From: Candidatus Cloacimonadota bacterium
Lineage (GTDB): Bacteria; Cloacimonadota; Cloacimonadia; Cloacimonadales; TCS61
Length of the DNA: 6,746 bases
Reading direction: 5' to 3'
NCBI GenBank assembly: GCA_030445745.1
Contig: JASUTE010000038.1
Coordinates: 1 to 6,746, forward strand
Shown here one piece after another: positions 1 to 6,746 of this stretch. Every line of letters begins with the position of its first letter. Position 1 is the stretch's first letter. The notes below the pieces were generated by a model. That model had not been told where the DNA came from. It did not search any database and saw nothing but the letters and a program-made list of their open reading frames with translations. The position numbers and the translations under genes are program-made.

Positions 1-1
1 C

Positions 2-124
2 TATGCACTCGAAGGTTATCGTTCTATTCCACAATTGATCAGAGAGCTTGAATGTAAACCATACTTTAGTCGTTATGTTCTGGGATTTGCTCTGCTGGGG
101 AAATCATTAAAGTCGCTCCTGTAA
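2..124 (+). pseudogene. Truncated transposase-like fragment (partial at left edge)
   Basis: The plus-strand frame is open from the left edge to TAA at 122-124, giving 40 residues. The readable part includes YRSIPQLIRELECKPYFSRY followed by VLGF. This resembles the N-terminal helical region of IS4/IS5-type (DUF772-like) transposases, in which a short 'x-L-I-R-x-L ... R-x-x-L-G-F' segment normally leads into a PDxSTFxRF motif and then the DDE catalytic core. Here the expected continuation is missing: after LGF the frame reads ALLGKSLKSLL and stops, and no DDE core follows in any frame. The fragment is therefore probably a dead remnant whose start lies outside the window. No terminal inverted repeat or target-site duplication could be identified. 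It converges with the minus-strand genes to its right. The family call rests on one short motif and is tentative. Confidence 0.45.
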
Positions 125-443
125 CCGATTTTATGATTTCACCAACAGGATGTTGATAACAACTCCATCGCTGAACACGCCCAAAATCATTTATTTACTT
201 ATAAAGATCAGAAATACTACTGGTTTTTACAAAAACCAATAAATCTTAAACACTTTATTCAGGCTTTATTTGAGACCCAATATTTTAAATTTCTCCCTAT
301 TTTACCCTAATTATGCAGAACTCATTTCGTATAAATTTAAAGCTAAATTAAATTTCAGGAAGGTATTTGTCAAATATAATTTATCAGTTTATAATTTTCT
401 ATTATTTTATTTTGTTTTTTAGCGTGCTGTTATAGTTATACAT
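125..443. other. AT-rich intergenic region, no supportable gene
   Basis: This 319-bp stretch lies between the transposase-like remnant and the terminator of the 704-residue gene. Frame 2 on the plus strand is free of stops from 137 to 307 but has no start codon with a ribosome binding site, and its translation is low-complexity and rich in F, Y, K and Q. The right half is extremely AT-rich: by hand count only 8 of the 60 bases from 361 to 420 are G or C. There is a weak inverted repeat around 325-340. I see no RNA gene, no promoter I would defend and no repeat array. It may be decayed insertion-sequence DNA. Confidence 0.5.
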
Positions 444-470
444 AAAAAAAACCCCGGCAGTGCCAGGGTT
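444..470 (-). terminator. Rho-independent terminator of the 704-residue gene
   Basis: On the minus strand a 9-bp stem (450-458 pairing with 462-470) closes a 3-base loop and runs into eight T residues (444-451), two of which belong to the stem. The sixth pair from the base is G-U in a minus-strand transcript but would be a C-A mismatch in a plus-strand one, and no T-tract follows on the plus strand. This fixes the direction. It lies about 63 bp past the stop codon at 534. Confidence 0.88.
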
Positions 471-496
471 CTTACTTATATCTTAATTTACTTTAT

Positions 497-551
497 TTAA
501 AGTTTAGTTCAATTGACCATAGGATAATTGATACTATTTCAGTAGTAACAT
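497..551 (-). repeat. Conserved 3' end/3' UTR block, copy A
   Basis: This 55-bp block matches 4053-4107 at 53 of 55 positions (differences at 509 and 543). Only 18 bp of it is coding (the stop and the last five codons, encoding MLLLK); the other 37 bp lies after the stop codon and differs at a single base. Sequence on either side, both the spacer to the terminator and the upstream coding region, diverges quickly. An imperfect palindrome sits at 510-530 (CAATT pairing with AATTG around a CC-ATA-GG core). Confidence 0.85.
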
Positions 552-2648
552 CTTCCTAGTGGCAGTACCATTTGCTGTAGTAAGTTTATAAAAATAAACT
601 CCACTTCCAACAGAATTGTTATGGTCATCTTTGCCCTGCCAAACAATACTATGCTGACCGCTGGCTAAGTTTTCATCTACTAAAGTTGCTATTTTCTGTC
701 CTTTTAAATTATAGACTTCTAACTTAACATTTGTTGTATTTTCCAGAGCAAATTCTATAGTAGTTTCCGGATTGAAGGGATTGGGGTAATTTTGCTTCAA
801 ATTCAATTTTGCAGAGGGAATATCTTGTGGAGTATTATCTACAATAAGTGGATCTTCAAAGCTTACTTCAATCGCTGCATATTTCAGAGTACTACCATTG
901 TTTAAACCATATTGACTTAATGCATAGGAACCATAGCTATTATCGTCCATAAAAAAGAGATCGACCCTAGCAGTGGTCTCGGTAAGTGGTTTTAGTTTAT
1001 CGCCTGGATATACATAACAAGGTATCATATCTGCCAATTCAGAATAATAGTTCTCATCATCAGATTTAGCGTTAAGAAAAGCTGGTTGACTCCAAGTTTG
1101 GCCATAATCGGAAGAGGTAGCGATACAAATTTCAGGTGTTTGTGCCCAACCTTCATAACCGGGAATTTCATCGTAAGCATTCATAGCATTGGTCCCATCT
1201 TGCCATACAGCTACTAACCAGTTTTCCTTACTGGTAAGTTTGAAAGTGCTACAATGAAAAGAGCCATCCTGTAATTCTCCTTCATAGAAGAAAGATGGCC
1301 AGCAATATTGATATTCCACTAGTCCTTCTTCGCTATAGCTATCAACTACACCATCTTCATCCTGGTCCCAAGGCACCATAGGTTGGTCATCAGCAGGATC
1401 GGTACCCTCGATATATAAATCCCAAAAACCAAACTCTTTTGTTTCCACATCCCAATTGTAAATTTTGGGATAGAACCAATATGGGTAATACTGGTCGTTA
1501 GCGTAAGTTTCTTCCGAAGTTAGGCCCATAGCTGCAAAAAATTGGATCTTGGAATTACCATCTACAAATACAGCATTAAAGTGACCACCATCTGGACTAG
1601 GATAGAAGAAAATATCAGCTGGTGAACCATCATCATTTTCGATAAGATAAGTACCATCTTCATCTTGTGGATTGAAAACATCATAATGACAAGATTGAGC
1701 ATAATATTCAAAATCTTCTCCATAATTTTCGCTGTACCACACTTTCAAAGAATCGCCAGCCCAACCTACAAAAGCTACTTTACCGTCATCTGCTATAGCC
1801 ATATCTTTTATGGTTCTATCAACATCTTCGTACTGATAATAATCCATTAGAGGAAAAGTTTTATAAGTCCAATCCAAAGTATACTGCATATCAAGATCGG
1901 CTGTTGAGAAATCGGCATAACCCATTATGATGTTATAATTTGCCACCCCAGCTGAGTTGCTAGTAGAATTATCTCCATAAACATATACACGACGCTTATC
2001 TGCCTCGGGTGAAGGTCCGATCATAACTTTTGGCCAGATAAATTCATCATCGCTAGCTCCAGTTAACGGTTGGCTCACTTCTGGATTATCGATAACTATC
2101 CAAGGAGTAGTCCATAATCCCGCAGTTCCCATGAGATGATATAAGTCGTATGCCATATGTGAATCGTAAGAATTATCTGCCTCGGTTATTGCATGCCAGG
2201 AAACCATCGGATCACCAGTTATTGGATCAACATCAATACCCGCATATCCTTCACTTACATCAGTAGGACTAATTGGGTCAACCGTGGTTATATTACCATC
2301 ATTATCGATATAAGCATAATAGACACGACGAGTAGAATTAGAAGTTTCTTGAGTATGAAAAGCCACGTACATACCGTTTGCTGGTAAGCCACCTGGTTCT
2401 GAAATCTCTGGTTGCGAACGTAAACACCAACTGTTATAACCACCTGGCATATAATCGTAATAACTAGAAATTATATCAACTGGTGGAATTGTGAAATTGA
2501 CCTCGGGAGCTTCCCGTGTGGTTTTTGGAGCTATTCGCATACCCCCAATGTCAGTTTCAGCTGGTTGTTTCACTGGCATCATAGCATCAGCTGCAAATAG
2601 ATTAAATATTACGAAAGAAAGAGCTAATAAAATTAAAACCTTTTTCAT
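534..2648 (-). CDS. Secreted Asp-box/beta-propeller-like protein with C-terminal FlgD-like sorting domain
   Basis: A 704-residue exported protein of unknown substrate. Residues 1 to about 20 are a signal peptide (KK, then a hydrophobic LILLALSFVIF core, then FAA-DA). The middle is a large repetitive beta-rich region. It has an Asp-box at 512-519 (SSDYGQTW) and a degenerate one at 306-313, a pattern seen in sialidase/BNR-type propellers. A calcium-binding-like loop DxDxDGVVD lies at 428-436. Residues 619-704 form the FlgD-like Ig/sorting module (NYPNPFNPETT, WQGKDD, GSGVYFYKL, final KMLLLK), which in FCB bacteria directs or accompanies export through a type IX-like route. I see no catalytic sialidase Arg triad or FRIP motif, so no enzyme activity is claimed. 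The start is supported by AAAGGGGG four bases before ATG. It lies 75 bp after the 405-residue gene with no terminator between, and its stop is TAG. Confidence 0.88.
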   Translation of the reverse strand: MKKVLILLALSFVIFNLFAADAMMPVKQPAETDIGGMRIAPKTTREAPEVNFTIPPVDIISSYYDYMPGGYNSWCLRSQPEISEPGGLPANGMYVAFHTQETSNSTRRVYYAYIDNDGNITTVDPISPTDVSEGYAGIDVDPITGDPMVSWHAITEADNSYDSHMAYDLYHLMGTAGLWTTPWIVIDNPEVSQPLTGASDDEFIWPKVMIGPSPEADKRRVYVYGDNSTSNSAGVANYNIIMGYADFSTADLDMQYTLDWTYKTFPLMDYYQYEDVDRTIKDMAIADDGKVAFVGWAGDSLKVWYSENYGEDFEYYAQSCHYDVFNPQDEDGTYLIENDDGSPADIFFYPSPDGGHFNAVFVDGNSKIQFFAAMGLTSEETYANDQYYPYWFYPKIYNWDVETKEFGFWDLYIEGTDPADDQPMVPWDQDEDGVVDSYSEEGLVEYQYCWPSFFYEGELQDGSFHCSTFKLTSKENWLVAVWQDGTNAMNAYDEIPGYEGWAQTPEICIATSSDYGQTWSQPAFLNAKSDDENYYSELADMIPCYVYPGDKLKPLTETTARVDLFFMDDNSYGSYALSQYGLNNGSTLKYAAIEVSFEDPLIVDNTPQDIPSAKLNLKQNYPNPFNPETTIEFALENTTNVKLEVYNLKGQKIATLVDENLASGQHSIVWQGKDDHNNSVGSGVYFYKLTTANGTATRKMLLLK

Positions 2649-2652
2649 AAAT

Positions 2653-2660
2653 CCCCCTTT
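2653..2660 (-). promoter_or_regulatory. Ribosome binding site AAAGGGGG
   Basis: On the minus strand AAAGGGGG ends four bases before the ATG at 2648. It replaces the central A of AAAGGAGG with G but is otherwise a strong Shine-Dalgarno match. It fixes the start of the 704-residue protein at the Met that begins the signal peptide. Confidence 0.7.
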
Positions 2661-2723
2661 GTTTAATTTGGTTCATTTTTTGCTTCTATATTTCCAAGTT
2701 GTCAATTTATTTTTTTCTTAATG

Positions 2724-3941
2724 CTAATGTAATAGTAACATCTTTTTAAAAGTAACCTCTTGAGCTGCTTGTAGTTTGCAAAAATAAACACCGGAAGCAA
2801 CACTATTCCCCTGGTTATCTTTGCCTTGCCATAGTACTGTGTGACCACCAGCTGGTTTGTAATCATTCACCAGAGTTATTACTTTTTGACCATTTTGGTT
2901 GTAAACATCGATCTTCACATTAGTAGCTTGCTGAACATTGTAATGAATAGTAGTTTCCGGATTGAAAGGGTTGGGGTAAATTTGCACTTCTTGTAAAACT
3001 GGAACTATTTCTGCGCCTGTGTTTGTTCCAAATCCAGTTAACATATAGGCTCCCTGCGAACTGCAGGCTACAACGTTTAAGCAATTTACCAATGGGTTAA
3101 ATGTAAGCCTATTCACAGTTGCTTCAGGTAGCCCTGTGTTATAATATGTAAAACTTTCATCTTCAAAATAGTAGGAAACAACGCCAGGCTCTACTTCATC
3201 TTCATCCGCAAAAGATACAAAGGTCATGTTATTAAAAAGCCACAATATATCGGTTAAATATATATCCCAAAAAACTACTTCCCAATTTGCACCTCCATTT
3301 TCTGAACTATATAAGCCAGACGAGTAACTACTACCAGGGAAAATTCCTAAAAATATTGGTTCAACTTCTTCCCTAACAGCAAAGGCACTGAATGGGAAAC
3401 AAGTTTCTGTTTGCTGCCAATCAACCCCACTATTATAACTGTAATAAACATAATCACTACTTACTGTGTAGTTATTTCCGTATGTTATCATTGCCAGGCA
3501 AGTGTTCATATTAAAATATTCAACTTCATTCCAGGTTTCACCATCTTCAGAAGTTAATAAACCTTGCTCGAAACCTACATAATAGTGATTATCATTTTCA
3601 CAGAAATAGATAAAATTAGGCCAAGGAGTATATTCCAATACTTGGTGCTCGGCAGTTTCTAAATTGTATTTGTAAACACCGTCCGACCAGCTACCATTGC
3701 CCATTATAAAAATTAGCTCCGCCTCGCTTATCTTCTTTAGCTGTAATACTGGTAGGTTTGTTGAATGTAATTGCCAACCACCTGTTTCTTGAATCAAAAT
3801 TCCCTGTGAGGTTGCAGCAAATATCTCTGGAGTAAAAATCACATCATTAACATCATGATCACCGGGAATAATTTCCGTCCACTCGTAGGCAAACAAATTG
3901 ATAAAACATAATAATGCTAAGATAATAAGAATATTTCTCAT
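2724..3941 (-). CDS. Secreted BNR/Asp-box repeat protein with C-terminal FlgD-like sorting domain
   Basis: A 405-residue exported protein. Residues 1-18 form a signal peptide (MRN, hydrophobic ILIILALLCFINLF, cleavage likely after A18). Residues 20 to about 305 look like a beta-propeller with three Asp-box hairpins: SEDGETW at 131-137, SYNSGVDW at 168-175 and SSENGGANW near 212-220. This pattern is typical of BNR/sortilin/photosynthesis-stability-factor-like propellers, which bind ligands or support secretion; no enzyme motif is visible. Residues 320-405 are the FlgD-like sorting module (YPNPFNPETTI, WQGKDNQGN, SGVYF). Two oddities are SGVYFCKL, with Cys where the paralogues have an aromatic, and a final MLLLH in place of MLLLK. 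The ATG follows GGAGGT at a four-base spacing. It probably shares a transcript with the 704-residue gene downstream, while the terminator at 3992-4021 separates it from the 778-residue gene. Its stop is TAG. Confidence 0.88.
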   Translation of the reverse strand: MRNILIILALLCFINLFAYEWTEIIPGDHDVNDVIFTPEIFAATSQGILIQETGGWQLHSTNLPVLQLKKISEAELIFIMGNGSWSDGVYKYNLETAEHQVLEYTPWPNFIYFCENDNHYYVGFEQGLLTSEDGETWNEVEYFNMNTCLAMITYGNNYTVSSDYVYYSYNSGVDWQQTETCFPFSAFAVREEVEPIFLGIFPGSSYSSGLYSSENGGANWEVVFWDIYLTDILWLFNNMTFVSFADEDEVEPGVVSYYFEDESFTYYNTGLPEATVNRLTFNPLVNCLNVVACSSQGAYMLTGFGTNTGAEIVPVLQEVQIYPNPFNPETTIHYNVQQATNVKIDVYNQNGQKVITLVNDYKPAGGHTVLWQGKDNQGNSVASGVYFCKLQAAQEVTFKKMLLLH

Positions 3942-3945
3942 AACT

Positions 3946-3957
3946 ACCTCCCCTCCC
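3946..3957 (-). promoter_or_regulatory. Extended purine-rich ribosome binding site
   Basis: The minus strand reads GGGAGGGGAGGT ending four bases before the ATG at 3941. It has two overlapping GGAGG-like cores, of which the proximal one is correctly spaced. It supports the chosen start of the 405-residue protein. Confidence 0.7.
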
Positions 3958-3984
3958 TGTAATTTGTTAATTATTTATCAGTTA

Positions 3985-3990
3985 TGTCAA
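3985..3990 (-). promoter_or_regulatory. Candidate -35 element (TTGACA) before the 405-residue gene
   Basis: A perfect TTGACA lies on the minus strand 44 bp before the ATG at 3941, directly after the upstream gene's terminator T-tract, where a new promoter is expected. No convincing TATAAT follows at 16-18 bp, and sigma-factor consensus in this lineage is uncertain, so this is only a candidate. Confidence 0.3.
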
Positions 3991-3991
3991 T

Positions 3992-4021
3992 AAAAAAAAC
4001 GCCCTACAGTTGTAGAGCGTT
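3992..4021 (-). terminator. Rho-independent terminator of the 778-residue gene
   Basis: On the minus strand a 10-bp stem (3998-4007 pairing with 4012-4021) with a 4-base loop runs into eight T residues (3992-3999), two of them within the stem. The sixth pair from the base is G-U on the minus transcript and a C-A mismatch on the plus strand, which fixes orientation. It lies about 68 bp after the stop at 4090 and separates the 778-residue gene from the 405-residue gene. Confidence 0.9.
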
Positions 4022-4052
4022 ATTTTCCTAGTTTTGGTTGTTATTATTTTAC

Positions 4053-4107
4053 TTAAAGTTTAGTCCAATTGACCATAGGATAATTGATACTATTTCAGCA
4101 GTAACAT
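4053..4107 (-). repeat. Conserved 3' end/3' UTR block, copy B
   Basis: This is the second copy of the 55-bp block at 497-551, with differences at 4065 and 4099 only. It covers the last five codons and TAG stop of the 778-residue gene plus 37 bp of 3' untranslated sequence, ending 31 bp before the terminator. The imperfect palindrome lies at 4066-4086. Confidence 0.85.
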
Positions 4108-6426
4108 TTTCTGAGTTTTGTGCCAGTTTCCAGCACGAATACGGTAAAAATAAATTCCTGAACCAACCTGGTTACCATTGTCATCTTGCCCATTCCAAAC
4201 TACACTGTTTTCACCTTTTGCATAAGAAGTTGATGGATAAGTTTTAATTCTTTGACCTTTGGTATTAAAGATATCTATTTTTACATCTGCTGGAGTATTT
4301 ATTTGGAAAACGATTTTTGTGGTTGGATTAAATGGATTAGGATAATTTCCCATAACTTTAGCAAGCAGGGGAATTTCTTCCGAATTAGAAGTTTGCAGTA
4401 CAGTAAAAGAAACTGGTATCTCTACAATCTCTTCCTCAGGATCATTACTGGTAATTTTAATATTTGCACTATATATACCTGGCTCCATATTATTACTGTC
4501 AAAAGTTAAATCTATAATTTGATTTGCTCCAGGTTGCAAAATACCGCTGTAGATGTCGCTGCTTAGCCAGCGTGGTCCTCGCGATATCTGCACGCAAAGT
4601 TCATTATGTAAGTATTCTGTATTGTATGCTACTTGTAAACCGTCTTTTCCTGTGTAATTTTCTATACCAATTGTAGTAGAGGTTAATAGACCATTCAATT
4701 GGCGATAATTAAACAGAATAGTGCCATTTTCGTATAAAATTACTTGGAAAGTTAAGGTACTGTCGTTTATATAAAATCCCCATTGGTTGAACTGGATAAT
4801 AAAACGATTTTCAGCTTCGTGATAGTAAGCATAACAACTACCGTTTTTCTGATGCAAATCGTCCCAGAAAGGTGCTATTATATCATTCGGTTGTTCTGGT
4901 GTAGGAATAGGAAGGTTTTGATAAACAGAATTAGCTTGGTCAAAGGATAGATAACCATTCGCAAAAACATTCACACTAGTCTTGCTATCTCCATAAAACA
5001 TAAATTCAAAAGGCAATTCTATATTCACAGAAGATTCGTCACCTGTAAGACCAGTATCATACCCCACATTCATGATATCAAACCATTGGTAAACGGGCCC
5101 ATTAGGTGAATCACTATCTATCCACTGATAGCCAAATTCATCGGGACCGCCAAAATCACGGTAAATTTTGTCACCCGTATTATAAATCTCTCTTCCTTTA
5201 GGCATTTTTTCATCACTTGCCAAAGGCTTTTTCTTATCTGGCTTTCCCAAATCGGAATCAATAATTTCCAAACTAAAATCTAACTGGCTATCACCATTGT
5301 TTCCTAATTCCAATTGAAAGATTTCACTCAGGCCTGTTTCCAACTCCACCTGCACTTGCTGTGGCGATACTTCCAAATCGGGTGGTAAAAGGTTGGAAGC
5401 ACTCATCTGGATAATTACATCAGAATTTTCCGGATCATTTGTGGTAAAACTTAATTCACCAGTAAATTCACCTATTTCGGCGTTACTGAATTCTATTATA
5501 ACCTGAGTTTCTTCTCCTATACCAATTTCCATATTGGAAGAAGCATCGGTACTAAAACCATCTCCAGTTACAGTTAAATTGCTAATTTCTAAAGTTTCTA
5601 ATCCCAAATTTTGTAAATTTAGTCTATAGTAATTGGAATAACCACTGTAGGTAGTTCCAAAATCTATTTCGGAGTTAGATAGTTGTAAAAAAGGAACCTC
5701 TTGCCCAGTTAGAAACATCAGATATCGGTGCATTAGTGATGCCTTTGTATTGCTACCTTCAGCATCTTTAAAAGCTCCTAAAATCACGGAAGAACTAATG
5801 GTTCGATAACCTTCATCTGCTTCATAAGCTACTACTCTGCTTTTTTCATCTTGCGAAGTAAGCACCATTTGTCCGGCAGCTGGCGCTAATTCATCTACCA
5901 AATAATCGGCATCTGAACCATAAAGATATTCAAATTGATTCGGAGCTGTAAAAGTTCCTTCTACTCCCACAATATCTTCTATTCCAATACTTGCCCCATC
6001 ATTTTTGAAATTTATACCAAAATAATTAAATAATTCCGTATCAGAATGATCTGAACCCCAATCTACTCCTTCTATATATATTGCCTTACCAGCTTCTAGA
6101 AATTGAATTAAATTCTGCTGCTCGACCGAGCCAACAGCCCCAGGTGGGGTTGAACCGCACCCAGTACACCATATGCCAAGCGTGACAAATATAACCTCGT
6201 ACGAACTTAAATCATCTGGCAAATTGCTTTGGCTGGTATATTCATATCCATTTTCTTGCAAAGCCTGCTCTATGCCGTATTCACAGCCTATATTGCCGGC
6301 TCCGTCAGGATCTATAAAATCGGAATTGTTATCGTTATCCCAAACCAGTATTTCCTGAGCATTAATAGCTGGTAAAAGCCAAAACAGTAAAGCCACCAAA
6401 GCTGCTGTCTTATAGCTTTTTACCAT
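4090..6426 (-). CDS. Multidomain secreted protein: GATase-like, HYDIN/Ig-like and beta-sandwich modules with FlgD-like sorting domain
   Basis: A 778-residue exported protein. Residues 1-23 are a signal peptide (cleavage after INA). Residues 25-242 form an alpha/beta domain with LVWDNDNNSDF, YEVIFVTLG, an AIYIEGVDWG strand and a YRTISSSVILGAF segment. This resembles the non-catalytic GATase-like domain common at the N-terminus of Cloacimonetes surface proteins. Within it, C87-x-x-C90 may form a disulphide. Residues 246-345 form a HYDIN/choice-of-anchor-D Ig-like domain ending FTTNDPE. Residues 350-395 begin another Ig-like segment, followed by a Lys-rich linker at 396-412. Residues 425-616 form a beta-sandwich module (GGPDEFGYQWIDSD, IAPFWDDL, FQVILYENGTI, TIGIEN). 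Residues 617-676 form an Ig-like segment with ITSNDPEEE, and 693-778 the sorting module ending KMLLLK. The start is fixed by AGGAGG four bases before ATG. The role is probably adhesion or surface scaffolding; this is inference and no enzyme motif is seen. It has its own terminator and stops with TAG. Confidence 0.9.
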   Translation of the reverse strand: MVKSYKTAALVALLFWLLPAINAQEILVWDNDNNSDFIDPDGAGNIGCEYGIEQALQENGYEYTSQSNLPDDLSSYEVIFVTLGIWCTGCGSTPPGAVGSVEQQNLIQFLEAGKAIYIEGVDWGSDHSDTELFNYFGINFKNDGASIGIEDIVGVEGTFTAPNQFEYLYGSDADYLVDELAPAAGQMVLTSQDEKSRVVAYEADEGYRTISSSVILGAFKDAEGSNTKASLMHRYLMFLTGQEVPFLQLSNSEIDFGTTYSGYSNYYRLNLQNLGLETLEISNLTVTGDGFSTDASSNMEIGIGEETQVIIEFSNAEIGEFTGELSFTTNDPENSDVIIQMSASNLLPPDLEVSPQQVQVELETGLSEIFQLELGNNGDSQLDFSLEIIDSDLGKPDKKKPLASDEKMPKGREIYNTGDKIYRDFGGPDEFGYQWIDSDSPNGPVYQWFDIMNVGYDTGLTGDESSVNIELPFEFMFYGDSKTSVNVFANGYLSFDQANSVYQNLPIPTPEQPNDIIAPFWDDLHQKNGSCYAYYHEAENRFIIQFNQWGFYINDSTLTFQVILYENGTILFNYRQLNGLLTSTTIGIENYTGKDGLQVAYNTEYLHNELCVQISRGPRWLSSDIYSGILQPGANQIIDLTFDSNNMEPGIYSANIKITSNDPEEEIVEIPVSFTVLQTSNSEEIPLLAKVMGNYPNPFNPTTKIVFQINTPADVKIDIFNTKGQRIKTYPSTSYAKGENSVVWNGQDDNGNQVGSGIYFYRIRAGNWHKTQKMLLLK

Positions 6427-6445
6427 GTTACCTCCTTATTTTACT

Positions 6446-6468
6446 GGGAAGCTTAAAAGTTACTTCCC
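6446..6468 (-). promoter_or_regulatory. Leader hairpin before the 778-residue gene
   Basis: GGGAAG (6446-6451) and CTTCCC (6463-6468) form a 6-bp perfect inverted repeat, extendable by one G-U pair, around an 11-base centre. It lies about 10 bp upstream of the AGGAGG ribosome binding site. No T-tract follows on either strand, so it is not an intrinsic terminator. It could be a 5' leader stem affecting mRNA stability or a protein-binding operator. Confidence 0.4.
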
Positions 6469-6472
6469 TCTA

Positions 6473-6478
6473 TTTATA
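6473..6478 (-). promoter_or_regulatory. Weak candidate -10 element (TATAAA) before the 778-residue gene
   Basis: TATAAA on the minus strand lies 47 bp before the ATG at 6426 and just before the leader hairpin. The hexamer 17 bp upstream of it is not TTGACA-like. In DNA this AT-rich the match may be chance. Confidence 0.22.
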
Positions 6479-6514
6479 TCAGAATTAGCTAAAATCTTCT
6501 GCTTAATCCATTTT

Positions 6515-6551
6515 CTATTTCATTAGGACCTGTCCCATGAAATCCAGGGGA
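6515..6551 (-). repeat. Tandem palindromic repeat, unit 1 (37 bp)
   Basis: This is a direct copy of 6552-6589, differing by one inserted base and one substitution near the end (CCAGGGGA against TCCAAGGGA). Each unit contains a hairpin. Here ATTTCAT (6517-6523) pairs with ATGAAAT (6537-6543), and inside it GGA (6526-6528) pairs with TCC (6533-6535). The unit starts with the 14 bases that also form the end of the adjacent gene (6590-6603). Confidence 0.85.
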
Positions 6552-6589
6552 CTATTTCATTAGGACCTGTCCCATGAAATTCCAAGGGA
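6552..6589 (-). repeat. Tandem palindromic repeat, unit 2 (38 bp)
   Basis: This is the second unit, directly abutting the stop codon of the right-edge gene. The hairpin arms are 6554-6560 and 6574-6580. The order on the minus strand is gene end, spacer, copy of gene end, spacer, copy of gene end. There is no T-tract after either hairpin, so intrinsic termination is unlikely. The repeats may act as a 3' stabilising structure or be a replication-slippage or insertion product. Confidence 0.85.
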
Positions 6590-6746
6590 CTATTTCATTA
6601 GGATCATTTTGCGGGTAGAAGTATAGCGGCCGTTAGTCATGCGGAAAAAATATACTCCGCTTGATACACTGTTACCGCTATCATCGCGTCCACTCCATAA
6701 CACAGAATGCTGACCTGCTGACATCTCCTGATTTACCAGTGTCTTC
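6590..6746 (-). CDS. C-terminal end of a fourth secreted protein with FlgD-like sorting domain (partial at right edge)
   Basis: Minus-strand translation from the right edge gives 51 codons and then TAG at 6590-6592. The readable signature is KTLVNQEMSAGQHSVLW, then SGRDDSGNSVSSGVYFF, then RKMILMK at the C-terminus. It aligns with the last 51-55 residues of the 405-, 704- and 778-residue proteins: W-x-G-x-D-(D/N)-x-G-N-x-V-x-SGVYF and K-M-(I/L)-L-x-K. It is therefore the end of another exported protein carrying the same sorting module, and its N-terminal function lies outside the window. Its GC content is about 47% by hand count, higher than the 33-40% in sampled stretches of the neighbouring sorting modules. 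Two tandem hairpin repeats follow the stop directly. Confidence 0.85.
   Translation of the reverse strand, partial: KTLVNQEMSAGQHSVLWSGRDDSGNSVSSGVYFFRMTNGRYTSTRKMILMK

Follow-up and report, generated by a model that had tools for sequence, protein, structure and literature searches.

Gene 3' ends are familiar targets for integrating DNA, as illustrated by the phage att sites in tRNA genes and by Tn7 at glmS. IS200/IS605 elements and REP/RAYT systems carry a palindrome near each end, insert with a fixed sequence on their 5' side and give rise to small palindromic derivatives, and IS621, a member of the IS110 family, has a dinucleotide at its junction. For IS110/IS1111 elements, one published account (PMC11187229) describes subterminal inverted repeats and specific target selection. 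Here we describe a set of short, near-identical blocks in a Cloacimonadota genome, each of which is very probably a 39-bp non-autonomous derivative, or MITE, of a site-specific element with two tandem homologous DUF1670 genes.

Near-identical blocks at the ends of sorting-domain genes

The window, by which we mean the whole stretch of DNA analysed, is an entire contig (C29; 6,746 bp) from a Cloacimonadota genome of 2.04 Mb. Its minus strand carries host gene A (534..2648, 704 aa) and host gene B (4090..6426, 778 aa), both with a C-terminal sorting domain matched by PF18962 and PF13860 and both ending in KMLLLK before the stop codon, together with a 405-aa sorting-domain gene recognised by Pfam matches (2724..3941), whose product ends in KMLLLH. 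An earlier note on this DNA had drawn attention to a block shared by the two longer genes, and the observation holds: across the 37 bases compared, position 509 is the single difference between 497-533 and 4053-4089, a match far beyond chance, and 90% identity extends across a larger repeat (488-560 and 4044-4116). The TAG of each minus-strand gene directly precedes its copy, and the 405-aa gene has no block, both as the note had stated. The terminators it had placed 3' of the blocks are also found, as intrinsic terminator-like hairpins on the minus strand at 447..473 (read 473-447) and 3998..4021 (read 4021-3998), presumed to belong to the host transcripts.

Two of the note's statements needed revision. 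Sharing past the stop is real, but the limits move: the block starts one base before the stop codon, within the lysine codon (537 and 4093), and ends at 499 and 4055. The imperfect palindrome is likewise present, but we assign it to a transposon end and not to a conserved RNA fold. With these limits, which were set from empty sites in Poribacteria, copy A (499..537, minus strand; 39 bp, ATAG-TATCAATTATCCTATGGTCAATTGAACTAAACTTT) sits inside the last lysine codon of the 704-aa gene, for which it provides the third base of that codon and the TAG stop, and its near end (12 nt) and far end (26 nt) agree with the two ends of a DUF1670 element in a related genome (G006). Copy B (4055..4093, minus strand; 39 bp) sits inside the last lysine codon of the 778-aa gene on the same evidence. 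The displaced original lysine and stop codons can be read from the sequence as AAA TAA for the 704-aa gene (493..498, minus strand), an arrangement as in 25 of 29 and 10 of 10 full elements (below), and as AAG TAA for the 778-aa gene (4049..4054, minus strand); that the two differ is as expected of separate insertion sites.

Searching the source genome revealed a third copy (C27:26892-26953, E=2e-18), placed after another gene ending in KMLLLK and followed by AAA-TAA as its displaced lysine and stop, and copies A, B and C have an identical internal junction, TATCAATTATCCTATGG. Few sorting-domain genes bear the block: the TIGR04183 sorting-domain model gives 75 matches in this genome, 70 of them above cut-off, and the block stands at only three of about 70 such genes. 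The block is conserved in relatives: in other genera the matches are confined to its non-coding part and reach 92-97%, with E values down to 7e-10. The genome therefore holds more than the two copies, and the relatives more than the blank, that the note had associated with a recent local duplication.

Other repeats accompany sorting-domain genes in this genome. At 6515-6600 of the window, 37-38 bp tandem units (ATTTCATGGGACAGGTCCTRATGAAATAG...) follow the stop of a truncated sorting-domain gene; the genome contains 11 copies on five contigs, each terminating in a target copy, TGAAATAG, and the units resemble a small element, either a second one or a distant relative, that has repeatedly entered the same AAATAG. 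Our census of gene ends in the same genome took in 30 loci. At L025, L029, L021 and L032, the AAATAG stops of sorting-domain genes are followed by TATCA-, TATTA- or TACCA-like sequence, perhaps the decayed near ends of further elements.

The block joins both ends of a two-gene element

Where does the block come from? We searched 59 relatives, which match only its post-stop part, and many of the matches lie about 100 bp from contig ends, as expected of a multi-copy element. In G006 the block leads inward to two consecutive PF07900 (DUF1670) genes, with E values of 3e-57 and 1e-61 and scores of 194 and 208 bits against a gathering cut-off of 25. Past the second gene lies the other end of the element (TATGGTCAGTTGATA/CTATTT), where the contig stops with CATATGGTCAGTTGATA/CTATTT; read on the other strand, this sequence gives the beginning of the window block (AAATAG/TATCAA). 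The far end, GTCAACCTTCCTATGGTCAATTGGACTAAACTTT/AAATAG, has 26 consecutive bases in common with window copy B. Copy B consists of 12 nt of the G006 near end and 26 nt of the G006 far end, and from these matches the window block is both ends of a G006-type element, joined, with the genes deleted. A full DUF1670 element measures about 2 kb, whereas the block holds both ends of this autonomous element in 39 bp with neither an ORF nor a transposase gene, and it occupies three distinct sites with insertion-type junctions and a displaced lysine and stop of its own at each. Other short forms at sorting-domain stops measure 24 bp (G022), 32 bp (G001) and about 125 bp (G007 and G009).

No DUF1670 gene was found in the source genome, so the three copies are now immobile and their mobility there is historical. 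Across the phylum, DUF1670 genes occur in 8 of 124 genomes, and the far-end motif with a flank resembling lysine plus stop occurs in 11 of the 124, with 29 matches compared with one in a reversed-pattern control. In G006, G007, G055 and G094, many short-read contigs stop about 100 bp inside elements; it follows that short-read assemblies under-count the elements and lose DUF1670 genes.

Insertion within the last lysine codon

Complete elements with a DUF1670 pair stand directly at the stops of sorting-domain genes in G030 and at loci from many phyla. Among the tabulated elements of the window type, 28 of 30 abut a gene end like ...GVYFYxL..TRKMLIxK-stop; the end of the host product resembles ...SGVYFYTLTAGDFTATRKMLIRK before the stop, which is always AAA-TAG, and all eight host C-termini tested match Por_Secre_tail or FlgD_ig. 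On the far side, in 25 of 29 window-type elements, the first six bases of the flank consist of a lysine codon (AAA or AAG) and a stop codon (TAA, TAG or TGA), an outcome that by our own arithmetic has a chance of about 0.0015 at each. Different far flanks are found at L125, L135, L140 and L146, and G118 has AGA-TAG. A second orientation class (AAATAA/GGAAAATCTTCCGG..., AAATAG/CGACATTTGTCG... and AAATAG/TGACATATGTCC...) has AAR plus a stop in 10 of 10 cases. In Peptococcaceae, whose insertion sites showed no host gene of this kind, the near tip AAATAA/GGACATTTGTCC is found outside sorting-domain genes.

Three orthologous empty sites in other Poribacteria (L190, L195 and L196) allow occupied and unoccupied targets to be compared. 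Empty L190 reads ATTCGG-AAG-TAG-GAAGC and occupied L138 reads ATACGG-AAA-TAG-TATC...CTAT-AAG-TAG-GAAAA, and the pairs L195/L128 and L196/L141 agree with them. In general form, the empty sites read CGG, CAG or CGC, then AAG, then TAG or TGA, and the occupied sites CGG-AAA-TAG-element-CTAT-AAR-stop, a comparison between different species in which junction bases may have changed since insertion. At L140 the element lies within a leucine-rich-repeat gene, and removing it together with one AA leaves an open, correctly spaced repeat. The empty sites and L140 together place insertion at an AA within the lysine codon, with the tip giving A plus TAG and the old lysine and stop displaced. In the comparison with orthologous empty sites, an AA dinucleotide flanks the element on both sides; it may represent a duplication of 2 bp or may belong to the tip of the element. 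At L175, a palindrome like that of the window type, TATCAAATGATACCC, stands directly past the displaced AAATAG, after gene 2, which suggests that an element of a second type has inserted, in nested fashion, at the former stop codon.

A widespread and recently mobile family

An alignment of second genes, searched against a collection of bacterial and archaeal genomes, gave 74 loci, and a search of the collection with a single ORF1 protein gave no matches. The loci come from Poribacteria, Calditrichota, Ignavibacteria, Bacteroidota, KSB1, Neomarinimicrobiota, Gemmatimonadota, Peptococcaceae/Pelotomaculum, Desulfobacterales and others. Two tandem DUF1670 genes occur in nearly every locus of sufficient length, and in many phyla the pair is the sole gene content of the element. 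A tree divides first from second genes into two clades (57 of 57 sequences), a split suggesting that the heteromeric pair is old.

Copies of the element are recent. Those at two sites in Peptococcaceae are 100% identical across 2,011 bp and those at two sites in Poribacteria 99.7% identical across 2,033 bp, in both cases with different flanks, and a closed Poribacteria genome contains 16 DUF1670 genes, arranged as eight pairs. A viral or plasmid origin was sought in IMG/VR and in phage and plasmid collections, with no match.

The DUF1670 proteins and a proposed mechanism

To our knowledge, DUF1670 (PF07900) is a family without a described function or demonstrated enzyme activity. In AlphaFold models of the pair (mean pLDDT 83.4 and 83.0), the N-terminal part is helical, and a beta hairpin, a winged HTH and additional tri-helical HTH units are also present. 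Comparison with known structures listed mainly HTH proteins at low Z (6.0-6.6), some of them resolvase HTH domains, and a sequence profile found no solved relative better than E=0.001. Alignments of both gene families show invariant R, Q, L, H, H and Y residues, with no invariant acidic triad of the DDE kind and no invariant H-x-H. Neither G006 gene has a Pfam match to the IS110/IS1111 DEDD and serine transposase domains, to Y1 HUH TnpA or to a tyrosine or serine recombinase catalytic domain. A tyrosine recombinase was considered from the H..H..Y pattern and judged unlikely: AlphaFold assigns these residues to HTH helices, and the structural matches listed included no catalytic fold of a recombinase, an absence that is no proof; defence-system and phage families were set aside as well, giving only weak HTH-like matches. 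As modelled, the DUF1670 enzyme may be an unusual one that lacks a recognised nuclease fold.

How could an element enter the end of a gene and spare its product? We propose that the two HTH-built proteins together make up a heteromeric recombinase, or its targeting component, which would bind both the subterminal palindromes GGTCAWWTGA and the DNA that encodes the conserved C-terminal end, KMLLLK and stop, of sorting-domain proteins. Insertion would take place at the AA dinucleotide in the last lysine codon, where a near tip of ATAG (or ATAA) would restore lysine and stop as AA/ATAG and the old AAR-TRR would move past the far end; the host protein would remain unchanged because the element brings a replacement lysine and stop codon. 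With 75 sorting-domain matches, a genome such as the source genome would offer dozens of sites. The three copies there may be relics mobilised in trans or derived from one deleted parent, and their identical internal junction suggests that they probably stem from a single deleted parent and moved as a unit.

Are the DUF1670 pairs themselves the transposase of a widespread, undescribed class of elements that has no known nuclease fold, integrates in sorting-signal codons and restores lysine and stop? We regard this as an even call, and infer catalysis by DUF1670 from gene content alone. The proteins might instead only regulate or target, with a host enzyme or another recombinase catalysing in trans, and the presence of HTH folds alone in the models favours such a division of labour; yet we find it doubtful, as the pair is the only gene content of elements in so many phyla and the invariant R, Q, H, H and Y residues could be catalytic.

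A universal guide RNA is an unlikely component of the elements, because some of them have too little non-coding sequence after gene 2: 56-71 bp (L144, L122 and L124) compared with about 240-295 bp in others. A conserved, possibly structured stretch (GGTGAAACGGAAGCAGGCTCTGCTGGGAAGCAACCTGCC...) lies near the second end at L079 (40-230, minus strand), L104, L105 and L115, and Peptococcaceae loci L153-L158 have a different conserved, possibly structured stretch after gene 2. These stretches overlap or follow gene 2 and are absent from the shortest elements.

Alternative origins of the blocks

The main competing version of our own reading is that the three blocks are scars left in place when three full-length elements were deleted, and not 39-bp MITEs that moved. 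The palindrome TCAWWTGA, common to the near and far ends, invites such deletion, and the 24-bp form in G022 looks exactly like its product; nevertheless, the junction TATCAATTATCCTATGG is common to the three copies, an unlikely coincidence had the deletions been independent, and we think it improbable that the copies arose in this way.

The spread of 3' ends among sorting-domain genes by gene conversion or segmental duplication is far less credible. Similarity does reach slightly into the last codons (93% over 68 bp), but upstream it stops within the conserved KMLLLK codons, and downstream identity stops at the element boundary, beyond which come a copy's own AAA-TAA or AAG-TAA and unrelated sequence. 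This boundary and the displaced lysine and stop belonging to each copy make a recombination tract unlikely, and transposition of the parent element has independent evidence.

It is extremely improbable that the block serves sorting-domain genes as a conserved regulatory RNA in their 3' UTRs, whether an sRNA or a protein target: it always lies past a stop codon in the source genome and has an imperfect palindrome and a terminator downstream, but it occurs at only 3 of the roughly 70 sorting-domain genes, folds weakly (z -2.0, -1.1 and +0.5 for the three copies), shows in copy C a broken palindrome with pairs lost and none of the compensatory changes that the earlier note had named as support for a functional element, has no Rfam match in the window at E<=1, and in relatives is the end of a two-gene element. 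From the note's list of readings we thus retain the very small mobile element and drop the regulatory RNA, sRNA or protein target, along with the recombination tract as unlikely; a MITE of a DUF1670 element remains our preferred explanation.

Significance and comparison with known systems

The short elements are MITE-like, a kind already known. As far as we can tell, the parent family has not been described, nor have its pair of HTH-type proteins and the use it makes of sorting-signal codons: among 5.39 million papers searched, none contained 'DUF1670' (ISfinder lay outside this search, and a numbered listing there is possible), and the ISDol1/ISNCY literature yielded nothing on DUF1670 elements. 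The elements offer DUF1670 a concrete and testable mobile-element role across many bacterial phyla, and recurring 3' UTR repeats and contig breaks near sorting-domain genes find an explanation. The targeting strategy, in which the DNA encoding a conserved sorting signal would be recognised, would give an element tens of safe targets in a genome without altering the host protein. If DUF1670 alone catalyses insertion, its HTH-only architecture would be unusual for a recombinase, and it might serve as a tool for adding DNA to gene ends.

Both element genes are members of PF07900, whose genes in related loci likewise stand as tandem pairs within elements. The blocks resemble the MITEs of bacterial insertion sequences in being short and gene-less, in retaining both parent ends, in occurring in several copies and in having a parent in relatives. 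They differ in that the shortest forms measure only 24-39 bp, insertion is directed to where a protein-coding motif ends and the parent proteins fit no IS transposase family that we recognised. With IS110/IS1111, DUF1670 elements share subterminal inverted repeats unequally distant from the tips, sequence-specific targets and a junction dinucleotide; by contrast, they encode a DUF1670 pair and not a DEDD or serine transposase, and they have no universal non-coding region of guide-RNA size. Palindromes near the ends, a fixed 5' sequence and small palindromic derivatives recall IS200/IS605 and REP/RAYT, although no Y1 HUH enzyme was found in DUF1670 elements, AA lies on both sides and the proteins are HTH-like. 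Like the integrases that act at gene 3' ends and the Tn7-like elements, DUF1670 elements use a gene 3' end as a safe target that is restored or left intact. Unlike them, they address a repeated protein motif with dozens of sites per genome, and provide only a single base of the lysine codon and the stop.
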